Below are positions 1 through 64,000 of a stretch of 64,000 nucleotides of DNA, piece by piece. This DNA comes from Hymenobacter sp. DG25B (lineage in GTDB: Bacteria > Bacteroidota > Bacteroidia > Cytophagales > Hymenobacteraceae). The DNA lies in contig NZ_CP010054.1 of the NCBI RefSeq assembly GCF_000801315.1, positions 3,658,001 to 3,722,000 on the forward strand. Reading direction: 5' to 3'. The notes beneath the pieces are model-generated. The model saw only the letters and a program-made list of their open reading frames with translations. It was not told the DNA's origin and ran no database searches. Positions within the stretch are counted from its first letter, which is position 1. Every line of letters begins with the position of its first letter. The position numbers and the translations under genes were made by a program.

Positions 1-1
1 G

Positions 2-1291
2 CAGGGCCTCGTAACCCGCCGCCAGCCGAATGCCGATGTGGCGCAGTGGAGCATGAGCCAGGATTTAACGGTGCGCACCGGCCAACGAGGCGAAGTCATG
101 CTGGCCGCTTGGCTGACCGATGCCGACCGGGGCATTCAGCCGGCCATAGGAGCCGTGAATAACCACGCCCGCGAGCGGGACCAAAGCCGCCGCCTGCTGG
201 CCGGCTACCGCCACGTAGCCGCCCGCCACGAATCGGTGGGGCGGGTGGCTTGGTTTGAGGATGTGTTAGATTACCAGGCTGCGGGAGTTCAGAGCAACTC
301 AAGGGTCCGCACCACGCAGACGCAGGCGCAGCACACGTTCAACTTCGCCCCCCACGCCAGCGTGCAGGTAGGCGCCGAAGCGCAGCACTTTGCAGCCGAA
401 GTAGACGGGTACGCCCGACCGGTAGCGGAAAACCGCTTCAGTGGCTTTGCCCTGGTGCGCTATGACCCACAGCCCCGGCTCCGGCTTACGGCCAACCTGC
501 GGCAGGCAGTGCTTCCCGGCCGCAAGGCTCCCCTGGCGCCCACGGTTGGGGCGGAGTGGCAGGCCGGCACGTGGGCTCAACAGCAGCTGGTGGTGAAAGC
601 ATCCGTCTCCCGCAGCTACCGGGCGCCCACGCTGAATGAGCGTTACTGGCGGCCAGGCGGCAACCCGGCTCTCCTGCCAGAGCAGGGTTTTGGCTACGAA
701 GGTGGCCTGCAGCACAGCTGGCAGCTCACTTCCCAGCTGCGCCTGCAATCGGAAGCAACCCTTTACCGGCAGGTGGTAGAGAACTGGGTGCAATGGCTGC
801 CTGCTGCTGATGCGGGCTACTATTCCCCGCGCAACCTGCGCACCGTACGGGCCTGGGGCCAGGAAACCAGCAGCCAGCTTGCCTGGAAAACCCGGCACTA
901 CCAGCTACAGGTGCAGGCCGCTTATGCCTATACCCGCTCGGAAAAAGTGCGGGGCTACGCCGATGACGCGGACCCCACCTACCGCCAGCTGCCCTATGTG
1001 CCCCGGCATACGGTGGCCTTCACTACCAACCAGCAGTGGCGGGCCTGGCAGCTGGGTACCGCGGCCACTTTCACCGGCTTCCGCTACACCGATTCCGGCG
1101 CCAGAGACTTTCTGCCCTCCTACCTGCTGGCCAATGCCACTTTGGGCTACACCATCAAAGCTCACCAAAACTGGGCCCTTACAGTGCTGGCGCAGGGCTA
1201 CAACCTCACCAATGTGTCTTACCGCAGCTATGCCGCCCAGGCCATGCCGCCCCGCAACGGGCAGCTTAGTCTGCGGGTGGCGTGGCGCTAA
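2..1291 (+). CDS. TonB-dependent receptor, C-terminal part (BtuB-like; left edge truncated)
   Basis: The frame is open from base 2, so the gene enters from outside the window; the first internal start-like codon (GTG at 38) is not a real start. About 429 residues remain. They show the alternating pattern of a large outer-membrane beta barrel with aromatic girdles, typical strands such as VSRSYRAPTLNERYW, and a last strand ending LSLRVAWR at the stop, which is normal for TonB-dependent receptors. Such receptors bind a ligand at the cell surface and import it using the TonB-ExbBD complex. The plug domain and signal peptide are missing because they lie upstream. The next gene, 24 bases on, is a YncE/DUF5074 lipoprotein. 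That pairing is the one known from Bacteroides BtuB-BtuG vitamin B12 uptake, so cobalamin or a similar corrinoid is the best guess for the substrate. The receptor assignment is firm; the substrate is inferred from the neighbour only. Confidence 0.9.
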   Translation, partial: QGLVTRRQPNADVAQWSMSQDLTVRTGQRGEVMLAAWLTDADRGIQPAIGAVNNHARERDQSRRLLAGYRHVAARHESVGRVAWFEDVLDYQAAGVQSNSRVRTTQTQAQHTFNFAPHASVQVGAEAQHFAAEVDGYARPVAENRFSGFALVRYDPQPRLRLTANLRQAVLPGRKAPLAPTVGAEWQAGTWAQQQLVVKASVSRSYRAPTLNERYWRPGGNPALLPEQGFGYEGGLQHSWQLTSQLRLQSEATLYRQVVENWVQWLPAADAGYYSPRNLRTVRAWGQETSSQLAWKTRHYQLQVQAAYAYTRSEKVRGYADDADPTYRQLPYVPRHTVAFTTNQQWRAWQLGTAATFTGFRYTDSGARDFLPSYLLANATLGYTIKAHQNWALTVLAQGYNLTNVSYRSYAAQAMPPRNGQLSLRVAWR

Positions 1292-1315
1292 CTTCTTTCC
1301 CTGTTTCTATATTCT

Positions 1316-2404
1316 ATGTACTCTTCTCCCCGCTTCCCTCCCTACATTACCCGCTCGGCGCTGGCTTTTCTAAGTCTGATGGCTGTAACGGCCTGCGACC
1401 CGGATACGGATACCCCCGACCCCACGCAGCCAGCCGATGTATTTATTGTGAATGAAGGCGGCTTCAATAAAGGCAATGCCGGCATCAGCAGCTTCAGCAC
1501 CGCCAGCCGGCAGCTGATGAATGTAAACCAGTTTCAAACGGCCAATAACCGGCCGCTGGGTGATGTGGCACAGTCGATGACGGTTGTGGGCACCCGGGGC
1601 TACATTGTAGTCAATAATAGCAACAAGCTGGAGGTAGTCTCCATGCCTGATCTAAAGGAAGTTGCTACGGTTACGGGCCTGCAGCTACCCCGGTATTTTG
1701 TAGCGGCCTCGGCCGATAAGGGCTACGTAACAGAGTGGGTGGATTTTGGGGTGTCGGGCCGCGTGGCCGTCATCGATTTGAAAACCAATACCATTCTGAA
1801 AACCATTACCACGGGCATTACCCCGGAAACTATGCTGCTGGTAGGCAACAAGCTGTATGTAGCCAACAACGGCGAAAACACCCTCACCATCATTAATACC
1901 CTGACTGATGAGGTGGCGGCCACCGTAACCGTGGGCGACTCCCCTACCAGCCTGGTGCAGGACCGCACCGGCCGGGTATGGGTTTTAAACAGCGGTATGG
2001 TTGCCTACAACCCCGATTACACCGAGGACTATGAACATACCACGCCCGGCTCTCTGGTGAGTTTTGACCCGCAGAGCCCGACTGCGCAGACCCGCCGTAC
2101 GTTTGCCTCTAACCAGGTGCGGCCCCAAAAGCTGCTGATTGATTTTACTGGCACCACCTTGTATTTCAGCAATGGCGCGGCAGTGTTCCGCATGAATACC
2201 ACCGATGCTGCTTTGCCCACCACGCCCATTATACGGCGCCGGTTTTATGGGCTAGGGCTGGACCCGCGCGACAATACGTTGTATGGGTCGCTGGAGAATT
2301 TCAGCGGGCCTACCAAGTTCATTCGCTACCAAAGCACCGGCACGCCTATTGACTCCTTTGCGGTGGGCGTGGGCGCTAACAGCTTCGTGTTTTACCGGCA
2401 GTAG
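1316..2404 (+). CDS. YncE/DUF5074-type beta-propeller surface lipoprotein (BtuG-like)
   Basis: This is a 362-residue protein with a lipoprotein signal peptide: hydrophobic stretch about 14-26, lipobox VTAC with the lipidated Cys at 27, then an acidic and Pro/Thr-rich tether. The mature part has repeated propeller blades, for example VFIVNEGGFNKGNAG near the start, LYVANNGENTLTIINT in the middle and VWVLNSG further on, as in YncE/DUF5074 proteins. In Bacteroides the surface lipoprotein BtuG is a seven-bladed propeller of this type that binds cobalamin with high affinity and hands it to the adjacent BtuB receptor. Here the gene follows a TonB receptor with a 24-base gap and is surely co-transcribed. 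A strong bidirectional terminator follows at 2423-2465. Lipoprotein and fold are well supported; corrinoid binding is inferred from synteny. Confidence 0.85.
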   Translation: MYSSPRFPPYITRSALAFLSLMAVTACDPDTDTPDPTQPADVFIVNEGGFNKGNAGISSFSTASRQLMNVNQFQTANNRPLGDVAQSMTVVGTRGYIVVNNSNKLEVVSMPDLKEVATVTGLQLPRYFVAASADKGYVTEWVDFGVSGRVAVIDLKTNTILKTITTGITPETMLLVGNKLYVANNGENTLTIINTLTDEVAATVTVGDSPTSLVQDRTGRVWVLNSGMVAYNPDYTEDYEHTTPGSLVSFDPQSPTAQTRRTFASNQVRPQKLLIDFTGTTLYFSNGAAVFRMNTTDAALPTTPIIRRRFYGLGLDPRDNTLYGSLENFSGPTKFIRYQSTGTPIDSFAVGVGANSFVFYRQ

Positions 2405-2422
2405 CCGCTGGTATAGCCCAAC

Positions 2423-2465
2423 AAACAAAGCGCCCTTCCATAGCAAATAGAAGGGCGCTTTGTTT
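2423..2465. terminator. Bidirectional intrinsic terminator
   Basis: A perfect 16-base inverted repeat (2423-2438 with 2450-2465, loop of 11) has an A-rich left flank and a T-rich right flank. It lies between the convergent YncE-like gene and the small lipoprotein gene and can end transcription from both sides. Confidence 0.85.
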
Positions 2466-2481
2466 ATAAGATACTGAAGCG

Positions 2482-2754
2482 TTAATCGGCGATACCGTCG
2501 TTGTTACGGTCTTTAGCCTGGCCAGCGCGGTCGTATATTTCTTTGCCGGTAAGGCGGCGGGTGGTGTCCTGGCTGGTGCCGTTGGTAGAAGCGGCGGTAG
2601 AAGTGGGGTTTGCCTCCGTGGGGTCGTGGCTTTTATCTACGCCGCGTTCTACGTTGGTGTCGCCGGTATTATTGCCGGTGCCGCAGGCCACCAGGGTAAA
2701 GGCAAACAGAAACGCGCCGGCAGCCGTGCGCAGGAATGGGAGGGAGAAAGTCAT
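2482..2754 (-). CDS. Small hypothetical lipoprotein with EF-hand-like C-terminus
   Basis: The preferred start is the ATG at 2754, because it places a normal lipoprotein signal peptide at the N-terminus: hydrophobic stretch, then LVAC with Cys at residue 24. The upstream in-frame start at 2790 would put 12 extra residues before it. The 90-residue product is mostly a polar, Asn/Thr/Asp-rich and probably disordered tail. Its last residues, DRNNDGIAD, match the spacing of a calcium-binding EF-hand loop (DxNxDGxxD), so the protein could bind calcium through its extreme C-terminus, though a single half-motif is weak evidence. No enzyme domain is visible. It stands alone, convergent with the BtuG-like gene. 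Function unknown. Confidence 0.7.
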   Translation of the reverse strand: MTFSLPFLRTAAGAFLFAFTLVACGTGNNTGDTNVERGVDKSHDPTEANPTSTAASTNGTSQDTTRRLTGKEIYDRAGQAKDRNNDGIAD

Positions 2755-2956
2755 AGGGCGAAATAGTAAGGCGGGTTGTGAGACAGGCAAGTATAGTGCT
2801 TCCTACGGCTGCCTGTTGGCCGGGTTTACGTGGCGCCCGTTGCCCGGGGAAAACGGAGGTAGCCACCTAATGTTTTCTGCCAATTACCACCCACATTTTT
2901 AGTCGTTGGTGGGCCGTGGTGCGTACACCCATGCAACCCGACTTTGGCAAATCTGG

Positions 2957-2964
2957 TATATTTG
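2957..2964 (+). promoter_or_regulatory. Bacteroidota -7 promoter element
   Basis: TATATTTG matches the Bacteroidota -7 consensus TAnnTTTG exactly and ends 4 bases before the ATG at 2969. No clear -33 TTG is at the usual distance. If used, it would give an almost leaderless transcript for the small membrane protein gene. Confidence 0.45.
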
Positions 2965-2968
2965 TTTC

Positions 2969-3316
2969 ATGCCGAAGCACCGCTCCTCTCTTTCCAGGTT
3001 CCGCCCTGCTTCCCCCTTGCTGCGACACGCCGCCTTGGTAGCTGGTATAAGTCTTTTCTTAGCCGTACTACTGGTAGCGTATGTTTTTGGCTTTCGTAAT
3101 GCGTTCTTGTTCAGAACTTCTGCTGCTTTTTTCGTACTTTTCTGTCTCCTGGCCGTAACGTTCCTCGTTGTTGTGCCATTCGTGAATTGGGCTGCCAGCA
3201 ACTGGTTTGGTGCGGGCTGGCAGAAAACCCCAATTGCACCTACACGCCGTAGCCGCCCTACTGTTTCCGCTGCCCCGCGGAAACAAACACCCAGCCGTTC
3301 GCGGTTGGCTCCTTAA
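2969..3316 (+). CDS. Small two-helix membrane protein, function unknown
   Basis: The start is placed at the ATG at 2969 rather than the upstream start at 2906, because an exact -7 promoter element sits directly in front of it and the extra 21 residues have no recognisable features. The product has 115 residues: a basic N-terminus (residues 1-20), two hydrophobic helices about 21-42 and 48-72, and a basic, Pro/Arg-rich C-terminal tail of about 35 residues that would lie in the cytoplasm if both ends are inside. No known domain is recognised. It is followed after 31 bases by the AraC-type regulator gene, so the two may share a transcript. Whether it is translated as drawn is likely but not certain. 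Confidence 0.6.
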   Translation: MPKHRSSLSRFRPASPLLRHAALVAGISLFLAVLLVAYVFGFRNAFLFRTSAAFFVLFCLLAVTFLVVVPFVNWAASNWFGAGWQKTPIAPTRRSRPTVSAAPRKQTPSRSRLAP

Positions 3317-3347
3317 AATCATTAACGCCCAACTTACCTTCTACACT

Positions 3348-3920
3348 GTGAAAACAACCCGCTTGCACATCAAGAACATGGTTTGCCCACGTTGCGTTAG
3401 TGCCGTGCGCCACCTCCTGGAGCAGGCTGGCTATCGGCCGGCTCAGGTAACACTCGGAGAAGCAGTATTGGCGAAAGACACGCCTGCCGACCCCAAAGAA
3501 GTAGCACCGCTGCTTCGCGAAGCAGGCTTCGATGTATTAATGGACCGGGCGGAACAGCTCACCGAACAAATCAAGACCGCCCTGGCCGAGTACCTGGAGC
3601 ATTTGCGTACGGCGCGCATGCCCCTTACCACCTCAGCCTTTCTCACGGACCGTTTTGCGGCCACCTATTCTCACTTGAGCAAGGTGTTTTCGCGCACGGC
3701 TAATCTTACCATTGAGAAGTATCTGATTCGCATGAAGATTGAGCGGGTGAAGGAGCTGCTCAGCTATGGCGAGTTGACCCTGGGCGAAATAGCCGAGCAA
3801 ATGCGCTACAGCAGCGGCCAGCACCTGAGCAACCAGTTCCGCCAGGTAACCGGCCGCTCCGTCAGCGAATTCCGCCGCGACCTGATGCCCAAGCGCATGG
3901 CGCTGGATAAAATAGCGTAA
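3348..3920 (+). CDS. AraC-family regulator with N-terminal CxxC (HMA-like) metal-binding head
   Basis: The GTG at 3348 is the likely start: it begins a 190-residue protein whose first residues, KTTRLHIKNMVCPRC, resemble the metal-binding strand and loop of heavy-metal-associated (HMA) domains, with Cys13 and Cys16. Starting further upstream adds 47 residues without domain character. The C-terminal half (about 90-185) is an AraC/XylS double helix-turn-helix: IEKYLIRMKIERVKELL, then LTLGEIAEQMRYSS, then the signature region LSNQFRQVTGRSVSEFRR. AraC proteins normally bind DNA as activators. The CxxC head suggests that a soft metal such as copper is the signal. The next gene encodes a Met/His-rich outer-membrane protein, which fits a copper response. 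The DNA-binding assignment is firm; the metal is inferred. Confidence 0.85.
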   Translation: MKTTRLHIKNMVCPRCVSAVRHLLEQAGYRPAQVTLGEAVLAKDTPADPKEVAPLLREAGFDVLMDRAEQLTEQIKTALAEYLEHLRTARMPLTTSAFLTDRFAATYSHLSKVFSRTANLTIEKYLIRMKIERVKELLSYGELTLGEIAEQMRYSSGQHLSNQFRQVTGRSVSEFRRDLMPKRMALDKIA

Positions 3921-3989
3921 CGGCCGCCGCAAGCCACAGTATCGTACTTACACCGCCGGAATTCTGTATAACCGGCGGGCCCCATTCAG

Positions 3990-4026
3990 GGTATTAGAGG
4001 TAATTCCTCTGATACCCTGTTTTTTT
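3990..4026 (+). terminator. Terminator-like hairpin and U-tract directly in front of a start codon
   Basis: An 11-base-pair stem with one mismatch (3990-4000 with 4006-4016) is followed by CTG and seven T residues that run straight into the ATG at 4027. It has the form of an intrinsic terminator for the AraC-type gene, but its position leaves no untranslated space before the next gene, so it could also control that gene. Confidence 0.7.
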
Positions 4027-5529
4027 ATGGCCTCTTCCCTTCCCTTTGCCTTCAGCCTGCTGCTACTAAGCGCCGCGCCCGGCTATGCCCAGCACGAGCA
4101 GCACCAAATGAAGCAGCCCGCTGCCACCGATACCACCCGGCGCCCGGCGGCCGCTACCATGGACCACAGCCAGCACCAAATGCCCGGCATGGCCCCCGCT
4201 GATACCGCAAAGCCCGCCATGCCCATGAACCACATGGGTCATGATATGAGCGGTATGCAGGGCATGGACCACGGCAGTATGGATATGGACGCTATGCCGC
4301 ACGCCTACTCGCGCCAGCTACCCATGAGCCGGAACGGTTCCGGCACTGCCTGGAATCCCGACCAAACCCCCATGTACATGTGGATGAGCCACCACGGCAA
4401 ATGGATGGTGATGAACCACGGCGCCATTAACCTGCGCTACACCAACCAGAACATAGGGCGCAGTGGCGGCCAGCGCGGCGGCAGCACCTTTGATGCCCCC
4501 AACTGGTTTATGACCATGGCCCAGCGGGAAGTAGGCGAGAAAGGTCTCCTGAACCTGACGGCCATGTTTTCCCTTGACCCCCTAACGGAAGGCGGCAACG
4601 GCTACCCCCTGCTGTTCCAGAGCGGCGAGGCGTACCAGGGCCGGCCGCTGGTAGACCGCCAGCACCCCCACGATTTATTCTCGGCCCTGAGCATCGGCTA
4701 CACCCACGCGTTTTCGGAGGATGTGGACTTGACTGCTTACGTGGGCTACCCCGGTGAGCCGGCCATTGGCCCGGTAGCTTTCATGCACCGCATTTCGGCC
4801 ATGCCCAACCCCGATGCCGCCCTGGGCCACCACTGGCAGGATGCCACGCACATCACCTTTGGCGTAGCCACGCTGGGCCTGCGTTACAAACAGTTCAAGC
4901 TGGAAGGCTCCAACTTCACCGGCCGGGAGCCCGACGAACACCGCTACGGCTTCGACAAGCCCCGCGCCGACTCCTGGGCCGGGCGCCTGAACTGGAATCC
5001 CACCAGCAACCTGGCCCTGCAGGTAAGCCGGGCCTTTCTTAAGCAGCCGGAAGAGCTGCACCCCAACGAGGACGTGAAACGCACCACGGCCTCCATTATA
5101 CAAAGCAACCAATGGGGCAACGGACGCTATATAGCCTCGGCGCTGGTGTGGGGGATGAACCAGAATATTTCGGATGAGCACACGCACACTTCCCACTCCG
5201 TGCTGGCCGAAACCAACGTGCAGCTGGGTAAGCCGGCCGTGTATGCGCGCTATGAGTTTGTGCAGAAGTCGGCGGAGGAACTGCAGACGGAAACCATAAT
5301 CTTCCAACCGAATGACGCTCCTGAGGAAGGACCGTTCAACATTCATGCCCTCACGTTGGGGGCTACTTACCGGGTAGCGCAGGTAGCCAATACTGACCTT
5401 ACGCTGGGCGCCCAGGGCACCGTGTATCGTCCGGAAGAGCTCATCCGGCCTTTGTATGGCAAAACGCCCGTTTCGGCGCAGGTGTATCTGCGCCTGAATC
5501 CTTCGCTGATGAAGATGGGAAAAATGTAG
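4027..5529 (+). CDS. Met/His-rich outer-membrane protein, putative copper-related
   Basis: This 500-residue protein begins with a Sec signal peptide (hydrophobic to about residue 17, likely cut before Gln22). Residues 22-95 are very rich in Met and His, with repeated MDHSQHQM, MNHMGHDM and MDHGSMDMD patterns like those of periplasmic copper-binding proteins. From about 105 on the sequence alternates like an outer-membrane beta barrel (for example YMWMSHHGKWMVMNHG, then many strands with aromatic ends). The gene follows the AraC-type regulator with the CPRC head, so a role in copper binding or resistance at the cell envelope is likely. It is not a recognised pump. The n-region lacks Lys/Arg, and a terminator-like hairpin touches the start codon, so expression may be controlled at the leader. 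Barrel and location are well supported, copper moderately. Confidence 0.8.
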   Translation: MASSLPFAFSLLLLSAAPGYAQHEQHQMKQPAATDTTRRPAAATMDHSQHQMPGMAPADTAKPAMPMNHMGHDMSGMQGMDHGSMDMDAMPHAYSRQLPMSRNGSGTAWNPDQTPMYMWMSHHGKWMVMNHGAINLRYTNQNIGRSGGQRGGSTFDAPNWFMTMAQREVGEKGLLNLTAMFSLDPLTEGGNGYPLLFQSGEAYQGRPLVDRQHPHDLFSALSIGYTHAFSEDVDLTAYVGYPGEPAIGPVAFMHRISAMPNPDAALGHHWQDATHITFGVATLGLRYKQFKLEGSNFTGREPDEHRYGFDKPRADSWAGRLNWNPTSNLALQVSRAFLKQPEELHPNEDVKRTTASIIQSNQWGNGRYIASALVWGMNQNISDEHTHTSHSVLAETNVQLGKPAVYARYEFVQKSAEELQTETIIFQPNDAPEEGPFNIHALTLGATYRVAQVANTDLTLGAQGTVYRPEELIRPLYGKTPVSAQVYLRLNPSLMKMGKM

Positions 5530-5541
5530 CGCCCGGCGGCC

Positions 5542-5943
5542 TTACTCCGGGTTGTGGTCGTAGCAGTAATCGGAATGATACATGGCCGCGGAGCCGCAGT
5601 CCTGATGGGAGCAGTTGCGGCGCGTGGGGCGGAACTGCGGGTAAGGACGGCTGATATCAGTAGGCCGTTCGCGCAGGCGGGCCAGATGGGCGCGGGTGCG
5701 CTGTTCCCGAATACGGCTGGCCAGTTCCCGGGGGCTGTCTTCGCCAAAAATCAGGCGCGCTGACTGGGAGCGGTACTGGTGAATAAAGGCTAGTGCCTCG
5801 GCTATTTCTTCGGCCTCGGGCGTATGGCCGTAGGCAAAATGGATTTGCACCTTGCGGCAAAACTCCTGCACATAGGCAGCCTGCCGGGGCCAGGAGCCGC
5901 GGGCCAGGTACATACCAATACGTTGCAGGGCACCGGCGCTCAT
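5542..5943 (-). CDS. Hypothetical protein with Cys/His-rich C-terminus
   Basis: The start is placed at the ATG at 5943 (MSAGALQRIG); the longer frame starting at 6012 would run into the promoter of the divergent radical SAM gene. The 133-residue product is basic, Arg-rich and helical in character through residues 1-110. It ends with a compact cluster, CSHQDCGSAAMY then YCYDH, whose three Cys and two His could hold a zinc ion. No family was recognised. It ends 13 bases from the convergent Met/His-rich gene. It may be a small nucleic-acid-binding or regulatory protein, but nothing beyond the possible zinc site is visible. Confidence 0.6.
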   Translation of the reverse strand: MSAGALQRIGMYLARGSWPRQAAYVQEFCRKVQIHFAYGHTPEAEEIAEALAFIHQYRSQSARLIFGEDSPRELASRIREQRTRAHLARLRERPTDISRPYPQFRPTRRNCSHQDCGSAAMYHSDYCYDHNPE

Positions 5944-6014
5944 ACAGAAGAAAATCAAGGCAGGAGGTAGAGTGGGGTAACCAGCGTTTCGCCCGGATAG
6001 CCAAACAGCCATTG

Positions 6015-6022
6015 TATCTTTG
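6015..6022 (+). promoter_or_regulatory. Bacteroidota -7 promoter element
   Basis: TATCTTTG matches TAnnTTTG exactly and lies 25 bases in front of the GTG at 6048. It supports that codon as the start of the radical SAM gene, against the longer open frame that reaches back over the divergent gene. No good -33 TTG was found. Confidence 0.55.
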
Positions 6023-6047
6023 CGGTTCGTTTTGCTTTCGTGTTGCC

Positions 6048-8318
6048 GTGTCTACTTCGCCCCATATTCTGCTCATTACGCCGCCGCTTACGCAGCTGAA
6101 CACGCCCTACCCGGCTACGGCCTATATAAAAGGCTTTTTGGGCGGGCGCGGCTACACCGTTACGCAGGCAGATCTGGGGCTGGAGCTGGTGCTGAAGCTG
6201 TTTTCGAAGGAAGGCCTCAGGCGGGTATTTGCGGAAATTGAAGCCGGCCCTTATCAACTGAGCGACAACGCCCGCCGCATGCTGCGCCTAAAGCAAAGCT
6301 ACCTGAACACTGTTGAGCCCGTTATCCGCTTCCTGCAAAACAAGGACAACACCTTGGCGTCGCGCATCTGTCACTCCCGGTTTCTGCCTGAAGCCAGCCG
6401 CTTTGATAACGTGGCCGATCTGGAAACGGCCTTCGGCACCATGGGCCTCAGCGACCAGGCCCGCCACCTGGCCACGCTCTACCTGGAAGACCTGGCTGAC
6501 CTGATTAAAGAAACCGTGGGCCCACAGTTTGGCTTTTCACGCTACGCCGAGAAGCTGGCTATGTCGGCTACCACGTTTGATGCCCTGCACGAAGCCCTGC
6601 AAGCCGCACCTAACCTGCTGGACCAGATGCTGCTGGAGCTGGCAGACGCGCTAATGGCCAAAGTGCAGCCAGATGTAGTGGGCTTTTCCGTCCCCTTCCC
6701 CGGTAACCTGTACGGCGCGCTGCGGCTGGCGGGCCGCATCAAACAAATCAGCCCGGCCACCAAAACCCTGATGGGCGGCGGCTACCCCAACACCGAGCTG
6801 CGCACCATTCAGGAGCCCCGCTTTTTCGACTACATCGATTTCCTGACCCTGGACGATGGCGAAGGCCCCTGGCTACGGCTGCTTGAGGCCATCAGTTGCC
6901 AGTTGCCGGTTGCCAGTTGCCAGAATGAACAGTTAGCAGATGTAGTCCAGAACAACCTGGCAACTGGCAACCGGCAACTGGCAACTCATCAATTGCAGCG
7001 CACCTTCCTGCGCAATGCCTTGGGTGAGGTGGAATACCACAACTCGCCCCAGCCAGACATACCCCACGCCGAAGTAGGCACGCCGGACTACTCCGATTTG
7101 CCGCTGACGGAATACCTCTCCGTGATTGAGGTACTGAACCCCATGCACCGGCTGTGGAGTGACGGGCGCTGGAACAAGCTGACCGTGGCCCATGGCTGCT
7201 ACTGGAAGCGCTGCTCCTTCTGTGATGTAACGCTGGACTATATCTCGCGCTACGAAACTGCGCCCAGCACCCTGCTGGTAGACCGCATCGAGCAGATTAT
7301 AGCGCAAACCGGGCAAACCGGCTTTCACTTTGTAGACGAAGCTGCCCCGCCCCTGGCCTTGCGCGACCTGGCCATTGAGCTCCTCAAGCGGCGCGTAACC
7401 ATTACGTGGTGGGGCAATATTCGCTTCGAGAAAACCTTTACGCCCGACCTGTGCCGGCTGCTGGCAGCCTCCGGCTGCATTGCCGTAAGCGGCGGGCTGG
7501 AAGTAGCTTCTGACCGCCTGCTGGCTCTTATGGAAAAAGGCGTCACCATTGCCCAGGTAGCCCGCGTGACGGATGGCTTCACCCAGGCCGGCATTATGGT
7601 GCACGCCTACCTCATGTATGGTTTCCCCACCGAAACCGCCCAGGAAACGGTAGACAGCCTGGAGGTAGTGCGCCAGCTGTTTGCCGCTGGTATTGTGCAA
7701 AGCGGCTACTGGCACCGTTTCTCCATGACGGCGCACTCGCCCGTGGGTAAGAACCCGGCCAAGTATCAGGTAGCTCCCGTTGGCCCCGAGCCCGGCCCCT
7801 TTGCCTGGAACGACCTCTGGCACGAAGACCCCACCGGCACCGACCACGAAGCTTTCGGACCCGGCCTGGCCAAAGCCCTATATAACTACCTGCACGGCGT
7901 GGCCCTGCAGGAGCCGCTCAGCTTCTGGTTCGATTTCAAAACGCCCCGCGCCACGGTACCGCGCCACCTCATTCAGCAGGCACTGCAGGAACCCGGCAAG
8001 CCGGATGCCGCCCGGCCCAACAACCGCCTGTTCTGGCTGGGCAACACCCCGGAGCTACGCTACGAAGCAGGCAAGAAGGGGCAACAAGCCGTACTGACCT
8101 TTTTTGAGCAGGCGGAGGATTTCGAAGTGAAAGTACCGGCGCCGCTTGGGCCCTGGCTGCAGACGTTGCTTACCAGCTTGGCCTCAGATTACGACACAAA
8201 AGTGCTGTTGAAAGATGCCGCCCAAAGCTTCCCTACTGCGGGTGGGCAGAAGTGGGAGCAATTTCTGCTGAGCGCCGGCTGGCTTACGTTGCGCGAAAAA
8301 GGGCTACTGGTGTTGTAG
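6048..8318 (+). CDS. B12-binding-domain radical SAM protein
   Basis: Start GTG 6048 is chosen from the promoter position and because the protein then begins with the conserved strand HILLITPPLTQLNTPYP. The 756-residue product has an N-terminal cobalamin-binding-like region (about 1-280, with DVVGFSVPFPGN and TLMGGGYPN), and a radical SAM core (about 365-600) whose cluster motif GCYWKRCSFC has Cys spacing CxxxxCxxC instead of the usual CxxxCxxC. It continues with HFVDEAAPP, WWGNIRFEKTF and GLEVASDRLL. Such enzymes make a 5'-deoxyadenosyl radical and often methylate or rearrange unreactive carbons; the substrate is unknown. Residues about 282-314, in the linker between the two domains, are encoded by a palindromic repeat (6894-6986). 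The gene stands alone and ends 10 bases from a convergent gene. Family is firm. Confidence 0.9.
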   Translation: MSTSPHILLITPPLTQLNTPYPATAYIKGFLGGRGYTVTQADLGLELVLKLFSKEGLRRVFAEIEAGPYQLSDNARRMLRLKQSYLNTVEPVIRFLQNKDNTLASRICHSRFLPEASRFDNVADLETAFGTMGLSDQARHLATLYLEDLADLIKETVGPQFGFSRYAEKLAMSATTFDALHEALQAAPNLLDQMLLELADALMAKVQPDVVGFSVPFPGNLYGALRLAGRIKQISPATKTLMGGGYPNTELRTIQEPRFFDYIDFLTLDDGEGPWLRLLEAISCQLPVASCQNEQLADVVQNNLATGNRQLATHQLQRTFLRNALGEVEYHNSPQPDIPHAEVGTPDYSDLPLTEYLSVIEVLNPMHRLWSDGRWNKLTVAHGCYWKRCSFCDVTLDYISRYETAPSTLLVDRIEQIIAQTGQTGFHFVDEAAPPLALRDLAIELLKRRVTITWWGNIRFEKTFTPDLCRLLAASGCIAVSGGLEVASDRLLALMEKGVTIAQVARVTDGFTQAGIMVHAYLMYGFPTETAQETVDSLEVVRQLFAAGIVQSGYWHRFSMTAHSPVGKNPAKYQVAPVGPEPGPFAWNDLWHEDPTGTDHEAFGPGLAKALYNYLHGVALQEPLSFWFDFKTPRATVPRHLIQQALQEPGKPDAARPNNRLFWLGNTPELRYEAGKKGQQAVLTFFEQAEDFEVKVPAPLGPWLQTLLTSLASDYDTKVLLKDAAQSFPTAGGQKWEQFLLSAGWLTLREKGLLVL
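6894..6986. repeat. 30-bp perfect inverted repeat inside a coding region
   Basis: Bases 6894-6923 and 6957-6986 are exact reverse complements (30 of 30), separated by a 33-base loop. Each arm is built from 7-base units of the type AGTTGCC/GGTTGCC. The length and frame allow translation through it as part of the radical SAM protein (Gln/Leu/Ala-rich peptide). It looks like an inserted palindromic element rather than ordinary coding sequence. Confidence 0.9.
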
Positions 8319-8327
8319 CCTTTACCC

Positions 8328-9443
8328 TTACTTGATAAGTCGCTGCTGCAGCCACTGCTCCACGTCCTGCACGTAGCCGGGGGCAAAGTAGGGCCAACTC
8401 CACAAGCCGGCCGTATTGGTGCTGCCAGGCAACAGGAAATACGCATTGGCCTTGAGGTACACCTGCACGGCGTTGCCGCGCCCGTAGCCAATGGCATTCC
8501 GCAGGCGGCGTGCGCTCTGCCGGGCGTCTACTGCATCATCGGCGCCGGCATACAGAGCCAGCGTAGGAATCCGCTGGCGGCTCAGGGCTTTATAAGCTTG
8601 CGCCTCTGCGGCACTGGCCAGCGGAACGGCTTCCAGAATAATACCTACCGGCCGGGGCCGGGCAACACTTTTTACTACCTGCGTGGCGGCGGTGCCCCGC
8701 ACCCACAGGGCCACCCGGGCGGTATCAATGGTTGGGGTTGTGCGCAGGGCGGAAAAGGCTGCTTCTACCCATTGCCGGGCCGAGGAATCAGTAGGGGCAT
8801 TTTTTGATGCTGCCGGTGCCAGCAGCAGGGAAGCCACGCCCTGGCGGGCCAGCCAGGCGGCACGGGCCGGGCCAACGGCAGAAGTAACCGAATCCGGCAG
8901 CACTACCATAACCGGATGCCGGGCCACAGTGTCTTCGGGCAAATACAGGGTAGCTATCTGGCGCTGATTGCCCGCTTGCAGCCGCACGGCCTGCTCCTGG
9001 TATTGGCGGGGCGCGGCGGGCCCACGGCGCACCCATACAAACTCGGCCCGCAGGCTATCCAGCAGGAAAGAGCCCCGCAGGAAGTCACCTTCCCGTATAG
9101 CATTTACGGTAACGTGGCCCGGAAAACCGCCCTGCTGTTCGAAATGCAGCTGCGGCTCGGTGTAATGCACCTCGTTCAGCGGAACTTCCATACCGGGCAC
9201 GGCCGGAAATGACAGCTCGGCCTGCAGTTTGCCGGGCGCTACCTCCCGCAAGTCCAGAGCGGCCCGCAGCTCAGTTCCCTGAATAGTAACCGGTCCTTCA
9301 AAGTGGCCGGTGGGTAGCGGCAGCGCCGGCTTGCCGGATTTTCCGGAGCAGGCCGTCAGCAGCAGACAGCCAACCGCCAATGCCCGGCCCTGGGCAGCCC
9401 AGGACAGCAGACGAGGGAAAGAGACAAAGCCGTTTACGGGCAC
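8328..9443 (-). CDS. Lipoprotein with alpha/beta-hydrolase-like domain
   Basis: A lipobox LLTACS marks a lipoprotein. The GTG at 9443 gives a signal peptide of normal length with Cys at residue 32; an ATG at 9494 is also in frame but makes an unusually long leader with two hydrophobic parts, and an exact -7 element lies between the two. The 371-residue product has an N-terminal beta-rich part (about 45-150, PTGHFEGPVTIQGTELRA) and a C-terminal part with hydrolase-like strands (PVMVVLPDS, GVASLLLAPAA, VALWVRG, IPTLALYAGADDAVD). The usual G-x-S-x-G nucleophile elbow is not obvious: the matching place reads WVRGTAATQ. It may therefore be a degenerate hydrolase. It follows the acetyltransferase gene closely. 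Function unknown. Confidence 0.75.
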   Translation of the reverse strand: MPVNGFVSFPRLLSWAAQGRALAVGCLLLTACSGKSGKPALPLPTGHFEGPVTIQGTELRAALDLREVAPGKLQAELSFPAVPGMEVPLNEVHYTEPQLHFEQQGGFPGHVTVNAIREGDFLRGSFLLDSLRAEFVWVRRGPAAPRQYQEQAVRLQAGNQRQIATLYLPEDTVARHPVMVVLPDSVTSAVGPARAAWLARQGVASLLLAPAASKNAPTDSSARQWVEAAFSALRTTPTIDTARVALWVRGTAATQVVKSVARPRPVGIILEAVPLASAAEAQAYKALSRQRIPTLALYAGADDAVDARQSARRLRNAIGYGRGNAVQVYLKANAYFLLPGSTNTAGLWSWPYFAPGYVQDVEQWLQQRLIK

Positions 9444-9471
9444 GAGGAAGAGAAAAAGGGAAACAATACGG

Positions 9472-9479
9472 CAAATGTA
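9472..9479 (-). promoter_or_regulatory. Possible -7 promoter element
   Basis: On the minus strand this reads TACATTTG, an exact TAnnTTTG match, between the two candidate starts (9494 and 9443) of the hydrolase-like lipoprotein gene. It favours the GTG at 9443. No -33 element is evident, so it may be chance. Confidence 0.3.
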
Positions 9480-9503
9480 CGGCTTGCGCGCCATGCAGCG
9501 CTT

Positions 9504-10040
9504 TTACAGGCCTTTGCGCAGAATCAGGTCGTTCTGGATATCAGTCCCTACCTGGAAGGCATGCTCGCCAATAGTTTTAAAACCGAAGCGGCGGTAAAAC
9601 TCAATAGCCCGCTCGTTTTTCTCCCATACGCCCAGCACCACGCTCCGGCAGTTTTGCTGGCGGGCTTCTTCAATGGCGCGGCGCATCAGCGTGGCACCCA
9701 AGCCTGTGCCAATCCAGTCTTCAAGCACGTACAGCCGCTCAATTTCCAGGCGGTCGGCGGGGGATTTACCTTCGGCAATACCCAGCTCGGAGCCGATGAG
9801 CAGCTTAGCATAGCCTACGGGCACCTGCTGCATATAAGCCAGCAGGAACACCACCGCTGGGTTCTGCAGCTCGGCCATTTGCTGCTCCGGGCCAAAGTTG
9901 GCTTCCAGGTAAGCCACCATGTCTTCGGGCTTGTTATCAGCGGCAAAGGTTTCGTGAAACGTCTGGCGGCCTAGTTCGGCCAGCTGCGCTGCTACGGCCG
10001 CGGTGCGCTTGGCCACTACAATTTGCAGGGGGGAAGACAT
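9504..10040 (-). CDS. GNAT N-acetyltransferase (PaiA-like)
   Basis: This 178-residue protein has the GNAT fold: N-terminal RQTFHETFAADNKPEDMVAYL, the acetyl-CoA binding region IERLYVLEDWIGTGLGATLM (the R/Q-x-x-G-x-G/A loop is IGTGLGA), and the end FYRRFGFKTIGEHAFQVG then QNDLILRKGL. The order FNETF-like start, ERLYV and GVWEKNERAIEFYRRFGF is very close to PaiA-type spermidine/spermine acetyltransferases, so polyamines are possible substrates, though related GNATs use other amines. It acts in the cytoplasm. The lipoprotein gene follows closely on the same strand and a small membrane protein gene precedes it by 29 bases, so the three may form an operon. Family firm, substrate inferred. Confidence 0.88.
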   Translation of the reverse strand: MSSPLQIVVAKRTAAVAAQLAELGRQTFHETFAADNKPEDMVAYLEANFGPEQQMAELQNPAVVFLLAYMQQVPVGYAKLLIGSELGIAEGKSPADRLEIERLYVLEDWIGTGLGATLMRRAIEEARQQNCRSVVLGVWEKNERAIEFYRRFGFKTIGEHAFQVGTDIQNDLILRKGL

Positions 10041-10069
10041 AGAAAAAAAGCGCCGGGGCGCGGGAGATA

Positions 10070-10354
10070 TCAGGAAATGGAATGGTCGCCGGGCTCGTCA
10101 GATATCCGCGCGTCACGCCGCATGCGGCGCCCGTAGCGGATAATGATGATAAAAGCGGCAAAGGTAGCCAGGGTAAGTAACCAGTCCTGCACGGGTACCA
10201 GCTGATTAGGCTGATCCGGCAACACGCCGACGCCCGTAATCAGGCCGCTCAGATAGAGTTGCGTCACGGTACGCACCAGCATCAGGGCAGCCCCAATACC
10301 ACCCAGAATCATCAATAGTAACCCGAATTGGCGCCGGCCGGCAGGAGAAGCCAT
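10070..10354 (-). CDS. Small two-helix membrane protein
   Basis: With the ATG at 10354 (MASPAGRRQF) the product has 94 residues; a start 7 codons upstream is also in frame. Two hydrophobic helices are visible, about 9-32 (GLLLMILGGIGAALMLV) and 57-74 (WLLTLATFAAFIIIIRYG), with a basic end RRMRRDARISDEPGDHSIS that should be cytoplasmic. No domain was recognised. It is probably the first gene of a short minus-strand operon with the acetyltransferase. Function unknown. Confidence 0.65.
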   Translation of the reverse strand: MASPAGRRQFGLLLMILGGIGAALMLVRTVTQLYLSGLITGVGVLPDQPNQLVPVQDWLLTLATFAAFIIIIRYGRRMRRDARISDEPGDHSIS

Positions 10355-10486
10355 AGCAGAAGGATTTTGGTGCAAGAAACAGCTTTTGCGGCAAAACAGC
10401 CTGTTACTCCTGCTCTCCTACGAAATTTCGGGAACCCAGGCTGCAAACCTTCGGCCCCTCCGTTTTCCCGGCAGTCACACGCCGAG

Positions 10487-10516
10487 TTGCAAATTGATTT
10501 CACCTGTGTAATTTTG
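10487..10516 (+). promoter_or_regulatory. Bacteroidota promoter of the tRNA-Gly gene
   Basis: TTG at 10487-10489, a 19-base spacer and TAATTTTG at 10509-10516 fit the two-part Bacteroidota promoter well. Transcription would begin about 10-12 bases before the tRNA. Confidence 0.75.
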
Positions 10517-10532
10517 CCTTACCACATTCTTT

Positions 10533-10605
10533 GCGAGAGTAGCTCAGTTGGTAGAGCATCAGCTTCCCAAGCTGAGGGTCGCGAGTTCGAACCTCGTTTC
10601 TCGCT
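10533..10605 (+). tRNA. tRNA-Gly (anticodon CCC)
   Basis: The sequence folds as a full cloverleaf: acceptor stem GCGAGAG with TTCTCGC (one G-U pair at its base), D arm GCTC/GAGC, anticodon stem TCAGC/GCTGA around the loop TTCCCAA, a 5-base variable region and a T arm with loop TTCGAAC. The anticodon CCC reads GGG glycine codons. The 3' CCA is not encoded. A promoter lies just upstream and a terminator just downstream, so it is a single-gene unit. Confidence 0.96.
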
Positions 10606-10615
10606 CATTTCGAAG

Positions 10616-10652
10616 AACGCCATTTATCTGACTCAGATAGGTGGCGTTTTTT
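10616..10652 (+). terminator. Intrinsic terminator of the tRNA-Gly gene
   Basis: Two stacked stems, 10616-10622 with 10642-10648 and 10625-10631 with 10633-10639, form a long hairpin with a small internal bulge, followed by a run of T. It starts 10 bases after the tRNA. Confidence 0.8.
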
Positions 10653-10818
10653 CGTGCGGCATGGGTTGCTTTAGAAGGAGTAAGTGGTTTTCGCAGCAGG
10701 GGCAAAAACTACTTAAAATCAGCATTCTGGGCCGATATTTCCATCCTCAGAATGGCATTACACGTTTGAAGAAGAGCGACTCCCTCCCACGGTTCCTTTC
10801 TTTTCCTGAGACGTTACC

Positions 10819-11016
10819 ATGAAGAGTAAAAACACTTCCAAAACCAGTGTGCGGCAGCAGGATTGGAAAAGCACAGATATAGTCCGCAACCCCAATAATT
10901 ACTCCGAGGATTTGCTTCCCCTGCCCAGCGAGCAGGACCAGAACTACCTTCCTCCCCAGGTGCGGGGCCAGCAGCAAGGCCGCACGGCGGAGCTGGGCAG
11001 CCCGGATTGGTACTAG
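10819..11016 (+). CDS. Small hypothetical soluble protein
   Basis: This is a 65-residue open frame starting with ATG. It is very polar, with many Gln, Asn and Ser residues (for example STDIVRNPNNYSEDLLP), no Cys, no membrane segment and no signal peptide. Codon third positions are rich in G and C like the neighbouring real genes, and no longer frame competes, so it is probably translated. It lies alone between the tRNA unit and the convergent histidine kinase gene. No family was recognised. Confidence 0.5.
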   Translation: MKSKNTSKTSVRQQDWKSTDIVRNPNNYSEDLLPLPSEQDQNYLPPQVRGQQQGRTAELGSPDWY

Positions 11017-11117
11017 CTGCCGGGCATAAATCTCACCTCATGCAAACGGGGCCACAAATGCGGCCCTGCTTGTTGTAAATCAGCCGCAATACTGCTGTCA
11101 TAGGCAGGTTCAAAGCA

Positions 11118-14100
11118 TTATTTAGGGAAGTACACGGTAAAGGTAGAGCCTTCCCCTACTTGGCTGACTACCGCTACGCTGCCGCCGGCATTTTCCACCA
11201 TCTTCTTCACCATATATAGTCCTACGCCGGAGCCTTCCACATGCGTGTGGAAGCGCTGAAACATCTGGAAAGGCTGCCGCTCACGGTCAAGTTCGATGCC
11301 CAGACCGTTGTCCTTCACTTCCAGAACCATATATTTTTCTACCGGGAAGCACCGAAGGATCACCAGCGGGTCGCGCTCCGGGTTATGATACTTGAGAGCG
11401 TTACTGACGAGGTTGAAGACCACGGAGCGGAGGTTTTTGGCCGAGAAGGCAATGGAGGGGCAGTCCTGCACATCTACCTGCAGGCGGGCACCTACTTCCT
11501 GAATAAGCGGGGCCAGATCCAGGAGCACATCTTCTACTACCTCGGCCAGCTGCACTTGGGTGGGAGCCTGCTCATGTTCCTTCTGCAGGCGGGAGACATC
11601 GGTCAGGTGCTCAATGGTGCGCGTGAAACGGTTCACAGAATCATGCATCAGCTCCAGAATGTAGCTTACTTCCCGGGTTCGGGTAGACTCTGTTAGCTCA
11701 TCCTGCAAGGTTTGCAGCAGCCCTTCAATATTGGTAATAGGGGCTTTTAAATCGTGGGAGGCGGTGTAAATGAAGTTATCCAAGTCTACGTTGGTGCGCG
11801 TGAGCTGCTGGTTGAGGTTATCCAGCGCGACGTTAGCAGTCAGCAGCTGCTGGTTGGCCTGTGCCACCTGCTGGCGGGCAGCCACCTGCTCACTTACCTC
11901 CGTAGCAACCGCCGCTATGCTGGTAATAGCGCCATCCGCATCGCGCAGCGGTTGGTAAACAAAGTTCAGGTACACGGTTTCCAGCTGCCCCTGTCGCTCC
12001 AGTAGGGTAGTAACTTCCTGTGCGACAAAGGCCTCCCCAGAAGCCACCACCTGGTCCAGCAATTCCTTATAGCCCTGGTCCCGTACTTCGGGCAGCGCCT
12101 CAAAAATTGGTCGGCCTATTACCTGTTCCGGGGTGCGCCCCCAGATAGCCGTGACGCGGGGGTTAGCTACTTCCACCAGATACTCCGGCCCCCGAAAAAT
12201 GGCTACGGCCACCGGTGCCTGCTCAAACAGGGCCTGCAGCTGGGCCTGCTGGGCGGCCCGCTGCTGGCGGGCCAGCACTTGCTCCGTTACATCAAACGCA
12301 AAAATGGAGACGCCTATCGTAACGCCTTCTTCCTGGTAGGCCTGATAGGTAAAGGTATAGTACTTCTCCGGCAGCAAATTGCCCTCCAGGTCGCGCACCT
12401 GCAGTGGCAATTCTGTACCAAAAAATGGCTCGCCGGTGGCATACACCTGGTCCAGGAGGGCTAAGAACCCATAGTCTACGGTTTCAGGCAGGGCCTCAGC
12501 CAGGGGCAGGCCCAGCAGCTGGCGGCCCGGGAAAAGGCCCTGATAGCCGGGGTTGACGTAATCGAAGCGGTGCTCCGGGCCGTGCAGAATGGCTACGCTG
12601 GCCGGGGTCTGCTCAAATACCTGAAAGAAGATTTCGCGCTGACGCACTACCTGCTGCGCGGCTGCCAGCGCCTCCGCCTGGAGCTGGTCGGCGCGCTGCC
12701 GGCTTTGCTCCTGCTGGGTTACTTCAAAGGCAAACACCAGCACGCCATCAATCTGGCCGCTGGCATTATAACGCGCCTGCTGAATGAAACTGAAGTAGCG
12801 GTCTTCCAGTACTCCATTATCCGCCCGCACCAAAGGAATAAGAATCCCTGTCTCCTCGTGCGTTTTGCCCGTATCGTACACCTGCCGGAAGGTATGATAT
12901 ACCGAGTGGTCTTTTACCTCGGGCAGGGCCTCCAGCAGCGGCTTGCCTAGTAGCTCCCGATTAAGAAAAAGCTGCTGATAACTAGGATTGACCAGCTCAT
13001 ACACCAGATCTGGCCCATTGAGGATGCAAATAGCGGCCGGGGCCTGCATGAAGAGGCTCTCCAGGCGTTCCTTCTGCCGCTCGGCTTCGGCCTGGGCCAC
13101 CAGGAGAAGGCTGGTACGCTCTTCCACCCGCGACTCCAGCTCCCGATTTAGCAGCTGCAGCTGCAGCTGAGCGCTCAACAGGTCTATATTATTGGCCAGA
13201 AACTCCTCATTGGAAGCGTGCAGCTCTTCGTTGGTAGCCGCCAGCTCCTCGTTTGCTATGGCCAAGTCGGCGTTCAGGCTCTGCACCTTCCGGCGCGTAT
13301 GCACCTGCTCGGTTACGTCTACTCCTACTACTACAACGCCAGTTACTGAGCCGTGCTGGTTGTGCAGGGGTTGGTACACAAAATCAAAATAGGTTTCCTG
13401 CAGGCGCCCGTTTCGCCACATATAAATGGCCTGCTCCTTTCCTACATAAGGCTTGCCGGTGTCCATTACCTCCTGCAGAATCTGCTCAAAGCCTTGCCCC
13501 TGCAGCTCGGGTAGAGCCTGCAGCAAGGGTAACCCCAGCAACTGTTCTTCGGTGCGCCCCCACACAGTACAGGCCAGGGGGTTGATGTTCATGATAGTAA
13601 ACTCGGGGCCTTGCACGTAGCTGAAAGCCACCGGCGCCTGATGCAGAATGGTACGCAGCTGCTCACGCTGCTCTTCCGTCTCGGCGCGGGCTGTCTTTTC
13701 CCGGGCCTGGCTCTCGCGCAGGGCTTGTTCTATGGGGCTGCGCTCATGATCAGAAGTATCGGTAAAGCTGACGACAAGCCATTGGCCGCTGCGCTGTGCC
13801 GCTATTCGAAAGTAGTTATCCAGCTCATCTGCCTGACAGTTTACCTCGTATTGGCCAGCCTCGCCCGTTTCAAATACCCGGCAGTAGAAATCATACACGC
13901 CATTAGGCACCGTACCGGGAAAGCGGGTACGCACAGTGCCGCCTGGCTGCTCGGGCAACTGCGTCATGCGCTGGCCGGCCGGGTTCAGGTACTCCAACGC
14001 AAAGTCGGTTAGCTCGCCGGCCGGCCCATAAAGGGGGCGCAGCAGGTGAATAGCCGTTAAAGAGACTTCCAGTACGGTATGAAGCAGTTCCTGGGGGGAG

Positions 14101-14138
14101 GAATAAGGTATAGACAAGGCGGCAGAGGATTCAGGCAT
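11118..14138 (-). CDS. Multi-PAS hybrid-less sensor histidine kinase (HisKA type)
   Basis: This 1006-residue cytoplasmic kinase has no transmembrane segment. Reading in order: a PAS-like domain (about 14-128), a PAS (160-280), a long coiled coil (285-350, repeats of EELAATNEELHASNEEF), and three further PAS domains (about 350-475, 500-625, 630-745), then a dimerisation/phospho-acceptor helix with ASHDLKAP (His about 795), N box NLVSNALKYH, G1 box DNGLGIE and G2 box GSGVGLYMV, ending in QVGEGSTFTVYFPK. All catalytic boxes look intact, so it should autophosphorylate. No receiver domain is attached and no response regulator is nearby. It is the last of three minus-strand signalling genes (gap 111 bases to the next), so it likely works with the PAS kinase and the CheB-CheR fusion upstream. 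Confidence 0.93.
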   Translation of the reverse strand: MPESSAALSIPYSSPQELLHTVLEVSLTAIHLLRPLYGPAGELTDFALEYLNPAGQRMTQLPEQPGGTVRTRFPGTVPNGVYDFYCRVFETGEAGQYEVNCQADELDNYFRIAAQRSGQWLVVSFTDTSDHERSPIEQALRESQAREKTARAETEEQREQLRTILHQAPVAFSYVQGPEFTIMNINPLACTVWGRTEEQLLGLPLLQALPELQGQGFEQILQEVMDTGKPYVGKEQAIYMWRNGRLQETYFDFVYQPLHNQHGSVTGVVVVGVDVTEQVHTRRKVQSLNADLAIANEELAATNEELHASNEEFLANNIDLLSAQLQLQLLNRELESRVEERTSLLLVAQAEAERQKERLESLFMQAPAAICILNGPDLVYELVNPSYQQLFLNRELLGKPLLEALPEVKDHSVYHTFRQVYDTGKTHEETGILIPLVRADNGVLEDRYFSFIQQARYNASGQIDGVLVFAFEVTQQEQSRQRADQLQAEALAAAQQVVRQREIFFQVFEQTPASVAILHGPEHRFDYVNPGYQGLFPGRQLLGLPLAEALPETVDYGFLALLDQVYATGEPFFGTELPLQVRDLEGNLLPEKYYTFTYQAYQEEGVTIGVSIFAFDVTEQVLARQQRAAQQAQLQALFEQAPVAVAIFRGPEYLVEVANPRVTAIWGRTPEQVIGRPIFEALPEVRDQGYKELLDQVVASGEAFVAQEVTTLLERQGQLETVYLNFVYQPLRDADGAITSIAAVATEVSEQVAARQQVAQANQQLLTANVALDNLNQQLTRTNVDLDNFIYTASHDLKAPITNIEGLLQTLQDELTESTRTREVSYILELMHDSVNRFTRTIEHLTDVSRLQKEHEQAPTQVQLAEVVEDVLLDLAPLIQEVGARLQVDVQDCPSIAFSAKNLRSVVFNLVSNALKYHNPERDPLVILRCFPVEKYMVLEVKDNGLGIELDRERQPFQMFQRFHTHVEGSGVGLYMVKKMVENAGGSVAVVSQVGEGSTFTVYFPK

Positions 14139-14249
14139 AAACGGGAGCGGCGGAATGCAGGCGGGCTAGCACGTGTAAGATAAGCCAGCGGCGGAAAGTT
14201 CGCCCGGGGGCCGATGAGCTTCCCGAACCGGAAAGGCCACCATGCCGGC

Positions 14250-16997
14250 TCAGGACTTTTTTTCTATCGAATCAAGGTCAGCTGGCAAAGGCAGAGCTTC
14301 CAATACCGGCAGGGTGAGCGAAATGGTGGTGCCCTGACCCAGGCGGGAATGAATGTTGAGCGTGCCGCCCAGCAGCGCCACGCGGGTACGTATGCCGGCC
14401 AGCCCAATACCGTGGTCCGCCCGGGGCGTACTGGTATCAAAACCCACCCCATCATCCTCCACGCTCACATACACATAGTTATCTTCCCGGGCTACCGAGA
14501 CAAAGGCCTCGCGGGCCTGCGCATGTTTCATAATGTTGTTGAGCAGCTCCTGCACCATGCGGTAAATGGCCGTTTGCAGCTGCCGGGGCAGGGGCTCATC
14601 CAGGCCAGTCAGGTTCAGATCTACCGGCAGGCTGCGGGGAATCAGCTTTACCAACTCCTGCAGCGCCACCTTCAGGCCAAAGTTTTCCAGCACGCTGGGC
14701 GTTAGCTCGTAGGAAATGGTACGCGTAGCCCGGATAGCCTCGCCCAGCAGATTTTGGGCCGCCAGCTTCTGGGCCGACTCCGGCAGCATATCCAGGTTTA
14801 GCTTGGTGGCATACAGCAGTTGGCCTACGCCATTGTGCAGGCTCTCGGCAATGCGGCGGCGCTCCTCTTCCTGCGTGTTGAGAATGGCGGAAAGCACTAT
14901 CTGCTGCTGGCGCAGCTTTAAATGAGTGGTTTCCGTCATTAAGGCATTGCGCTCCGTTACGTCGCGGGCCAGAATGAGCACGCCCGTGCCGGTGCTTTGG
15001 TGCAAGGGCCGTATGTGCAGGTCGAAGGCACCCTGGGGCAAAAAACCAGCCCAGTTCAGCAGATGGCCGGCTTCGCCGGCCAGGGCAGTGTGCAGTACCG
15101 CCTGAAACTCGGGGTTAGCGTCCAGTTGCGGGAGCAGCTCCGGCAGCAGACGGCCCAGTGCCGCTGCCTCTGCTATATTGGTGAGGCGGGTGGCGCGCTG
15201 GTTCCAGGCTGTTACGCGCAGGTCGGCATCCAGGGCCATAATTACGTCCACGCTATTATCGAGCAGGCTTTTGGTGAACTCCTGCTCCCGCTGAATTTCC
15301 TGCTTCATCCGCTCCGAGTCTGTCACATCAATGGCAAACACAATACCCTGCTGCCGCTGGGCCTCAAAGAAGCCGTAGTTCTGAAAATAGACCGGCTCGC
15401 CCTGGTACTCCGCATACTCCAAAAATATGAGCGGTTCCCCGGTCAGTAATTTTTTCATCGGTTCCGTGAGGGCCGGAAACTCCTCAAACACGCTCTTGCC
15501 TACCAGCTCATTATCCTGCAGCCCCAGGCGGTGCAGGCCAGCTCCCACCAGCTCCAGGAAATGGCCTTCCGGCGAAAGACGGCCTAACATTACCGGTAGG
15601 TTAGCCAGAATATGCTCCAGCAGGCGGTTTTTGTAGCTCAGCTCCTCAGCAGCCTCCTTGCGGGAGGTTATGTCCCGCACCAGCCCCAGCAGGCGCCCGT
15701 GCGAGTGGTCTTCCTCGGTAAACACGCGGCCCACCATGGCTACATAGCTCACCGTCCCGTCGGGCTTGATGATGCGGTACTCAGTATCCAGGGCCAGCTT
15801 TCCCTGGCGCAGCTTCCGGATATTCTCCAGCAGACGGGGCCGGTCTTCGGGGTGAATGCAGCTAAGCGCTACGCTGGAAGGCACAGGGTTGGCATCGAAG
15901 ACGTGGCCGAATATTTCCTGCGCCCGGTCATCCCAGTATAACTGGTCATCGGTCAGGTTCCAGTCGGTAATGCCCATGGCCGTGGCCGTGAGGGCTTCCT
16001 GCAGCCGGGCCTCGTTTTCGCGCAGCCGGTGCGCCGCTTGCTTTTCCTCCGTAATATCCCGCCAGGCCGCATGCACCAGGGTGCCGCCGTTGTCCGGAAT
16101 GGCCGTGAGCAGGATGTCGCCCCAGAACTCTTCCGTGCCGTGGCGGTAGCGGCACCACTCAAAGCGGCAGTAGCCCCGCCGCAGGGCCTGCTCCCACAGC
16201 TCATCGGCCCACACCGTGGATATCCGACCGTTGGGCTGGTACTTAGGCGAGAAGGCCGAGGCATGCTGTCCCAGCAATTGTTTTTTATCGGTGAGGCCCA
16301 GCAGGTGCAGGGTGGCGGGGTTGCAGTCCACAAACCGGTTGTCGCGCAGCAGCAGCATGCCGTCGTGGTTTTGCTCAAACAGAGTGCGGAAGCGCCGCTC
16401 ACTCAGCTCCAGCGCCCGGGTGGCCTGGTGCTGCTCCGTTACATCTATCATAGCCAGGAGGCAGTGCCGCTCGCCCAGTGCATTAGTAATGGCATTGCCT
16501 TCCAGGCGCACAAACAGGGCAGTGCCATTTTCCCGGCACATTTCCATCGTGGTGGTCTGGCGGAAATCAGAAGCCAGCACCTGCTCTACAAAGTGACTGA
16601 AAGCCAGCCGGCACTCCTGGGCTACAAACAAGGCCAGCCGGCGACCTTGCAGCTGCTGGCGCACGGTACCCAGCTGCTGAGCGGCCTGCAGGTTCAGCCG
16701 CAGGATGGTGCTATCGGCGGCCAGGGTGCAGTAGCCTACCGGGGCAAAATCATAGAGGTCTACGTACTGCGCACGGGAGCTTTGGGCTTCGGCCTGGGCC
16801 AGCAGCAGCTCCTCATACTGCATTTCCAGCTCTATCTGATGCACCTGGAGCTCCTGCACCAGCCGCTGCACCTCTGGCGCGGTATCAGGCGCTAGGCTCT
16901 GCGTAGCCAGCTGCCGGCGCTCGGCGCGCAGCCGCAACTCCCGCAGGGCAGCCTGTGTGTCGAGGGGTGCGGAGGACAAAAAGCCGGGAGCTTCCAT
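14250..16997 (-). CDS. Multi-PAS sensor histidine kinase (HisKA_3/NarL type) with Asn after the His
   Basis: A 915-residue cytoplasmic kinase. It starts with an antiparallel helix VQRLVQELQVHQIELEMQYEEL followed by about five PAS domains (roughly 75-190, 190-320, 330-450, 455-570, 580-690). The kinase core is HisKA_3: ERRRIAESLHNGVGQLL with the phospho-accepting His at about 721, then N box VQELLNNIMKHAQA, G1 DDGVGFD and G2 HGIGLAGI. In classical HisKA_3 kinases the residue after the His is Asp or Glu and acts in catalysis and phosphatase action; here it is Asn (LHNGVG). Such kinases usually phosphorylate LuxR-type response regulators, but none is in this window. It sits between the other PAS kinase and the CheB-CheR fusion on the same strand. 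Confidence 0.92.
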   Translation of the reverse strand: MEAPGFLSSAPLDTQAALRELRLRAERRQLATQSLAPDTAPEVQRLVQELQVHQIELEMQYEELLLAQAEAQSSRAQYVDLYDFAPVGYCTLAADSTILRLNLQAAQQLGTVRQQLQGRRLALFVAQECRLAFSHFVEQVLASDFRQTTTMEMCRENGTALFVRLEGNAITNALGERHCLLAMIDVTEQHQATRALELSERRFRTLFEQNHDGMLLLRDNRFVDCNPATLHLLGLTDKKQLLGQHASAFSPKYQPNGRISTVWADELWEQALRRGYCRFEWCRYRHGTEEFWGDILLTAIPDNGGTLVHAAWRDITEEKQAAHRLRENEARLQEALTATAMGITDWNLTDDQLYWDDRAQEIFGHVFDANPVPSSVALSCIHPEDRPRLLENIRKLRQGKLALDTEYRIIKPDGTVSYVAMVGRVFTEEDHSHGRLLGLVRDITSRKEAAEELSYKNRLLEHILANLPVMLGRLSPEGHFLELVGAGLHRLGLQDNELVGKSVFEEFPALTEPMKKLLTGEPLIFLEYAEYQGEPVYFQNYGFFEAQRQQGIVFAIDVTDSERMKQEIQREQEFTKSLLDNSVDVIMALDADLRVTAWNQRATRLTNIAEAAALGRLLPELLPQLDANPEFQAVLHTALAGEAGHLLNWAGFLPQGAFDLHIRPLHQSTGTGVLILARDVTERNALMTETTHLKLRQQQIVLSAILNTQEEERRRIAESLHNGVGQLLYATKLNLDMLPESAQKLAAQNLLGEAIRATRTISYELTPSVLENFGLKVALQELVKLIPRSLPVDLNLTGLDEPLPRQLQTAIYRMVQELLNNIMKHAQAREAFVSVAREDNYVYVSVEDDGVGFDTSTPRADHGIGLAGIRTRVALLGGTLNIHSRLGQGTTISLTLPVLEALPLPADLDSIEKKS

Positions 16998-17083
16998 AGC
17001 CTTGCTGGGATAGATTCTGTTTTTACGTAAACACTTGGTATCAATATCAATAAAAAGCCAGGCAAAGGGCGCGGCCTGGAATT

Positions 17084-20110
<3,027 letters not shown>

Positions 20111-20157
20111 AGCAGCAGGCAGAGGGCTACCCGGTAAAAAGGAGTAGCGCCTCTATT

Positions 20158-20165
20158 CAAAAGTA
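20158..20165 (-). promoter_or_regulatory. Possible -7 promoter element for the CheB-CheR operon
   Basis: On the minus strand this reads TACTTTTG, an exact TAnnTTTG match, 48 bases in front of the CheB-CheR start. No -33 element was found at the usual distance. Confidence 0.4.
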
Positions 20166-20318
20166 CACATAAACCCCGTTTTAGTCCGACTAAGATGGAT
20201 TTAGTGCTTTGGGGCAGCCCGCGCAAAAGTTAAACCGAATCAGAAGTGCCGCGTAGGGTTAAAAGATGGGGCCTGAAGCTGTTGGTCCTCCTTTTGACAC
20301 GCTTTTGCTGACTACCCC

Positions 20319-21323
20319 GTGGAAGACCCAGCTTATATTATTGTCATTGGTGCTTCAGCGGGTGGTATGCCGGCGCTTACGCGCGTAGTCAGCAACCTGC
20401 CCGGCACGCTACCAGCCGCCGTGTTGGTGGTGCAGCACTTTGACCCCGATTCTTCCGGCCAGCACCTCGTAGAGCGACTATCTAAACACACCCAGTTGCG
20501 CTGTGTGCTGCCCACGCACGGCCAGGCGCTGGAAGCCGGCACGCTGTACCTGGCCCCACCCGACCGGCACCTGCTGGTGCGGGACGGGAAGCTGCTGGTC
20601 ACCAAAGGCCCCCGGGAAAACAATTACCGGCCCGCCGCCGATGCCCTCTTCCGCTCGGCCGCAGCCCATTACGGGGCGGCCACTATTGGCGTTATCCTTA
20701 CCGGCATGCTGCACGATGGCACCGCCGGCCTGGAACAGATTAAGCGCGCCGGCGGGCAGGCCGTGGTGCAGGACCCTCAGGAGGCCGAGTTTTCCAGTAT
20801 GCCGGAAAGTGCCCTCAGCAACGTAGCCATTGATTACGTGGTGCCCCTCTCCGAAATGGGGCATTTACTGACGCGCCTGGTACAGATGCCCGGTACCGGG
20901 ACCACCGTTATTCCTCAGGACATTAAAATGGAGGCCGCTATTGCGGAGCGTATTGTGGGAGATACGGAAGCAATTGCCCTTTTAGGCACCCCTGTGCCCC
21001 TTACCTGCCCGGACTGCGGCGGCTCGTTATGGAAGGTGAACCAAAGCAAGGTACTGCGCTTCCGGTGCCATACGGGCCACGCCTATGCTGCGGAAGCCCT
21101 GCTGGAAAGCAGCCAGCAAGGCCTGGAAGAAACCCTATGGGTGGCCATGCGCATGATGGAGGAGCGCAAAAACCTACTCATCAGCATGGCGGGCCGGGGC
21201 CAGGGCAACCTGAGCCTGCGCCAGGAAGAACGTATTCAGGAAATGAAGCTGCATATCAACCGGCTGCGGGAGTTCCTGCTCTCCGGCCAGGAGCTTAACC
21301 CCGCCACTGAGCAGGCCAGCTGA
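20319..21323 (+). CDS. Stand-alone CheB methylesterase with C-terminal zinc-ribbon
   Basis: Start GTG at 20319 (VEDPAYIIVIGASAGG). The 334-residue protein has a CheB catalytic domain at residues 1-190 with the three key residues in GASAGG, QHFDPD and TGMLHDGT. There is no receiver domain in front, so it is not controlled by CheA in the classical way. Residues about 225-250 hold CPDCGGSLW and RFRCHTGH, a Cys/His pair of knuckles that looks like a zinc ribbon, followed by a helical tail. This architecture is common in Bacteroidota near PAS kinases. The gene is divergent from the CheB-CheR fusion (208 bases between), which suggests they belong to one functional set. It ends at a strong terminator. 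Confidence 0.9.
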   Translation: MEDPAYIIVIGASAGGMPALTRVVSNLPGTLPAAVLVVQHFDPDSSGQHLVERLSKHTQLRCVLPTHGQALEAGTLYLAPPDRHLLVRDGKLLVTKGPRENNYRPAADALFRSAAAHYGAATIGVILTGMLHDGTAGLEQIKRAGGQAVVQDPQEAEFSSMPESALSNVAIDYVVPLSEMGHLLTRLVQMPGTGTTVIPQDIKMEAAIAERIVGDTEAIALLGTPVPLTCPDCGGSLWKVNQSKVLRFRCHTGHAYAAEALLESSQQGLEETLWVAMRMMEERKNLLISMAGRGQGNLSLRQEERIQEMKLHINRLREFLLSGQELNPATEQAS

Positions 21324-21378
21324 TGGCCCCGCAGTGCCCACAGCGCAAGGGCCACCGGTTTATCCTTACAAGCTACCC

Positions 21379-21423
21379 AACATCAAAAGGCCGACCGGCT
21401 CTGCAGACCGGCCTTTTGATGTT
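21379..21423. terminator. Intrinsic terminator after the stand-alone CheB gene
   Basis: A perfect 15-base inverted repeat (21379-21393 with 21409-21423) with a GC-rich centre lies 55 bases after the stop. Its arms end in AAAA and TTTT blocks rather than a long T-run. Confidence 0.75.
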
Positions 21424-21626
21424 GACAAATGCCCGTGGGTTCCGGCTGCGTTACTTGGCTTAAAGGCTCAGTTAGGCTGAACCCGGTATTCCGGACAACA
21501 GCCGCTGCGGGCGGTAACTCCCAAGTTGGCTTTGGGGTATATAAGCCTACCCGGCCCTACTGCTGGCGGCAGCAACCAGCCTTGGCAAAGGCCGCACCCT
21601 TTCTGATTTTTTCTTTCCTCTACCTG

Positions 21627-22160
21627 ATGGAAGAGCTAAATGAGCTTTTAGGCTTACACGTGCATTCGGATGATATCACGGCGCTGCAAATGTCGATGCG
21701 GGCGGTGGTTATCTTTTTTGTAGCCCTGGCCCTGCTCCGGCTGGCGGGCACGCGCGCTTTCAGCAGCGGTAGCGCTTTTGATATGGTCCTGAAGATAATC
21801 CTGGGGGCCGTGCTCAGCCGGGCCATTGTAGCGGCCTCGCCCTTCTGGCCCACCATTGCAGCGGCCACCGCATTTGTGGTGCTGCACCGGCTGCTGGCCA
21901 TTGCCGCCTACTACTCCGACTTTGTTGGCCTGCTCATCAAAGGCAAAGCGCAGGTACTGGTGGAAGACGGGGAGCTACATCAGCAAAACCTGCGGCGCAC
22001 CAATATTTCCCGCAACGACCTGGCCGAAGGTCTGCGCGACAGTGGTGGCGTGGAGGTAGTGGCACAGGCCAAAAAGGTGGTGCTGGAGCGCAACGGCCGC
22101 ATCAGCGTAATTAAGCGCAAGCACAGCCCGGACAAGACCGGCTCGGCGCCGGAGTCATAG
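21627..22160 (+). CDS. DUF421 (YetF-like) membrane protein
   Basis: The ATG at 21627 is the likely start; the longer frame begins just after the terminator and adds 66 residues without domain character. The 177-residue product has three hydrophobic helices in the first 100 residues (about 23-42, 52-70, 76-95), with the conserved RLAGTRAFSSGSAFDMVLKIILGAVLSRAI arranged as LAGTRAFSS and FDMVLKIILGAVLSR, then a soluble domain (100-165: GLLIKGKAQVLVEDGELH, then LRRTNISRNDLAEGLRDSGG). This is the DUF421/YetF organisation. The function of the family is not known; it is linked to the envelope and spore germination in Bacillus. It is a single gene after the CheB unit. Confidence 0.85.
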   Translation: MEELNELLGLHVHSDDITALQMSMRAVVIFFVALALLRLAGTRAFSSGSAFDMVLKIILGAVLSRAIVAASPFWPTIAAATAFVVLHRLLAIAAYYSDFVGLLIKGKAQVLVEDGELHQQNLRRTNISRNDLAEGLRDSGGVEVVAQAKKVVLERNGRISVIKRKHSPDKTGSAPES

Positions 22161-22196
22161 CCCGTACATTCAGAAAGAATTTTGAGGTCAGGGAAA

Positions 22197-22679
22197 TTAC
22201 TTTCGGCCTTTGCGCAACAGGTACACCATGGCTCCCTTCTCCTGGGCAGCCATTTCCACTACTTCCCAGCCATCAGCGGCAGCCTCATTCAGCGCTTTGC
22301 TCAGCAAGCCAGTAACGTTATCCATGTGCTCTGACATGATGCGCATGACATTGTCTTGCTTTTCCTGGCTGGTAGTCTCTTTCTGCTTTATCCCATCAAT
22401 GTAAACACTCCCATCGGCGCGGGTTTCCTGCACTTTACCCACGTACTCACTTTCCCCAAAAAACATTTTCATGTACTCATCCGGCTGAGCCAAACTCACT
22501 TCCTTCTGCCCTTTAAATTCTGGGCTAAACCGGATAACAGGCCCCATAGGGTTTTGCGCGCCCGAATAAAAGATTTGCATGTACTGCGTACCGGCTTTCT
22601 GCGCCAGAGCGGGGCGGCCAGAGAAAGCGCCTACCAATAACATAACAGCCAGTAGAATACGGGAGCCGGACAATTTCAT
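22197..22679 (-). CDS. Small secreted hypothetical protein
   Basis: The start is the ATG at 22679 (MKLSGSRILL), which yields a clean signal peptide cut after PALA before Gln; an upstream in-frame start at 22718 would be inside a large hairpin. The 160-residue protein has a mature part with IFYSGAQNPMGPVIRFSPEFKG near the N-terminus and a C-terminal half with DGWEVVEMAAQEKGAMVYLLRK, a pattern like small DUF4177-type folds (helix followed by WEVV strand). That fit is tentative. It stands downstream of uvrB on the same strand, with a 19-base-pair hairpin between. Function unknown. Confidence 0.7.
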   Translation of the reverse strand: MKLSGSRILLAVMLLVGAFSGRPALAQKAGTQYMQIFYSGAQNPMGPVIRFSPEFKGQKEVSLAQPDEYMKMFFGESEYVGKVQETRADGSVYIDGIKQKETTSQEKQDNVMRIMSEHMDNVTGLLSKALNEAAADGWEVVEMAAQEKGAMVYLLRKGRK

Positions 22680-22726
22680 CAGATAAATGGATAGGTTAGA
22701 ATAAGCAAACCTATCCATTTATCTGA
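22679..22726. repeat. 19-bp perfect inverted repeat at a start codon, containing a -7 element
   Basis: Bases 22679-22697 and 22708-22726 are exact complements with a 10-base loop. On the minus strand the stem ends at the A of the ATG of the secreted protein gene, and the sequence TAGGTTTG (22713 to 22706), an exact -7 element, lies within it. No T-run follows in either direction, so it is not a plain terminator. Confidence 0.75.
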
Positions 22727-22734
22727 CAGTCTCC

Positions 22735-24771
22735 TTAATCCCGCTTCATCTTCAGCATTTGCTTCAGCGCCGCTAGCTCGTCGCGGTATTTGGCGGCCTG
22801 CAGGAAGTCCAGCTCTTTGGCGGCGGCTTCCATCTGCTTTTCGGTTTGCTTGATGAGCTTTTCCAAGTCCACTTTCGTCATCATAGCCACCACGGGCTCG
22901 GCAGCCAGGGACATGGCCGTTTCCTCGCTGGGCCCTACATAGGCTTTGGGCTCGATAACGCGGTAGTCCGACAACGACGTTTGGCCCATAATAGCCTCCC
23001 TGGACTTTTTCACGGTTTGCGGGGTAATGCCGTGCTTCTCGTTGTAGGCCATTTGGGTGGCGCGGCGGCGGTTGGTTTCATCCATGGCCCGCTGCATAGA
23101 GCCCGTAATCCGGTCGGCGTACATAATTACCTTGCCCCGGTCGTTACGGGCGGCGCGGCCCATAGTCTGGATGAGGCTGCGCTGGTCGCGCAGGAAGCCT
23201 TCCTTATCAGCATCCAGAATGGCTACCAAACTTACTTCGGGCAGGTCAAGGCCTTCGCGCAGCAGGTTTACCCCGATGAGTACATCAATTTCTCCCAGGC
23301 GAAGCTGGCGCAGGATTTCTACCCGGTCCAGGCTCTTCACATCGGAGTGCACGTAGCTGGACTTGATGCCCAGGCGCTCCATGTATTTTTGCAGCTCCTC
23401 GGCCATGCGCTTGGTGAGCGTGGTTACCAGCACCCGGTCGCCCATTTTCACACGGTTGTCTACCTCATCCAGCAGGTCATCAATCTGATTAACGGATGGG
23501 CGCACGTCAATAACGGGGTCCAGCAGGCCGGTGGGCCGGATAATCTGCTCTACTACTACGCCATTGGCCTGGGTCAGCTCATAGTCGGCAGGGGTGGCCG
23601 AAACGTACACCGCCTGCCGGAACATGCTCTCAAACTCATTGAAAGTGAGCGGACGGTTATCAAAGGCAGAAGGCAGCCGGAAGCCATACTCAATCAGGGC
23701 TGCTTTCCGGCTCCGGTCGCCGCCCCACATGGCCCGGATCTGGGGCATGGTGACGTGGCTTTCGTCTACCACCAGCAGGAAATCTTTGGGGAAGTAATCC
23801 AGCAGGCAGAAGGGCCGTGAGCCGGGCTCCCGGCCATCAAAATAGCGCGAGTAGTTCTCAATGCCGGAGCAGTAACCCAGCTCCCGAATCATTTCCAGGT
23901 CGAACTCGGTGCGCTCCATAATGCGCTTGGCTTCAGAATCACGCCCCTCCTTCTCGAAGTAAGCGTGCTGCTGCATCATGTCAAACTGAATTTCCTTGAT
24001 GGCCTGATTCAGCGTGTCTTTGCCGGTTACGAACAGGTTGGCCGGGTACAGCGTCACGTCTTTCTCATCGGAAAGCTTCTTGCCGCTCTGCGGATCTATC
24101 TTCTGAATGCTTTCGATTTCATCCCCGTAGAAATAAATGCGGTAGGCATAGTCGGCGTAGGCCGGGAATACGTCCACCGTGTCGCCCTTCACGCGGAAGG
24201 AGCCGCGCGTGAATTCGGCCTCGGTACGGGAGTACAGAATCTGCACAAACTGGTAGAGCAGGTTATTGCGCGAGTAGCGCAGGCCAGGTGCCAGGTAGAT
24301 GACGTTTTTAGCGAATTCCTCGGGGTTGCCGATGCCATAGATGCAGGAAACGGAGGCAATAACGATGATGTCGCGCCGCCCGCTCAGCAGAGAAGACGTG
24401 CAGTGCAGCCGCAGCTTTTCAATTTCCTGGTTAATGGCCAGGTCTTTCTCGATGAAGACATCGGTGCTGGCAATGTAGGCCTCGGGCTGGTAGTAGTCGT
24501 AGTAGCTGATGTAGTACTCGACGGCATTGTTGGGAAAAAACGTTTTAAACTCGCCGTAGAGCTGGGCGGCCAGGGTTTTGTTGTGGCAGAGCACCAGGGC
24601 CGGCTTGCCGGTTTCGGCAATAACGTTGGCCATGGTAAACGTTTTGCCGGTGCCCGTGGCCCCCAGCAACACCTGTACATGCTCGCCACTATTAATGCCC
24701 TGCACCAGTTGGGCAATGGCCTGGGGCTGGTCGCCGGTGGGTTCAAACTCCGAGGTAAGCTGGTACTTCAT
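22735..24771 (-). CDS. uvrB: UvrABC system protein B
   Basis: The ATG at 24771 (MKYQLTSEFEPTGDQPQAI) is the conserved UvrB start; the open frame extends 16 codons further. The 678-residue protein has every UvrB hallmark: Walker A GATGTGKT (about 37-44), the damage-probing beta-hairpin YYDYYQPEAYIA, the helicase motif VVDESHVTMPQIRAM, RPTGLLDP, DVLIGVNLLREGLDLPE, GRAARN, and a C-terminal UVR motif (about 640-678, LEKLIKQTEKQMEAAAKELDF). UvrB checks and opens damaged DNA for dual incision by UvrC in nucleotide excision repair. Length is normal. It is a single-gene unit between two hairpins. Confidence 0.99.
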   Translation of the reverse strand: MKYQLTSEFEPTGDQPQAIAQLVQGINSGEHVQVLLGATGTGKTFTMANVIAETGKPALVLCHNKTLAAQLYGEFKTFFPNNAVEYYISYYDYYQPEAYIASTDVFIEKDLAINQEIEKLRLHCTSSLLSGRRDIIVIASVSCIYGIGNPEEFAKNVIYLAPGLRYSRNNLLYQFVQILYSRTEAEFTRGSFRVKGDTVDVFPAYADYAYRIYFYGDEIESIQKIDPQSGKKLSDEKDVTLYPANLFVTGKDTLNQAIKEIQFDMMQQHAYFEKEGRDSEAKRIMERTEFDLEMIRELGYCSGIENYSRYFDGREPGSRPFCLLDYFPKDFLLVVDESHVTMPQIRAMWGGDRSRKAALIEYGFRLPSAFDNRPLTFNEFESMFRQAVYVSATPADYELTQANGVVVEQIIRPTGLLDPVIDVRPSVNQIDDLLDEVDNRVKMGDRVLVTTLTKRMAEELQKYMERLGIKSSYVHSDVKSLDRVEILRQLRLGEIDVLIGVNLLREGLDLPEVSLVAILDADKEGFLRDQRSLIQTMGRAARNDRGKVIMYADRITGSMQRAMDETNRRRATQMAYNEKHGITPQTVKKSREAIMGQTSLSDYRVIEPKAYVGPSEETAMSLAAEPVVAMMTKVDLEKLIKQTEKQMEAAAKELDFLQAAKYRDELAALKQMLKMKRD

Positions 24772-24842
24772 GCAGAAAGAGAGAGGAATGCAAAAGGATA
24801 GCCTGGAATAACCCGGCAACTGCGTTTTGGGTTTCTACGAAC

Positions 24843-24880
24843 ATAAAAATTCCCCGGCTATTTGACCTGCCGGGGAATAG
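24843..24880 (-). terminator. Intrinsic terminator of the sigma/barrel operon
   Basis: A perfect 10-base stem (24849-24858 with 24869-24878) is followed on the minus strand by a run of T (A run at 24845-24849 on the plus strand). It lies after the stop at 24958 and in front of uvrB. Confidence 0.8.
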
Positions 24881-24957
24881 TTAAAAGCAAAATTCGATTG
24901 GAATGTCCTTTCAGTAGAATAACTGCCGGCGCAAACGGCTTGACGCAACTGCTGGTA

Positions 24958-26805
24958 CTAGTGGGCGGCAACCACCGGTTTCAAGCCAAACTCTACGCTG
25001 GCCTCCAGCCCCACAGAGTAAGGCCGGTTCTGATGCCAGTAAGATTGGGTAGGCTCATTGTTCAGGGTGTTCAGGCCGGTTTCGGCGGCCGGCCCCAGGG
25101 CTACCAGCCAGGTAGCACCCACCGGGCGGTACTGCATTCCAGCGCCACCCCGCAACGAGGCCAGCACATGCCGATAAGGCGAGTCCGGGGAGCTCAGCTT
25201 ATATGCTTTCTCACCAATCAGGTTGGTGTTTTCAGGGGTCAGCCGGCTATTAAACAGCAGGTTTACCGCCGCCCCCATGCGGGCATATAACGACCAGCCC
25301 ATTTTATCGGCCGCGCTATATTGCAGCGACACCGGCAGGCCTGCCGTGCGGTAGCGGTAATGCGTTGTCTGCGGTTCTGCCAGCGCCGTCAGGTCCGTAG
25401 CCATCTGGGTCCGGATGCGGGTCTTCTGCTGCAAGTCACCGGTAAAAGTGGCGGGCATATTAGGTGCAAGGGCTGCATAGGAGGTCTGGGAAGAAGCGCG
25501 GTATTCGGCGGCCTCTACCCCGGCCGTGGCACTCCAGCGGCCAGCCAGCCGCTTGCGGGCCATTAAAGCAACCCGCTGCCCCAGGCCAGCCTGTAAGTTA
25601 TGGCGATACTCGGTGGCAGCCTCTTCATACGTCTGGGCATTTACGCGGGCCGTAGCCGAAGTTTTCTGAAAAGTAGGCGTGCTGAGCGGACCCCGGGAGA
25701 AATTAACGTTAGGGTTGAAGGAAGACAGGTTGTGGCCACCACCAAAGCTCCAGCCACCTTTTTGCGCTATTTTCTTTTCGTCCTTCGCGGCCAGCTCATC
25801 GGCCCAGGCCAAGGCAGTAGGCGTGTAGGTTTGCTCCAGGGAAGCAGGCAGCGCCGCCAAAGCATTATCCAGCGCCGCCGGGCGGGGGGCCAATGCATTT
25901 ACCTGCTCCGTAGCGGTTGCTTGCATAGCCGTAGTGGTGGCCGGGGTGGTGGCTGCGGAATTGGCCGCTGCTGGTGCAGTTACTGACGCCACCGTTGGCG
26001 CAGACGTATTCGGGTTAAGAGTAGCCAGCGCAGCACCAGTAGCCGGTACCGCATTAGTGGCTGCAGCAGAATTTTGCTGTCCGGTCACTTCAGCCTGGGG
26101 GCGGGTGGTGCCGTTAGCAGCATAGCCCAGGAAGGAGTTGCGACCCTGGACAGACTGGCTATTCGTTTCGGTTTGAGGTGCAGTGGTGGTTCCGGAGGCC
26201 GTGTTGGCCGCCTGCGTATTAGTTGGCAGTTCGCGGTTGCTGCTGGCGGTTACGGCCGCCGTAGCAGTACGCTTAGGCGCACCGGCATCCGCTAAGCTTT
26301 CCTTGCCTGCTGCATTCGGGGTACCATTGATAATTAGAGGTTGCGAGGAGCTACCGGAAGCCGCTACCGTGGCGCCGGCTTGCCGGGCAGAAGTTGTATT
26401 ACCGGATGCAGCAGCTGCATTGCTGGATACCGATGGGCGGGCGCTGTTGGCAGCAGGTGCCTGGGCGGCCAGTTGCAGCTTGCGGCCAGAGTTGCCGTTT
26501 GCATTCTCAGATGATTCCTGAAAATTCTGCAGGCCGGCAGCCAGCTCGGCTTCGTGGTTGCTGGTGAAGTGCAGGGCAAACCAGCCCCCCATACCCAGCA
26601 TAAAGAGCACGCAGGCAGCCGCTACCCAGCGGTGTACCCGGAGCCGCTCGCGGAAGGTTTCATTTTGCTGTACTACCAGCTCATGGTCCAGCTGCTCCCA
26701 CAGGTTGGCCCGGGGCTGCAGTTCAGCTTCCTCAAATTTTTGGCGAAACAGGTACTCCAGGTCGCCCTTCTGGGGGGAGGTGGGCTTATCGGCTGAAGGT
26801 TCCAT
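24958..26805 (-). CDS. Fusion protein: cytoplasmic head, one TM helix, long Ala/Thr/Asn-rich linker, outer-membrane barrel-like domain
   Basis: This 615-residue protein has a cytoplasmic, charged N-terminus (1-58, with LEYLFRQKFEEAELQPRANLWEQL), a single hydrophobic helix at about 62-82 (VAAACVLFMLGMGGWFALHF), a very low-complexity linker of about 240 residues rich in Ala, Thr, Asn and Ser (about 95-335), then a C-terminal domain (about 345-610) with beta-barrel strands such as GWSFGGGHNLSSF, LQAGLGQRVALMARKRL, PVSLQYSAADKMGWSLYARMG and a last strand SVGLEASVEFGLKP. The N-terminal part resembles an anti-sigma factor in position: the gene overlaps the upstream ECF sigma gene by 20 bases. It may span the inner membrane, the periplasm and the outer membrane in one chain. 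Architecture is visible; the role is inferred. Confidence 0.8.
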   Translation of the reverse strand: MEPSADKPTSPQKGDLEYLFRQKFEEAELQPRANLWEQLDHELVVQQNETFRERLRVHRWVAAACVLFMLGMGGWFALHFTSNHEAELAAGLQNFQESSENANGNSGRKLQLAAQAPAANSARPSVSSNAAAASGNTTSARQAGATVAASGSSSQPLIINGTPNAAGKESLADAGAPKRTATAAVTASSNRELPTNTQAANTASGTTTAPQTETNSQSVQGRNSFLGYAANGTTRPQAEVTGQQNSAAATNAVPATGAALATLNPNTSAPTVASVTAPAAANSAATTPATTTAMQATATEQVNALAPRPAALDNALAALPASLEQTYTPTALAWADELAAKDEKKIAQKGGWSFGGGHNLSSFNPNVNFSRGPLSTPTFQKTSATARVNAQTYEEAATEYRHNLQAGLGQRVALMARKRLAGRWSATAGVEAAEYRASSQTSYAALAPNMPATFTGDLQQKTRIRTQMATDLTALAEPQTTHYRYRTAGLPVSLQYSAADKMGWSLYARMGAAVNLLFNSRLTPENTNLIGEKAYKLSSPDSPYRHVLASLRGGAGMQYRPVGATWLVALGPAAETGLNTLNNEPTQSYWHQNRPYSVGLEASVEFGLKPVVAAH

Positions 26806-27466
26806 TGGTCCGGTGAGCGTCGAGGCGCTCTAGTTTGTTTTTCAAAATAACCCGTGCCCGGGCGTACTGCGACTTGCTGGTGCCTTCGGAAATGCCCATC
26901 AGCTCCCCAATTTCTTTGTGGCTATAGCCTTCAATAGCAAATAGGTTGAACACCATCCGGTAGCGCGGGGCCAGCTCCTGAATCAGGGTCAGAAGCTCCT
27001 CAAAGCCATAATTGGCTAAGGTAAATTCTTCATCGGCCAGGTCTTCGGGGTATTCGCCTTCGCTTACTGCTACCAGGTGCGCGTTGCGCCGGTGCTGGCG
27101 CAGGGCAGCATTCACCATGATACGGCGAATCCAGAATTCCAGTGGGCATTCCCGCCTGAATTTTGGCAGATTTTTAAACACCGTCAGAAAGCCTTCCTGC
27201 AGTACGTCTTCGGCCTCAAACGTGGTTTGGGCATACCGCATGCAAACGGCCATCATCCTGGCAGAATATCGGTCGTAAAGCTGCTTTTGTGCCAGGCGGC
27301 TACCAGCCAGGCAAGCATCAAGCAGTTCAGACTCGCTCAGGGTGTGTGGTGAGGAGAGAGGACGCACAGGGGCAGTGGCAGGGCGGAGAATCGGCTCGGC
27401 AATGGCCACCGGCGCAAGCAGGTTGTCCAGAACCGACCCGCCGAAGGTAGGTAATAGCGCGCTCAT
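26786..27466 (-). CDS. ECF-type RNA polymerase sigma factor
   Basis: Start ATG 27466 (MSALLPTF) is chosen over a TTG four codons upstream. The 226-residue protein has an N-terminal extension (about 1-45), sigma region 2 (LYDRYSARMMAVCMRY, then EAEDVLQEGFLTVFKNLPKF) and region 4 with a helix-turn-helix (LAPRYRMVFNLFAIEG, then YSHKEIGELMGISEGTSKSQ). This is a group 4 (ECF) sigma factor. Its last codons overlap the start of the next gene, which encodes a membrane-anchored protein with a barrel-like domain, so the two are translationally coupled. ECF factors are usually silenced by such membrane partners until an envelope signal arrives. The signal here is unknown. The upstream region is long and gene-free. 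Confidence 0.95.
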   Translation of the reverse strand: MSALLPTFGGSVLDNLLAPVAIAEPILRPATAPVRPLSSPHTLSESELLDACLAGSRLAQKQLYDRYSARMMAVCMRYAQTTFEAEDVLQEGFLTVFKNLPKFRRECPLEFWIRRIMVNAALRQHRRNAHLVAVSEGEYPEDLADEEFTLANYGFEELLTLIQELAPRYRMVFNLFAIEGYSHKEIGELMGISEGTSKSQYARARVILKNKLERLDAHRTNGTFSR

Positions 27467-28038
27467 GCTACTAACCAACCACTACGGCTGCCTCCCTTCA
27501 CTGGGTAGATAGAAGGTATAAAGCCACTAAAATTGCTCCGGGTGCTAGGCTGGGGCATACGCTGGGGCTACTGGAAAAAGTGAATAAAAGGGAATTGACT
27601 CCCGCCCTGTATTCTGAAGAGTACAGCGGGTTAGCCAAGCGTTGCATGCCGTTTGCAGAAATATATTAAGAAGGCGCTATTTACCTTATTACCAACTATA
27701 TATTTACAAAATTCAGCTTATAATCTAAGTAACCTGGCGTAATTCAATTAAATGCAGGCGCGGGTAGGCTGAGGTGTATTAGTTAGGTTATGGTAAGGCT
27801 GTGTTCTTGATATAATCTACGAAGGAACCAAGCGCTATGCCAGCGTCGCCGGCTTCCTATAGCATTCGATAAAAGTGCCTGTAAACTTTCGGTTAATTTT
27901 CTGCTGAGGCGAGCTGACAGGAATGAATAAGGGGCTACCAGCGTGTCGGTTTTCCGAGAAAACATTCCGGTTAAACCGCTAGGAAATCAAGCGCGAAATG
28001 CTACATTTCCTATTCATAACCTGCACACCTCCTGCAAC

Positions 28039-28071
28039 ACAGCCGCCCGGTTTCGGGGGGCTGTTCTTTTT
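28039..28071 (+). terminator. Terminator-like hairpin in a gene-free region
   Basis: A 10-base stem with one mismatch (28039-28048 with 28055-28064) is followed by TTCTTTTT. No plus-strand gene lies in front of it, so it may end a small untranslated RNA. Confidence 0.5.
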
Positions 28072-28190
28072 GGTGGCGGGTTCTCTCTGGCCGAGTTGGT
28101 ATGCTGCGGCCGGTTTCCGGCAGCCCGCAGTTGGGTGGCCCTTAGGAAGATAAAGTTAGCGGGATAGTAGGCAGCGGGTAGCCAGAACGG

Positions 28191-28198
28191 TACCTTTG
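28191..28198 (+). promoter_or_regulatory. Possible -7 promoter element of the TonB-receptor-like gene
   Basis: TACCTTTG is an exact TAnnTTTG match, 164 bases in front of the ATG at 28363. It would give a leader of about 155 bases. No clear -33 TTG is at the usual spacing. Confidence 0.45.
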
Positions 28199-28362
28199 CA
28201 CCCGGAAAAAAATTAAACTCATCGGTTAAGAAGGAAGCACAAAATAAAAGCCGTGGAATGCAACCCACAGCTGCGTTTTGCCATCTGTGCAGGAGTTGTT
28301 GAGATTATCCGGGAGATACACTGCAGGCCACTTGCTCTAACTGCGCTTACACCTAACATGCT

Positions 28363-30930
28363 ATGAAACACCTTTCCGCGTTGCTGCTGGTCGGCACTAC
28401 GTTCATTACTCATATGGCTGCGGCGCAAAGCACGCCCCCGGCAGCTACCGGCGCAACGCGCCCGGCGGGCACAGCCCCGGCTATTACGCTGGCTCCGGCC
28501 GCAAAAGGCACCGGCCGCATCAGCGGCACTGTGTTAGATGCCACTACCAAGCAGCCGGTGGAGTTTGCCACCATTACGGTGCTGCCTCCTGTGGGCGAGC
28601 AGCCCCTGGATGGCACTGTTGCGGATGAGAAAGGCCGTTTCGTGCTGAAAGGCCTGGCAGCCGGGTCTTACCGCTTGTCCATCAGCTTTATTGGCTACGG
28701 CAGCCAGGTGCAGGCTATTTCCCTGGCAGAAGGCAAAATGAGCCTCGACCTGGGCACGGTAAACCTGACCTCCCAAGTGAAGCAGCTGAATGAAGTAACC
28801 GTGACGGGTGAGCGGCCCGTGGTGGAAAGCAAGCCTGACCGCCTGGTGTACAACGCCGCCCAGGACAACACCAACAAAGGCGGCACCGCCGCCGACGTGC
28901 TGCGCAAAGCCCCTATGGTGAGCGTGGACCCCGATGGCAACCTGCAGCTGCGCGGCTCCGGCAACGTGCGCGTGCTCATCAACGGCAAACCATCCTCCGT
29001 AATGGCCGGCGACATTGCCGAAGCCCTCAAGCAGCTGCCCGCCGACCAGATTAAAAACGTGGAGGTGATTACCTCCCCTTCGGCTAAGTATGATGCGGAA
29101 GGCTCAGCCGGTATCATCAACATTGTCCTGAAGGAAAATAACCTGCAGGGGGTGAATGGCAACGTGGGCCTGGCCGTGGGTACCCGCAACTCCAACGGTA
29201 ACCTGAGCCTGAACGCCCGCAAAGGTAAGTTTGGGTTTTCCTCCTCGGCCAATGGCTGGATGCACTACTCCCCTGGCGTGCAGGAAGTAGACCGCGAAGA
29301 CCGGGGCGTGGTAAGCGCCGACGGCATTACCACCACGGGCCGCCTGATGCAGCGCAACGAAGGCCGCTCCAACGGTGGTGGCGGCAATGCCCGCATCGGG
29401 TTGGAATATGAGCCAGCTACCAACCACACCTTCAGCCTGTCGCTGAACGGCAACATGTTCCAGCACCGCAACAACGCGGATATCTATAACACCTACACCC
29501 TGGATGCCGGCGAGCCGGATAACAGCAACCCGCTGTTCGGTAACTACACCCGCGACTATAATCAGGAGTTTAAAATCCGGAGCTACGACCTGACCGGCAC
29601 CTACACCCGCACCTTCGGGCCGGGCAGCCGCCGCGAGTGGTCGGTGCTGGCGCAGCACAACCGCAATAACAACAACCGCTTCTACGATGTAGACCAGTTT
29701 CCCCTGGACTACACGGGCAGCACGCCTACGTTCCAGGAATATAGCCCCAACGTAGCCAGCAACCAGGAAAACACCCTGCAAACCGACTACGTGCACCCCA
29801 TTGGCGAAAAGCAAACGGTGGAGTTTGGGGGTAAGCTGATTCAGCGGCGGGTGGAAAGTGACTTCCGCGTGAGCCGCACCGATCTGAATACCGGCGAGTT
29901 TGCCGAAGTGCCCAGCCTGACCAACCAATACACCTATGATCAGGATGTAATGGCCGGCTACGCTACCTACGCTACCAGCCTGGGTAAGAAGTACAACGTG
30001 CGCCTGGGGGCCCGCGTGGAGCGCACCGATCTGGAGGGTGACTTTGCCAGTCAGGACCGTCCGTTCAGCCTCACGTTTACCAATCTGCTGCCCAACGTGG
30101 CCCTTACGCGCAACCTCAAGCAGCAAGGCTCCACCATCCGCCTGAGCTACTCGCGTCGCATTCAGCGCCCCAGCATTTTCTATCTGAACCCTTACCGCAA
30201 CGAAACCGACCCGCGCAACATTTCGGAGGGCAACCCGGAGCTGGACGCCGAATTCACCGACAATTACGAGGTGAACTGGAACACCTTCGTGAAGGGCTCC
30301 GTCATCAACATCTCGGCCTATTCCCGCCAGACCAACAACGCCATTGAGCGCATTTATCGCACCGATAATCAGGGCCGGGTGGTTTCCACCTTCGGCAACG
30401 TAGCCCGCAACCAGACCTACGGCACCAACCTGTTCGGCTCAGTAAAGCCCTTGCCCAAATGGGACATCAGCGGCAACATTAGCCTGTTTTACGTTTTCCT
30501 GAAAAGCCAGGCGCTGAACACCAGCAACTCGGGTTTTGTGTATTCGGCCAACATCAACTCCGGCTACAAGTTTGAGAAGGGCTTCAGCCTACAGTTCTTC
30601 GGCATGCTGAACTCGCCGCGTATTCAGCTGCAAGGCAAAAACTCGCCCTGGCAGATGTACTCCATTGGCCTGCGCAAGGAAATGCTGAAAGGCAAGGCCG
30701 ATCTGACGCTGAACGCCGACAACCCCTTCTCCCGCTACATCAAGCTGGATAACGACTTCGACAACGGCCGTTCCCGCTCCACCAATACCACTTACGTGTA
30801 TAACCGGGGCGTGCGCGCCGCCTTCAGCTACCGCTTCGGCAAGCTGGAGAACAAGCCCAAGCGCCCCGCCCGCAGCATCCGCAACGACGACCAGAAGCAG
30901 GGCGAAAGCGGCGGCAACGGGCAGCAGTAG
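28363..30930 (+). CDS. TonB-dependent receptor-like outer-membrane protein with CarboxypepD_reg domain (OMP_b-brl_3 type)
   Basis: The 855-residue protein starts with a signal peptide (MKHLSALLLVGTTF, cut near HMAAAQ). Residues about 50-140 are a carboxypeptidase-regulatory-like beta sandwich (GRISGTVLDATTKQPVEFATI, FVLKGLAAGSYRL), followed by the plug domain (about 145-260: LNEVTVTGERPVVESKPDRLVYN, VRVLINGKPSSVM, VEVITSPSAKYDAEGSAG) and a large barrel to about 830 ending AAFSYRFGKLE. The C-terminal 25 residues are polar. The layout is that of the outer-membrane proteins with an OMP_b-brl_3 barrel common in Bacteroidota, which lack a known import substrate. It ends at a large palindromic repeat that also serves as terminator. 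Confidence 0.9.
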   Translation: MKHLSALLLVGTTFITHMAAAQSTPPAATGATRPAGTAPAITLAPAAKGTGRISGTVLDATTKQPVEFATITVLPPVGEQPLDGTVADEKGRFVLKGLAAGSYRLSISFIGYGSQVQAISLAEGKMSLDLGTVNLTSQVKQLNEVTVTGERPVVESKPDRLVYNAAQDNTNKGGTAADVLRKAPMVSVDPDGNLQLRGSGNVRVLINGKPSSVMAGDIAEALKQLPADQIKNVEVITSPSAKYDAEGSAGIINIVLKENNLQGVNGNVGLAVGTRNSNGNLSLNARKGKFGFSSSANGWMHYSPGVQEVDREDRGVVSADGITTTGRLMQRNEGRSNGGGGNARIGLEYEPATNHTFSLSLNGNMFQHRNNADIYNTYTLDAGEPDNSNPLFGNYTRDYNQEFKIRSYDLTGTYTRTFGPGSRREWSVLAQHNRNNNNRFYDVDQFPLDYTGSTPTFQEYSPNVASNQENTLQTDYVHPIGEKQTVEFGGKLIQRRVESDFRVSRTDLNTGEFAEVPSLTNQYTYDQDVMAGYATYATSLGKKYNVRLGARVERTDLEGDFASQDRPFSLTFTNLLPNVALTRNLKQQGSTIRLSYSRRIQRPSIFYLNPYRNETDPRNISEGNPELDAEFTDNYEVNWNTFVKGSVINISAYSRQTNNAIERIYRTDNQGRVVSTFGNVARNQTYGTNLFGSVKPLPKWDISGNISLFYVFLKSQALNTSNSGFVYSANINSGYKFEKGFSLQFFGMLNSPRIQLQGKNSPWQMYSIGLRKEMLKGKADLTLNADNPFSRYIKLDNDFDNGRSRSTNTTYVYNRGVRAAFSYRFGKLENKPKRPARSIRNDDQKQGESGGNGQQ

Positions 30931-30989
30931 CAGCTTCAAGCTTAAAACAGCTTAGTATACCTGTTTACTATACCTGTTAAATAAAAAAG

Positions 30990-31093
30990 CTGTCATCCTG
31001 AGCAAAGCGAAGGACCTTATCACGTTAAAACGAGTCGTTGTTTCGACCACTGTTCTAGCGTGATAAGGTCCTTCGCTTTGCTCAGGATGACAG
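30990..31093. repeat. 35-bp perfect inverted repeat, bidirectional terminator-like
   Basis: Bases 30990-31024 and 31059-31093 are exact reverse complements (35 of 35) with a 34-base loop. A-rich sequence on the left and TTCTTTTT on the right make it work as a terminator for both converging genes. The arms contain the block CTGTCATCCTGAGC and CGAAGGACCTTATC, a pattern seen in widespread interspersed bacterial repeats. Confidence 0.9.
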
Positions 31094-31127
31094 TTCTTTT
31101 TATACTGTTATACTGTGCTTCTGCAAC

Positions 31128-31868
31128 TTACTTATTCCAGATAGCCCATGCGGCTTCGGCCTGCAGGCAGAGCATTTCGAAGCCGTTTTTGGTGTGAGCA
31201 CCCATTTCGCGGCCTTTCTGCATGAAGAGGGTTTCGCCGGGGTTATAAATCAGGTCGTAGAGGTAGTGGCGCTCCGTGAGGTGCTCGTAGGGGATGCTGG
31301 GGCACTCCGCTACGTTGGGGTACGTGCCCAGCGGGGTGGTATTGATGATGAGCGAATGCGCCTGCAGCAGGGAGGGCGAAAGGTCGGCGTAGGTAAGGCC
31401 GGCAGCCAGGGGGTTGCGCGAGACCAGCCAGCACCGGATGCCCAGGTCGCGCAGGGCGGTTTCTACGGCTTTGGCCGCGCCGCCCGTGCCCAGAATCAGC
31501 GCGCCGGCATCGTCGCCGCGCGTGGGGTAAAAGCGCCGCATCGATTCCTGAAACCCGATATAGTCGGTATTGTGACCAATGCGGCGGCCATCGGCAGCAA
31601 ACTCAATAACATTTACGGCCCCAATGCGCGCCGCAATGGGTGACATTTCATCCAGATACGTCCACACCTGCTCTTTATAGGGAATGGTTACGTTGAGGCC
31701 GCACAGCTCCGGATGCTGCGCCAACAGCCGGGGCAGCTCCGTAATAGAATACAGCTCAAACAGCTCGTAACGATGGTCGCTCAGGCCCAGGTTTTCAAAC
31801 TTCTGGGTGAAGTACGTCTGCGAAAAAGAATGCTCCAAGGAGCGACCAATCAATCCAAATTCCCTCAT
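31128..31868 (-). CDS. aroE: Shikimate dehydrogenase
   Basis: The ATG at 31868 (MREFGLIGRSLEHSFS) is the usual AroE start; the frame extends 13 codons further without features. The 246-residue protein has the substrate-binding SLEHSFSQTYFTQKF, NVTIPYKE with the catalytic Lys, the Asp in HNTDYIGF, the NADP-binding glycine loop LGTGGAAKAV, and the closing GFEMLCLQAEAAWAIW. AroE reduces 3-dehydroshikimate to shikimate in the aromatic amino-acid pathway, in the cytoplasm. Length is slightly short but normal for Bacteroidota. It stands alone between two hairpins. Confidence 0.97.
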   Translation of the reverse strand: MREFGLIGRSLEHSFSQTYFTQKFENLGLSDHRYELFELYSITELPRLLAQHPELCGLNVTIPYKEQVWTYLDEMSPIAARIGAVNVIEFAADGRRIGHNTDYIGFQESMRRFYPTRGDDAGALILGTGGAAKAVETALRDLGIRCWLVSRNPLAAGLTYADLSPSLLQAHSLIINTTPLGTYPNVAECPSIPYEHLTERHYLYDLIYNPGETLFMQKGREMGAHTKNGFEMLCLQAEAAWAIWNK

Positions 31869-31904
31869 AGGCAGTGCTTTTCTAGCTAAGCACTTCCAAA
31901 GCAA

Positions 31905-31947
31905 CAAAAAAACCGCCCGGTACCTATGACGGCCGGGCGGTTTTTTT
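31905..31947. terminator. Intrinsic terminator between aroE and the DedA gene
   Basis: An 8-base GC core, 31913-31920 with 31933-31940, is extended by A-run and T-run on either side (AAAAAACC/GGTTTTTT). On the minus strand it ends the DedA gene upstream of aroE. Confidence 0.8.
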
Positions 31948-31963
31948 AGTAAATCCTATTTTT

Positions 31964-32638
31964 CTAGGCACTGGTAGGCCGGGCAGCAAACTTGCTTTTC
32001 AGGAATTGAAAGAGCGGCGGCAAAATAGAAAACAGAATGATGCCGTAAATGACCAGCGTAAAGTTGTCGCGCACCACCGGGATATTGCCAAACAGATAGC
32101 CGGCCATGGTGAGAGAAACCACCCACAGCAGTGCGCCGGCAACGCTGTAGCTGATGAAGTAGCTGTATTTCATGGTGCCTACGCCGGCTACAAAGGGCGC
32201 AAACGTGCGCACAATGGGAATAAAGCGGGCCATAATGATGGTTTTGCCTCCGTGCTTGGCATAGAATGCCTGCGTCTGATCTAGATACTTGCGGTTGAGC
32301 AGTTTATAGTTCTCGCGGAACACGCGCGGGCCTAGGTAGTCGCCCACAAAATAATTCAGGTTGTCGCCCAGGAAAGCCGCCGCAAACAGCAGCGGCATTA
32401 GATACCACACGTTTAGCAAGGTTTCCGGCGAGCCGGCAGCTATCGGCTGTGCGGCTAGCGTGCCCGCCACAAACAGCAGCGAATCGCCGGGCAGGAAGGG
32501 AAAAACAATTACGCCGGTTTCAGTGAATATAATCAGGAACAGAATCAGATACGTGAGGTTCCCATAGTCCAGCACCATGGCCTTGAGGTGCACATCCAGG
32601 TGCAGAACCAGGTCAAAAAAGTCTTTGATAATCTCCAT
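31964..32638 (-). CDS. DedA-family membrane protein
   Basis: The ATG at 32638 gives a 224-residue inner-membrane protein with about four to five hydrophobic segments. DedA hallmarks are FTETGVIVFPFLPGDSLLFVAG, GDNLNYFVGDYLGPRVF and MARFIPIVRTFAPFVAGVG, with the conserved Glu, Asp and the two Arg that matter in this family. DedA proteins help recycle undecaprenyl phosphate or flip phospholipids, and protect against membrane stress. The C-terminus ends in FLKSKFAARPTSA. It is a single gene between terminators; the previous gene lies 101 bases away on the same strand. Confidence 0.93.
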   Translation of the reverse strand: MEIIKDFFDLVLHLDVHLKAMVLDYGNLTYLILFLIIFTETGVIVFPFLPGDSLLFVAGTLAAQPIAAGSPETLLNVWYLMPLLFAAAFLGDNLNYFVGDYLGPRVFRENYKLLNRKYLDQTQAFYAKHGGKTIIMARFIPIVRTFAPFVAGVGTMKYSYFISYSVAGALLWVVSLTMAGYLFGNIPVVRDNFTLVIYGIILFSILPPLFQFLKSKFAARPTSA

Positions 32639-32739
32639 AGGGCGCAAACGACTGAAAAAGCGGCGGAATAATTTCTACAAAGAAAACAGGCTGCCGCTAA
32701 AGTGCAGGAAAAGTATTTCCGGCCGGGCCAGCGCGCAGC

Positions 32740-33387
32740 TTATGCGGGCTTCTGCACCAGCACCAGCAGGTTCAGCTTTTCCACCTTCGGAAACAGCCTG
32801 ACGGTACCGCCCAAAGCTTGCACAGCATTCTGCAATTGCTGCAGCGCGCCGGCTGGCACGGCGGCCTGCAGGGTATTCAGCAGAACGTGGCCGCCGGGGC
32901 GCACCAGCCGGAATACATTTTGCCAGAAAGCCGGCGCAAAAACGCCTTCCTGAATGGCGCTATCCACAAACAGATCCACCAGGACCAGGTCAAAGGGCGG
33001 ATGCGCATCCTGCACGTAGGCAAAGGCATCGGCGCACACAATCTGCAGGCGCGGGCCGGGCGCTATACCAAACTCCTGCGCCGCCAGCTCTATCACTACC
33101 GGGTCAAAATCGACGGCGGTAATGTGGTACTGGTAATCGAAGTCTTCCCGCAGCGTTTGGATAACGGAGCCCCCGCCCAGCCCCAGGAGCAGTACGCGCC
33201 GGCAGCCGCCCAGCGAAATCTGCTGCAAGCCAAAGCGCAGCACCCGCTGCAAAGAGCCATAAGAGTAGTTGGCCGTGCGCGAGTCCAGCACCTTGCGCCC
33301 CTGGTACAGGCTAATTTCCAGCTCGCCATTATAAGTGGAGGGCACTTTGCGCGTGAACGGGTACAGATAGCTCAATGCCTTCTTCAT
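32740..33387 (-). CDS. Spermidine-synthase-like methyltransferase-fold protein
   Basis: The ATG at 33387 (MKKALSYLYPFTRKV) is preferred; the longer frame runs through a palindromic repeat and a GC-rich stretch. The 215-residue protein has the Rossmann nucleotide fold of spermidine/spermine synthases: RVLLLGLGGGSVIQTL, ITAVDFDPVVIELA, DAFAYVQ, FDLVLVDLFVDS, RPGGHVLLNTL. The first residues, YNGELEISLYQGRKVLDSRT, fit the small N-terminal barrel. The catalytic Asp of true aminopropyl transferases is hard to place (DLFVD), and the protein is short, so an uncharacterised methyltransferase is equally possible. It stands alone on the minus strand. Confidence 0.85.
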   Translation of the reverse strand: MKKALSYLYPFTRKVPSTYNGELEISLYQGRKVLDSRTANYSYGSLQRVLRFGLQQISLGGCRRVLLLGLGGGSVIQTLREDFDYQYHITAVDFDPVVIELAAQEFGIAPGPRLQIVCADAFAYVQDAHPPFDLVLVDLFVDSAIQEGVFAPAFWQNVFRLVRPGGHVLLNTLQAAVPAGALQQLQNAVQALGGTVRLFPKVEKLNLLVLVQKPA

Positions 33388-33414
33388 AGCCTGCAAGGTA
33401 ACGGGAATGCAAAA

Positions 33415-33522
33415 AGTAGCGCGAAGCTCCCGCTTCGTGTACGAGCAACGCGAGTTCCTACGCGTTGAGCATACGCCTGCTACTCGCTGCGCTCGTCCGC
33501 GAAGCCGGAGCTTCGCGCTACT
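33415..33522. repeat. Complex palindromic element
   Basis: Outer arms 33415-33437 and 33500-33522 are complementary over 23 bases with a single C/C mismatch. Inside, ACGAGC/GCTCGT (33441-33446 with about 33491-33496) and AACGCG/CGCGTT pair again, so the whole 108 bases can form a branched cruciform. It sits between two minus-strand genes. Confidence 0.8.
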
Positions 33523-33523
33523 G

Positions 33524-34411
33524 TTATTTCTTCCCCAGCAGGAATTCCAGCGGCACTGCCAGGCGCTGCTGCCAGGAGGCTTCGTTGTGCGCAGCGCCTT
33601 CAAAGCGGCGGGTTTGCCAGTGGCGGGCATCGTAGCCATGGGCGCGCAGCACGGAATCAATGCGCTGCTGGTGGGGCTCGTACCAGCTATCCAGCGTGGC
33701 GGTACCATAATCGAAGTACAGACGGGGCTTGTGCCGACGCGGCAGCTTCTGCGCCAGATACTGCACCATTGCCTCGGTAAAGTCCGGCGTATTCGATTTC
33801 AAACTCAGCGGCCAGTGCGTGGAAACGCAGCCTGCTCCACCAAATACCCGTGGGTATTCCAGCGCGGCATACAGGGAAATGAGCCCGCCCATGCTGCTGC
33901 CCATCACGAAGGTGTGCTTCCGGTCGGGCCGGGTTTGATAATGCTGGTCGATATAGGGCTTTAACTCTTCTACCACGAAGCGCAGATAAGCATCGGCCAA
34001 CGACTCTGACTGCCGTTCCTGCTTTATGGCCGCCTGCCGCTCGGCCGACATAAGATTGAACGCCTTTTCGGGCGTGTACTCGGCAAAGCGTTTGGGCGAG
34101 TTCCAGATGCCTACTACGATGCATGCCGGAACTTTTTTATCCCGCTGCAGCTGCGTGAGCACACTATCCACCTCCCAGGCCACGCCGCCGTAAGACGTTT
34201 TGGGGCTGAACAGATTCTGGCCATCATGCATGTACAGCACCGGGTATTTTTTGCCGGGCGCGTAGCCCTCGGGTAGCCAGACATCCACATTACGCGGCTG
34301 CACAAACTTGGAGGGGAAATCCGGTAGGTGCTCCACGCGGCCCGTAGCCTGCGCCATGGCTACTGCCGAAAGTAGCATTAGCCACCCAGAAAGAATCAAG
34401 CGAAAAATCAT
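33524..34411 (-). CDS. Secreted esterase, alpha/beta hydrolase of the putative-esterase family
   Basis: The ATG at 34411 gives a signal peptide (MIFRLILSGWLMLLSAVAMAQ), cut before Gln21. The 295-residue protein has the strands of the esterase D / enterochelin esterase-like family: VDVWLPEGYAPGKKYPVLYMHDGQNLFS, VVGIWN, the nucleophile elbow FVMGSSMGGLISLYAAL, and a late His in RFEGAAHNEASWQQR. Asp in LYFDYGT is a candidate third residue. The protein is probably periplasmic and cleaves an ester such as a sugar or siderophore ester; the real substrate is unknown. It ends at a complex palindrome and starts after a terminator. Confidence 0.9.
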   Translation of the reverse strand: MIFRLILSGWLMLLSAVAMAQATGRVEHLPDFPSKFVQPRNVDVWLPEGYAPGKKYPVLYMHDGQNLFSPKTSYGGVAWEVDSVLTQLQRDKKVPACIVVGIWNSPKRFAEYTPEKAFNLMSAERQAAIKQERQSESLADAYLRFVVEELKPYIDQHYQTRPDRKHTFVMGSSMGGLISLYAALEYPRVFGGAGCVSTHWPLSLKSNTPDFTEAMVQYLAQKLPRRHKPRLYFDYGTATLDSWYEPHQQRIDSVLRAHGYDARHWQTRRFEGAAHNEASWQQRLAVPLEFLLGKK

Positions 34412-34436
34412 AGCTCTTAGAAAACAGATGGGCAAG

Positions 34437-34471
34437 AAAAAACCCGCTTCCGGCCAGGGAAGCGGGTTTTT
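34437..34471. terminator. Intrinsic terminator
   Basis: An 11-base stem (34441-34451 with 34458-34468) flanked by A and T runs, placed after the phosphosulfolactate synthase homologue on the minus strand and before the esterase start. Confidence 0.8.
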
Positions 34472-34482
34472 GAAAGTCTGAT

Positions 34483-35316
34483 TTAGCCTCTTGGCATGGA
34501 GGTTCCGGGCTTGCCGGGGGCCTTTGCTTCGGGCTTGAACATTTCGGCCACATTATCCATATCCAGGAAGTGCGTGAAAGTATCGCCGCGCAAACCCAGC
34601 CGAATGGTTTCCAGCGAGATAATTTCATTGGGGGCAATATTGCCCAGGTTCACGTTGGCGCCCAGCATCTTGATAAACCATACCTGCTGCGCTTTCTGGG
34701 GAGCTTCCCAGATGATTTTCTCGAAGGGAATCTGGGTCAGAATTTCTTCTACCAGACCGGAGCGCACCTCGCCGGTGCTGCGGAACAGACCCACGTTGCC
34801 GGCCTCGCGGGCTTCGCCAATTACCTTTTCGGCACCGGCTTCCAGCTCCGTGCGCATCTGCTGAATCCACTTGTAGGGCGGAATGATCTTCTCAGCATCC
34901 TTGGAGCCTACTTCCGACAGCACGCGCACATCCTTCGACAGCGTCTGAATGAACTCCAGCTTCCGCTCGTGGTCCAGATCAATGGAACCGTCGGATACCT
35001 CGGCGTATTCCATGCCCATGGTATCCAGCAGGCGGCGGTAGTCATCAAACTGATTGCGAATGATGAAGGCCTCGAACAGGGTACCACCGAAATACACCGG
35101 AATACCGGCTTCTTTGTACACTTCCAGCTTGCGCTTGAGGTTAGGCGTGACGTACGAGGTAGCCCAGCCCAGCTTTACAATATCGGTGTAGGAGGCGCCT
35201 ACTTCCAGAAAGTCCTCTACTTCGCGCACGCTCAGGCCTTTGTCCATTACCATGGTAAAGCCTTGTTCGCGGGGTTTGGCGGTGCGCTCAGGAATTTGGT
35301 TCAGGTCGTAGTTCAT
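34483..35316 (-). CDS. Phosphosulfolactate synthase (ComA) homologue
   Basis: The ATG at 35316 (MNYDLNQIPERT) starts a 277-residue protein with ComA features: FTMVMDKGLSVREVEDFLE, the catalytic Lys region IVKLGWATSYV, IPVYFGGTLFEAF, VSDGSIDLDHERKLEFI, KIIPPYKWIQQM, and IIWEAPQKAQQVWFIKMLG. ComA adds sulfite to phosphoenolpyruvate, giving phosphosulfolactate, the first step of methanogen coenzyme M synthesis. Bacteroidota do not make coenzyme M, so the product here must have another use, perhaps sulfolactate or cysteate for sulfonolipids (inference). An exact -7 element lies about 95 bases before the start. It is a single gene; its neighbours on the minus strand are the TPR protein and the esterase, each separated by a terminator. 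Confidence 0.9.
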   Translation of the reverse strand: MNYDLNQIPERTAKPREQGFTMVMDKGLSVREVEDFLEVGASYTDIVKLGWATSYVTPNLKRKLEVYKEAGIPVYFGGTLFEAFIIRNQFDDYRRLLDTMGMEYAEVSDGSIDLDHERKLEFIQTLSKDVRVLSEVGSKDAEKIIPPYKWIQQMRTELEAGAEKVIGEAREAGNVGLFRSTGEVRSGLVEEILTQIPFEKIIWEAPQKAQQVWFIKMLGANVNLGNIAPNEIISLETIRLGLRGDTFTHFLDMDNVAEMFKPEAKAPGKPGTSMPRG

Positions 35317-35408
35317 CAGAAGGAAATAAGCACTTAGGTGTGAAAGGTGTGAAAAGCGGGCCGCTGGCAATACAGGGGCCGCCACCCGGAAAAAGTAAAT
35401 CCGATCCG

Positions 35409-35416
35409 CAAAAGTA
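35409..35416 (-). promoter_or_regulatory. -7 promoter element of the ComA-like gene
   Basis: On the minus strand this reads TACTTTTG, an exact TAnnTTTG match, 93 bases in front of the ATG at 35316. Confidence 0.5.
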
Positions 35417-35444
35417 CTGTTCAGTTTTAATATTGGCCGCAAAG

Positions 35445-35492
35445 AAAGAAGCCCGGGAAGCTGGCCTATAGCCAAACCTCCCGGGCTCTTTG
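35445..35492. terminator. Intrinsic terminator after the TPR gene
   Basis: A 9-base perfect GC-rich core (35450-35458 with 35479-35487) is flanked by AAAGAAAG and CTCTTTG. On the minus strand it follows the TPR gene stop by 24 bases. Confidence 0.75.
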
Positions 35493-35515
35493 TATTAAAT
35501 GGCTGTTGAAGCCGC

Positions 35516-36919
35516 TTACTTGCGGTACTGATCAATCAGCCGGGCCAGGGCGCGCTGCGACTCCAGCTCGGGGAAATAGTCAAACAGCAGGCGGTGCTTG
35601 TCGAAATCTAGTACCAAAGCATTTTCCAAGCACTCATAAGCCTCACGGTAGCGGCCGGCGGCCAGCAGGTAGGCGCACAAGCGGTAATGCAGCTCGGCCT
35701 CGGCGGGCTGAATTTCCACGGCGTTGCGCATCAAGTCAATAGCGCCGTCATAGTTACCCTGCTCGTAGAGAATAATGCTCCAGTTCAGCCAGGCGTCTTT
35801 ATTGTCCGGCGCTACCTGGGTAGCTTTGTCGTAGCACTCAATGGCGCTGACGATGTTGCCTACCTGGTACTCGGCCGTGGCCAGCGCCATCCAGTACTCC
35901 ACGCTTTCCTCGTACAGGTTTACCGCCCGCCGGAAAAAGTGAATAGCCTCGAAGTTGCGGTCCTGCGCGCTCAGTACAATACCGATACCAAACCAAGCCT
36001 CGTCCATGGTTTCATCCAGGTCGATGGACTTCTGGTAGTAGCGGCGCGCCTGGTCCCACTCAGCCAGCTTCTCGTGGCACTCGCCAATGTTACAGAGCGC
36101 CTCGGCTGTTGGCTTGTCCTTCTCGTAGCTCAGCTGAAACTCCAGAATGGCCTTGCGGTAAAGCTCCTGGTTTACGTACGTGCTGGCCAGGTAGCCGTGC
36201 GCATCGTAAAACTTGCCATCAATGAGAATAGCGTACTCAAAAGCGGCCACGGCATCATCGTAGCGGCCCAGGCGGAAGTAGGCCTGCCCCAGGTTGTACC
36301 AGGCTAAAGCCGAATATGGGTCGTCATCGGTGAAGCGGCGGAAAAACTCCAGGTTCGTTTCTAGGCGCTCTGATACTTCCAGGCAATACAGCAGTTCCTG
36401 CACGGCCACCTCATTATCCAGGTTCAGGCGCAGGCTTTGCTTGTAGTATTTGGCCGCGCTCTTAAACTTCTGCCAGCTTTGGTAAGCCAGGCCCAGGTTG
36501 AAGTGGATATCGTCGCGGTCGGGCGCGCGCTCCAGCGCACTCAGGAAGTAAGCTACGGCCTCCGAGAAATCTCCTTTCTGCGTAGCAATGATACCGCGCG
36601 TCACAGCCACGTCCGGATTGTCCGGATCGAGCAGGGCGACGTCTTCAATCTGCGCGGCAGCCTCCACGTACTCGCCTTTCATGGCCAGCACCTGTGACCG
36701 GTCGATGAGCAGTTCCGTGCTGAAAGGATATTGGGCAATAGCGGCCTCACAGGCCCGCAGGGCTTTATCGTACTGGGTATGGGTGGTATAATGGTCGATG
36801 ATGTTCTCAAAATCGCCCAGATCAAAAAACACCGGCTCGTTGTTGGTCAGCATGCGCTCAAAGCGGCGCACGGTATCCAGCACTTCGTCCCGGTCCTCAA
36901 AATTTTCGTTCATTCTCAT
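35516..36919 (-). CDS. Tetratricopeptide-repeat (TPR) protein
   Basis: The ATG at 36919 (MRMNENFEDRDE) or the one two codons later at 36913 is the likely start; the longer frame has a GC-rich, feature-less leader. The 467-residue protein is nearly all TPR helices: repeats such as ALRACEAAIAQYPFSTELLIDRSQ, SALAWYNLGQAYFRLGRYDDAVAAFEYAI, ALCNIGECHEKLAEWDQARRYYQKSI and AWFGIGIVLSAQDRNFEAIHFFRRAV run from about 30 to 460, with roughly a dozen repeats. No signal peptide or membrane segment is seen, so it is a cytoplasmic scaffold for protein contacts. The partner is unknown. It is a single gene. Confidence 0.92.
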   Translation of the reverse strand: MRMNENFEDRDEVLDTVRRFERMLTNNEPVFFDLGDFENIIDHYTTHTQYDKALRACEAAIAQYPFSTELLIDRSQVLAMKGEYVEAAAQIEDVALLDPDNPDVAVTRGIIATQKGDFSEAVAYFLSALERAPDRDDIHFNLGLAYQSWQKFKSAAKYYKQSLRLNLDNEVAVQELLYCLEVSERLETNLEFFRRFTDDDPYSALAWYNLGQAYFRLGRYDDAVAAFEYAILIDGKFYDAHGYLASTYVNQELYRKAILEFQLSYEKDKPTAEALCNIGECHEKLAEWDQARRYYQKSIDLDETMDEAWFGIGIVLSAQDRNFEAIHFFRRAVNLYEESVEYWMALATAEYQVGNIVSAIECYDKATQVAPDNKDAWLNWSIILYEQGNYDGAIDLMRNAVEIQPAEAELHYRLCAYLLAAGRYREAYECLENALVLDFDKHRLLFDYFPELESQRALARLIDQYRK

Positions 36920-37004
36920 GCTACTACTATCAGCAGGGCGCCGCCAAAACGGCAGCATTTGCGGTCAGATTCTCTTCTTTTACTGGGAAAAGAGAATGGG
37001 TATA

Positions 37005-38024
37005 CTAAGATACAACAACCGCACCGGAGGCGTGCACGTTCCGTTGTAATTCCGTGCAGCACCAGGCAATCGTCTCGGCTACCGGCCGGAAAATAAGACC
37101 GGTTGCCTGCTGCACTTTGGTGGCCTCATACACCAAGGAACGGCGGCCCGCCCGGGCAGTATCTTTAGTGATGAGCGGCCGGGCGCCGGTGAGTACGGAA
37201 CGCACATGCTCTACCCGCCAGATGGCTTCGGCGGCCCAGTCCGGCACAGCCGTAGTAGGTGGCTTTTTGCCGAAGCATTTAGCGGCCTGCGTCAGGAAGT
37301 CATGCAGGGGCAGGGCGGCCGCACTCAGCACAAACCGTTCCCCGCTTACCGTCAGGTCCAGCGTAAGACGCAGCATAGCGGCTACCACGTCGCGCACATC
37401 CACCACGTTAATGTTGCCGGGCGTGTAAAAAAGATGTTCATTGTAAGCATACTGAAACAGCCGGGTACTGCTGCGGTTCCAGTCGGCGGGGCCTAAGATT
37501 ACGGATGGATTCACAATCACCGCCGACAATCCTTCGGAAATACCGCGCCATACTTCCAGCTCGCCCAGGTATTTAGACGCCGCGTACGCTGAGTGGCTGG
37601 CTCCTAAATCCCACTTGGCCTCTTCCGTAACCACCTGCAGGCTTCCAAGTACCGCCGGTGAGGCAGCCGCTGCCTCCCCTAATGCAGCGACTGAGGATAC
37701 ATGGCACAAGCGAATTTCGGGCTGCATCAGACAAGCATCCACCAGTACCGCTGTGCCTTCTACATTCACTTGCAGCAAGGCGTCTTCATCCTGCGGTGCA
37801 TAAGAGACTAAGCCTGCACAGTGAAATACGTGGGTTATTCCCTCCAATGCCTGCTGCATAGCCAGCGAATCGCGCAGGTCGCCTTCCACCCATTCTACCT
37901 GCTCAGCCATCGGGATGGCCGGAATCTGACTACGGTAGAGGGCGCGCACTGACAGACCACGCGCCACCAACGCCGGAATCAGGAAACTGCCAATAAGCCC
38001 GCTGCCACCTGTAACGAAGACCAT
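37005..38024 (-). CDS. NAD-dependent epimerase/dehydratase family protein
   Basis: The ATG at 38024 (MVFVTGGSGLIGSFLI) begins a 339-residue short-chain dehydrogenase of the extended type: glycine motif GGSGLIGS at residues 6-13, VEWVEGDLRD, VFHCAGLVSY, the catalytic triad pattern SSVAALG with YAASKYLGE (Tyr-x-x-x-Lys), and VNPSVILGPADWN. It probably oxidises, reduces or epimerises a nucleotide sugar or a hydroxy-ketone. It begins one base before the stop of the YwqE-like phosphatase gene on the same strand, so it belongs to the export operon and may make or modify a sugar precursor. The precise substrate is unknown. Confidence 0.88.
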   Translation of the reverse strand: MVFVTGGSGLIGSFLIPALVARGLSVRALYRSQIPAIPMAEQVEWVEGDLRDSLAMQQALEGITHVFHCAGLVSYAPQDEDALLQVNVEGTAVLVDACLMQPEIRLCHVSSVAALGEAAAASPAVLGSLQVVTEEAKWDLGASHSAYAASKYLGELEVWRGISEGLSAVIVNPSVILGPADWNRSSTRLFQYAYNEHLFYTPGNINVVDVRDVVAAMLRLTLDLTVSGERFVLSAAALPLHDFLTQAAKCFGKKPPTTAVPDWAAEAIWRVEHVRSVLTGARPLITKDTARAGRRSLVYEATKVQQATGLIFRPVAETIAWCCTELQRNVHASGAVVVS

Positions 38025-38025
38025 T

Positions 38026-38790
38026 TTACAGGTATTTATTGAGCAAAGGCAGCGCCAGTGCTTTCTGCAGATACTCTGCCATAAGGACTTTGGTGCGGAG
38101 GGTTTCGGTGTGTTTCCGATGATGCGCATCCGTGCCCAGCATATCTACCATACCCGCGTCAATAAGCTTCTCCGCCACGTGCTTGGCTCCAGACGAATAA
38201 TATCCTGACAAGGAGTTCAGATTCACCTGCAGCAGAACTCCGGATTCCCGAATCTTTTCCAGCTCCTGAAAGCGCCCGTAGAGGTAAGTATACCGCTCTG
38301 GATGGGCCATTACGGGCTGGTAACCGGCTGCCTTGAGGTTGAAGATGGTTTCCTGCAGGTTGAACGGCTCGTTGATGTAAGAAGTCTCAAAAAGCAGATA
38401 CTTCTGGTTGCCGCCAAAACTTAGCAGTGGTTCAGTAGCTTCCAGCTTTTGGGCAAACCACTCATCCAGATAATACTCAGCAGCACATTCCAGCTCCAGA
38501 CCGGTAATACCGGCCTCCTGAGCAGCCTGCTGTAAGTTGTTAAGCGCAGTGCGGACGCCTTCCGGGGTGTTTTTGTAGAAGTCGCCCATAATGTGGGGCG
38601 TCATCACCAGCTTTCGGTAACCCAGGGTCTGCATCTCGCGCAGAAGCTCTACGGCATGCTCCAGGGTTTCGGCCCCATCGTCCAGCCCCGGTAGCAGATG
38701 GGAATGCATATCTACTTCCAACGCTCCTAAAGAGACCGCCTCCACCGCTGCGGCCCGGCTGCCAAACAATTTACTTAGGAACGATGCCAT
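38026..38790 (-). CDS. CpsB/YwqE-type tyrosine-protein phosphatase (PHP domain)
   Basis: A 254-residue PHP-fold metal-dependent phosphatase. The metal-binding motifs are VDMHSHLLPGLDDG (about 27-40), TPHIMG, HPERY in the second half and GTDAHHRK near the end, each bearing the His/Asp ligands of the polymerase-and-histidinol-phosphatase family. The family dephosphorylates the tyrosine cluster of its neighbouring capsular kinase. It sits between the kinase gene (gap of 9 bases) and the epimerase gene on the same strand, matching the Wzc/YwqE pairing seen in Gram-positive and Bacteroidota capsule operons. Cytoplasmic. Confidence 0.94.
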   Translation of the reverse strand: MASFLSKLFGSRAAAVEAVSLGALEVDMHSHLLPGLDDGAETLEHAVELLREMQTLGYRKLVMTPHIMGDFYKNTPEGVRTALNNLQQAAQEAGITGLELECAAEYYLDEWFAQKLEATEPLLSFGGNQKYLLFETSYINEPFNLQETIFNLKAAGYQPVMAHPERYTYLYGRFQELEKIRESGVLLQVNLNSLSGYYSSGAKHVAEKLIDAGMVDMLGTDAHHRKHTETLRTKVLMAEYLQKALALPLLNKYL

Positions 38791-38799
38791 ACTCGAAAG

Positions 38800-41277
38800 T
38801 TACGCAAAGCGCTGCCGCAAGCGCCGCCATACGCTGAGTTTTGGCTGCACTTCTTCATAGTAGCCCTGCCCGTAGCCTTGGCCATAGCCGTAGCCGTAGC
38901 CATAGCCATACATTCCAGAAGCCTGAGCATCATTCAGAATGGTGGCCAGCCGGGTAAAGCCATTCGTCCGAATCAGCTTATTGATATTTTTCAGGAATGC
39001 TTTCTTCGAGTAATTAGCCCGCACAATGTAAATCGGCAGGTCGGCTTTGCGCATAATGAGGATACCATCCGTCACTAATCCTACCGGCGGGGTATCAATC
39101 ATAATGACATCATATTGCTGATGTAGGTTGGCGAGCAACTCGTCAAACTTGGGACTCAGAATAAGCTCAGAAGGGTTAGGCGGCGTGGGTCCCGCCGAAA
39201 TGAAATCGAGCGTTGGGATAGAAGTGTGCTGTATACATTCTTCCCAGCTATGCCGCTCAATCAGAATGGTGCTGATGCCTTTGATATTCTCAGCCCCAAA
39301 AGCCAGATTGACTTTTGGCTTGCGCATATCCAGATCCAGGATAACTACCCGCTGCTCCGATAGTGCAATAATGCCCCCCAGGTTTACTGCCACAAACGTT
39401 TTTCCTTCTCCGCTGACCGTAGAGGTAATGGAAATCAGGCGTTTCTTCTTTGAAGACGCCATAAACTCCAGGTTAGTCCGGATAGAGCGAATGGACTCTG
39501 AAATGGCTGACTTAGGGTTTTTATCGACAATCAGCTTGGACACTGCCAGCTTCTCTTTATCGTAGGTTGGAATGATACCCAGAACCGGGGCAATACAATT
39601 GTTTTCCAGCTCCCGGCTGCTGGTAATAGTATTGTGCATAAAATAGCGCACCGCTACTAAGCCCAGCCCTAGTACAATACCACCAGCTAGGCCAATAGCA
39701 TACACTATCATCCGCACGGGAGATATAGGCTCCAAAGGCGCAGATGCCGGGGAAAGAATCTGGAAATCAGGCGTGGTTCCAGCTTTGGCAATGCTGAACT
39801 CCACCTTCTTATCCATCAACATCAGATAAGTTTTCTCGAATAGCTCGAAAGGACGACGTAGGCGCGCCAACTCTGTTTCGCGTTGAGGTAATACCTGCAA
39901 CGCGGCATTAAACTGACCGCGCTGTTGATTAATGACGGCCATCTGGTCGCGGACTACCCGCAGGCTTTGCTGGAGCGCATCCTGCACGTTCCGTTGCGCG
40001 TATTCTACAGCTGCCTTTCGTTGCTGCACGGCTTCTGTGGCCTCGGTATTAGACCTCAGGACGCGGCGCAAATCCTGTTGCGCCATATTCAACTCGTTTA
40101 TCTGCTGCGTCAGCACTGGATCCTGCAGCGTTACCAAGCCCGGGATACTTTGCTCAACGGTGGTATTTTCATCCCGGGTAAGCTGCTCACGCTGTACTAA
40201 ACGGGACACGCCATTTAGTAAGTCCAGTCGCTGTTGCAGGGCCAGGCGCTCCTTTTCCTGCTCGTCCAACTTGCCCGTCAGCGTACCGACATCGGATTTT
40301 ACGTCATAGGTTTTATTTGCCTTCACAAAGCGCTGCAGCGCTAACTCGGCCTTCTGCAAACTATCCCGGGTTACTTCCAGCTGCTCGTCCAGATACTGAA
40401 GCGTCTGCTGCTGCCCCAGAGAGTTTTTGGCTAGTTTCTCTACCAGATAAACTGTATCAATCCGGTTGACGATATCCTGGGCTTTGCGCGGGTTGTGATC
40501 AGCAAACGAAATACCAATGGTACTGGCATCAGGATTGATGATTTCAACCGTCAGGTTTTGATCAATGTACTGATTAATTGCTCCGTTATTATTGATAACA
40601 AAATGGTATTTACCACCTATAATATCTGTCCCTCCCTGAGGATTAACAGTAAGCGTTAATGAAATACCCGGCTTTGCGATACTGGTGCCTACCGTATATT
40701 CTCCGGCAAATTCCTCTCCCCTCAGCGCGTAAGAAAGAGTAAATCTATTCTTGTCAACAAATTGCACATTAAACCGAATTCCATAAAGACTCGGATCAGC
40801 AATAACATATTCCACATGGAAGGGTGAGGTCTTATAAAGCTCACTTTCCAGGACCGTTCCCTGTGCGTAGTAGTTCACGTCCAACTCCAGTGAATCGCGC
40901 AGTTGGCGGTAAATGAGGTTGGACTTAATCAGTTCCACCTCGCCCGACAGTTTGTTAAGGGTAAGACCGGACTCGCCACCCGCTATATTGGCACCCAGAC
41001 CCAATGAGCCTGCCTCTTGTTTTTCATCTATTTTCAGAATAGAGGAAGAACGATAGACGGGCTTAGTGTACCGCAGATAAGTCCAGGAAGCCAGCAGACC
41101 CAACAGGACGAACAAGAGCATCCAGGGTAGGCTCTTGCGAACCACCATGACCAGCGTAGCCAGATCCAGCCCGCCGCCTTCTGCTTCCGCATCAGGTTCA
41201 ATAGCAGTTGCAGCAGGTTGATTCCCTAAACTATTGCGAATCAGGTCTTCCAGTTCAGCGTTTTCGTTACTTGCCAT
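38800..41277 (-). CDS. Wzc-like polysaccharide co-polymerase / tyrosine kinase
   Basis: This 825-residue protein has an N-terminal Wzz region with a first transmembrane helix at about 50-68 (LPWMLLFVLLGLLASWTYL), a large periplasmic coiled domain (70-510), a second helix at about 515-540 (IVYAIGLAGGIVLGLGLVAV), and a C-terminal BY-kinase: Walker A' STVSGEGKTFVAVNL, A' VVILDLDMRKP and Walker B DVIMIDTPP. The extreme C-terminus has a Tyr-rich cluster followed by EEVQPKLSVWRRLRQRF, where autophosphorylation takes place. Wzc controls chain length and export of capsule or exopolysaccharide with Wza. Its partner phosphatase follows. The Tyr cluster is coded by a hexanucleotide repeat. Confidence 0.95.
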   Translation of the reverse strand: MASNENAELEDLIRNSLGNQPAATAIEPDAEAEGGGLDLATLVMVVRKSLPWMLLFVLLGLLASWTYLRYTKPVYRSSSILKIDEKQEAGSLGLGANIAGGESGLTLNKLSGEVELIKSNLIYRQLRDSLELDVNYYAQGTVLESELYKTSPFHVEYVIADPSLYGIRFNVQFVDKNRFTLSYALRGEEFAGEYTVGTSIAKPGISLTLTVNPQGGTDIIGGKYHFVINNNGAINQYIDQNLTVEIINPDASTIGISFADHNPRKAQDIVNRIDTVYLVEKLAKNSLGQQQTLQYLDEQLEVTRDSLQKAELALQRFVKANKTYDVKSDVGTLTGKLDEQEKERLALQQRLDLLNGVSRLVQREQLTRDENTTVEQSIPGLVTLQDPVLTQQINELNMAQQDLRRVLRSNTEATEAVQQRKAAVEYAQRNVQDALQQSLRVVRDQMAVINQQRGQFNAALQVLPQRETELARLRRPFELFEKTYLMLMDKKVEFSIAKAGTTPDFQILSPASAPLEPISPVRMIVYAIGLAGGIVLGLGLVAVRYFMHNTITSSRELENNCIAPVLGIIPTYDKEKLAVSKLIVDKNPKSAISESIRSIRTNLEFMASSKKKRLISITSTVSGEGKTFVAVNLGGIIALSEQRVVILDLDMRKPKVNLAFGAENIKGISTILIERHSWEECIQHTSIPTLDFISAGPTPPNPSELILSPKFDELLANLHQQYDVIMIDTPPVGLVTDGILIMRKADLPIYIVRANYSKKAFLKNINKLIRTNGFTRLATILNDAQASGMYGYGYGYGYGQGYGQGYYEEVQPKLSVWRRLRQRFA
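38859..38912. repeat. Hexanucleotide repeat (TAGCCA/G units) coding a Tyr-Gly tract
   Basis: Several imperfect 6-base units of the type GCCATA or GCCGTA run through this stretch. Read on the minus strand they encode alternating Gly-Tyr in the Wzc-like kinase tail. A change in unit number keeps the frame and alters the number of tyrosines. Confidence 0.75.
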
Positions 41278-41338
41278 TCCAGCTTTAGCGGTAAAAAGGA
41301 AAGCCCATCTTTTGCAATACTGACGTTAAATCCACTGC

Positions 41339-42274
41339 TCAGTTGTTATTCAGGTTGGCTATTAGAAAGACGGTGGTTATAACAGCCGTGAGCGTTGATA
41401 AAACAGGCGTTATGTCCGCCAATGCTTCTTTGAAAGGCCGGCGTACCGGCTCAATATAAATCACATCATTAGGCTGCACCTGCAAGTCGGCCCGGCGCAT
41501 ACCTTCAATAGTAGAAAGGTCTATTACCTGCACCTGCGGATTGTGTAGGTCACCTCTGATCAGCCGGATGTTGAAAGCTTTCCCTAGCCGGCCATTACTC
41601 CCGCCACCGCCGCTAGCGCCGCCGCCGCCATCAATGCCACCTGCAGCAGCCAATACCTCCAGCAGATTCATATTATCGTTGTACATGGGTACAATCCGCC
41701 CGCCTGGCGTTCCTAACACAAATACACGGCTGTTCGTGACCCGGGTACTTACAAAGGACTCTTTATAATAGGTATTATATTTTAGTTGCAGAATACTATC
41801 CGCCTGTAGCAGCGTAGCCCCGCTCACCTTCACATAGTCTACCATAGGTAATTTCACGCGGCCATCGGCCTGCACCAGAAACTGGGCGGCACCGGCGGGC
41901 TGGCTGCCCAGTTCCCCACCGCGGGAAATACCGCCACTACTGCCAGTCTGGTTACCGCTGCTACCCGATGTGCTGCCTCCTTGTACCGACTGGCTGCCGG
42001 GCGTGCCAAAACGCAGCTCGCCGTTGGGGTCCAGCAACCGCTCACCCCGGTTGGTATACACACTTACCTGAATGTAGTCGTTGGGACGGATAACGTAGTT
42101 TCGGCTCAGCTGCCCTACCAAGTTACGCAAGCGGCTGGTGTCCACCACAGCATTGCTGCCGGTAGTTCGGAACATAATATTTTGCCTGTAAGACTTGGAG
42201 GTAGAGCAGGAGCTGAGTATAGCGCCTTGCACCAACAGAACCCAAACAAGAAAACGTAGAGAAGCTATGCGCAT
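41339..42274 (-). CDS. Wza-like polysaccharide export lipoprotein
   Basis: A 311-residue lipoprotein with a signal peptide and lipobox ILSSC (Cys23). It carries a Poly_export domain (about 57-180: YVIRPNDYIQVSVY, then QADGRVKLPMVDYVKVSG, ADSILQLKYNTYYKESFVSTRV) and an SLBB-like domain (about 180-270: RVFVLGTPGGRIVPMYNDNMNLLEVLAAAGG, then LQVQPNDVIYIEP). A hydrophobic helix closes the protein (TAVITTVFLIANLNNN), as in other Bacteroidota Wza relatives. Two Gly/Ser-rich insertions (about 90-125 and 218-230) interrupt the domains. Wza forms the outer-membrane channel for capsular polysaccharide. It is first in the operon and has a well-formed promoter. Confidence 0.93.
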   Translation of the reverse strand: MRIASLRFLVWVLLVQGAILSSCSTSKSYRQNIMFRTTGSNAVVDTSRLRNLVGQLSRNYVIRPNDYIQVSVYTNRGERLLDPNGELRFGTPGSQSVQGGSTSGSSGNQTGSSGGISRGGELGSQPAGAAQFLVQADGRVKLPMVDYVKVSGATLLQADSILQLKYNTYYKESFVSTRVTNSRVFVLGTPGGRIVPMYNDNMNLLEVLAAAGGIDGGGGASGGGGSNGRLGKAFNIRLIRGDLHNPQVQVIDLSTIEGMRRADLQVQPNDVIYIEPVRRPFKEALADITPVLSTLTAVITTVFLIANLNNN

Positions 42275-42358
42275 GTAGGCTGGATAAGCCGGTGAAGAAA
42301 GAATAGAAACGTATGCCGAAAGCAGCTAATAAAGAGGCAATTTCACCTAAAAAACCTT

Positions 42359-42389
42359 CAAAGTTACCGAAATTGCGGCCCCTTTCAAA
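42359..42389 (-). promoter_or_regulatory. Bacteroidota promoter of the polysaccharide export operon
   Basis: On the minus strand TTTG at 42389-42386, a 19-base spacer and TAACTTTG at 42366-42359 fit the two-part consensus exactly. Transcription would begin near 42353, about 80 bases before the Wza-like gene. The same space holds the upstream region of the acyl-CoA dehydrogenase gene. Confidence 0.8.
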
Positions 42390-42510
42390 ATCAGAGGCTT
42401 GATCAGGTTTGGCAGAGGCAAGTATAGCTGCTGTAAAAAAGCTACTTTCGCAAACCCAAAACCGGCCTTTTTCGGTTATCCCCTTACTTCCCACCCAAAC
42501 GATTTACTAC

Positions 42511-43650
42511 ATGGAACTGGTAGCTACTGAAAACCAGACAATGATTGCCCAGATGGTGCGCGACTTTGGTGCCACCCACATCAAGCCGCACATGATGAAG
42601 TGGGACGAAAGCCAGGAATTCCCGGTGGAGGTGTTTCACAAACTGGGTGAGCTAGGTCTGATGGGCGTGCTGGTACCGCAGGAATACGGCGGCTCCGGCT
42701 TTGGCTACACCGAGTACGTAACGGCCATTGCGGAGTTATCAAAAATTGATGGCAGCATTGGCTTGTCCATGGCCGCGCATAACTCGCTGTGCACGGGCCA
42801 CATTCTGCAGCATGCCTCCGAGGAGCAGAAACGCAAGTATTTGCCCAAGCTGGCCTCCGGCGAATGGATTGGTGCCTGGGGCCTCACAGAGCCCAACACC
42901 GGTTCTGATGCCGGCAATATGCGTACCGTAGCCATTGAGGATGGTGACCATTACGTGCTGAACGGCGCCAAAAACTTCATTACCCACGGCAAAAGCGGCA
43001 ATGTAGCCGTGGTAATTGCCCGCACCGGTGAGGTAGGCGACTCCCGCGCCATGACGGCTTTCATCATTGAGCGTGGCACGCCCGGCTTTGCGGCTGGCCG
43101 CAAAGAAGATAAACTGGGCATGCGCGCTTCCGAAACCACGGAGCTGATTTTCACTGATTGCCGTGTACCCAAGGAAAACATCATTGGCACAGTAGGCGAC
43201 GGCTTCGTGCAGGCGCTGAAAGTGCTGGACGGTGGCCGCATCAGCATTGCGGCCCTGAGCCTGGGCATTGCGCAGGGTGCCTACGAGGCCGCGCTACAGT
43301 ATTCCAAAGAGCGCTACCAGTTCAACCAGCCTATTTCCAGTTTCCAGGGTATCTCCTTTAAGCTGGCGGATATGGCTACTGAAATTGAAGCCGCTGCGCT
43401 GCTCACGTACCGCGCCGCTGATATGAAGGACCGGGGCCTCAACGTGAATCGTGAGTCGGCCATGGCGAAGCTGTATGCTTCGGAAGTATGTGTGCGGGCG
43501 GCTAATGAAGGCGTACAGATCTTTGGTGGCTACGGCTATACAAAGGATTATCCGGCCGAGAAGTACTACCGTGACTCTAAGCTTTGCACCATTGGCGAGG
43601 GCACTTCTGAGATTCAGAAGCTGGTAATTGCCCGCACCTTGCTAAAGTAG
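42511..43650 (+). CDS. Acyl-CoA dehydrogenase (short/butyryl-chain type)
   Basis: The ATG at 42511 ([20 protein letters not shown]) starts a 379-residue protein of the acyl-CoA dehydrogenase family; the frame extends 34 codons further over the intergenic region. The FAD/substrate motifs are [43 protein letters not shown], and [24 protein letters not shown]; the catalytic Glu region reads [18 protein letters not shown]. The enzyme oxidises an acyl-CoA to the trans-2-enoyl-CoA with FAD and passes electrons to ETF, in the cytoplasm. It is a single gene, divergent from the polysaccharide operon. Confidence 0.95.
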
Positions 43651-43737
43651 AAACCTTGATTGGGCCAGTTTTAGCCGGATTTCACTGATTGGCACAGCCC
43701 TAGCGCGACTTACCACGCAGGAAATTCTGTGGAATCA

Positions 43738-43769
43738 TTTCAAATCATTGAAATCTCTGCTTATCTTTG
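43738..43769 (+). promoter_or_regulatory. Promoter of rpsU
   Basis: TTTC at 43738-43741, a 20-base spacer and the exact -7 element TATCTTTG at 43762-43769 lie 42 bases in front of the rpsU start. The -33 part deviates by one base from TTTG. Confidence 0.6.
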
Positions 43770-43810
43770 CCCCCCTCAATCCAGGAATAGTTTTCAAGCT
43801 CACTGAATAT

Positions 43811-44008
43811 ATGATCATCGTCCAAATCAAGGAGAACGAGTCGGTTGACCGTGCACTTAAGCGTTTTAAGAAGAAGTTTGAGCGCACCGGCGTGCTGAAA
43901 GAGCTGCGTCGTCGCACGTTCTTCCAGAAGCCTTCTATCACGAAGCGCAAGCAGAAGATTAAGGCTGCCTATAAGCAGACGATGTACGGCAACGAGGCGG
44001 CTAACTAA
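43811..44008 (+). CDS. rpsU: 30S ribosomal protein bS21
   Basis: The ATG at 43811 (MIIVQIKENESVDRAL) gives the normal 65-residue bS21, with the conserved RALKRFKKKFERTGVLKELRRR and the basic tail RKQKIKAAYKQ. It binds the small ribosomal subunit near the anti-Shine-Dalgarno end of 16S rRNA, where in Bacteroidota it hides the anti-SD sequence. The promoter lies just upstream and a strong hairpin follows, so it is expressed as its own unit, although the next gene is a Xer recombinase and the one after that hpf, a fixed order in Bacteroidota. Confidence 0.97.
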   Translation: MIIVQIKENESVDRALKRFKKKFERTGVLKELRRRTFFQKPSITKRKQKIKAAYKQTMYGNEAAN

Positions 44009-44035
44009 ACTAACCGCCCCTGTTGAACGGAACAT

Positions 44036-44080
44036 AAAAACCGTCTGATTTGCTCTCTGGAGCGAATCAGACGGTTTTTT
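44036..44080 (+). terminator. Intrinsic terminator after rpsU
   Basis: A long stem (44036-44050 with 44065-44080, plus inner GCTC/GAGC) ends in TTTTTT. It separates rpsU from the recombinase gene. Confidence 0.85.
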
Positions 44081-44150
44081 CGCGTTCGTACTTTTCGAAA
44101 TAATTCCATACATTGGTTGTCCGGCCCCGTTGGCTGGCAGTAGCCCGCGT

Positions 44151-45038
44151 ATGGAATTATTTTTTGACTATTTACGGTTCGAGCGACGCTTCAGTCCCCA
44201 TACGCTGGTGTCTTATCAAACAGATTTGCGGCAGTTTGCCGAATATCTGCACACCACCTATGAGCTGGAAAAACCCGCACAGGCAGATCATACCCTGATT
44301 CGCTCGTGGATTGTGACTTTAATGGAGCAGCAGCGCGACCCGCGCACGGTAAACCGCAAAATAGCCTGCCTGCGCTCCTACTATAAGTTTTTGCTGCGTA
44401 CCGGGGTCATCAGCAAAAACCCCATGCTGCGCATCACCTCACCCAAAGTGGGCAAGAAGCTGCCCGATTTTCTGCCAGAAGACTCGCTCAATGGCCTGCT
44501 CAACTCCTTTGCGTTTCCGGACACCTTTGTAGGCGTGCGCGACCAGCTGATAATGGAGCTGCTCTACGGTACAGGCATCCGCCTTTCTGAGCTACTAGGC
44601 ATCCGGCACGATGATGTAAGTCTGCCGGCCCGCACGGTGCGCGTAACCGGCAAAGGCAACAAGCAGCGGGTGGTGCCGCTCAACCCTACCCTGTTACAAG
44701 TACTGGAGCGCTATATAGCGTTAAAGCAACACGAATTTGGCAGCGGCGACAACGCCCGCGGCGTCCTGCTCGTTACCAATAAGCAAGAACCGCTCTATGA
44801 AAAGTTCGTGTACCGTACCGTAAAGCACTATTTGGGGCAGATTACCACGGCTTCCTCGCAACAGCACCCACACGTGCTGCGGCATTCCTTTGCCACGCAT
44901 CTGCTGGGGAAAGGAGCCGACCTAAATGCTATTAAGGAGTTGCTGGGACACGCCAATCTGGCGGCCACGCAGGTATACACGCACTTGTCTATTGATAAGC
45001 TGAAAGCGGTTTTTGAAAAGGCCCATCCAAAGGCCTGA
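44151..45038 (+). CDS. Tyrosine recombinase XerC/XerD family
   Basis: The ATG at 44151 (MELFFDYLRFERRFSPHTL) gives a 295-residue protein. The N-terminal SAM-like domain (1-100: YLRFERRFSPHTLVSYQTDL) binds DNA. The catalytic residues are Arg144 (GIRLSELL), Lys168 (GKGNKQR), His241, Arg244 (HVLRHSFATHLL), His267 (LLGHANL) and the nucleophile Tyr276 (VYTHLS). All are present. Xer enzymes resolve chromosome dimers at dif before cell division. The place between rpsU and hpf is the usual one in Bacteroidota. Which of XerC or XerD it is cannot be told from sequence alone. Confidence 0.93.
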   Translation: MELFFDYLRFERRFSPHTLVSYQTDLRQFAEYLHTTYELEKPAQADHTLIRSWIVTLMEQQRDPRTVNRKIACLRSYYKFLLRTGVISKNPMLRITSPKVGKKLPDFLPEDSLNGLLNSFAFPDTFVGVRDQLIMELLYGTGIRLSELLGIRHDDVSLPARTVRVTGKGNKQRVVPLNPTLLQVLERYIALKQHEFGSGDNARGVLLVTNKQEPLYEKFVYRTVKHYLGQITTASSQQHPHVLRHSFATHLLGKGADLNAIKELLGHANLAATQVYTHLSIDKLKAVFEKAHPKA

Positions 45039-45075
45039 GTTGTTCCTTTTTTCTTACTCCCAAACCCCACAATCG

Positions 45076-45375
45076 ATGAAAGTACAGACGCAATCGGTGC
45101 ACTTTAACGCCGACCAGAAACTGCTCGATTTCATCCAGAAGCGCCTCGACAAGCTCGAAACCTTCTACGACCGTGTGACCGAAGGTGAAGTTATTCTGCG
45201 CCTGAATAACAAGGATGGTATTTCTAATAAGACCGTCGAAATTAAGGTTCACGTGCCGGGCACTACGTTGTTTGCCCAGGAAGATGCGGGTACGTTTGAA
45301 GCAGCCGCTGATGCTGCCGCCGATAGCCTGAAACGGCAGATTACCCGGTACAAAGACAAAATGGTGAGCCACTAG
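45076..45375 (+). CDS. hpf: Ribosome hibernation-promoting factor (short form, HPF/RaiA)
   Basis: The ATG at 45076 (MKVQTQSVHFNADQKLLDFI) gives a 99-residue protein with the HPF/RaiA fold: VHFNADQKLLDFIQKRLDKL, EVILRLNN, TVEIKVHVPGTTLFAQEDA, FEAAADAAADSLKRQI. It binds the small ribosomal subunit and blocks the decoding centre during starvation. It has no long C-terminal domain, so it should form 70S inactive ribosomes only with a partner. It follows the recombinase gene by 37 bases, so the two are likely one operon, ending at the hairpin 45398-45434. Confidence 0.92.
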   Translation: MKVQTQSVHFNADQKLLDFIQKRLDKLETFYDRVTEGEVILRLNNKDGISNKTVEIKVHVPGTTLFAQEDAGTFEAAADAAADSLKRQITRYKDKMVSH

Positions 45376-45397
45376 CCCACCCTTGCCATTTGGCCAT

Positions 45398-45434
45398 AAA
45401 AAAAGCCCCGTCTGATAGCTCAGGCGGGGCTTTT
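45398..45434. terminator. Bidirectional intrinsic terminator
   Basis: Arms 45401-45415 and 45420-45434 pair over 15 bases with one mismatch, flanked by A and T runs. It lies between the convergent hpf and metK genes. Confidence 0.88.
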
Positions 45435-45456
45435 CATTTGCTGGAGACGGCGAGTA

Positions 45457-46719
45457 TTACAGCCCAAACTCAGCTTTAATTTTATCCACGTAGTCGAGCT
45501 TTTCCCAGGTAAAGGTTTCGAACGTCTTCACCTCCCCGTTGCGCATAGTTACCTGCTTGGTGCCGGGGCGACGACCCAAATGGCCATAAGCGGCAGTATC
45601 GCCAAAGATGGGGTTCTGCAGGCCGAAGCGCTTCACAATAGCATAGGGGCGCATATCGAACAGCTTGTTCACCTTCTCGGCAATTTCCCCATCGGTGAGG
45701 GGCTGGCCATTGGCGCCTTTCACTTTGGTAGTGCCGTAGGTAGTTACATAGAGGCCCACGGGCTGGGCTACGCCAATGGCGTAGGCCACCTGCACCAGAA
45801 CTTGGTCAGCTACGCCGGCCGCCACCAGGTTTTTGGCAATGTGGCGGGTAGCGTAAGCCGCGGAGCGGTCTACTTTGGAAGAGTCCTTGCCGGAGAAAGC
45901 CCCGCCACCGTGGGCACCTTTGCCGCCATAGGTATCCACAATGATTTTGCGGCCGGTCAGGCCGGTGTCGCCGTGCGGGCCACCGATGACGAACTTGCCG
46001 GTGGGGTTGATGTGGTAGGTAATCTGGTCGGTGAAGAGGCGCTGCACTTCCGCGCCGAGGCCGGCTTTCACGCGGGGAATGAGGATGTGGCGGATATCTT
46101 CGGATATCTGCTTCAGCATTTTCTCCTCCGAGGCATCAAACTCATCGTGCTGGGTACTCACCACAATGGTTTCAATGGCCTGCGGCGTGTTATCATCGGC
46201 GTAGCGAATAGTCACCTGCGATTTGGCATCAGGGCGCAGGTAAGTCATTTCCTGCCCGGCTTTGCGGATACGCGCCAACTCTTCCAGCAAGCGGTGGGAA
46301 AGGTCCAGGGCCAGCGGCATGTAGTTTTCCGTCTCGTTGGTAGCGTACCCGAACATCATGCCCTGGTCGCCGGCGCCCTGCTCTTCGTCTTTGGCGCGCT
46401 CCACACCCTGGTTAATGTCCGGCGACTGCTCGTGCAGGCGGTTCATCACCTCGCAGGTATCGGCGTTAAACAGGTATTCCGGCTTGTTGTAGCCAATGCG
46501 GCGGATTACCTCGCGGGCAATGGGCTCGGCGTCTACGTGCGCTTTGGATTTGATTTCGCCGGCTACCAGCACAAAATCCGTGGTAACGAGGGTTTCGCAG
46601 GCAACCTTGGACGCAGGGTCCTGACGCAAATACTCGTCAAGGATAGCATCAGAAATCTGGTCGGCTACTTTATCGGGATGACCTTCCGAAACGGACTCGG
46701 AAGTAAACAGGTACGACAT
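45457..46719 (-). CDS. metK: S-adenosylmethionine synthetase
   Basis: The ATG at 46719 ([20 protein letters not shown]) is the conserved start; the open frame extends 35 codons further with no MetK character. The 420-residue protein has [13 protein letters not shown], the methionine-binding [15 protein letters not shown], the phosphate loop [22 protein letters not shown] split as GGGAFSGKD, and the C-terminal DFT region. MetK makes S-adenosylmethionine from ATP and methionine and is essential. An exact -7 element lies 72 bases in front of the start. No riboswitch-like fold was recognised in the leader. Confidence 0.99.
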
Positions 46720-46790
46720 CAGCTTATGAGATAGAAGTGCGCGAGAGGCCGGTAGCCCCTGCCCTGCCCAAAGCACTGGTGGGCGGGCCG

Positions 46791-46798
46791 CAAAGCTA
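46791..46798 (-). promoter_or_regulatory. -7 promoter element of metK
   Basis: On the minus strand this reads TAGCTTTG, an exact TAnnTTTG match, 72 bases in front of the metK start. No -33 TTG was found at 19 bases. Confidence 0.5.
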
Positions 46799-46966
46799 CG
46801 AGTTTTATGCAAGGCAGGAAGCATGTAGAAACATCAGAAAGGCCCGGGCCGGCATATTCCCTGCTCTTGGCGGCCCCAGCCGGCTGTTTGCCGGATAGTA
46901 TCTTCCCTGATTATCCGTGTATCTTCCGCCCTTTATTCCTTTCCCTTCTTTATTCTTTCTTTCCCA

Positions 46967-48406
46967 ATGCTCCGGCACTTCTATTATTTAGCTTGTATCA
47001 CCTTATTGGCCTTCGGTATTTCAATGCCTATGGCCCGGGCCCAAACCTTTCAGCCGGGATATTTGGTACGCGCCGCGGGTGATACCGTGCGCGGAGAGCT
47101 GGAAAACGCTTACTGGCAGGATGCCCCCGCTACTATCCGGTTCCGAAACCAGGGGCAAACAGCCCTGCAAACACTGTCTACCCGCTCCTTACAGGCATTT
47201 GGGCTGAGCGGCGTGCGCCACTGGCGCACCCAATACCTGACGTATGATGCCGCCGCGGAAAGCAACCCCTCCTACCTGCAAACCGATGCGCCCCGCACCC
47301 GCTTCGTGACGGACACCTTGGTGACGGAAGTGCTGGTGCAAGGCCCCATCACGCTGCTGGCGGCTTTCCGGGGAACTACCCCGCACTATTTTTTGCTGCG
47401 CGACGGGCAGAAGCCCCTGGAGCTGGTAGACCGCCGCTACCAGTACACCGGCCCGGATGGGCGGCGCTACCTCAGCCGGGTGAATGACTACCGTGAACAG
47501 CTCCGGGGCTTCCTGCCCACCTGCCCGGAGGTAGCTCCCCGTATCAGCAGACTGCCCTACGATGAGAAAGCCATAATCCGGCTGGTGCAGCAGTATAATA
47601 CCACCTGCCTGGGCCAGACCATAGCCGCTACGCCAAACACCGGGGATAAGCCCAAAGGCCAGAACCGCGTGCGGCTGGACTGGGGCGTGCAGGCCGGCGC
47701 CGCCTATACCAGCACCACCGCCAAGGATGGCAAAACCGCCGATAACCAGTACGCCTCCGTAACCGGACCGCAGCAGTACGAGGTACTGCCCCTGGAGAAG
47801 CGCTACCTGTCTGATGCCAAGCTGGAACAGGGGCTGCGCCCGGTGGTGGGCATTTATGCCGATGTGCTGTTTCCCGGCCGGCGCCTGGCCCTGCACACCG
47901 ACGCCAGCTTTCGGAAAATGCAGGACTATCAACAGGAGTTTGCCACGGGCAAAGCGGGCTACCCAACCAAGACCTATCGGTTGAGCGGCTCACAGACAAA
48001 CCTGCAGATAGGCATTCGGGCCCTGCGGCCCCTGCCAACCGGGCAGTTTTTGGCGGGCCTGGGCCTGGCCATGAGCTTTAATGCCCTAAAGGAAAACGAA
48101 AGCGCCTACCCGGGTGCTACCGACCTCACGTACAACGGCACACCCCTGCGCAGAAGCGTGCAGCTGGACTACCCGCACGAGCAGGTGGGCCTGTACGCGG
48201 AAATTGGCTACCGGTGGCAGCGCCTCACTGCCCTGCTCAGCTGGCGCTACCAGGAAGGCCTGCTGGACGACCGCACGGCTATTGAGTCAGTAGTGGTAGA
48301 AAAGTCGACCAATGCCCTTAGTTTGTACCGCACCCGGGAATACAACCTGCGCAGCCACCTGGCAGTGTTTAGCCTTGGCTTTCGGCTGAATAAAAACACC
48401 GATTGA
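46967..48406 (+). CDS. Secreted beta-rich outer-membrane protein, function unknown
   Basis: This 479-residue protein has a signal peptide (MLRHFYYLACITLLAFG, cut after ARA before Gln). The mature N-terminal half (about 25-215) shows GYLVRAAGDTVRGELENAYW and VLVQGPITLLAAFRGTTPHYFLLR, a pattern common in Bacteroidota proteins of unknown function with a KHG/surface-adhesion-like leader. The C-terminal half (about 230-475) alternates like a PorT-type barrel (RLDWGVQAGAAYTSTTA, LQIGIRALRPLPTGQFLAGLGLAMSF, VGLYAEIGYRWQRLTALLSWRYQEGL) and ends in LAVFSLGFRLNKNTD. It should sit in the outer membrane. No substrate or partner is visible; it stands alone. Confidence 0.8.
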   Translation: MLRHFYYLACITLLAFGISMPMARAQTFQPGYLVRAAGDTVRGELENAYWQDAPATIRFRNQGQTALQTLSTRSLQAFGLSGVRHWRTQYLTYDAAAESNPSYLQTDAPRTRFVTDTLVTEVLVQGPITLLAAFRGTTPHYFLLRDGQKPLELVDRRYQYTGPDGRRYLSRVNDYREQLRGFLPTCPEVAPRISRLPYDEKAIIRLVQQYNTTCLGQTIAATPNTGDKPKGQNRVRLDWGVQAGAAYTSTTAKDGKTADNQYASVTGPQQYEVLPLEKRYLSDAKLEQGLRPVVGIYADVLFPGRRLALHTDASFRKMQDYQQEFATGKAGYPTKTYRLSGSQTNLQIGIRALRPLPTGQFLAGLGLAMSFNALKENESAYPGATDLTYNGTPLRRSVQLDYPHEQVGLYAEIGYRWQRLTALLSWRYQEGLLDDRTAIESVVVEKSTNALSLYRTREYNLRSHLAVFSLGFRLNKNTD

Positions 48407-48428
48407 GAAACCTGGTATAGATGCCAAA

Positions 48429-48468
48429 GCAAACACCCCGGCGCCTACTGGCGCCGGGGTGTTTTTGT
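48429..48468. terminator. Bidirectional intrinsic terminator
   Basis: A perfect 15-base stem (48431-48445 with 48450-48464, loop TACT) flanked by A and T runs, between the convergent barrel and peptidase genes. Confidence 0.9.
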
Positions 48469-48484
48469 AAAGAAAGCAATGATT

Positions 48485-50935
48485 TTAGCGGCTGGTTTGC
48501 CCGGCCGGGGGTGCCGTGGCGGCAGGCTTCAGATTGGTGTCAAAAAGCTTTAAAATGCGCTTGTACTCATCGGTCCACGAACTGGGCTCTACAAAACCGT
48601 GGTCTTCCACAGGGTACACGGCCAGCTCCCAGTTTTCCTTTTTCAGCTCAATGAGGCGCTGCGTGAGGCGGACAATATCCTGGAAGTGCACGTTGGTATC
48701 TACCATGCCGTGGCACATGAGCAGGGCACCTTTCAGGCCGCTGGCGTAGTAAATAGGCGAAGAGCGCACGTAGGCCAGGCTATCGGAATAGGGCTCGTTG
48801 AGGATATTATCGGTGTAGGCGTGGTTGTAGTGGGCCCAATCGGTAACGGAGCGCAGGGCGGCCCCGGCTTTAAATACTTCGGGCTGGGTGAACATGGCCA
48901 TGAGAGTAATGAAGCCGCCGTAGCTGCCGCCATAAATACCAATGCGCTGGGGGCTGACGCCGTACTTTTCCGTCAGCAGCTTGGCCCCGTCTACCTGGTC
49001 GGTGAGGTCTTTGCCACCCATATAGCGGTAAATGCCCGTGCGCACGTCGCGGCCGTAGCCGGCGGAGCCCCGGTAGTCAATATCCAGCACGGTGTAGCCC
49101 TGGTCGGCCAGCAGGTTATGGAACATGTACTCCCGGAAATACAGGCTCCACCACTTGTGGGCGTTCTGCAGGTAGCCCGCGCCGTGCACAAACACCACGG
49201 CCGGCCCCTGCGCCTGCGGTGACGCCGGACGGTACAGGCGGGCATACACCTGCTGGCCGTCGCGGGTGGGAATGGTAATTACCTCCGGGTCGCGCCAGGC
49301 GTAACTTTCAAACTCCGGAGTGGTAGAGTGCGTGAGCTGGCGCATGGAGGCACCGGGCTTGTTGGGCATCACATACAGCTCCCAGGGCTTGTTGGTGTAG
49401 CTGTAGCGTACGGCCAGGGTTTTCTCATCGGGGGAGAGGAAAATTTCGCTGGCCCCGGGGCGCGTGGTGAGCTGGATAAGCGGGCCACCCTGCACGGGCA
49501 TGCGGTAAGCCTGCTGCTCGCCGGGGGCCGTTTTGTTGGCCGTGAGGTACCAGGTTTTCTTGTCGCGGCTCAGGCGGGCATTCTGAATTTCAAACGTCCC
49601 GCTGGTCAGGGCCTTTTTCTGGCCGCTGGTAACATCCATTGTGTAAAGGTGCGAATAGCCGGTTTCCTCGCTCTGAAACCAGATATGCTGATTATCCGGC
49701 AGCCAGCCCACGGCGCCGGCCTCGTAGCCAATGCCGGGGCCATTTATCCAGGCATCATCATGCTGGCGGTCCAGTAGCTTTATTTTCTGGGTGGGCGCGT
49801 CCAGAGCTACAATCCAGCGGTCCTTGTTATCGGTGGAGCGAATGACCAGGAATGCGTGCTTCCCGTTCTCCGACCAGAAAGGCCCATAGGGTATTACGCG
49901 GCGCAGCTCGGTGGCGGGCTTTTCTTTTTTGGTTTTGCTGGAATCGGCAGGCTGCGGGGCTTTGGCAGTAAGCTGGTATTCCTTGCGGTAAGCCGGCTGC
50001 TCGTCCAGGCCCTGCAGGTCGCGGTAGCCCAACACAAACGTAGTGTCGCGCCCAATATCATACAGCCCCAATTCGTAGGCCGTTTGGGCCGAGCCCACTT
50101 TGGTGCGGGTGGATAAGTCCTCCGTAAAGCCAGAGGTGGTCACGAAGCTGGGCACCACGGCCACTTTGCTGCTGGCGGGTTCCTGGACCAGGGTGTAGGT
50201 TACAAAACGGCCATCGGGACTGAGCTGCAGATTCTCCACGGTTTTGGTACCGAGATAGATGGCTTTGGGGCGCAGACGGGCTAGGGCCTTCTGCTGCCGC
50301 TCGCGGGCTTTGGCGTCCTGCTCCCGCTGCTGCAGCACCTCAAACAAGGCCAGCTGCTGGGCCTTTAGGAATTTCTCCGATTTATCGGTGGGCTGGGCGC
50401 CGGGTGGCTTGGTACCGCGGCGGAAGTCGGTGCGCTGGGTGGTTTCGCCGGTGGCGGGGTCCCAGGTAAACAGGTTGCCGTTGCGCGTGTAGCTCACCAG
50501 CTGGCCCTGCAGGGCAAAGCGGGGCTCTGTTTCCCGCTCCGCCGTGTTCGTCACGCGGCGGCTCTTCATCGATTTCAGCTCCAGTAGATAAATATCTCCC
50601 TCCTTTTCATACACTTTGCGCGTGTAGTTCTGGTTGTAGGCGCCAGTGGCCGCCGGCAGCTCGCGCTGCTCCCGCAAGCTGACCTTGCGGGGCATGCCGC
50701 CGCCCGGCGCTACTGCGTAAAGGGAATCGCGGCGGGCTTTCTCCGGGTTCCAGTTGAAATAGATGCGGCGGCCGTCCTCACTCCAATACACATTGGTAGG
50801 CGAGCTACCCAGCCACTGCGCTGGGTCGCGCATGATTTTCTCAACGGTAAGCGGGGCCAGCCCGGTTGTAGGGGCAGTTTGCGCCAGGCCGGCCAAAGGC
50901 AGCAGGCTCAGCAGCGAAAAAACAGAAAAACGCAT
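48485..50935 (-). CDS. S9 family peptidase (dipeptidyl-peptidase IV-like)
   Basis: The ATG at 50935 (MRFSVFSLLSLLPLAGLAQ) gives a signal peptide, cut before Gln19. The 816-residue protein has a propeller-like N-terminal part (about 40-520: VYWSEDGRRIYFNWNPEKA, LQLSPDGRFVTYT, GWLPDNQHIWFQSEETG) and a catalytic alpha/beta-hydrolase domain with Ser about 671 in GGSYGG, Asp about 746 in GMVDTN and His about 779 in EDHGF. S9 peptidases cut small peptides after Pro or other residues and are often periplasmic in Bacteroidota. It is a single gene between a terminator and the GNAT gene. Confidence 0.94.
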   Translation of the reverse strand: MRFSVFSLLSLLPLAGLAQTAPTTGLAPLTVEKIMRDPAQWLGSSPTNVYWSEDGRRIYFNWNPEKARRDSLYAVAPGGGMPRKVSLREQRELPAATGAYNQNYTRKVYEKEGDIYLLELKSMKSRRVTNTAERETEPRFALQGQLVSYTRNGNLFTWDPATGETTQRTDFRRGTKPPGAQPTDKSEKFLKAQQLALFEVLQQREQDAKARERQQKALARLRPKAIYLGTKTVENLQLSPDGRFVTYTLVQEPASSKVAVVPSFVTTSGFTEDLSTRTKVGSAQTAYELGLYDIGRDTTFVLGYRDLQGLDEQPAYRKEYQLTAKAPQPADSSKTKKEKPATELRRVIPYGPFWSENGKHAFLVIRSTDNKDRWIVALDAPTQKIKLLDRQHDDAWINGPGIGYEAGAVGWLPDNQHIWFQSEETGYSHLYTMDVTSGQKKALTSGTFEIQNARLSRDKKTWYLTANKTAPGEQQAYRMPVQGGPLIQLTTRPGASEIFLSPDEKTLAVRYSYTNKPWELYVMPNKPGASMRQLTHSTTPEFESYAWRDPEVITIPTRDGQQVYARLYRPASPQAQGPAVVFVHGAGYLQNAHKWWSLYFREYMFHNLLADQGYTVLDIDYRGSAGYGRDVRTGIYRYMGGKDLTDQVDGAKLLTEKYGVSPQRIGIYGGSYGGFITLMAMFTQPEVFKAGAALRSVTDWAHYNHAYTDNILNEPYSDSLAYVRSSPIYYASGLKGALLMCHGMVDTNVHFQDIVRLTQRLIELKKENWELAVYPVEDHGFVEPSSWTDEYKRILKLFDTNLKPAATAPPAGQTSR

Positions 50936-51027
50936 AGACCAGGTAAAAGCAAAGACAGACTGCAAACTACACCCTCGGGCGCCAATGACAAGGCCCGGCC
51001 GCCCGGCGTTGCAAAAACGGCCGGCGT

Positions 51028-51492
51028 TTAGTTGGCGGTGGGTGCCCCGTAGGGATTATGCTGCCGGATTTCCAGAAACCGATCCGGGGCGGCCAGCGGC
51101 GCGAACCCAAACTGGGTGTACAGGCCGTGCGCGTCCAGCGTGGCCAATATCCGGCGGCGCAGGCCCTGTAGCTCCGGGTGCGCCCACACTACTTCCATCA
51201 GCCACTTAGAAAGGCCCTGCCCTCTGAATTCCGGCAGCACGAAGACATCACACAGCCAGGCAAAAGTGGCGTAGTCGGTGATGATGCGGGCAAACCCAGC
51301 CAGGCGGCCATCGGGCGCATACAAGCCAAAATTGAGGGAGTTAGCAATGGCCCGCTCCACGGTAGCGTACGGAATGTCCTTGGCCCAGTAGGAATCCTCG
51401 CTCAGGTAGCGGTGAATGGCGTGTACATCCAGCTGCGAGGCGTCGGTACTGATGGTAAAGCCGGAAGGATGTTGGGCCTGATAGGGAGTCAC
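51028..51492 (-). CDS. GNAT family N-acetyltransferase
   Basis: A 154-residue protein with the GNAT core: HAIHRYLSEDSYWAKDIPYATVERAIANSLNFGLYAPDG, the beta strand AWLCDVFVLPEFRGQGLSKWLM with the acetyl-CoA loop FRGQGL, and the closing LYTQFGFAPLAAPDRFLEI. The order fits the acetyltransferase family that transfers acetyl groups to amines, but no particular substrate can be named. Cytoplasmic. It is on the minus strand, 13 bases before the amidase gene ends, so both may be in one operon. Confidence 0.9.
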   Translation of the reverse strand: MTPYQAQHPSGFTISTDASQLDVHAIHRYLSEDSYWAKDIPYATVERAIANSLNFGLYAPDGRLAGFARIITDYATFAWLCDVFVLPEFRGQGLSKWLMEVVWAHPELQGLRRRILATLDAHGLYTQFGFAPLAAPDRFLEIRQHNPYGAPTAN

Positions 51493-51504
51493 TGCGCGTA
51501 AAAA

Positions 51505-53181
51505 TTAAAAAGTAAGGGGCGGATGCTTTTCATCGAAGTCCGTGGCGTCCTGGTAGGCTTTCACCAGCGCCAGCAGGCGGGCCTCGCCGTACAGCGGTGC
51601 ACAGAACGTAATGCTGGTGGGTAGGCCACTGGCATTAAAACCATTGGGCACGGCCACGGCCGGGTGCCCGGTGAGGTTGGTGAGAATAAGGTTAGCGCCC
51701 GCAAACGAAGGCGCCACGTAGGCATCCAGCCCCAGCAGACGCTTATCCATTTCCTCAATGAGCAGGGTGCGCACACGCTGGGCCTGCAGATACTCCACGG
51801 CCGGAATAAACCGCGACGAACGAAAAATACTGGGCCAGGCGTCGCGGCTTTGCTGCACCATCAGGCGGTCCTGGCCAGAGCGCGTGAGCTCATCAAACGC
51901 CGCCGCCGCCTCGGCCGTGAGACCAAACGTGAGGTCTACAGCGGGTAAATCGGGCAGCTCCAGGGGCACCAGCTCCACGCCCAGCTGGCGCAGCACTGTT
52001 AGCGTAGTTTGGTCGTGGGCCTGGTTGGAGTAAAGCTGGGCGAAATCAGTCTTCAGATAGCCAACCCGCAGCTTTTTCACGCTGCCCTCAAACGCATATT
52101 GGAAGCCGGCGGGAGCCAGCAAGGTAGCCGGGTCGCGCGGGTCGGGTCCGGTGAGGGCGCCCAGCACGGTGGCGCAATCCTCGGCGGAGCGGGCAATGGG
52201 GCCGGGCTTGTCCATGGTCCAGCTCAGGGCCATGGCGCCGTAGCGGCTGATGCGCCCGAAGGATGGGCGCAGGCCCGTTACCCCGCAGGCGGTGCTGGGG
52301 CTCACAATAGACCCCAAAGTCTCAGTACCAATGGCAAAGGGCACCAGGCCAGCGGAAACAGCCGCCGCGGAGCCGGCCGAGGAACCGCTGGAGCCTTTGG
52401 TAATATCCCAGGGGGTGCGGGTTTTGCCCCCATACCATACGTCGCCCATGGCCAGCTCGCCCAAAGTAAATTTGGCCACCAGCACGGCGCCGGCTTCCTG
52501 CAGGCGGATAACTACGGCCGCATCTTCCTGCAGCACCTGCTCTTTATAGGGCACCGAGCCCCAGGTGGTGCGGTAGGTTTTGGTGCTGAACAAGTCCTTA
52601 ATACCATAAGGCACGCCGTGCAGTGGCCCCCGGTAGCGCCCACGCTTTATTTCGGCATCGGCGGTGCGGGCCTGCTGCAGGGCCAGCTCCTCCGTGAACG
52701 AGGTAACGCAGAACAGCTTCTGGTTGTAGCGCCGGAGGCGGGCCAGGAAGAATGTGGTCAGCTCTTCGGAGGTGATTTGGCGGGTGCGGAGCAGCTCGCC
52801 CAGCTGGCGCACAGAGTAATAGGCCAGCTCGTCGCGGTTGGTGGGCAGCACCACTTTACCCATTTTTGGCAGACGCCGGAAGTCCGTGGGCGGGGCAGAA
52901 GAACTGGCCCGCAGGCGCAGCGGGCGGGGGTCGAAGCTGACGGCCGGAATGACGCTGTTGGGCAACTGTACCTGGCGCACGGCCAGATAGTTGTTTCGGT
53001 AGTCTAGCAGGTCGCGGCGGGCGGAGTCCAGCTGCGCATCCGGAAAGTTCAGCCCAATCAGCTGCTGGGCGGCGCGCACCATGGGCACAGTAATGTCCGG
53101 CAGCTCGGCGGGGCGGGGCAGCATGGCGCCAGCCAACAGACCAGTAAAGCCCAGGAGCAAGGCGGGTAACAGCTTCTTCAT
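51505..53181 (-). CDS. Secreted amidase (amidase signature family)
   Basis: The ATG at 53181 (MKKLLPALLLGFTGLLAG) gives a signal peptide; the frame extends 21 codons upstream without one. The 558-residue protein has the amidase-signature region: the catalytic Lys in VPYGIKDLFS, then the Gly/Ser-rich loop TKGSSGSSAGSAAAVSAGL with the cis-Ser and nucleophile Ser about ten residues downstream in IGTETLGSI. It also has RPSFGRISRYGAM and the end TSITFCAPLYGEARLLALVKAY. The Ser-Ser-Lys triad is present. It hydrolyses an amide bond in the periplasm; the substrate is unknown. It likely shares an operon with the GNAT gene downstream. Confidence 0.92.
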   Translation of the reverse strand: MKKLLPALLLGFTGLLAGAMLPRPAELPDITVPMVRAAQQLIGLNFPDAQLDSARRDLLDYRNNYLAVRQVQLPNSVIPAVSFDPRPLRLRASSSAPPTDFRRLPKMGKVVLPTNRDELAYYSVRQLGELLRTRQITSEELTTFFLARLRRYNQKLFCVTSFTEELALQQARTADAEIKRGRYRGPLHGVPYGIKDLFSTKTYRTTWGSVPYKEQVLQEDAAVVIRLQEAGAVLVAKFTLGELAMGDVWYGGKTRTPWDITKGSSGSSAGSAAAVSAGLVPFAIGTETLGSIVSPSTACGVTGLRPSFGRISRYGAMALSWTMDKPGPIARSAEDCATVLGALTGPDPRDPATLLAPAGFQYAFEGSVKKLRVGYLKTDFAQLYSNQAHDQTTLTVLRQLGVELVPLELPDLPAVDLTFGLTAEAAAAFDELTRSGQDRLMVQQSRDAWPSIFRSSRFIPAVEYLQAQRVRTLLIEEMDKRLLGLDAYVAPSFAGANLILTNLTGHPAVAVPNGFNASGLPTSITFCAPLYGEARLLALVKAYQDATDFDEKHPPLTF

Positions 53182-53312
53182 CAGCGTGAATATACTGACA
53201 AGCAGGCAGCCGCCGCACACAGGATTATAAATTAGCCGGGGCACTTTCTTGCCCGAAAGTGTTATCTTCCAACTTAACCAGGTGCCATTTATTCATCTTT
53301 ACTTCTGGCCCT

Positions 53313-54710
53313 ATGAAAAGCTTCCTGCTCCTTGGTTGGCTGTGGCTGCTGGCAGTGGTGGCTATAGCGCAGCCCAGCACTGTGCAGGTAGGCAACACCA
53401 CCGTTACGGTAACCACTTTGGCCACCCAGCTGGATACGCCCTGGGAACTGCTTTGGGGGCCTGATAACTTTCTTTGGCTGACGGAGCGCCCCGGTCGCAT
53501 CAGCCGGATAAACCCGACAACGGGAGAAGTAGCTTTGTTACTCACGGTGCCCGAGGTGGCGGAGGAAGGCGAAGGCGGTTTGTTAGGTATGGCTCTGCAC
53601 CCGGCCTTTGCTACCTCACCCTACGTGTATGTGGTGTACACCTACTTAGCCAGTGGCCAGATCAGGGAAAAGCTGGTGCGCTACACTTATACTGGCGGCA
53701 CGCTCAACTCCCCGGTTTCCCTGATTGCGGAAATACCCGCCGCCCGCATTCATAGCGGCTCCCGCCTGCTGTTCCTGCCCGATGGTAATTTGTTAATGTC
53801 GACGGGGGATGCCGCCGACCAAAGCACTCCACAAAATACCGTCAGTCTGAATGGGAAGACGCTACGCTTGGCCCCCGATGGCAGCGTACCCGCCGATAAC
53901 CCGCAGCCCGGCCAGTACCAGTACACTTTGGGCCACCGCAACCCGCAGGGCCTGGCGCTGGGGCCTAATGGCCGCATCTACAGCTCTGAGCACGGCCCCG
54001 ATTCCAATGACGAGGTTAACCTGATAGAAGCGGGCCGGAATTATGGCTGGCCTACGGTGAAGGGCTTCTGTGATGAGCCCGCTGAAAAAGCCTTCTGCAC
54101 TGATAAAAACGTGAAAGAGCCGTTGTTTGCCTGGTCACCCACGCTGGCAGTATCGGGGCTGGCTTATTATAACCACCCAGCCATTCCGGAGTGGCGCAAC
54201 TCTTTGCTGCTGAATAGCCTGAAAGCCGGTCAACTACTACAACTGCCATTGCAGGCCGATGGGGCTAGCCTGCAAAGCCAGCCGGTCCTGATTTTCAACC
54301 GGCAGTTTGGGCGCCTGCGGGCTATTTGCGTAGCCCCCGATGGCCGCGTGTTTTTGGGCACCAGCAACCGGGACGGCTCCGGGGCAGGCACTGCCAATGA
54401 TGACCAGATTCTGATGCTGCAGAACAAAGCCTATGTACCTACTGCCACTACTCCAGGAACATTGCCTTTAGCAGTTTCAGTTTGGCCTAACCCCGCTACC
54501 AGCCAGGTAGAGCTGCACCTGGCGGCCCCCTTGCCGGTAGCGGCCCAGGTTACTGTGCACGATGCGCTGGGGCGGCCAGTAGGCCACACCATGCTACCGG
54601 CGGGCCAGGCACATGCGGTGCTGCCCTTGCACCACCTGCGTGCCGGGTGGTACACGGTGCAGGTACAGAGCCCGCAACAGAAAGCTGTGGTTCGCCTTAC
54701 CATTCAATAG
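53313..54710 (+). CDS. PQQ-dependent sugar dehydrogenase-like protein with T9SS type A sorting domain
   Basis: The ATG at 53313 (MKSFLLLGWLWLLAVVAIAQ) gives a signal peptide, cut before Gln20. Residues about 25-375 are the soluble glucose/sorbosone dehydrogenase (GSDH) propeller: LDTPWELLWGPDNFLWLTER, EGGLLGMALHP, RIHSGSRLLFLPDGNLLM with the catalytic His, LGHRNPQGLALGPNGRIY, EHGPDSNDEVNLI. Residues about 390-465 are a T9SS type A C-terminal domain (SVWPNPATSQVELHL, AGWYTVQVQS). It should bind PQQ and calcium and be exported by the T9SS to the cell surface. It diverges from the amidase gene. Confidence 0.93.
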   Translation: MKSFLLLGWLWLLAVVAIAQPSTVQVGNTTVTVTTLATQLDTPWELLWGPDNFLWLTERPGRISRINPTTGEVALLLTVPEVAEEGEGGLLGMALHPAFATSPYVYVVYTYLASGQIREKLVRYTYTGGTLNSPVSLIAEIPAARIHSGSRLLFLPDGNLLMSTGDAADQSTPQNTVSLNGKTLRLAPDGSVPADNPQPGQYQYTLGHRNPQGLALGPNGRIYSSEHGPDSNDEVNLIEAGRNYGWPTVKGFCDEPAEKAFCTDKNVKEPLFAWSPTLAVSGLAYYNHPAIPEWRNSLLLNSLKAGQLLQLPLQADGASLQSQPVLIFNRQFGRLRAICVAPDGRVFLGTSNRDGSGAGTANDDQILMLQNKAYVPTATTPGTLPLAVSVWPNPATSQVELHLAAPLPVAAQVTVHDALGRPVGHTMLPAGQAHAVLPLHHLRAGWYTVQVQSPQQKAVVRLTIQ

Positions 54711-54726
54711 CCCTCCTCGGCCGGTG

Positions 54727-54757
54727 TTTATCTTCCGCTGCTTCTCGTGTACTTTTG
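54727..54757 (+). promoter_or_regulatory. Bacteroidota promoter of the type-B T9SS cargo gene
   Basis: TTTA at 54727-54730, a 19-base spacer and the exact -7 element TACTTTTG at 54750-54757 stand 15 bases before the ATG at 54773. The -33 element has one base change from TTTG. Transcript leader would be about 9 bases. Confidence 0.65.
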
Positions 54758-54772
54758 GTCTTCTGACTTATA

Positions 54773-56482
54773 ATGTATAAGAGGCATTTTCGATACTTCA
54801 GCAGCGGCTATATGGGTAAAGCGTTACACGCATCAGGTAAATTATGGCTGCTTCTGATTTTGTTCCTGCTGCCCCAGGCTCTCCGGGCCTCGCACGCCCA
54901 GGGCGGACAGCTTACCTATGAGGCCCTCGGCAACAATGAGTACCGTATTACGTGCCGCTTTTTCCGGGACTGCTCCGGCGAAAAGCTACCCGATGAAGTC
55001 CGGCTGGACTACCGCGCCAGCGGCACCGGCTGCGTGGATCTGGACCCGCTGAGTGGCTATCTGATGATACCCCGAACCGGTGCTGTTACGCTGGGCAACC
55101 CCTACTGCACGGCCCTGGGCACGCAGCCGCCCTGCGGCCCCCGCCAGGCTACTAACTATCAAACGGCGCAGTACCAGACCACGCTTACCCTCCCGCCCAA
55201 TGCGGAGTGGCGCCTGTTTGTAACCATTGCCTCCCGGCCGCAAGTAGCCAACCTGCCCGGTGGCCTTTCGGAGGTGGAGCCGCTGCACTTTGAAGCTATT
55301 CTGCGCACCCGGGTGGGCACTACGGACCTGCAGAATACCTCGCCCCAGTTTCTGGAACAGGATATTCCGGTGCCGTTTGTGTGCTGGCGCCAGCCCACCA
55401 CGCTTACCTTCTCGGCTACGGAGCCCGACGGCGACTCGCTGGTGTATGACCTGGCCGACGCAATGAATGGCTGCAGCGAGACGCTGCGCTGGGGCACCTA
55501 CCCCGGCAGCATTGATGATACCAACCCGCAGTGCCGCGTTATCGACCCCGGCGGAAAGTACTCAGCCCGCTTTCCTATTCCGTCCTTCCGGCCGGGCACC
55601 TGCGCCGGCGGCAATAGCCTGGCAGTGCCCGATTTCCGCATCAACGATTTTAACCGCAGCGTTACCTTCCGGCCGGCGCTATATACCCCGGGAACCGAGA
55701 CGGCCCAGCAGGCCCAGAATAAGTATGTGCTGGTGGTGCAGATTAAAGAGTACCGCTACCTGGAGGGGGAATGGGTAATGATTGGTCTGGTGCGGCGCGA
55801 CATGCTGGTGATTGTACAGGACTGCCAGGAAAACCGGGTGCCTAACCCGCCCATCGTCAGTGCGCCGGCTGCCCCGGACGTCCGCATACTCAACACCGAC
55901 TCTACCCTGATAGAAGTACCCGCCGGCCGCCTGACCACGGCGCGCATTGACTTCTCTGACCCCAACCCCACCGACCAGCTTACGGTAACCATGCCCGAGC
56001 TGGCGCCCGGCTCCCCCACCCTCTCCAACCCGGAGTTCCTGCCCTCGGCCGTAGGCACCCTGGCGCTTTCCGATAACAACACCAGCCACCCCATCGGTCA
56101 GCTGCGGCTGCAGCCCGATGCCCGCTATATCGGCCAGACTTTCCGGATTCCGCTGCGCATTCAAGACAATGCCTGCCCTACCCGGGCCGTGCAAAACCGA
56201 GTGGTAGTGGTGCGCGTGGTGCCCGCCTTAGTGGTTAAGCCCTTTGGCAGCTACAATGTATTCACGCCCAACGGCGACGCCCGCAACGAAACCTTTGCGT
56301 TTGACAGCCTGCCCGACGACTGCCAGCTGCAGATTTTTAACCGCTGGGGCCGCCTGGTGCGCCGGTACACCCGCTACCAGAACAACTGGAATGGCGACGG
56401 CCAGCCCACTGGCCTTTATTACTACATTCTCACGCCGCCCACCGGCCCGGCTACTAAAGGCTGGGTGCAGTTAATCCGGTAA
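54773..56482 (+). CDS. Secreted protein with gliding-motility-associated (T9SS type B) C-terminal domain
   Basis: A 569-residue protein with a long n-region and a signal peptide (hydrophobic LWLLLILFLLPQALRASHA, cut around residue 43). The mature N-terminal part (about 45-320) is a Cys-containing beta-sandwich of unknown function (YRITCRFFRDCSGEKLPDEV, VDLDPLSGYLMIPRTG). The middle (about 335-480) has a repeat-like region. Residues about 490-569 are the T9SS type B / gliding motility-associated C-terminal domain: YNVFTPNGDARNETFAF, LQIFNRWGRLVRRYTRY, NWNGDGQPTGLYYYIL, KGWVQLIR. It should be secreted and attached at the surface. It follows the GSDH gene by 62 bases, with its own promoter. Confidence 0.88.
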   Translation: MYKRHFRYFSSGYMGKALHASGKLWLLLILFLLPQALRASHAQGGQLTYEALGNNEYRITCRFFRDCSGEKLPDEVRLDYRASGTGCVDLDPLSGYLMIPRTGAVTLGNPYCTALGTQPPCGPRQATNYQTAQYQTTLTLPPNAEWRLFVTIASRPQVANLPGGLSEVEPLHFEAILRTRVGTTDLQNTSPQFLEQDIPVPFVCWRQPTTLTFSATEPDGDSLVYDLADAMNGCSETLRWGTYPGSIDDTNPQCRVIDPGGKYSARFPIPSFRPGTCAGGNSLAVPDFRINDFNRSVTFRPALYTPGTETAQQAQNKYVLVVQIKEYRYLEGEWVMIGLVRRDMLVIVQDCQENRVPNPPIVSAPAAPDVRILNTDSTLIEVPAGRLTTARIDFSDPNPTDQLTVTMPELAPGSPTLSNPEFLPSAVGTLALSDNNTSHPIGQLRLQPDARYIGQTFRIPLRIQDNACPTRAVQNRVVVVRVVPALVVKPFGSYNVFTPNGDARNETFAFDSLPDDCQLQIFNRWGRLVRRYTRYQNNWNGDGQPTGLYYYILTPPTGPATKGWVQLIR

Positions 56483-56503
56483 GCTCAAAAGGCTGATAAG
56501 AAC

Positions 56504-57499
56504 CTAGCCGGCCTCCTGCTCCAGGCGGTGCCGCTCATTTTTCACCACGTTGGAAATCACCCAGGGAATTTCCCGGTCGAAGGCGTGCTGGCGCACGGGG
56601 CAGTCGGGCATGCGGCAGTGAGAGCAGGCGGCAAAGGTGCAGGGGTCCGGGTGCACAAACATTTCCACTTCCACATCAAAGCGGCCGCGCACTACCTGCT
56701 CTATATTGTGCAGCTCGGTGTGGGTTTCTTCTAGGCTGAAATAGTAGGGCAGCGTAAAGTGGCAGTCGATGTGCAGATTGGCGCCGTAGCGCAGCACCCG
56801 CAGGTTGTGCACGTCTATCCAGGCGGGCTGCCGGTGCGCGCTCAGCTCGGAAATAACCTGTTCCACCGTCGTCACATCCGACTCATCCATCAGCCCCGAC
56901 ACCGAGCGGCGCACCATACGGTAGCCATTCACCACAATGATAACGCCCAGAATCAGGGCCGCAATAGAGTCAAAAAGAACATTGCCCGTAAGCACTACCA
57001 GCAGCAGAGCCACCACCGAAACCAGCGTGCTGACCGAATCCAGGTACAGGTGCTGTCCATCGCCAATTAAGGCCACGGAATGGTGCTTTTTTCCGGCCCT
57101 AATCAGCAAAAAGCCTACTACTAAGTTTACCAGGGCCGTGAAGCTCAGCAGCGCCATGCCCCAGTCGGGCCGGGCCAGCGCATGCGGGTGCATCAGGCTT
57201 TGAATGGCCGAATGGAAGATGTAAAAGCCGGCCGAGAGAATCAGTGCCCCCTCAAACCCGATAGACAAATACTCAATCTTGCCGTGGCCGTAGGGGTGGT
57301 TTTCGTCTTTGGGCAGGCTGGCCAGGTAAATACTATAGAGTGCAAAGCCGCTAGTCGCCACGTTAATAATAGACTCCAGGGCATCGGTCAGTACCGCCTG
57401 TGAGCGGGTGAGGAAGTAGGCATAAAACTTCACCCCCACCAATGCCAGACTTACCACCAGCGACAAAAGACCAAACCGCAACTTCACCGACGACAACAT
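56504..57499 (-). CDS. Cation diffusion facilitator (CDF) family metal exporter
   Basis: A 331-residue inner-membrane protein with six hydrophobic helices in about 1-210, then a cytoplasmic domain. The CDF metal site in helix 5 is present as HLYLDSVST (His-x-x-x-Asp). The helix 2 site reads DALESIIN where DxxxD is usual, so Glu and Asn replace the two Asp. The C-terminal domain (about 215-331) has HNLRVLRYGANLHIDCHFTLP and an extra Cys cluster, CTFAACSHCRMPDCPVR, which could bind another metal ion. CDF proteins export zinc, manganese or iron in exchange for protons. It is divergent from an Nramp importer, with an operator-like palindrome between. Confidence 0.92.
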   Translation of the reverse strand: MLSSVKLRFGLLSLVVSLALVGVKFYAYFLTRSQAVLTDALESIINVATSGFALYSIYLASLPKDENHPYGHGKIEYLSIGFEGALILSAGFYIFHSAIQSLMHPHALARPDWGMALLSFTALVNLVVGFLLIRAGKKHHSVALIGDGQHLYLDSVSTLVSVVALLLVVLTGNVLFDSIAALILGVIIVVNGYRMVRRSVSGLMDESDVTTVEQVISELSAHRQPAWIDVHNLRVLRYGANLHIDCHFTLPYYFSLEETHTELHNIEQVVRGRFDVEVEMFVHPDPCTFAACSHCRMPDCPVRQHAFDREIPWVISNVVKNERHRLEQEAG

Positions 57500-57598
57500 A
57501 AAGCAGAAAATGGGAGCTAAAGTGTAAAAGTCCGGAAAGAAACCGGTCCGCTAAAACCTTTTGCTTTATTCAGGGTATTTATACTGGCTTAAAAATAT

Positions 57599-57616
57599 TT
57601 TTAGATTGATCTAAAA
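57599..57616. promoter_or_regulatory. 18-base palindromic operator, DtxR/MntR-like
   Basis: TTTTAGAT-TG-ATCTAAAA is a perfect 8-base inverted repeat with a 2-base centre, of the size and composition of DtxR/MntR-family metalloregulator boxes. It lies between the divergent CDF and Nramp genes and overlaps the place where a -33 element would be if GTTCTTTG at 57621-57628 is the -7 element of the Nramp gene. Confidence 0.65.
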
Positions 57617-57651
57617 TTCCGTTCTTTGTGGAAACCAGTTCCTCTGCCCCT

Positions 57652-59022
57652 ATGCCAGTCACCGTTCCGCCGCCTGTTCCGGCACCACCTCAGGAAGCGC
57701 CGCTAACCGGGTGGCGGCGGCCCCGGCATGCGCCTTCGCTGGGTGAAATTTTTGGCTCGGTGAAAGTGCCCCCGGCCAGCGCTTCCTTCTGGCGCAAGCT
57801 GTTTGCTTTCTGGGGGCCGGGCCTGATGGTGGCCGTGGGGTATATGGACCCCGGCAACTGGGCCACCGACCTGGCCGGCGGTTCCCGCTACGGCTATACG
57901 CTGCTTTCCGTTATTCTGATTTCGAATTTGTTTGCCATGCTGCTCCAGCACCTGGCAGCCAAGCTGGGCATTGTAACCGGCCGGGACCTGGCCCAGGCCT
58001 GCCGCGACCATTACTCCAAACCCGTGGCCATGGTGCTGTGGGTACTCTGCGAAATTGCTATTGCCGCCTGCGACCTGGCGGAGGTCATCGGCTCAGCCAT
58101 TGCCCTGAATCTGCTGTTTGGCTTGCCGCTGACCTGGGGCGTAGTGCTCACTATCCTGGACGTGCTGGTAGTGCTGATGCTGCAAAGCCGTGGCTTCCGG
58201 GTGCTGGAAAGCATTGTAGGCGGCCTGATTATGCTGATTTTCGGGTGTTTCCTGTACGAAATCATCGTTTCAAACCCTGATTATTTTGCCCTGCTGCAGG
58301 GCCTGGTGCCTCAGCCAGAGGTGGTAACCAACCCCCAGATGCTGTATGTAGCCATTGGTATTCTGGGGGCTACCGTAATGCCGCACAACCTCTACCTGCA
58401 CTCCAGCATTGTGCAGACGCGCGCCATTGAGCAGAACGAAGCCGGCCGGCGCATGGCTATCAAGTTTGCTACTATTGACTCTACTTTAGCCTTGTTTCTG
58501 GCCTTTTTCGTGAATGCCGCCATCCTGATTATGGCCGCGGCGGCCTTCCATAATACAGGCAACCAAAACGTGGCCGATATCAATGAAGCGCATCAGCTCC
58601 TGAGCCCGGTACTGGGCGCCGGCGCGGCCAGTATGGTATTTGCCGTGGCGCTGCTGGCCTCCGGTCAGAACTCCACCCTCACGGGTACCCTGGCCGGGCA
58701 AATTGTGATGGAAGGCTTTCTGGATCTGAAGTTAAAGCTCTGGTTGCGGCGGTTAATTACCCGCGGCATTGCGGTGGTACCGGCCTTCATTGTAACGCTG
58801 CTGTACGGAGAAAAAGGCACCGGCGAGCTGCTGGTCCTCAGCCAGGTTATTCTCTCCTTCCAGCTCAGCTTTGCCGTAGTGCCGCTGGTGCTGTTCACGG
58901 GCAGTAAAGCCAAAATGGGCGTGTTCGTCAACAAACCCTGGGTGCAGGTCGTGGCGTGGCTTATTTCAGCCATTATTATTCTACTCAACGTGTACCTGCT
59001 GGTCCAGACTTTCTGGGGCTAG
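57652..59022 (+). CDS. Nramp family divalent metal transporter (MntH-like)
   Basis: The ATG at 57652 ([14 protein letters not shown]) is preferred over the GTG at 57628, because a -7-like element overlaps that GTG. The 456-residue protein has a Pro-rich cytoplasmic lead and eleven hydrophobic helices. Metal ligands of Nramp are in place: Asp66 and Asn69 in [12 protein letters not shown], and the helix 6 motif [11 protein letters not shown] with Met and His; [15 protein letters not shown] lies in helix 9 region. Nramp proteins import Mn(II) or Fe(II) with protons. It is followed after 15 bases by an outer-membrane protein gene (operon). The operator at 57599-57616 suggests repression by metal. 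Confidence 0.94.
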
Positions 59023-59037
59023 GCTTCACCACCTGCT

Positions 59038-59913
59038 ATGTCTGTATTCTTCTCAGCCTGGCCGCTTCTGCTGGCAGGCCTGCTGGTTGCGCCTGCCCTG
59101 GCCGCCCAAACCATGCCCAATAAACCCGAGGCGGATTCCCTGCACCAGCTGAAACGCGGCTATACCCTGCTGCGGCCCACGCCCACGGCCCTGCTGCGCC
59201 CCCTCAGCACCGACCGGCCCGACGTTACGGAAAGTGCCTATACCCTGGATGCGGGGCATTTTCAGCTGGAATCCGAACTACTGCGCTTTACCCGCCAGCG
59301 CGAGAACGGCCGGTTGCAGGAGCAGGAAATAGCCCTCAACCACATCAACCTAAAAATGGGTTTGAGCCGCACAACAGATATAGAGGCCGTTATTGAAACC
59401 TACACCTGGCAGAAAGATAAAAGCATCGGCGAGGTGCAGCGCAGGCAAGGCTTCGGCGACCTGACCCTGCGTCTCAAGCGCAACGTGTGGGGCAATGAAG
59501 GCGGCACTACCGCCCTGGCACTGCTGCCCTTTATTACGCTGCCTATGGGCCAGGAGGTAGGGGATAAAGCCGTAGAAGGCGGCCTGGCTACGCCCTTTGT
59601 CTGGCAGCTTCCCGCCGACTGGACCCTGGGCTCGCAGCTAAAAGCGTCCCTGCTGCACGATGAGGACGCCAAAGAGCATTTCCTGGAGCTGGCGCCCAGC
59701 ATCACGGCCGGCCACGATATATACAGAAGCCTGGCTGGCTTTGCCGAAGTCTCCTCCACCTGGGATACCCGCAGCGCCAGCTGGCAGGCCACCTTTGATA
59801 CCGGCCTCACGCTGGGCCTGGGGGAAAATGCCCAGCTGGATGCCGGCACCTATCTGCCGCTAACCCATGCCACCGCGGCCAGCTGGTTTCTGGGCCTGAG
59901 CTTCCGACGCTAA
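59038..59913 (+). CDS. Outer-membrane transporter-like protein (Phenol_MetA_deg family)
   Basis: The 291-residue protein has a signal peptide (MSVFFSAWPLLLAGLLVAPALAAQ) and a barrel-like body of the Phenol_MetA_deg / outer-membrane transporter type: the typical STDRPDVTESAYTLDAGHFQLESELL, then INLKMGLSRTTDIEAVIETYT, GFGDLTLRLKRNVWG, LLPFITLPMG, and a final strand WFLGLSFRR. These proteins are thought to be pores for small molecules. It lies 15 bases after the Nramp gene, so it is probably co-expressed and could help manganese cross the outer membrane; that link is inferred. It ends at a strong terminator. Confidence 0.85.
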   Translation: MSVFFSAWPLLLAGLLVAPALAAQTMPNKPEADSLHQLKRGYTLLRPTPTALLRPLSTDRPDVTESAYTLDAGHFQLESELLRFTRQRENGRLQEQEIALNHINLKMGLSRTTDIEAVIETYTWQKDKSIGEVQRRQGFGDLTLRLKRNVWGNEGGTTALALLPFITLPMGQEVGDKAVEGGLATPFVWQLPADWTLGSQLKASLLHDEDAKEHFLELAPSITAGHDIYRSLAGFAEVSSTWDTRSASWQATFDTGLTLGLGENAQLDAGTYLPLTHATAASWFLGLSFRR

Positions 59914-59928
59914 CCACGGGACAATCCA

Positions 59929-59969
59929 TAAAAAAGCCTGCCTTTTATGTAAAGGCAGGCTTTTTTAAT
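59929..59969. terminator. Bidirectional intrinsic terminator
   Basis: A 15-base stem (59931-59945 with 59951-59965) flanked by A and T runs, between the convergent outer-membrane protein gene and the large secreted protein gene. Confidence 0.85.
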
Positions 59970-59986
59970 GGCAAACGATGAGTTGC

Positions 59987-62638
59987 TTACAGGCGAGCCC
60001 CTACTACTACGGTGCGCTTATACTCCCGCTTCGTGCCGCCCTTGGGCTGCAACAGCTGAATATGGAGCAGGTAATACCCAACGGTAGCTTTTCGCCCCTG
60101 GTCCGTGAGGCCGTCCCACTGCACAAAGCCCTTGGTAGCCAGGGTTTCGTTGCGCACCAGGCGGCGCACCAACCGGCCCTGGGCATCATAAATGGTAACG
60201 CTGGCCAGGTTGCCGGGCTCATTGAGGGTGTAGTTGAGAGTGGTAAAATCTTTCTCTCCGTCTCCATCCGGGGTAAACACTTCGGGCTCCAGCGTAAAGA
60301 GCTTGCTGCCATTAGGGTCCTCCTGATACTGCGAGTTGCGGCGCCCCGGCGTGGCATAGCCCACGCTGCCGGCGGCCGAGTGGAAGTTAGCCGCCGTGCT
60401 GGGCCCCTCCGGCCGAATACGCTCCAACGACACGCCATTCACATCAGAAAGCACCGCCAGGTGCTGCTTGGCACTATACGCTACCTGATCCAGCACCACG
60501 CCCTGTGCCGTTTTCACTACTACCTGGCCGGCATCATCGGGGAATGACGGCAGGGAAGTCATTAACAGGAAGGCGGCGGGGTCGTGGGTGGGGTAATGCG
60601 CCTGCACGATATCGGGGCGGGTGGTGAGCACCAGCAGCTGGCCGGGAGCCAGCACGTACGTGTCCTCGCTAATGGTTTCGGCATCCAGACCGCCATCGGC
60701 CATGATATTGCCTAGCTGAGCCTCCTGCAGGTCCAGGTATTTGCCGGAGCGGTTCAGCAGCTCCACAAAATCAACGCCGCCGGTGCGAGGGTTAAACAGG
60801 ATTTCATTGATGACTATATCTCCCACCTCCGCTACCGAGGGTAACGCAAAAGTGGCAGAGGTAGCCGGGCCGGCCGCATTGCCCACGCAGTCGGTGGCGC
60901 TTTGCACCTGCACCGTTACCTGCTGGCTGGGCTGCAGGGCCGTATTCAGTTCCAGATCTACCGTCTGAAAACCGGGCGAGGCTACCACTACCTTCGTAAT
61001 GGTGGGGCCGCCCGTTAGCGTGTACAGCACCGGGTTGGCAGCGGCTACGCTATCCAGCTTCTCAGCAAAGTACAGCCGAACGGTGGTGGCATTAATGGCC
61101 ACTGCTTTCTGCAGCACCGGGGCGGTATGGTCGCCGTTGGTGGCCTGCACGGAGTTGGCCTTGCCGGGGGTGCCGCCACTGGCGTCGTTGCTGGCCGTCC
61201 AGTTCTCGATGCCGGCGCACGGGTTGGTGGTATCTACCATTTCCAGTGCCCAGCCGCCCTCTTTCTTTCCACCATCCTTGTACCAAGTATCCGAATAGCT
61301 GACGGAAAACAGGGTTTTGCCGTCGCGGGCACGCAGCACCAGCTGGTCGCCGCTGTTGTTGAGGCTGGGGAAGTTACTCAGGGCAAATACTTTTCCGTAG
61401 CTGGCAAACAAACTGCCTCGGGTGCTGCCGCATACCACCGCATACTCGCCGGGCTGCAGGGAAGCACCGGCCGGGAATACGGCTACTGTGCTGCTGCCCA
61501 GCTTCAGCAACCGGATGCCCGCCAGACTGATAACCTGGGTGGTTGGGTTGAAAATCTCCAGATACTCCGAGGCCGGCAAACCAACCACCGGCGACTCATC
61601 GGCCAGAATTTCAGTGATGAGCACCTGATTGACGCCGGGTTGCACGGCAAAGCCGCTGTTTACAAACTCCACCTGCGCGGGCGTGGCCAGCGTATTGCCA
61701 AACAGGTCGGCTACCTGCTGCACCGTTAGGGTATTGGTGCCCAGTGGCAGGTCGGTGGCCAGGGTCAGGTGCACCAGAGTATTATCGGTGGCGTCGCGCA
61801 CGGCAGCACTTACAGAGGGAGTGCTGTTTTTTAGCTGATAATTGGAAGCCAGCTGGGTTTCGGTTACGGCTTCGGAGAATTGCACATCGAGCTGTCGGGC
61901 CGCTGTGGGCGTTACGGTTAGTGGCTGGGGCGCCTGCTGGTCGCTGACGCGGAAATCATCGAAGTAAAAACTGCGGCTGTTAGAAGAGGAATACGTGAGA
62001 GCAATGCCCAAGTAGTTGCTGGTGTGGTAGGTGGCATCGGTAGCAGTACCCTCGGTGGTATAGCTCTGGCCGGTGCCGGTCAGGTCGGTTTCCAGGGTCC
62101 AGGTATCATTGGCGGCGCGGGTTACCCGCACGCGCACCACGTTGTTGTTGCTGGAGTTCAGGGACTGGTCGCGGCCGTTTATCACGTAGGCCGCGCTGGT
62201 GGAGGCATCTTTGCGAAACAGGCTTATTTCATCGGGCGTGCCGCCCAGGCGCACATAGTAGCCGTGGTTGGTGGTGGCCCGCAGGTCGTTTTGGTCGGAG
62301 AGCAGCCACACATCGGCCAGGTTCCCGCTGCTGGTGGCCAGCTTCAGGTTGGCGTAGAACTCCCACGTAGTGCCGGAGACAGCCAGGCTGGGCGTGACCA
62401 GCTGCAGGCTGGTGCCCGTTACGGCGGGGCCGTTGCTTTGCAGCTGCAGCGCGGTGTTTACTTCAAAGCTGGCAACGTCTCCCGTCCAGGCAGGATTTTC
62501 GACGAAATTTCCATCGGTGAAAGACTCACTTAACTGTGCCTGGGCTGGAACAGCGCCTGCTATAAGAAAAAGAAGAAGGCCGGCAAGGAGAGAAAGATGC
62601 GCAAAACGGGGCGCCAACGCGGAGGAAACGTGGTTCAC
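59987..62638 (-). CDS. Large secreted lamin-tail-domain protein with FlgD-like C-terminus (T9SS cargo)
   Basis: A GTG at 62638 gives a typical signal peptide (basic APRFAH, then LLAGLLLFLIAGAVPAQAQ); an ATG at 62683 adds 15 residues and is also possible. The mature protein of about 850 residues has an N-terminal jelly-roll-like domain (about 35-240), an Ig-like SbsA region (about 245-325), a lamin-tail domain (about 340-500: ITEILADESPVVGLPASEYLEIFN), a second Ig-like part and a second lamin-tail domain (about 615-760: INEILFNPRTGGVDFVELLNRSG), and a FlgD-Ig-like/T9SS-type end (about 795-883: PEVFTPDGDGEKDFTTL, VTIYDAQGRLVRR, VGYYLLHIQL). Such proteins are surface-exposed. No enzyme motif is seen. 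Confidence 0.88.
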   Translation of the reverse strand: MNHVSSALAPRFAHLSLLAGLLLFLIAGAVPAQAQLSESFTDGNFVENPAWTGDVASFEVNTALQLQSNGPAVTGTSLQLVTPSLAVSGTTWEFYANLKLATSSGNLADVWLLSDQNDLRATTNHGYYVRLGGTPDEISLFRKDASTSAAYVINGRDQSLNSSNNNVVRVRVTRAANDTWTLETDLTGTGQSYTTEGTATDATYHTSNYLGIALTYSSSNSRSFYFDDFRVSDQQAPQPLTVTPTAARQLDVQFSEAVTETQLASNYQLKNSTPSVSAAVRDATDNTLVHLTLATDLPLGTNTLTVQQVADLFGNTLATPAQVEFVNSGFAVQPGVNQVLITEILADESPVVGLPASEYLEIFNPTTQVISLAGIRLLKLGSSTVAVFPAGASLQPGEYAVVCGSTRGSLFASYGKVFALSNFPSLNNSGDQLVLRARDGKTLFSVSYSDTWYKDGGKKEGGWALEMVDTTNPCAGIENWTASNDASGGTPGKANSVQATNGDHTAPVLQKAVAINATTVRLYFAEKLDSVAAANPVLYTLTGGPTITKVVVASPGFQTVDLELNTALQPSQQVTVQVQSATDCVGNAAGPATSATFALPSVAEVGDIVINEILFNPRTGGVDFVELLNRSGKYLDLQEAQLGNIMADGGLDAETISEDTYVLAPGQLLVLTTRPDIVQAHYPTHDPAAFLLMTSLPSFPDDAGQVVVKTAQGVVLDQVAYSAKQHLAVLSDVNGVSLERIRPEGPSTAANFHSAAGSVGYATPGRRNSQYQEDPNGSKLFTLEPEVFTPDGDGEKDFTTLNYTLNEPGNLASVTIYDAQGRLVRRLVRNETLATKGFVQWDGLTDQGRKATVGYYLLHIQLLQPKGGTKREYKRTVVVGARL

Positions 62639-62773
62639 GAGGGAAACTGACAAAAAAGAAAGGGGCAACCCGGCCGGGCACATGCCGGATCATGCATCTA
62701 AGTAACTGGCTTTTCCCGACATTTGCCACGTTTTGGGCTTTGCCCGAAGCTTCATTTTTTGCTGCACGATTTT

Positions 62774-63769
62774 ATGAAAGTCGCAATTGTAGGTGCCACC
62801 GGCCTGGTTGGGGGCGAAATGCTGAAAGTGCTGGCCGAACGCCGGTTTCCCGTTACCGAGCTACTGCCCGTTGCCTCGGAAAAATCAGTGGGTCAGGAAA
62901 TCGAATTTCAGGGCCGGAAATTCAAAGTAGTGAGCATGGACGACGCCATTGCGGCCCGGCCGGACGTAGCCATTTTCTCGGCGGGCGGCTCCGTGTCCAA
63001 AGAGCAGGCGCCCCGGTTTGCGGCAGTGGGCACCGTGGTAATTGACAACTCCTCGGCCTGGCGCATGGACCCCACCAAAAAACTGGTAGTGCCCGAAATC
63101 AACGCCAAAGCCCTCACCCCCGAAGATAAAATCATTGCCAACCCCAACTGCTCCACCATTCAGATGGTGCTGGCCCTGCACACCCTGCACGATGCCTACC
63201 GCATCCGGCGCATTGTGGTAAGCACCTACCAGAGCGTGACGGGCACCGGAAAAAAAGCCGTGGACCAGCTTATGCAGGAGCGCGCCGGCACTGAGGTAAC
63301 CAACCCCGCTTATCCGCACCGCATCGACCTGAACGTGCTGCCCCACATTGATGTATTCGAGGACAACGGCTACACCAAGGAGGAGATGAAGATGGTGAAG
63401 GAAACCAAGAAAATCATGGGCGACGACTCCATTCAGGTAACGGCCACCACCGTGCGCATCCCCGTAATGGGTGGCCACTCAGAGTCTGTGAACGTGGAGT
63501 TTGAGCAGGAATTCGAACTGGCCGACGTCTATAAAATCCTGGCCAAAACCGAAGGCGTGGAAGTAGTAGATGACCCAGCGCAGAACCGCTACCCCATGCC
63601 CAAAGATGCTCACGGCAAAGATGCCGTGCTGGTAGGCCGCATCCGCCGCGACGAGTCCCAACCCCGCACCCTGAACCTGTGGGTAGTGGCTGATAACCTG
63701 CGGAAAGGTGCCGCTACCAATGCCGTGCAGATAGCGGAGAAAATGCTGAAAATGGGGCTACTGAAGTAG
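62774..63769 (+). CDS. asd: Aspartate-semialdehyde dehydrogenase
   Basis: The ATG at 62774 (MKVAIVGATGLVGGEM) gives a 331-residue enzyme; the frame extends 17 codons upstream. It has the NADP loop GATGLVGG (about 7-14), SAGGSVSKE, the catalytic Cys126 in NPNCSTIQ, the catalytic Gln/His region STYQSVTGTGKKA and VMGGHSESVNVEF, and the C-terminal RGAATNAVQIAEK part (as KGAATNAVQIAEK). Asd reduces aspartyl phosphate to aspartate semialdehyde in lysine, threonine and methionine synthesis. The terminator hairpin overlaps its stop codon. It diverges from the large secreted protein gene. Confidence 0.98.
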   Translation: MKVAIVGATGLVGGEMLKVLAERRFPVTELLPVASEKSVGQEIEFQGRKFKVVSMDDAIAARPDVAIFSAGGSVSKEQAPRFAAVGTVVIDNSSAWRMDPTKKLVVPEINAKALTPEDKIIANPNCSTIQMVLALHTLHDAYRIRRIVVSTYQSVTGTGKKAVDQLMQERAGTEVTNPAYPHRIDLNVLPHIDVFEDNGYTKEEMKMVKETKKIMGDDSIQVTATTVRIPVMGGHSESVNVEFEQEFELADVYKILAKTEGVEVVDDPAQNRYPMPKDAHGKDAVLVGRIRRDESQPRTLNLWVVADNLRKGAATNAVQIAEKMLKMGLLK

Positions 63770-63781
63770 CCCCATTTTTTT
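63754..63781 (+). terminator. Intrinsic terminator overlapping the asd stop codon
   Basis: A perfect 8-base stem (63754-63761 with 63766-63773, loop TGAA) is followed by seven T. The stop codon of asd lies inside the right arm. Confidence 0.85.
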
Positions 63782-63808
63782 ATTTAAATAACTATTGCCG
63801 TCTTTACT

Positions 63809-64000
63809 ATGCTACGTGGATTCCGGGCGCTACTATGGAGCGCCGTTATTCTTGCAAGTTCGTCCCAGCTGCAAGCTCAAAGTCAGAATGGCCCTGATGG
63901 GAATGCAGTGTATACGTATGTTGAGCAGATGCCCGTATTTCCCGGCGGGCAACAGGCTTTATTTCAGACCCTGGGCCAGACGTTAGTTTACCCCACAGAG
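63809..64000 (+). CDS. Secreted TonB C-terminal-domain protein (right edge truncated)
   Basis: An ATG at 63809 opens a frame that stays open to the window end (64 codons). The first residues, MLRGFRALLWSAVILASSSQ, form a signal peptide likely cut near LQAQ. The visible mature part, YTYVEQMPVFPGGQQALFQT then LGQTLVYP, is the start of the TonB C-terminal-like domain that is common in Bacteroidota energy transducer TonB proteins (pattern VEQMPxFPGG). Here there is a cleavable signal peptide rather than a membrane anchor, so the protein is periplasmic or secreted. The rest lies outside the window. The fold is well supported; role unknown. Confidence 0.75.
   Translation, partial: MLRGFRALLWSAVILASSSQLQAQSQNGPDGNAVYTYVEQMPVFPGGQQALFQTLGQTLVYPTE

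Follow-up and report, generated by a model that had tools for sequence, protein, structure and literature searches.

Can a single polypeptide chain hold a sigma factor in the cytoplasm and carry its own barrel in the outer membrane? The question is raised by a pair of overlapping genes in the window, a 64,000-nucleotide stretch of the genome of Hymenobacter sp. DG25B. One of them encodes an ECF sigma factor and the other a four-part fusion protein, which the first-pass annotation had proposed to be an anti-sigma factor with an outer-membrane sensor of its own. It is probable that the two genes constitute an operon of the Dma plan, in which a trans-envelope anti-sigma factor would hold the sigma factor with its head, keep its barrel in the outer membrane, and free the sigma factor upon an event in that membrane. 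The features of the locus are collected in Table 1.

Table 1. Features of the sigma/fusion locus and its surroundings (window coordinates)
Feature	Position	Strand	Basis
Intrinsic terminator-like hairpin between the fusion gene and the presumed uvrB	24845..24878	-	10-bp stem, then T run
Dma-type fusion protein, 615 aa	24958..26805	-	ORF, homologs, profile, structure model
8-strand OmpA-like β-barrel, residues 350-608	24982..25758	-	model, fold matches
Disordered linker, residues 82-347	25765..26562	-	pLDDT, composition, variability
Transmembrane helix, residues 59-81	26563..26631	-	hydropathy, charge; helix in model
Cytoplasmic head, residues 1-58	26632..26805	-	alignment; motif LxxLFRxxxxxxExxPxxxxWxxL
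Overlap of sigma and fusion genes, 20 bases	26786..26805	-	ORF coordinates
ECF sigma factor, 226 aa	26786..27466	-	Pfam Sigma70_r2, Sigma70_r4_2; TIGR02937
ECF-type promoter-like site TGCAAC-N20-TCTT	27617..27646	-	150-180 bp upstream of sigma ATG
Divergent TonB-dependent receptor-like gene	28363-30930	+	PF14905, plug

The genome that carries the window is 4.36 Mb in size, and the named close relatives of its proteins belong to Hymenobacter. Both Pfam domains of the sigma factor were matched (Sigma70_r2 with E 1.4e-14 and Sigma70_r4_2 with E 2.3e-17), and its reading frame can be extended upstream to a TTG at 27478. The overlap with the fusion gene, described in the first-pass annotation, was confirmed from the ORF coordinates. 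The hairpin downstream of the fusion gene (-18.4 kcal/mol, z -3.8) and its T run separate this gene from the next one, which we take from its sequence to be uvrB. The operon, therefore, most likely comprises the sigma and fusion genes only.

Hydropathy, the predicted model and fold matches all agree with the annotated order of a head, one transmembrane helix, a long linker and a barrel-like domain. The linker, about 265 residues long, has a pLDDT below 50 across nearly all of residues 100-327. The model of the fusion protein has a mean pLDDT of 59 and a pTM of 0.46, and is of middling quality outside the barrel. When the full-length protein was compared to solved structures, there were no matches up to an E-value of 1. 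The profile of the head matched solved structures with E-values of 0.027 and 0.42 only, under unrelated names and with no credible relative, and no recognised anti-sigma domain was found in the head with the Pfam and TIGR models.

In the FecI-FecR-FecA system, an ECF sigma factor is controlled by an inner-membrane anti-sigma factor that reports on the outer membrane, and the sensor and the relay are separate proteins. The window sigma factor is predicted to be similarly controlled by an inner-membrane anti-sigma factor reporting on the outer membrane. Unlike the FecI-FecR-FecA proteins, the fusion protein has no match to the FecR domain in a scan in which OMP_b-brl_2 was the sole family listed at E up to 1 and in which the HMMER filters drop most matches above E 0.1. 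The contrast with FecR-type systems drawn in the first-pass annotation thus holds.

The barrel matches OMP_b-brl_2 below the family cut-off. The alternation of inside and outside residues is strong in four of its eight strands, moderate in two, and weak, almost nonexistent, in the other two. Both properties, and the fact that the location of the barrel is a matter of prediction, would fit a different arrangement, in which the same anti-sigma head and transmembrane helix are combined with a barrel that never enters the outer membrane and is a periplasmic or inner-membrane-tethered domain or an unfolded bait for a periplasmic protease. Such an arrangement is unlikely. It does count against the Dma plan that a chain with both an inner-membrane helix and a BAM-inserted barrel has an unusual topology. 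The original proposal, in which one chain is the anti-sigma factor and also supplies the barrel in the outer membrane, agrees with what was tested, both in its anatomy and as a reading; that the head binds the sigma factor and the barrel resides in the outer membrane is what we infer.

The design itself has already been published, and the founding paper on Dma is reportedly a PNAS article of 2024. According to a report on Bacteroides thetaiotaomicron (PMC13088901), a Dma protein begins with an anti-sigma domain at its N-terminus, continues with a transmembrane helix and a long disordered tether, and ends in a barrel. In the same report, Dma genes adjoin ECF21 sigma genes, and Dma domains reach from the outer membrane to the cytosol. 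The window protein has one transmembrane helix after its head, a long disordered tether and a C-terminal β-barrel, and an ECF sigma gene is directly adjacent to its gene. The pair thus shares the order of its parts, the adjacency to an ECF sigma gene and the phylum with Dma as described in that report. Because of this agreement, the pair is classified as Dma-type, the likeness to Dma1 and Dma2 being one to their published description.

Whether other Bacteroidota have such a fusion, a check suggested in the first-pass annotation, was examined with a positive outcome: downstream of relatives of the sigma gene lie genes with this plan or variants of it. With the window sigma factor as a query, relatives with an E-value of 1e-20 or better were found in 132 of the 149 genomes drawn from the class. 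Sixty regions were chosen from the class-wide sigma relatives listed, leaving out sites near contig ends. A same-strand ORF of at least 244 aa lies next to the sigma gene in 59 of them (not L096), and a hydrophobic segment (at least 1.5) is present in 56 (not L069, L084, L096 or L118). When 65 partner proteins (these 60 and five from the window's own genome) were compared to Pfam at E up to 0.01, there were 23 matches to OMP_b-brl_2, 10 to OMP_b-brl, 15 to the type IX secretion signal CHU_C and 6 to PKD. One protein may match several families, and at least 17 of the 65 match neither a barrel model nor CHU_C.

Named genomes were scanned with a sigma alignment, and the best 80 loci were kept. 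No record title among these names a phylum other than Bacteroidota (that of L122 says only 'bacterium'). The next ORF is present at 79 of the loci (none at L161), being cut or short at L132, L148 and L177. The partners from the 76 loci other than these four gave 26 matches to OMP_b-brl_2, 12 to OMP_b-brl and 6 to CHU_C.

The plan extends to the Bacteroidales. A Tannerellaceae sigma factor (L191) has a relative at E 1e-40 in 83 of 149 Bacteroidales genomes. Of 22 regions examined (L204-L225), 21 are from genomes with such a relative and one is from G248; in 21 the sigma gene has a partner ORF that contains a hydrophobic segment at a cut of 1.4, with open ORFs uncounted in L215, which reaches a contig end. 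Nineteen of the 21 partner ORFs are 384-474 aa long, and those in L205 and L206 are shorter. The 120 best of 689 matches to a profile of 14 Bacteroidales proteins include "PorT family" and "porin family" proteins of Parabacteroides and Tannerellaceae. When this profile was compared with that of the Hymenobacter proteins, the barrels matched (98.4%, E 4.7e-15) and the heads were not aligned. Barrels of Parabacteroides, Tannerellaceae and other Bacteroidales are therefore similar to those of Hymenobacter at the profile level; homology of the heads was dropped as a conclusion from this comparison because the alignment covered the barrels alone. The predicted model of the first of these 14, a Parabacteroides protein, has the same order of parts as the window protein: helices at residues 5-20, 26-34 and 44-71, the last of which holds the hydrophobic segment, disorder at 97-192, and C-terminal barrel strands up to residue 410 with a pLDDT of about 90 (overall mean pLDDT 65, pTM 0.48). 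An 861-aa open frame in genome G152, considered as a Dma3-like fusion of sigma factor and barrel, was rejected because the sigma ORF is 367 aa long, its N-terminal part being overlong, and the partner is encoded by a gene of its own behind it.

Within the Hymenobacteraceae, the fusion protein is ubiquitous among the genomes searched. A profile made of the window protein and 35 homologs (P0004, one of 36 other homologs, has no head and was left out) matches all 100 genomes drawn, from six of six genera; in a genome search by alignment, an absent row would exclude nothing. In 12 genomes there is a stop inside the matched stretch, and in the one that was checked (G005, L120), the match overruns the true end of the gene. 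At G003:C1:4406130-4407787, the gene seems to be split between two open frames, and the larger of the two matches contains a TGA; this is perhaps a broken copy. The mean identity to the window protein is 60% in the head, 54% in the transmembrane helix, 48% in the barrel and 21% in the linker. The linker thus looks like a tether, as it has diverged while the head, helix and barrel have been kept.

A tree was calculated with 74 of the 87 pair sigma factors (L065, L070, L074, L076, L079, L081, L096, L097, L099, L111, L114, L120 and L215 were out), and its support values are rough, for the bootstrap had not settled. A single branch (100/99) unites all 74 with L016, which is among the 11 other ECF sigma factors of the window's genome. 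The window sigma factor shares this 100/99 branch with the Bacteroidales sigma factors that precede Dma-like genes. L016 (1972-2568, minus strand) is an orphan of the branch and a close relative of the L003 sigma factor; the next gene encodes a membrane protein of 417 aa, and there is no head-helix partner. Two other loci of this genome have a sigma gene and a long head-helix protein gene in overlap: in L001 (3191-3745 and 1606-3225, minus strand) by 35 bases, and in L002 (1401-2000 and 1975-3408, plus strand) by 26 bases. The barrel matches of these two partners are below the Pfam cut-off, at 22.9 and 21 bits.

The partner heads of related sigma factors have the pattern F...L...E..P....W..I...L in common, which resembles the motif in the head of the window's fusion protein. 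The distances between sigma factors and those between heads correlate with an r of 0.42 in 66 of the 74 pairs, and none of 5000 shuffles reached this value. As this correlation is confounded by the relationships between species, heads were swapped within genomes instead (18 rows from 8 genomes). The observed r of 0.50 fell to a mean of 0.21, and 41 of 5000 shuffles were as high as the observed value. The swap lends modest support to pair-specific binding of heads and sigma factors as a candidate property. This is relevant to the suggestion that the fusion protein is a tether between the two membranes or a structural protein, next to which the sigma gene happens to lie. The lack of a recognised anti-sigma domain in the head agrees with that suggestion, which is nevertheless highly improbable in view of the lower agreement of sigma factors and heads after the swap, the 20-base gene overlap, and the fact that sigma factors of the same branch precede head-helix proteins whatever the C-terminal module is, be it a barrel, a type IX secretion (T9SS) tail or none.

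In seven of ten second-next genes scanned, a separate barrel is encoded behind a short head-helix protein. Six of these barrels (L003, L062, L064, L104, L110 and L118) score above the Pfam cut-off, and that of L119 reaches 24.5 bits against 27. This arrangement ties the barrel and the head functionally, and suggests that the fused and split forms do one job. The separate barrels belong to PF13568, and six of the seven, all but L110, have a hydrophobic N-terminus. L003 is a split version in the window's own genome (sigma gene at 1246-1824, head-helix-tail gene at 1805-2620 and barrel gene at 2634-3839, all on the plus strand). Eight head-helix proteins of 246-265 aa (L062, L064, L152, L171, L172, L178, L185 and L192), six of them from named Mucilaginibacter or Pedobacter records, have a conserved C-terminal peptide of the ITGxNLGxxKxKK type. 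The peptide might dock on a protein encoded by a neighbouring gene, which is a barrel in the two cases tested (L062 and L064).

A T9SS sorting domain replaces the barrel in ten proteins (L071, L075, L078, L089, L092, L100, L102, L106, L113 and L200), with TIGR04131 above its cut-off in seven (not in L071, L092 or L106). A chain held in the inner membrane whose end is marked for exit through the T9SS could serve to monitor this secretion system. The sequence TGCAACC-N16-CRTCT occurs at 22 sites in each of the genomes of L071 (G231) and L095 (G162), where the mirrored control has 0 and 1, and at one to three sites in six other genomes. An ORF starts soon after the site in 18 of 20 G231 regions (L325-L344), and the T9SS type A sorting domain is above the cut-off in six of nine scanned G231 ORFs, chosen mostly for their secretion-like ends. 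The T9SS-tail pair may control T9SS cargo. An ECF-type promoter class that includes T9SS genes, with one sigma/anti-sigma pair, appears in a report on Flavobacterium psychrophilum (PMC9723704). In L086, a gene for the T9SS membrane protein PorP/SprF (1856-2821, plus strand; E 1.8e-67) follows that of a short head-helix anti-sigma-like protein.

The possible targets of the window sigma factor were approached through a promoter-like box. Alignment of the DNA upstream of Hymenobacter sigma genes gave a box, TGCAAC-N19/20-TCTW. In the form TGCAAC-N19..21-TCT it precedes 18 of the 20 sigma genes taken from other Hymenobacter genomes, the exceptions being L359 and L363, and its spacers have diverged. 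Among 84 survey sigma genes, that of the window included, 19 have it in the 300 bp upstream (0.23 expected from shuffles), as do 17 of 78 sigma genes of named genomes (0.17 expected); L079, L081, L120 and L215 of the survey and two of the 80 named loci were left out of this count. Most survey sigma loci do not have the exact box, and it is absent within 300 bp upstream of the sigma genes L001, L002, L003, L019 and the orphan L016 of the same genome.

The strict N20 box is not enriched in the window's genome, where it has six sites compared to 12 for the mirrored pattern. Three of the six precede the sigma gene, uppS and htrA. A fourth is some 130 bp ahead of a gene for a CarboxypepD_reg-like protein, and no gene starts close downstream of the remaining two on the strand concerned. 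The uppS box starts 46 bp before the gene and ends about 17 bp before the start codon; the htrA box starts 120 bp before its gene. Pfam recognises uppS, BamA (four POTRA stretches and Omp85), two consecutive OmpH proteins and a trypsin-PDZ protease at these targets.

The box is conserved at three loci. Own genome included, the exact box precedes uppS-bamA-ompH-ompH in 27 of 29 Hymenobacter loci and htrA in 14 of 30, with one mismatch in 13 more of the latter; shuffled htrA sequences have the exact box in 0.1% of cases and the one-mismatch box in 7.6%. The mirrored pattern does not occur upstream of the genes in either set. The spacer of the htrA box has a mean identity of 52%, which leaves the two halves of the box as the conserved elements. 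The uppS spacer is conserved as well (90%), and some other constraint is therefore possible there. Counted on both strands, there are 14 boxes in the 30 htrA loci, 28 in the 29 uppS loci and 20 in the 20 sigma loci, compared to none in 18 other loci of the window's genome (155 kb); the mirrored pattern occurs five times in all these fetched loci together. A further box in the window (28259-28287, plus strand, TGCAAC-N19-TCT) precedes the divergent receptor gene and was rejected as a target: it is kept in none of four relatives with that gene and is probably due to chance.

On the basis of the conservation at three loci, the predicted regulon consists of the sigma operon, uppS-bamA-ompH-ompH and htrA, and the TGCAAC boxes are presumably read by the window sigma factor and not by another. 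In B. thetaiotaomicron, Dma1 is reported to act through nigD1, and Dma2 on PULs and vesicles (PMC13088901). The predicted targets of the window pair, bamA, ompH and htrA, are unlike those given there.

The following mechanism can be proposed for the Dma-type pair. The head, of about 58 residues, would hold the sigma factor at the inner membrane. The transmembrane helix would pass the chain into the periplasm, the disordered linker would cross it, and the OmpA-like barrel would sit in the outer membrane as both sensor and anchor. Either a change at the outer membrane or a barrel that does not get there would alter the head or cause its loss. The sigma factor, once free, would then direct transcription of the sigma operon; in Hymenobacter, uppS-bamA-ompH-ompH and htrA would very likely be transcribed as well. 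Given the box at bamA, ompH and htrA, the likeliest signal in the Hymenobacter lineage is stress in outer-membrane assembly. The main rival is a Dma-type pair that responds to an external ligand, for instance a glycan or a metal, and not to assembly stress. It is compatible with the core of the mechanism, and the odds of the two are not exclusive. Glycan sensing was hypothesised for Dma2 in the B. thetaiotaomicron report (PMC13088901), whereas bamA, ompH and htrA are not sugar-use genes; a ligand signal is possible, if rather doubtful. The assembly-stress signal can be compared with a better known case.

The regulon of the E. coli sigma-E/RseA/DegS system classically includes Bam, Skp and DegP, and the predicted targets uppS-bamA-ompH-ompH and htrA resemble it. 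The comparison suggests that the pair is a counterpart of E. coli sigma-E in which the sensor is itself a barrel inserted by BAM. Unlike the E. coli system, the operon most likely has two genes and no separate relay, and the barrel is within the anti-sigma chain. A bolder proposal, to be entertained only tentatively, is that the Hymenobacter pair is the missing sigma-E of Bacteroidota and that the anti-sigma factor is its own stress gauge through the BAM-dependent insertion of its barrel. With BAM working, the chain would be anchored at both ends and the sigma factor held. Should BAM fail, the barrel would stay in the periplasm and the chain would go to a protease or lose its grip, and the freed sigma factor would turn up bamA, ompH/skp and htrA. 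If true, this would be a one-protein sensor of outer-membrane protein assembly that requires no separate receptor, relay or unfolded-OMP peptide signal.

As the architecture has been published, it will not surprise a specialist. What is added is the predicted regulon and a member of the group that is kept throughout the Hymenobacteraceae genomes searched; no paper connecting a pair of this type with bamA and htrA came up in the open-licence literature searched. Phocaeicola vulgatus responds to a BamA-directed peptide with increased DegP/Q-like and BepA-like proteases, and the available part of that report names no regulator of its own for this response (PMC8546649). The conserved bamA and htrA boxes make it testable how Bacteroidota sense trouble with the assembly of outer-membrane proteins, and for Hymenobacter the Dma-type pair, with its predicted box before bamA and htrA, offers a concrete candidate regulator in this role.
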